From Saprospiraceae bacterium (lineage in GTDB: Bacteria > Bacteroidota > Bacteroidia > Bacteroidales > JAIPBB01), in assembly GCA_021739805.1 (NCBI GenBank), contig JAIPBB010000187.1, forward strand, positions 1-10,536: DNA of 10,536 nt. The letters are read 5' to 3'. Both the position numbers and the translations under genes were made by a program. Positions within the stretch are counted from its first letter, which is position 1; every line of letters begins with the position of its first letter. This document shows positions 1 through 10,536 of the stretch, one piece after another. The notes under the pieces were generated by a model. The model was not told the DNA's origin. It searched no databases and saw only the letters and a list, made by a program, of their open reading frames with translations.

Positions 1-2
1 CT

Positions 3-1178
3 ACTGCTGTTGAAGCTGCTGAGGTTGGTCATAAAGTGATTTTGGGGGAGAAGCTTCCTTATCTTGGTGGAAGAGTTGCCAAAATGAATCAATATTTTCC
101 TAAGCTTTGCCCACCATACTGTGGTTTAGAAATCAATTTTAAAAGAATTAAGAACAATCAGAATATTGATGTTTTTGTTTCAACTGAAGTTGAGAATATT
201 AGCGGAAAGAAAGGTGATTTTAAAGTAAGTTTAAAAACAGCCGCAAAATTAGTTAACGATAAGTGTACTACATGTGGCGAATGTGAAAAAGTTTGTCCGG
301 TTGAAATTGATAATGAATTCAATTATAATTTAGATAAAACCAAAGCCATTTATTTGCCACATGAAATGGCATTTCCCTGGAAATATACTATTGAAGAAAA
401 AGCTTGTCAAGGTGAAAGTTGCAATAGGTGTGTTGACGTTTGTAAGTATGGTGCAATTGATTTAAAACAAAAAGAATTAAACTTTGATTTGGATGTTGAT
501 TCCATAGTTATTGCTACAGGTTGGAAACCATATAATGCTTCAAAAATCGATAATCTAAACTATAAAAACTCTGCTGATATAATCTCAAATGTTGAGATGG
601 AAAGGCTAGCTGCACCTAATGGAATGACTTCAGGTAAGATAGTTCGACTGTCAGATAATAAGGAAGTTAAAGATATTGCATTTGTTCAGTGTGCAGGTTC
701 TCGTGACGAAAATCATTTAGCATATTGTTCAGGAGTTTGTTGTTCTGCTTCATTGAAACAAGCTTTGAATTTAAGAGAAGTTTGCCCTGATATTAAAATC
801 AAAATATTCTATATAGATTTAAGAGTTTTAGGCAGAAATGAAGATATTTTAAAGAAGGTTGAAGCAGATGAAAACATTGAATTGATAAAAGGAAAAGTCG
901 GTAGAGTTAGTATAAATGAAAATGGAAGTCTTCAGGTTGAAGCTGAGGATATAATGTTCAATAAAAAAGTAAATCAGGAATTTGATATGGTGGTTTTGGC
1001 AACAGGAATTGTTCCTGAAAAGCTTGAGATTCCAAATATCAAATATGATGATTTTGATTTTGTGGAAGCTGAAAAGCTGGAAGATGGAATTTTTGCAACT
1101 GCTTGTGCTAAAAAGCCATTGGATGTTTCGGCTTCGGTGAAAGATGCGACTGGGGTGGCTTTGAAGGCGATTCAGTAG
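3..1178 (+). CDS. qmoA: QmoA-like HdrA-family flavoprotein, 5'-partial
   Basis: The reading frame is open to the left edge of the window, so the start lies upstream; the GTG at 36 is internal. The first visible residues (TAVEAAEVGHKVILGEK, then LGGRVA) are the end of an FAD-binding Rossmann motif whose GGG part is cut off, so probably only about 15-20 residues are missing and 391 are visible. Counting from the codon at 36, a CxxCxxCxxxCP iron-sulfur motif lies at 77-88, further clustered cysteines at 124, 129, 132 and 136, the HdrA-type YCSGVCC motif at 230-236, and a second nucleotide-binding motif VVLATG near 319-324. These features match the smaller HdrA-like subunit of the Qmo complex, which holds FAD and [4Fe-4S] and passes electrons between the membrane subunit and APS reductase. 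The following genes are qmoB- and qmoC-like, which supports the call over a generic HdrA. Whether aprBA and sat lie upstream cannot be seen. Confidence 0.85.
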   Translation, partial: TAVEAAEVGHKVILGEKLPYLGGRVAKMNQYFPKLCPPYCGLEINFKRIKNNQNIDVFVSTEVENISGKKGDFKVSLKTAAKLVNDKCTTCGECEKVCPVEIDNEFNYNLDKTKAIYLPHEMAFPWKYTIEEKACQGESCNRCVDVCKYGAIDLKQKELNFDLDVDSIVIATGWKPYNASKIDNLNYKNSADIISNVEMERLAAPNGMTSGKIVRLSDNKEVKDIAFVQCAGSRDENHLAYCSGVCCSASLKQALNLREVCPDIKIKIFYIDLRVLGRNEDILKKVEADENIELIKGKVGRVSINENGSLQVEAEDIMFNKKVNQEFDMVVLATGIVPEKLEIPNIKYDDFDFVEAEKLEDGIFATACAKKPLDVSASVKDATGVALKAIQ

Positions 1179-1241
1179 GGAAAAGGCAAAAGTAGAAAGT
1201 AAAAAGGCGAAAGAAGAAAGTACAAAGGTAAAAGGTATAGG
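1179..1241 (+). repeat. Degenerate 7-bp tandem repeat, nine units
   Basis: Directly after the qmoA stop codon the sequence divides into nine consecutive heptamers without any slip: GGAAAAG, GCAAAAG, TAGAAAG, TAAAAAG, GCGAAAG, AAGAAAG, TACAAAG, GTAAAAG, GTATAGG. The last four bases are nearly constant (AAAG) and the first three vary. No protein or RNA is evident. Confidence 0.85.
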
Positions 1242-1256
1242 ATAACTAATTCAAGG

Positions 1257-1347
1257 CGTCATTGCGAAGGAGGAACGACTGAAGCAATCCCTTGTATTAA
1301 AGTGAATAAAGTTAAAAACAGATTGCTTCGCTTCGCTCGCAATGACG
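1257..1347. repeat. Imperfect inverted-repeat (REP/MITE-like) element
   Basis: The left arm (1257-1289) begins CGTCATTGCGA and ends GAAGCAATC. The right arm (1321-1347) is its approximate reverse complement, GATTGC...TCGCAATGACG. The outer 11 and inner 9 bases match exactly; the middle of the left arm is diverged and 6 nt longer. The spacer is 31 bp. Arms of the type GTCATTGCGA...GAAGCAATC recur in many bacterial genomes as small non-coding palindromic repeats (recalled, not searched). In a qmoAB transcript the arms could form a hairpin. Confidence 0.75.
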
Positions 1348-1355
1348 TTAGCTTC

Positions 1356-1397
1356 GAATAGCGAGTAACGAGCAACAAGAAACGAGAAATGAGTAAA
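1356..1397 (+). repeat. Degenerate 7-bp tandem repeat running into qmoB
   Basis: Six in-phase heptamers: GAATAGC, GAGTAAC, GAGCAAC, AAGAAAC, GAGAAAT, GAGTAAA. The fifth unit contains the A and T of the qmoB start codon, and the sixth covers the G of ATG plus codons 2 and 3. The repeat therefore supplies the whole ribosome-binding region of qmoB. Confidence 0.75.
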
Positions 1398-3524
1398 AAC
1401 ATAGGATTATATATTTGTAAAGGTTGCGAAATCGGCAATTGCATTGATGTTGATGCTTTGTCGGCTATTGCTAATGATGAATATAAAATCCAAAATTGTA
1501 AGATTCATGATTCGCTTTGTAGTCCGGAGGCTGTTGAGTTAATTAAAACAGATATTTCCGAAAATAATTTTGAAGGAATTATTATTGCTGCTTGTTCGCC
1601 AAGGTATTATACTAAAGAGTTTGATTTTGGTGATAATATCATTAATGAAAGAGTAAATCTTCGTGAGCAGGTTGTTTGGACACATGATGCTGGAGATGAA
1701 GACACACAAATGCTTGCTGATGATCTTCTCAGAATGAGTATTGCAAAAGTTCAGAATATTGTAAATCCAAAAGCATTTATTGCTGAAAATCTAAGTTCAG
1801 ATGTTTTGGTTGTCGGTGGAGGAATTACAGGAATAACTGCTGCTATTGAAGGAGCAAAGGCAGGATACAAAATGATTCTAATTGAAAAGGAAAATGAGCT
1901 AGGCGGCTATGCGAAAATTCTTCATAAGCAACTTCCACAAAAATCTCCTTATAAAAATCTTGAAGAGCCTACAATTAATTCTAAAATTAAAGAACTCGAA
2001 AACTATAAAAATATTGAAGTTTTTACTTCTTCTGAAATTCTTGAAATATCCGGTCAGCCCGGATTATTTGAAGTTAAGTTTGACAAAAAAGGAGAGACGA
2101 AAAATTTAAAAGTAGCATCAATTGTTATGGCAACAGGATGGAAACCTTATGATGCAAACAAACTCATGGAGTTCAAATATTCAGATTTTCCGGATGTTAT
2201 TACCAATGTAGAGTTTGAAAAAATGGCCGCTGAAAACAAAATTCTAAAGCCATCGGATGGTAAAAAAGTCAAAAGTATTTTGTTTATTCAATGTGCCGGT
2301 TCACGTGACGAAAAGCATCTTTCGTATTGCTCAAATTTCTGCTGTGGAACGACTTTGAAGCAGGCAAAATATATTCGTGAAAACAATCCTGATGCTTTAG
2401 TTTATGTTGTTTATAAGGATATTAGAACTCCCGGTAGATATGAGCATTTTTATAAGGAAATGCAAAATGATGACAGACTTTTTCTAACCAAAGGTGAAGT
2501 TAATGAAGTTATTCAATCCAATGCCGGACTAAGTGTTGGTGTTAAAAACACCTTGATTGGAGAAGATATTTCCTTGAATGTTGATTTGGTAGTTTTGGCA
2601 ACGGGAATGACTCCTGCAAACACTGAAGATTTGAATTTAACCTACAGACTTGGAAAAGGATTACCCGAGCTAAAATACAATTTCACTGATTCTCATTTTA
2701 TATGTTTTCCTTACGAAACAAGAAGAACAGGAATTTACGCAGCAGGTTCAGTTCGTGCTCCAATGGATATGAGTTCAAGCATGGAAGATGCAATGGGTGC
2801 GACTTTGAAAGCAATTCAATGTCTGGAAAGCACCAAACGTGGCGAAGCTGTTCATCCAAGAGCAGGGGATAAGTCCTTTCCTGAGTTGTATTTGGATAGA
2901 TGTACTGATTGCAAACGCTGCACTGAAGAATGTCCTTTCGGAGCTTATGATGAAACTGAAAAAGGAACTCCATTACCAAACCCAAATCGTTGTCGTAGGT
3001 GCGGAATTTGTCTTGGTGCCTGTCCGGAGCGAATTATCAATTTTGCTGATTTTTCTGTTAATAGTATTTCTTCGATGATTAAGGCTGTTCACATTCCTGA
3101 TGAATTTGAAGAGAAACCAAGAATATTGATTTTTGCTTGTGAAAATGATGCTTATCCGGCAATTGATATGGCTGGTTATAAGCGATTAAAATATAGTGCT
3201 TTTGTAAGGATAATTCCTGTAAGATGCATTGGTTCAGTAAATAAAGTATGGATTAGCGATGCACTTTCACAAGGCTTTGACGGCATAATGTTGTTGGGGT
3301 GTAAGCCTGGAGATGATTATCAATGTCATTTTATTCAGGGTAGTGAATTGATGGAAACAAGGGGAGAAAATATTCAGGAAACATTGGATAAAATGATGCT
3401 TGAACCTGAAAGAATAAGAACTGAATTTGTCGAAATTACTGACTATAAAAAAATACCGGAATTGATTAATGATTATATAGAAACAATAGAAGAAATTGGA
3501 CCGAATCCGTTTAAGGATATGTAG
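1389..3524 (+). CDS. qmoB: QmoB-like HdrA/MvhD fusion subunit
   Basis: The 711-residue product has the full domain order of QmoB. An HdrA-type N-terminal segment (about 1-130) carries C10, C13, C18, C44 and AACSPRYY at 67-74. An FAD-binding Rossmann motif VVGGGITGI lies at 141-149, a second ATG nucleotide motif at 248-250, the HdrA SYCSNFCC motif at 312-319 and VVLATG at 401-406. Two ferredoxin-type [4Fe-4S] motifs have cysteines at 505, 508, 511, 515 and at 535, 538, 541, 545. A C-terminal MvhD-like domain spans about 577-705 with C584, C613, C638 and C646. In known Qmo complexes this is the large soluble subunit that pairs with QmoA on the membrane subunit QmoC. The ATG at 1389 fits the conserved start MSKNIGLYICKGC; no Shine-Dalgarno sequence is visible and the leader is a heptamer repeat. 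The 210-bp gap after qmoA is long for this normally compact operon. Confidence 0.9.
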   Translation: MSKNIGLYICKGCEIGNCIDVDALSAIANDEYKIQNCKIHDSLCSPEAVELIKTDISENNFEGIIIAACSPRYYTKEFDFGDNIINERVNLREQVVWTHDAGDEDTQMLADDLLRMSIAKVQNIVNPKAFIAENLSSDVLVVGGGITGITAAIEGAKAGYKMILIEKENELGGYAKILHKQLPQKSPYKNLEEPTINSKIKELENYKNIEVFTSSEILEISGQPGLFEVKFDKKGETKNLKVASIVMATGWKPYDANKLMEFKYSDFPDVITNVEFEKMAAENKILKPSDGKKVKSILFIQCAGSRDEKHLSYCSNFCCGTTLKQAKYIRENNPDALVYVVYKDIRTPGRYEHFYKEMQNDDRLFLTKGEVNEVIQSNAGLSVGVKNTLIGEDISLNVDLVVLATGMTPANTEDLNLTYRLGKGLPELKYNFTDSHFICFPYETRRTGIYAAGSVRAPMDMSSSMEDAMGATLKAIQCLESTKRGEAVHPRAGDKSFPELYLDRCTDCKRCTEECPFGAYDETEKGTPLPNPNRCRRCGICLGACPERIINFADFSVNSISSMIKAVHIPDEFEEKPRILIFACENDAYPAIDMAGYKRLKYSAFVRIIPVRCIGSVNKVWISDALSQGFDGIMLLGCKPGDDYQCHFIQGSELMETRGENIQETLDKMMLEPERIRTEFVEITDYKKIPELINDYIETIEEIGPNPFKDM

Positions 3525-3525
3525 T

Positions 3526-3588
3526 TGGAAATTGGAAATTAGAAATTGGAAATTAGAGTGTTATATTGTTAAATTGTTAAATTGTTAA
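3526..3588 (+). repeat. Heptamer array followed by octamer array
   Basis: One base after the qmoB stop codon come heptamers TGGAAAT, TGGAAAT, TAGAAAT, TGGAAAT, TAGAGTG (3526-3560). A short junction is followed by three exact copies of the octamer ATTGTTAA at 3565-3588. Nothing suggests a terminator: there is no GC-rich stem before a T run. Confidence 0.8.
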
Positions 3589-3650
3589 TTTGTTGCAAAA
3601 CTTATATGAACTTTTATGCCTTTTATGGTTAAATTTTAGAAATTAGTACT

Positions 3651-3725
3651 AGTCAAACCGAGTGCCACGCCTTGATGAATTGGATGTTTAGACTGAAATT
3701 TGCAGCGTGGTGTATCGAGGTTGAG
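3651..3725. repeat. Dispersed inverted-repeat element, copy 1
   Basis: AGTCAAACCGAGTGCCACGC at the left, then a 34-bp spacer and GCGTGGTGTATCGAGG at the right. GCCACGC (3664-3670) can pair with GCGTGGT (3705-3711, one G-T pair). A second copy with the same ends and nearly the same spacer lies at 9429-9497. It sits between qmoB and qmoC and encodes nothing visible. Confidence 0.75.
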
Positions 3726-3753
3726 TTAAAAAGATGGTTGTTCAAACTATTAA

Positions 3754-3795
3754 AAAGGAATAATGAATATCGAATACTGAATGTTGAATAAAGAA
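3754..3795 (+). repeat. Degenerate 7-bp tandem repeat upstream of qmoC
   Basis: Six in-phase heptamers with constant GAA at the end: AAAGGAA, TAATGAA, TATCGAA, TACTGAA, TGTTGAA, TAAAGAA. The array ends 15 bp before the qmoC start codon and forms most of its leader. Confidence 0.8.
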
Positions 3796-3810
3796 GTTTT
3801 CAAGAACTAA

Positions 3811-4896
3811 ATGAATATTAAGCCAAATATAGAATTCATCCGGGATCTGAGAATGGAAAGCGGAGCAGACCTAAAGCAGTGTATGCAATGCGGAACTTGT
3901 TCGGTGGTTTGTGATTTGTCACCTGATGATAATCCATTTCCAAGAAAAGAGATGATTTGGGCGAGTTGGGGATTAATGGATAAATTAGTTTCTGACCCCG
4001 ACGTTTGGCTTTGTCATAATTGTGGAGATTGCACAACTTATTGTCCCAGAGATGTTAAACCGGGAGATGTTTTAGCCGCTGTTAGAAGCAAAGTTTATGA
4101 GAAATATGCAAAACCGGCTTTCTTATTTAAACTTTTAAAGAAACCGATTTTTCTGCCAATTACAATTGCTATTCCTGTTTTTATAATTGGATTGATTCTC
4201 TTTCTTAACGGGACTTTAGCTATACCTGAAGGAGATGTAAACTATTCGAAGTTTTTTCCGCATATGCAGTTGAATATTTCATTTTCTACTCTTGTTCTGA
4301 TTGTTTTACTTGGATTGGTTTTAAGTATTAGAAGCTTTGTTTCGGATATAAAACAGCATCTGCCAAAGCAAAAGAAAAAGAGTTTTATGAAAAGCTTGAT
4401 AGAATTTAAAATAGAAATTCTTTTACATAAACAATTTAATAAATGTCAGGAAAATAAATTCAGGTCAACAGCTCATTTACTGGTTTTGTGGGGTTTTATA
4501 TTATTGCTGATTGTTACTGCTTTTGCCATACTTGCTGTAGTGTTTTTTGAATATCCAATGGGATTATTTCATCCTGTCAAAATCACCGGAAACATTGCAG
4601 CAGCAATGCTTGTGATTGGTTTGTTGATAATGATGTTTCAGAGAGTTAAAGGCGAAAACGTAGCCGGCAAAAAGAATTATTTCGACTGGCTATTTTTGAT
4701 TTCTTTGTTTCTGTTAACAATCTCAGGTTTACTGGTTGAAATAGCCCGTTTCGACAATTGGAGTCTTGCTTACCATATTTATTTTGTTCATCTGGTTTTA
4801 GTTTGGATGCTAATAATTTATGCTCCTTACACCAAATTTGCACATGTGTTTTATAGGTCAACCGCGATTATTTTGTGTAAAATGTATGGGAGGTAA
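3811..4896 (+). CDS. qmoC: QmoC-like iron-sulfur/cytochrome b membrane subunit
   Basis: The 361-residue product has two parts. The first 100 residues are an HdrC-like domain with two [4Fe-4S] motifs, cysteines 24, 27, 30, 34 and 68, 71, 74, 78 (the last followed by P). The rest is a membrane domain with hydrophobic segments at roughly 113-133, 157-175, 221-245, 261-277, 293-312 and 321-340, separated by a basic loop at about 180-220. Histidines in or near the helices (222, 322, 327, 345) are candidate heme b ligands. This fused layout is typical of QmoC, which exchanges electrons with menaquinone and anchors QmoAB at the cytoplasmic membrane. The ATG at 3811 follows CAAGAACTAA, with no clear ribosome-binding site. 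It lies 286 bp after qmoB, a gap made of repeats. A DsrM/HdrE-type protein is the main alternative but is less likely next to qmoAB. Confidence 0.88.
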   Translation: MNIKPNIEFIRDLRMESGADLKQCMQCGTCSVVCDLSPDDNPFPRKEMIWASWGLMDKLVSDPDVWLCHNCGDCTTYCPRDVKPGDVLAAVRSKVYEKYAKPAFLFKLLKKPIFLPITIAIPVFIIGLILFLNGTLAIPEGDVNYSKFFPHMQLNISFSTLVLIVLLGLVLSIRSFVSDIKQHLPKQKKKSFMKSLIEFKIEILLHKQFNKCQENKFRSTAHLLVLWGFILLLIVTAFAILAVVFFEYPMGLFHPVKITGNIAAAMLVIGLLIMMFQRVKGENVAGKKNYFDWLFLISLFLLTISGLLVEIARFDNWSLAYHIYFVHLVLVWMLIIYAPYTKFAHVFYRSTAIILCKMYGR

Positions 4897-4901
4897 ATGG
4901 T

Positions 4902-4922
4902 GATGTCAGATGTCAAATGAAT
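4902..4922 (+). repeat. Short heptamer repeat after qmoC
   Basis: GATGTCA is repeated twice exactly (4902-4908, 4909-4915), followed by AATGAAT. It begins five bases after the qmoC stop. The same GATGTCA word occurs once in the array after cysH. The 55-bp gap to the convergent gene at 4952 holds no convincing terminator hairpin. Confidence 0.5.
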
Positions 4923-4951
4923 AGTAACATAAACTCATATTAAAGGAATAT

Positions 4952-5470
4952 TTAATCACACATTTGTTGTTTAATATATTCAGCTAATAGTTCTAATCTT
5001 TTTTCTGTATTGATAGATTGTTTCGGTAATAATTTATTTCCTTCTAAATCCCTGTCTATTTGATTTATTGATTGAAGTCCAAGATGTTTACAGAAGACAA
5101 ATTTTGCTTTAAGAGAAGTTAAATAGATGGAAGCAGACATGGATTTATCACCAAAGAAAATAATGTATTTCTCTATATCTGTTAATTCTTTAAATAAACG
5201 TTCAATGTTTTTCGGTTCTTGAATAATTTCTACTGAAGCTTCAGTTTTACCATCTTTTGCTTTATAGAGTGGTTTATCATAGCTATTTGTAATTCTAAAT
5301 TCATATTTGTTAGAATATTCTATTTCAAGCAATTTTAATAATCTGTCTAAGTTATCACCTGTTATTCCACTAACTGGTTTTCCGTTCTTTTCTTCTTCTT
5401 GACCGGGAACACTAAAAACAAATGCTATATCTGTTCTGTTTCCTTTGTTAAAATGTGCTGAGTTTTCCAT
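4952..5470 (-). CDS. Small uracil-DNA glycosylase-like protein
   Basis: The 172-residue product has no signal peptide or membrane segment. Residues 16-45 (AFVFSVPGQ, then a stretch with EEE, NGKPVSG, TGDNLDRLL) resemble the first motif of the uracil-DNA glycosylase superfamily, which in family 4 reads about GEAPGEDED.GRPFVGPAG..LD. Later come FRITNSYDKP (58-67), a strand like YIIFFGDKS (102-110), and KHLGLQSIN (128-136), which could be a variant of the HPS-like motif holding the base-binding histidine (H129). I infer a DNA base-excision or nucleic-acid-binding fold; substrate and activity are unknown. The family-4 iron-sulfur cysteines are not apparent (only C127 and C171). It lies 75 bp downstream of fic on the same strand and may be cotranscribed. 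A weak TATCTTTA box 34-41 bp before its ATG could instead give it its own promoter. Confidence 0.6.
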   Translation of the reverse strand: MENSAHFNKGNRTDIAFVFSVPGQEEEKNGKPVSGITGDNLDRLLKLLEIEYSNKYEFRITNSYDKPLYKAKDGKTEASVEIIQEPKNIERLFKELTDIEKYIIFFGDKSMSASIYLTSLKAKFVFCKHLGLQSINQIDRDLEGNKLLPKQSINTEKRLELLAEYIKQQMCD

Positions 5471-5545
5471 ATTGCATTGTTTTTTATTTTCTAAAGATAC
5501 ATTGTTAAAGTGCTAGTGAAACTTCTTTTGTATTTCTTTTAATTT

Positions 5546-6667
5546 TCACCCTCCCAAAATCCTCATCAAATCATTATTTACATAAAATACTTCTACTCCT
5601 TGTTTTTTTGGTGTAAGAATTTTGTTTTCAACCAATTCATTAAGGTATTTCGTTAAAGTTGTTCTTGATGTTTTCTCTATGACTTCCCCTAAAGTTAAGG
5701 GTTTTATGTATGGCTGACTAAAAATTACTTCGTTCACTTCTTTGTTATACCATTTAACTTTTGTCCTTGCATAATCAAGTGTACTCTCCATTTGTTCAAG
5801 AATTTCATTAATCATATTATTAGTTAGAATAGAAGTTTTTTCAACAGCTTCAAGCATAAATTCAACCCAGTTTTCCCACGAATTTCTTAGAGTTACTGAA
5901 CCTAAATTGTAATAGTAGTCTTCTTTATTTACAATAATATATTTTGATAAATAAAGTGTAGGTTGCGATAATAGACCTTTGTTTATCAGGTATAATAAAT
6001 TCAGAATTCTTCCTGTTCTACCATTACCATCCTGAAATGGATGTATTGCTTCGAATTGATAATGAGCAATGCACATTTTCAACAACGGGTCGGTCGGATA
6101 TTTTTCATCATCATTAAGGAATTCTATAAGATTATCAATTAATCCTTCAATTAATTCTTCGCCCTGAGGGGGAGTGTAAATAATTTCGCCTGACCTGAAA
6201 TCACTTTGCCCTCTTTTAATCACAACCTTTGCTTGTGGTGGTCGAAAACCTGATTGAGTTTCCTTAATTTGTTTGAAAATATTTGTGATTAAAGTCGTAT
6301 CTATTGTATTATTTTGCTGTAAATGTGCGTAGCCAGCCCAAAGAGCCTCTCTATATTTCAAAACTTCCTTGGTCGCCGGATTAATATTATTCTCTTTAAG
6401 TGTATCTGAAACAGCTTTATATAGTTCATCTTCGGTAGTGAAAATATTTTCTATTTCAGTTGAAGTCTTTGCCTCTTGTAATGCAATTGTATTCACAAGC
6501 ATCAAAGGATTAGGCAGTCTGTTAATATTCCCATTTACAGTAGCAAGTGCTCTTGAAGCAGCAACTAATTTCTTAAGTATTTGAGGATTATTATCCAGAT
6601 TTTTGCTTGGTGGTAGAACAGGCAAATCATTATATGGTATTGTCCTGTCAAATTTTGTTTTACTCAT
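5546..6667 (-). CDS. fic: Class II Fic protein adenylyltransferase with C-terminal winged helix
   Basis: The 373-residue product contains the complete Fic active-site motif HPFQDGNGRTGR at 209-220, used by Fic enzymes to transfer AMP from ATP to a hydroxyl side chain of a target protein. An N-terminal Fic_N region (about 10-85) carries the inhibitory-helix motif (S/T)xxxE(G/N) as S69-TEI-E73-N74, which marks a class II, self-inhibited Fic. Length, layout and the position of the inhibitory glutamate resemble the Shewanella oneidensis Fic protein (from memory). The C-terminal 60 residues (about 312-371) look like a winged helix-turn-helix (LTLGEVIEKTSRTTLTKYLNELVENKIL). A DNA-binding tail fits autoregulation: the start codon abuts a 70-bp repeat array of TGTCCA/TGGACA sites and the predicted promoter lies inside it. 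The gene reads against its qmo and cysH neighbours, which suggests an independent insertion of fic plus the downstream glycosylase-like gene. Targets are unknown. Confidence 0.92.
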   Translation of the reverse strand: MSKTKFDRTIPYNDLPVLPPSKNLDNNPQILKKLVAASRALATVNGNINRLPNPLMLVNTIALQEAKTSTEIENIFTTEDELYKAVSDTLKENNINPATKEVLKYREALWAGYAHLQQNNTIDTTLITNIFKQIKETQSGFRPPQAKVVIKRGQSDFRSGEIIYTPPQGEELIEGLIDNLIEFLNDDEKYPTDPLLKMCIAHYQFEAIHPFQDGNGRTGRILNLLYLINKGLLSQPTLYLSKYIIVNKEDYYYNLGSVTLRNSWENWVEFMLEAVEKTSILTNNMINEILEQMESTLDYARTKVKWYNKEVNEVIFSQPYIKPLTLGEVIEKTSRTTLTKYLNELVENKILTPKKQGVEVFYVNNDLMRILGG

Positions 6668-6670
6668 ATT

Positions 6671-6880
6671 TGTCCAATTTTTAGGTTTTTCTGAACATTA
6701 TGCAAATATATGTTCATTTTTTGTCATATTCCAAACCTTTTGTCCAATATTTTCAATATTCTGGACAAATAGCTGAAATGTGTCCATTTTTTTGCATTAC
6801 TTAGGTGCTTTGTCCAATTATATTAATTTTCTGGACAAATAGCCAAAATCTGTCCATTTGCTGAACATTGATGCTTATTC
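6671..6880. promoter_or_regulatory. Three tandem 70-bp units with phased TGTCCA/TGGACA sites
   Basis: Units start at 6671, 6741 and 6811, each with TGTCCAAT. At offset 21 each has TGGACA or TGAACA (6692, 6762, 6832), and at offset 40 TGTCCA or TGTTCA (6711, 6781, 6851). An extra TGAACA lies at 6862. Site-to-site steps are 21, 19 and 30 bp, all near multiples of a helical turn, so the sites face one side of the DNA. Orientation alternates, giving overlapping inverted pairs. The unit nearest fic is the most diverged and contains the predicted fic promoter; the array ends four bases from the fic start codon. The best explanation is a repressor array, possibly bound by the winged helix of Fic itself. 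Confidence 0.7.
6703..6735 (-). promoter_or_regulatory. Predicted fic promoter, Bacteroidota type
   Basis: Read on the minus strand: TTTG (6735-6732), a 21-bp spacer, then TATATTTG (6710-6703), an exact match to the Bacteroidota -7 consensus TAnnTTTG. Transcription would start around 6697, giving a leader of about 30 nt. One TGTTCA site (6711) lies in the spacer and a TGAACA site (6692) near the start point. Confidence 0.55.
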
Positions 6881-6916
6881 ATATCCTATTTAAATTCTCT
6901 TTCTTATAAAAATAAT

Positions 6917-6924
6917 TATTTTTG
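6917..6924 (+). promoter_or_regulatory. Possible cysH -7 box
   Basis: TATTTTTG matches the TAnnTTTG consensus and lies 22 bp before the cysH ATG. No good TTTG/TTG is seen about 20 bp upstream of it, so the call is weak. Confidence 0.35.
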
Positions 6925-6946
6925 CGCACTGAATAAAACTATTGTG

Positions 6947-7648
6947 ATGAGCGAGAATATTATCAATGAACTAAACGAAAGATTTAAAAATCAAGCTCCT
7001 GAAAAAGTAATTGAATTCTTTTTAGGTAAATATAAAAAGCGAATTGCCCTATCATCAAGTATGGGTGCAGAAGACCAGGTTCTTACTCATATGATGATTG
7101 GAGTTGATAAAAAAGCGAAAATCTTTACTCTCGATACTGGGCGTATGTTTCCTGAAACTTATGATGTGATTGATAAAACCTGCATGAAGTATGGGATTGA
7201 AATTCAAATTTACTTTCCTTTAAATACCGATGTTGAAGAAATGGTAAATTCCAAGGGAATAAACCTTTTCTACGAAAGTGTTGAAAATAGGCAATATTGC
7301 TGCAATATCAGGAAAGTTGAACCTTTGAATAGAGCATTTCATGGTTTGGATGCCTGGATTTGTGGTTTAAGACATGAGCAATCTGTAACTCGTCAGGAGA
7401 TGCAAATGATTGAATGGGATGAAGTTCATAATTTAATAAAAATTAATCCTTTAATCAATTGGACAGAAGAACAAGTCTGGGAATACATTCGCAAAAATAA
7501 TGTCCCTTATAATATCCTTCATGATAAAGGATTTCCAAGCATAGGCTGTCGTCCATGTACAAGAGCTGTTAAAAAAGGCGAAGATATCCGAACAGGTCGC
7601 TGGTGGTGGGAAGATCCTGAGCACAAGGAATGTGGATTGCATAAATGA
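6947..7648 (+). CDS. cysH: CysH-type [4Fe-4S] adenylylsulfate (APS) reductase
   Basis: The 233-residue product is a full-length CysH family enzyme that reduces activated sulfate to sulfite in the cytoplasm. The nucleotide-binding region is at SSSMGAEDQVL (36-46), LDTGRMFPET at 62-71, and the substrate-binding GLRHEQSVTR at 140-149. The catalytic cysteine is C229 in the C-terminal ECGLH. The pair C118-C119 and C201-x2-C204 are the four ligands of the [4Fe-4S] cluster that marks APS reductases, so APS rather than PAPS is the predicted substrate, with thioredoxin as usual donor (EC 1.8.4.10). I chose ATG 6947; a GTG at 6944 directly before it is also in frame. It is divergent from fic. Its position close to qmoABC is notable because Qmo normally serves the unrelated AprBA enzyme. 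Confidence 0.92.
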   Translation: MSENIINELNERFKNQAPEKVIEFFLGKYKKRIALSSSMGAEDQVLTHMMIGVDKKAKIFTLDTGRMFPETYDVIDKTCMKYGIEIQIYFPLNTDVEEMVNSKGINLFYESVENRQYCCNIRKVEPLNRAFHGLDAWICGLRHEQSVTRQEMQMIEWDEVHNLIKINPLINWTEEQVWEYIRKNNVPYNILHDKGFPSIGCRPCTRAVKKGEDIRTGRWWWEDPEHKECGLHK

Positions 7649-7690
7649 GATGTTTGATGTTAGATGTTTGGTGTGTGATGTCAAAATGTG
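7649..7690 (+). repeat. Degenerate 7-bp tandem repeat after cysH
   Basis: Starting on the base after the cysH stop codon: GATGTTT, GATGTTA, GATGTTT, GGTGTGT, GATGTCA, AAATGTG, six heptamers in phase. The rest of the gap to 7839 is AT-rich with no gene or structure that I can support. Confidence 0.8.
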
Positions 7691-7839
7691 AGTGGGCAGT
7701 AAGCAATATTTAGCAATTGATAATTCCCTAATCTACAATTGGTTGACAAGATACATATTTATAATTTCAGCAAAAATCACGTTTCGGTCACACTCCTATA
7801 AATTTATTAATTATAAACACATCAAAATAAAATTTAGCC

Positions 7840-7869
7840 TTGTTTGTGTTCAAATATCCATTAATTTTG
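7840..7869 (+). promoter_or_regulatory. Predicted promoter of the lipoprotein gene
   Basis: TTG (7840-7842), a 19-bp spacer, then TAATTTTG (7862-7869), matching the Bacteroidota TAnnTTTG -7 consensus. The gene's ATG follows 19 bp later at 7889, so the leader would be very short. Confidence 0.5.
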
Positions 7870-7888
7870 AATTCAAATAAATCTCGAA

Positions 7889-9313
7889 ATGAAAACTCCA
7901 TTAAAATTATTTTTACTTATAACAGTAATTTTTGCATTTATTGCTTGCTCATCCGACCATAAGAGTAAAAAGCCAATAAAACAAAAAGAAAAGAAAGAGA
8001 CAAAAGTTCAGGAATCATTCGAAACGGGAATTGTGCTGAAGGATATAAAATGCAGGCAAAACCCAACTTATTCGTTTGCACTGTATCTTCCAAAATCTTA
8101 TTCCATTGCAAACAAATTCCCCGTTATCTATATTTTTGATTCGCATGCAAAAGGTAAATACCCTGTTGAACTCTATAAAGATTTGGCAGAAAAATATGGA
8201 TATATTCTCATTGGCTCTAATAATTCAGAAAATGGACTTGCTCCTGAAATTTCAAATAATATCACAACGACTTTAATTAATGAATGTAATAGTCGTTTCT
8301 CAATTGATATAAAACAAGTTTTCACAATGGGTTTTTCAGGTGGAGCAAGAGTTGCAAGCTCAATTGCAATTAACAAAGGTGGAATTGCAGGAGTTATCGC
8401 TTGTGGTGCAGGATTGGCAGGAGATAAGACAATTAATAATACTAATTTTCATTTTATGGGAATGGTTGGAAAGCAGGATTTCAACTATATGGAGATTCTT
8501 AATTTGGAGAACCAATTAATAAATATGCAAATCAAAAACAATATTTGTGTTTTCGACGGTAAACATGAATGGCCAACTGACGAAACTATGGAAGAAGCTT
8601 TTAAATGGCTGGAAATTAATTCTATGAAAAGCGGACTTAAATCTCCTGATAATTTATTAGTTGAAAATGTGAAACAAAATTTCGATTCAAAAATCAAAAA
8701 AGCTGAAGATAAAAAGCATTTTCTTGAACAATTTGAGTACAATAAAAAAGCAATTAATTTTCTTGATGGATTAACGGACGTAATCTCATACAAATCAAAG
8801 ATTATAGCAATTGAAACATCAAAAGAATATATAAACGAAAGACAAAAGCAATTAGAAAATTTTAGTTTGGAAGCTGGTCTTCAAAACAAATACGCCCAGG
8901 CATTTCAAACACAAAATATTTCATGGTGGAAAAGAGAAATCAATTCCATGAATCAGCAAATTAAAAGCAATAAAAATCCGGAACAATCCCTAATTTTCAA
9001 ACGGGTAATAAATTACTTAAGCCTTATTGCATATATGTATTCCGACAAAACCGTTAAAACCAACGATTTTGCAAATGCTGATAAATTCCTTCAAATCTAT
9101 GAATTAGTTGACCCAACAAATTCAGAAGTTTACTATTTGAAAGCCACAGTCAATATCAAACAAGGAAACAAACAAAAGGCTATTGAAAATCTAAAACTTG
9201 CAATAAAAATTGGTTTTGAAGATTTGAAAAGATTAAATGCAGATTTGGAATTTGAGTCAATCAGGCAAACAGTGGAATTTAAGGAAATGATTGAAAAGCT
9301 AAGTTCAGATTAG
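7889..9313 (+). CDS. Lipoprotein with alpha/beta-hydrolase domain and TPR-like C-terminus
   Basis: The 474-residue product starts with a lipoprotein signal peptide: positive start, hydrophobic core LKLFLLITVIFAFIA and lipobox cysteine C20, followed by SSDHKSKK. It should be anchored at the cell envelope. Residues 45-245 look like an esterase-type alpha/beta hydrolase: FPVIYIFDSHAKGKYP (77-92), nucleophile elbow GFSGGAR with S150, then D197 in GKQDF and H226 in DGKHEWP as candidate triad members. GFSGG followed by GKHEWP resembles the polyhydroxybutyrate-depolymerase/feruloyl-esterase-like group. Residues 250-400 are charged and mostly helical, and 395-445 (LQIYELVDPTN, YYLKATVNIKQGNKQKAIENLKLAI) resemble a tetratricopeptide repeat that may bind a partner. 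The substrate is unknown. It has its own predicted promoter, so it probably is not in an operon with cysH. Confidence 0.7.
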   Translation: MKTPLKLFLLITVIFAFIACSSDHKSKKPIKQKEKKETKVQESFETGIVLKDIKCRQNPTYSFALYLPKSYSIANKFPVIYIFDSHAKGKYPVELYKDLAEKYGYILIGSNNSENGLAPEISNNITTTLINECNSRFSIDIKQVFTMGFSGGARVASSIAINKGGIAGVIACGAGLAGDKTINNTNFHFMGMVGKQDFNYMEILNLENQLINMQIKNNICVFDGKHEWPTDETMEEAFKWLEINSMKSGLKSPDNLLVENVKQNFDSKIKKAEDKKHFLEQFEYNKKAINFLDGLTDVISYKSKIIAIETSKEYINERQKQLENFSLEAGLQNKYAQAFQTQNISWWKREINSMNQQIKSNKNPEQSLIFKRVINYLSLIAYMYSDKTVKTNDFANADKFLQIYELVDPTNSEVYYLKATVNIKQGNKQKAIENLKLAIKIGFEDLKRLNADLEFESIRQTVEFKEMIEKLSSD

Positions 9314-9340
9314 ATAAATCGGGAAGGCAGGCTTTGGTTC

Positions 9341-9421
9341 AAAGGTGAAGGTGAAAAGGTGAAAGGGTGAAAGGGAGAATGGGAGAGCAAGAGCCTGTGA
9401 GCTTGTGAGCGTGAAAGTGAG
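9341..9421 (+). repeat. Degenerate purine-rich 8-bp repeat
   Basis: Shortly after the lipoprotein stop codon the sequence falls into degenerate units such as AAAGGTGA, AGGTGA, AAAGGTGA, AAGGGTGA, AAGGGAGA, ATGGGAGA, GCAAGAGC, CTGTGAGC, TTGTGAGC. The period is mostly eight with one unit of six. The 9314-9802 gap (489 bp) holds this array, three further repeat blocks and AT-rich filler; I see no gene in it. Confidence 0.65.
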
Positions 9422-9428
9422 TTGTAAT

Positions 9429-9497
9429 AGTCAGACCGAGTGCCACGCTTTGATGAAATTAGAATTTGGCACTGATTGATTGCGTGGCGTATCGAGG
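9429..9497. repeat. Dispersed inverted-repeat element, copy 2
   Basis: AGTCAGACCGAGTGCCACGC, a 33-bp spacer, then GCGTGGCGTATCGAGG. GCCACGC (9442-9448) and GCGTGGC (9482-9488) are perfect inverted repeats. It matches the copy at 3651-3725 at both ends but not in the spacer, which suggests conserved arms around a free loop. A fragment, CAGACCGAGT, recurs at 9546-9555. Confidence 0.75.
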
Positions 9498-9513
9498 AAT
9501 GACGGTAAAGGAA

Positions 9514-9541
9514 AAAGTCGGAAGACAGAAGTCCGAAGTGA
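9514..9541 (+). repeat. Degenerate 7-bp tandem repeat
   Basis: Four in-phase heptamers AAAGTCG, GAAGACA, GAAGTCC, GAAGTGA follow the second dispersed element and lead into the CAGACCGAGT fragment at 9546. Confidence 0.65.
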
Positions 9542-9611
9542 TTGGCAGACCGAGTTGAAAAACCGAAAATGGGAGCATAAAGTTAAATGACAATATATTT
9601 CGTATTTTCTT

Positions 9612-9681
9612 AGCACCGTAGGTGCGATATATTTGTAGAAGAATCAATATCAAAAATAAAAGAGTGCCGTAGGTACGAAAT
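9612..9681. repeat. Paired CCGTAGGT palindromes, Bacteroidota-type intergenic repeat
   Basis: Two short palindromes, GCACC-GTA-GGTGC (9613-9625) and GTGCC-GTA-GGTAC (9664-9676, one G-T pair), flank an AT-rich spacer containing GATATATTTGTAGAA. I recall CCGTAGGT...ATATTTGTAGAA sequences as common intergenic repeats in Bacteroidota genomes; this was not searched. Confidence 0.6.
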
Positions 9682-9802
9682 AGTAAAATGCAAATATTAC
9701 ACAAAATGCTAAATTAACAGATTTACAGAGTTTTGCAAATACTTGTCATTGGTAGTGACTTTTCCTGAAATAAATTTAAACTAAACTTAGAATATTTAAA
9801 AA

Positions 9803-10404
9803 CTAATTGTTATTGGCTTTTTTATTTTCCAGCAATTTCACATAAGCTGAAACCATACCAATTAGTCCGAAAATATGAAATCCAAAACTCAACCAATCTT
9901 TAGCATATACAAAAATTAATGAATCAATTCCATATACTATTATACCTGCTAAAAATGCCCATCTTTTTTCTTGTTTTGCGTAATACCAGAAAAGAACAAA
10001 TACTGATGAAACTAATGCACTAGTGAGTAAATTGTATATTGTGAATTGACCTGTCAGGCCATAAATCTCACCATCAATAACCTGGGTAATACCTAAACCA
10101 AATAATAGGTAAAATTTCCATTCTAATATTAGCCCAATTGAGTTAATCACTGATAATATTGCGATAGTTAAAAACCAACCGGCTTGACTTTTTATATTGT
10201 TTTTTGTTTTTAATATTTCTTTAACATCTGTTTCTTTTTTATTTCTTTTTGCTTTTAAAATTATTTCAGCAGATAATTCAATTTTTCTGTCTTTAATTAT
10301 TTTGTTTGCAATCTCAACTTCAAGATTGTTCCATTCATCAGGATTGGCAATAATGTCAACAATATCAGCATCTGAAAATGTGTAAAGATAATGATCTACT
10401 GTCT
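9803..10404 (-). pseudogene. Small multi-pass membrane protein, 5' end lost to an IS insertion
   Basis: The frame reads from the IS junction to a TAG at 9803. The native part begins TVDHYLYTFSDADIVDIIANPDEWNNLEVEIANKIIKDR, a soluble acidic helical stretch of about 75 residues. It is followed by four hydrophobic segments (about 86-106, 134-153, 160-178, 183-202, counting from a TTG at 10438) and a basic tail. I do not recognise the family; the N-terminal DADIVDIIANPDEWNNLE pattern resembles short regulatory segments ahead of membrane domains in other Bacteroidota hypothetical proteins. No ATG exists upstream within the window: the frame runs into the IS end, where only TTG 10438 could start it, adding a foreign FTFFVNLFQDK. 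I therefore call it truncated; a fusion product expressed from the IS is possible but unproven. Confidence 0.55.
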
Positions 10405-10417
10405 TGTCCTGAAATAA

Positions 10418-10436
10418 GTTTACAAAAAATGTAAAC
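10418..10436. repeat. Perfect 7-bp hairpin inside the IS left end
   Basis: GTTTACA (10418-10424), loop AAAAA, TGTAAAC (10430-10436). It lies between the IS tip and the transposase start, where it could bind transposase or limit read-through from outside. Confidence 0.6.
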
Positions 10437-10449
10437 AAAAATCAGGATT

Positions 10450-10536
10450 ATGAAAAGAAAAGTAAATCAATACACGGACGAATTCAGATTAAAAGTAGTT
10501 ACGGAATACGTTGAAACTGCAATTAGTCAAGAAGCA
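10450..10536 (+). CDS. IS3-family transposase OrfA, 3'-partial
   Basis: The 29 visible residues, MKRKVNQYTDEF then RLKVVTEYVETAISQEA, match the start of the helix-turn-helix transposase_8 domain of IS3-family OrfA (typical pattern KRRKYTEEFKLKVVKEYLEG..SQ.EA). OrfA binds the IS ends and is joined to the OrfB catalytic part by programmed frameshifting in this family. AGGA lies only two bases before the ATG at 10450, too close for a normal ribosome-binding site. The frame is open at the window edge. Confidence 0.8.
   Translation, partial: MKRKVNQYTDEFRLKVVTEYVETAISQEA

What the first reader, a model, noticed from the sequence alone, without database searches (positions are those of the whole stretch)
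6671..6880. Helically phased operator array of three 70-bp units at a Fic gene
Ten TGTCCA/TGGACA-type hexamers start at 6671, 6692, 6711, 6741, 6762, 6781, 6811, 6832, 6851 and 6862. The steps (21, 19, 30, repeated, then 11) keep all sites close to one helical face, and the unit period is exactly 70 bp. Hexamers and spacing are kept while much of the rest has diverged, which suggests selection for protein binding. The array begins four bases from the fic start codon and surrounds the predicted fic promoter. Fic has a C-terminal winged helix, so an AMP-transferase that counts its own level by cooperative binding is a plausible, possibly undescribed circuit.
Basis: partly seen in the sequence, partly recalled or inferred. 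Interest (0 to 1): 0.75.

Follow-up and report, generated by a model that had tools for sequence, protein, structure and literature searches.

The report
Self-binding operator array of SoFic toxins
A bacterial anti-phage enzyme gene carries, right across its own promoter, a ruler-like row of short DNA signs, and comparison with many related genes indicates that the enzyme itself reads these signs, different branches of the family using different signs, probably to hold its own production down.

Summary
The array is real: ten TGTYCA/TGRACA hexamers in three 70-bp units before a SoFic-type fic gene (0.38 expected). Of 79 fic upstream regions with at least 100 nt, 76 carry four or more sites with the same steps, while neighbouring genes differ. 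In 38 whole genomes a strict array pattern occurs at fic in 24 and at two other places; in 148 drawn Bacteroidota genomes it was not found. Diverged SoFic genes keep the spacing but use other words: TGTCGA, TGTWWA, ACMTTAA, ACGGTAA; one close relative uses TGTACA. The word follows the Fic recognition helix: residue 336 ranks first of 373 columns, and a later sample gave 12 of 13 as predicted, one uncalled. So Fic's own winged helix very likely binds; autorepression is the likeliest outcome. Fic-HTH autorepression is known for CccR (PMC9755527), so this is a new variant: multi-site arrays and a recognition code in the anti-phage SoFic family. Binding, cooperativity and repression are untested.

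The parts
5546..6667 (-). fic (373 aa), SoFic-type AMP-transferase: Fic_N + Fic + SoFic-like_C winged helix
   Evidence: Pfam PF13784, PF02661, PF21248 above cut-offs; PADLOC SoFic 1.3e-102; NCBIfam SoFic equivalog 352.8 bits, below its cut-off of 550
5546..5803 (-). C-terminal winged-helix domain, residues 289-373
   Evidence: AlphaFold2 model from 12 sequences, mean pLDDT 89.7; best PDB matches are the same domain of S. oneidensis SoFic, then ArsR-type repressors
5627..5665 (-). recognition helix, residues 335-347 (codon 336 at 5660-5662)
   Evidence: helix 335-347 in the full-length model; residue 336 ranks first of 373 columns for association with operator class
6671..6867 (.). operator array of ten TGTYCA/TGRACA hexamers
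6671..6716 (.). unit 1, next to fic: TGTCCA 6671, TGAACA 6692, TGTTCA 6711
   Evidence: the TGRACA-N13-TGTYCA-N15-TGRACA layout is shared with orthologues
6741..6786 (.). unit 2: TGTCCA 6741, TGGACA 6762, TGTCCA 6781
6811..6867 (.). unit 3 plus one more site: TGTCCA 6811, TGGACA 6832, TGTCCA 6851, TGAACA 6862
6703..6710 (-). predicted -7 promoter element TATATTTG of fic, inside the 13-bp spacer between TGAACA and TGTTCA
   Evidence: exact TAnnTTTG in this slot in 21 of the 67 clade loci (of 75) that have such a spacer; the Bacteroidota consensus is recalled, not from a call
6732..6735 (-). candidate -33 element (TTTG on the minus strand) 21 bp before the -7 element
   Evidence: sequence; consensus recalled; weak

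Best explanation
The array is the operator of the fic gene, read by the Fic protein's own C-terminal winged helix. Fic subunits, probably as dimers, place their recognition helices on TGTYCA half-sites set 19-21 bp apart. In the window the sites closest to fic flank the predicted -7 promoter element, so bound Fic would keep RNA polymerase off and hold a self-toxic AMP-transferase at a low level; the further units would raise the effective local concentration and sharpen the response. Shown here: the array, its conservation, its linkage to fic rather than to neighbours, and the covariation of operator word with residue 336. Inferred: binding, dimer arrangement, repression, cooperativity, and release during phage infection.
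For: 506 hexamers in the 20.4 kb before fic in 79 loci (24.8 per kb) against 1.0 per kb in the rest of the same loci and about 34 expected. 71 upstream neighbours fall in 60 families, and four window neighbours tested have relatives in 0 of 80 loci (flanks of at most 3 kb). Strict array at fic in 24 of 38 genomes, at 2 other places, 0 for the reversed control; 0 of 148 drawn Bacteroidota genomes. Similar spacing with other words before diverged SoFic genes. Helix key against word over 189 distinct loci: SRT 78 of 78 TGTYCA; KRQ/HRQ 18 TGTCGA, 3 no call; AEN/SEN 17 ACMTTAA, 3 no call; AEK 4 of 4 ACGGTAA; [ST]R[PIL] 23 TGTWWA, 4 no call. L071 alone among the clade members with an assigned ORF has V336 (T in 75 of 75 others), and its six sites are TGTACA. 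Later sample: 12 of 13 as predicted, 1 no call, 0 wrong. Of 12 genomes with two or more SoFic loci, 5 have at least two called operators, each word different and matching its own helix (G224 three; G400, G341, G302, G407 two each); the other 7 have one call or none. SoFic is toxic enough that the wild type could not be cloned behind one lac operator (PMC12249575, Results and Discussion read).
Against: No binding or expression data exist for this protein. The covariation is confounded with kinship: only two switches are separable from clade history (L071 alone; AEK as one group inside AEN, tree, without support values), and columns 38, 256, 43, 35 and 149, outside the winged helix, also rank third to seventh. 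46 of 189 loci got no call with the six words, and two calls were odd (L222, L253). Of 11 plasmid loci, 3 were called TGTCGA, 1 TGTWWA on two sites only, 6 not called, 1 had no ORF. The exact -7 element is in the fic-proximal spacer of only 21 of 67 loci. Two arrays lie away from fic, near AbiEii-type genes, so sites outside fic, or relics, exist.
Confidence: 0.86

Rival explanations
1. Another host regulator (a global or defence-island regulator) binds the array and controls fic; Fic's winged helix does something else.
For: No binding data exist. In E. coli SoFic the C-terminal domain controls toxicity through contacts with the catalytic domain, and no DNA role was considered (PMC12249575). 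Two arrays lie away from fic.
Against: The word changes with residue 336 of Fic itself, including two switches inside clades. In five genomes paralogues use different words, which one trans regulator could not explain. No neighbour travels with the array in the flanks tested, and the strict array was not found in 148 drawn genomes.
Confidence: 0.06
2. The array is mainly a sponge or scaffold: Fic bound to about ten half-sites is held inactive, so the DNA acts as an antitoxin; repression is secondary.
For: More sites than occlusion of one promoter seems to need (mean 6.5 per locus in the clade). DNA binding changes the enzymatic activity of the related CbFic2 (PMC10628234 abstract). Apo E. coli SoFic and ATP-bound Shewanella SoFic differ in the position of the C-terminal domain (PMC12249575).
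Against: Sites sit just before fic and, in 21 of 67 clade loci with such a spacer, the window among them, flank an exact -7 element, which a sponge would not need.
Confidence: 0.1
3. A tandem-repeat or mobile-element feature without regulatory role, kept by recent duplication.
For: The 70-bp units look like tandem duplication in this window; fic is flanked by integron-attC-like motifs in some Bacteroidales.
Against: Hexamers and steps are kept across loci at 61-83% protein identity while the spacers differ, and the spacing recurs with other words.
Confidence: 0.01

Closest known systems
CccR of Yersinia pseudotuberculosis (PMC9755527, PDB 7XUX)
   Same: Class II Fic with C-terminal HTH that binds and represses its own promoter; lacZ, gel-shift and footprint data (passages read). 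Matches the window Fic weakly in sequence (2.9e-10) and fold (TM 0.57).
   Different: One operator, two 10-bp arms 26 bp apart, against arrays of mostly 4-11 hexamers with 13- and 15-bp spacers; dimer with DNA-binding helices about 70 A apart; a type VI-secreted effector, not a defence gene.
SoFic / Sofic anti-phage protein (3eqx, 3zcn; PMC12249575)
   Same: Same architecture; best fold match 3zcn (TM 0.84, 40% identity); PADLOC SoFic profile.
   Different: In the passages and sections read no operator or DNA binding is described; [quoted passage not shown] An AS1-like small gene, the antitoxin of E. coli, was not searched for here.
CbFic2 (PMC10628234, PDB 8CIL)
   Same: Fic enzyme whose C-terminal wHTH binds DNA, which changes its activity (abstract and passages read).
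   Different: Tested on random DNA sequences; no operator given.
Phd-Doc and AbiE toxin-antitoxin autoregulation
   Same: Toxin gene repressed through repeated operator sites at its own promoter (recalled; AbiE with several inverted repeats seen in a search listing only, PMC7319586).
   Different: There the antitoxin is the repressor; here the toxin enzyme itself appears to be.

Membership tests
SoFic (Fic_N-Fic-SoFic-like_C) | Three Pfam domains above gathering scores | tested here: met
   PF13784 80.2 bits, PF02661 58.5, PF21248 44.3
SoFic (Fic_N-Fic-SoFic-like_C) | Active Fic motif HPFx[DE]GNGRxxR and N-terminal inhibitory motif [ST]xxxE[GN] (motifs recalled) | tested here: met
   HPFQDGNGRTGR and STEIEN in the translation; H209, G214-R217, R220 and S69, E73, N74 invariant in 24 rows
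SoFic (Fic_N-Fic-SoFic-like_C) | NCBIfam NF046030 equivalog cut-off | tested here: not met
   352.8 bits against 550: a relative of SoFic, not a strict equivalog by that model
SoFic (Fic_N-Fic-SoFic-like_C) | Anti-phage activity | not testable with these tools
   PADLOC profile match only
CccR-type autorepressing Fic | Binds and represses its own promoter | not testable with these tools
   covariation supports binding; no bench data
CccR-type autorepressing Fic | Single operator of two arms 26 bp apart | tested here: not met
   arrays with steps 19, 21, 30
Two-gene (type II) toxin-antitoxin operon | Conserved small partner gene next to the toxin gene | tested here: inconclusive
   the ORF after fic (4952-5470) has relatives in 0 of 80 loci; small ORFs such as AS1 were not searched for

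The most novel reading that the evidence does not exclude
SoFic enzymes carry a private DNA recognition code centred on one residue, and the array is itself the antitoxin: about ten half-sites hold Fic subunits in an inactive, DNA-bound form. When a phage degrades or remodels host DNA, the bound enzyme is freed and the promoter is opened at once, so the array senses loss of the host genome. Branches use different words so that several SoFic paralogues can coexist in one cell.
Probability: 0.1. Interest if true: 0.9.

Novelty: new variant of a known kind. Interest (0 to 1): 0.68.

Why it matters
How SoFic, a single-protein anti-phage toxin found in defence islands, is kept quiet and then switched on is an open question (PMC12249575, Discussion read). 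This gives the C-terminal domain a specific proposed job, names its likely DNA sites in many species, and supplies a ready test: swap one residue in the isolated domain, and the preferred hexamer should follow. The set of different wHTH-operator pairs could also be a source of small repressors that do not cross-talk.

Tried and rejected
Helical-face claim at 10.5 bp: over pair distances of 8-110 bp the mean cosine at 10.5 is 0.03 (TGTYCA), 0.45 (TGTCGA), 0.63 (TGTWWA) and 0.40 (AMNTTAA); best periods are 10.0, 10.1, 10.3 and 10.2. So the phasing is real but nearer 10.0-10.3 bp. That A-tract-rich spacers might set this repeat is recalled chemistry, not tested.

Relatives in viral contigs: none confirmed by tblastn. 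No whole genome is held for the window.

A control reading the upstream regions backwards was poor: it called 33 of 189 TGTWWA and 9 TGTACA (the reversed flank ATATGT reads TGTATA) and none for the other four words. Dinucleotide shuffles: 23 of 945 called, 17 TGTWWA, 5 TGTYCA, 1 ACMTTAA. TGTWWA is the least certain class.

Dropped rows and limits: one search kept the best 80 of 142 confirmed relatives. L015 and L065 (under 100 nt upstream) dropped. The 148 genomes include two (G004, G019) whose fic arrays the strict pattern misses. In one search, 16 of 191 loci got no assigned ORF (among them L010 and L039, which carry arrays, and L057), 2 of 30. In one search, 12 duplicates and 2 short regions dropped. 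L222 (TPK, called ACGGTAA) and L253 (SRV, called TGTCGA, with two TGTAAA too) do not fit the code and were left out. In one search, 16 of the 18 new above-cut-off matches were examined (G594 and G586, short frames, not fetched); 14 had an ORF and 13 a prediction (L264 none). L068's chosen ORF is not the family's and was left out of clade counts. The operator classes were defined after looking at the same sequences; only one search is out of sample, and it comes from one taxonomic family, other members of which were in the first sample.

Neighbour regulation: array as promoter of cysH thought unlikely, since cysH has relatives in 0 of 80 fic loci (flanks of at most 3 kb) and its own candidate -7 element lies outside the array at 6917-6924.

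Papers seen only as passages: PMC2701414 and PMC3667792 and PMC12894286; none of those passages adds a SoFic operator.

Full report
THE OBSERVATION. The window encodes a 373-aa Fic protein on the minus strand (5546-6667) with Fic_N, Fic and SoFic-like_C domains and a strong PADLOC SoFic match (the stricter NCBIfam equivalog cut-off is not met). Seven are exact TGTCCA, three are TGAACA/TGTTCA. Steps are 21, 19, 30 repeated, then 11. In the 260 bases before fic, 0.38 such sites are expected and at most 4 were seen in 20,000 Markov sequences; ten are present. At 10.0 bp per turn all ten share one face; at 10.5 bp each 70-bp unit is turned by a third of a turn.

CONSERVATION. A scan of GTDB genomes confirmed 142 relatives and kept the best 80 loci, with Fic proteins 61-83% identical to the window's; by record titles they include Bacteroidales, Pedobacter, Mucilaginibacter, Dyadobacter and Algoriphagus. 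Of 79 regions with at least 100 nt upstream (78 loci plus the window), 76 have four or more sites; L071, L052 and L057 do not. Density is 24.8 per kb in the 260 nt before fic against 1.0 per kb in the rest of the same loci; 506 sites against 34 expected. The commonest consecutive steps are 21 inward (115), 19 outward (110), 30 same-way (48), 22 inward (33) and 11 inward (14). Apart from A/T-rich tracts after each hexamer, the flanks show only weak preferences.

LINKAGE. The four window neighbours tested (cysH, a UDG-like ORF, qmoC, ORF 7889-9313) have relatives in 0 of the 80 fic loci, whose flanks are at most 3 kb; 71 upstream neighbours fall into 60 families. It was at fic in 24 (contig lengths and positions compared with the fic loci), at two other places, and nowhere for the reversed control. 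It was not found in 148 drawn Bacteroidota genomes, 35 of which hold a SoFic-like C-terminal domain above cut-off. The strict pattern is insensitive: 14 of the 38 genomes were missed, including some whose arrays are plain to the eye such as L012, and two such genomes (G004, G019) are among the 148.

OTHER WORDS, SAME GRAMMAR. PF21248 proteins occur above cut-off in 88 of 395 Bacteroidota genomes. Upstream of many of the more distant ones lie different repeated words: TGTCGA; TGTAAA/TGTATA; ACATTAA/ACCTTAA; ACGGTAA. Their commonest spacings are again 19-20 outward and 21-22 inward, with 30-31, 11, 40-41 or 51-52 in some classes, and best-fit periods are 10.0-10.3 bp in all four classes tested. 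TGTCGA is used in Bacteroidota and on plasmids of Mesorhizobium, Martelella and Cedecea. Of the 11 plasmid loci, 3 were called TGTCGA, 1 TGTWWA on two sites only, 6 not called, 1 had no ORF assigned. A shared geometry with changing words is what one expects of one protein family whose DNA-reading helix changes.

RECOGNITION CODE. In the AlphaFold2 models the C-terminal domain is a winged helix with recognition helix 335-347; its nearest solved structures are SoFic's own domain, then ArsR-type repressors. With a fixed rule for calling operators, 189 distinct loci gave: SRT (residues 334-336) 78 of 78 TGTYCA; KRQ 16 TGTCGA and 3 without call; HRQ 2 of 2 TGTCGA; AEN 16 ACMTTAA and 3 without call; SEN 1 ACMTTAA; AEK 4 of 4 ACGGTAA; SRP, SRI, TRL, TRP and SRL 23 TGTWWA and 4 without call; 46 without call in all; two odd calls, L222 and L253. 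Shuffled sequences are called in 23 of 945 cases. Ranking all 373 alignment columns by association with operator class puts residue 336 first (0.867), 333 second and 334 eighth; columns outside the domain (38, 256, 43, 35, 149) hold ranks three to seven, the mark of kinship (141 loci, L222 and L253 left out, at most 15 per class, 100 draws). Two switches are separable from clade history. L071, among the clade members with an assigned ORF, alone has valine 336 where 75 of 75 others have threonine, and its six sites read TGTACA; it has five further private residues, but 336 is the only one at an otherwise invariant position. The AEK group lies inside the AEN group (tree of the first 300 residues, midpoint root, no support values) and reads ACGGTAA for ACMTTAA. 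Both switches are at residue 336. Lysine for asparagine going with G for A fits the usual chemistry of base reading (recalled). A later sample, not used to set the rule, gave 12 of 13 operators as predicted, one without call and none wrong. Of 12 genomes with two or more SoFic loci, 5 have at least two called operators, and each word differs and matches its own helix: three in G224, two each in G400, G341, G302 and G407; the other 7 have one call or none. Caveats: the classes were drawn from the same sequences, and shared descent inflates the table.

PROMOTER AND MECHANISM. In the window the Bacteroidota-type -7 element TATATTTG (consensus recalled) lies at 6703-6710 inside the 13-bp spacer between TGAACA 6692 and TGTTCA 6711. 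An exact TAnnTTTG sits in this slot in 21 of 67 clade loci that have such a spacer, about 0.08 per position against 0.003 overall; in the other 46 it does not. Fic bound there should exclude RNA polymerase. Negative autoregulation suits a protein whose wild type could not be cloned behind one lac operator, and whose C-terminal domain sits differently in an apo E. coli and an ATP-bound Shewanella structure (PMC12249575). Whether ATP or auto-AMPylation changes DNA binding is a natural next question; nothing here tests it.

PRIOR WORK. CccR of Yersinia pseudotuberculosis is a Fic-HTH protein that represses its own promoter through one wide inverted repeat, by lacZ fusion, gel shift and footprint (PMC9755527, passages). 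A 2009 paper suggested that HTH domains fused to Fic may regulate fic (PMC2686095, passages). CbFic2 binds random DNA (PMC10628234, abstract and passages); that paper states that DNA binding by SoFic has not been demonstrated. In the main text of the E. coli SoFic paper 'HTH', 'winged' and 'transcription' do not occur. Ten full-text searches listed no description of SoFic operators; several listings were capped, subscription papers and preprints are not in that library, and SoFic entries in the PDB (9tch, 9tc4, 9tcl, 9tb0) may belong to work that I did not see.

VERDICT. As a kind of circuit it is known from one relative; as a system shared through the SoFic family, with helically spaced multi-site operators and a residue-336 code, it appears new. 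Binding by Fic is very likely, repression likely, cooperativity plausible, and a DNA-as-antitoxin role is a bold possibility.

Noticed in passing
L004, L009, L010, L012, L017, L020 (GTTAGGC 195-214 nt before the fic start); L002, L005, L006, L008, L010, L012, L015, L017 (GCCTAAC 11-33 nt past a nominal point 1,100 nt from the fic start): fic with its array looks bounded by integron attC core motifs (motif recalled) in several Bacteroidales, as if it were a gene cassette with its own promoter (80 loci and the window scanned). A clear integron integrase was found in 1 of 10 of these genomes (G003, the genome of L008); weaker recombinase matches ring in all 10 and in all 14 controls.
   Followed up: partly
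L111 (from about 2765) and L112 (about 2640-2770): Two arrays without fic in the 6.3-6.5 kb fetched, in genomes whose resident fic (L024, L025) has the same kind of array; both lie near AbiEii-type toxin genes. Either relics of a lost fic or sites for control of other defence genes in trans.
   Followed up: partly
L134, L171, L177, L182, L187, L255, L256, L264; L161-L163, L258; L126, L176; L145, L146, L148: SoFic relatives with other helix keys (xxK, ERK, SRS, SRQ/ARQ) got no call or were not called; by eye some have still other repeated words (for example TGTTAAG, AAGTCAAA), so more operator classes probably exist.
   Followed up: no
window 1389-4896 and 6944-7648: Heterodisulfide-reductase-like and QmoC genes, and across the array a CysH-type reductase: a sulfur-metabolism neighbourhood; qmoC and cysH have relatives in 0 of 80 fic loci.
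   Followed up: no
window 3645-3725 and 9428-9500: Two similar intergenic stretches (agtcaRaccgagtgccacgc ... gcgtggYgtatcgagg, read by eye) that look like copies of a dispersed repeat.
   Followed up: no
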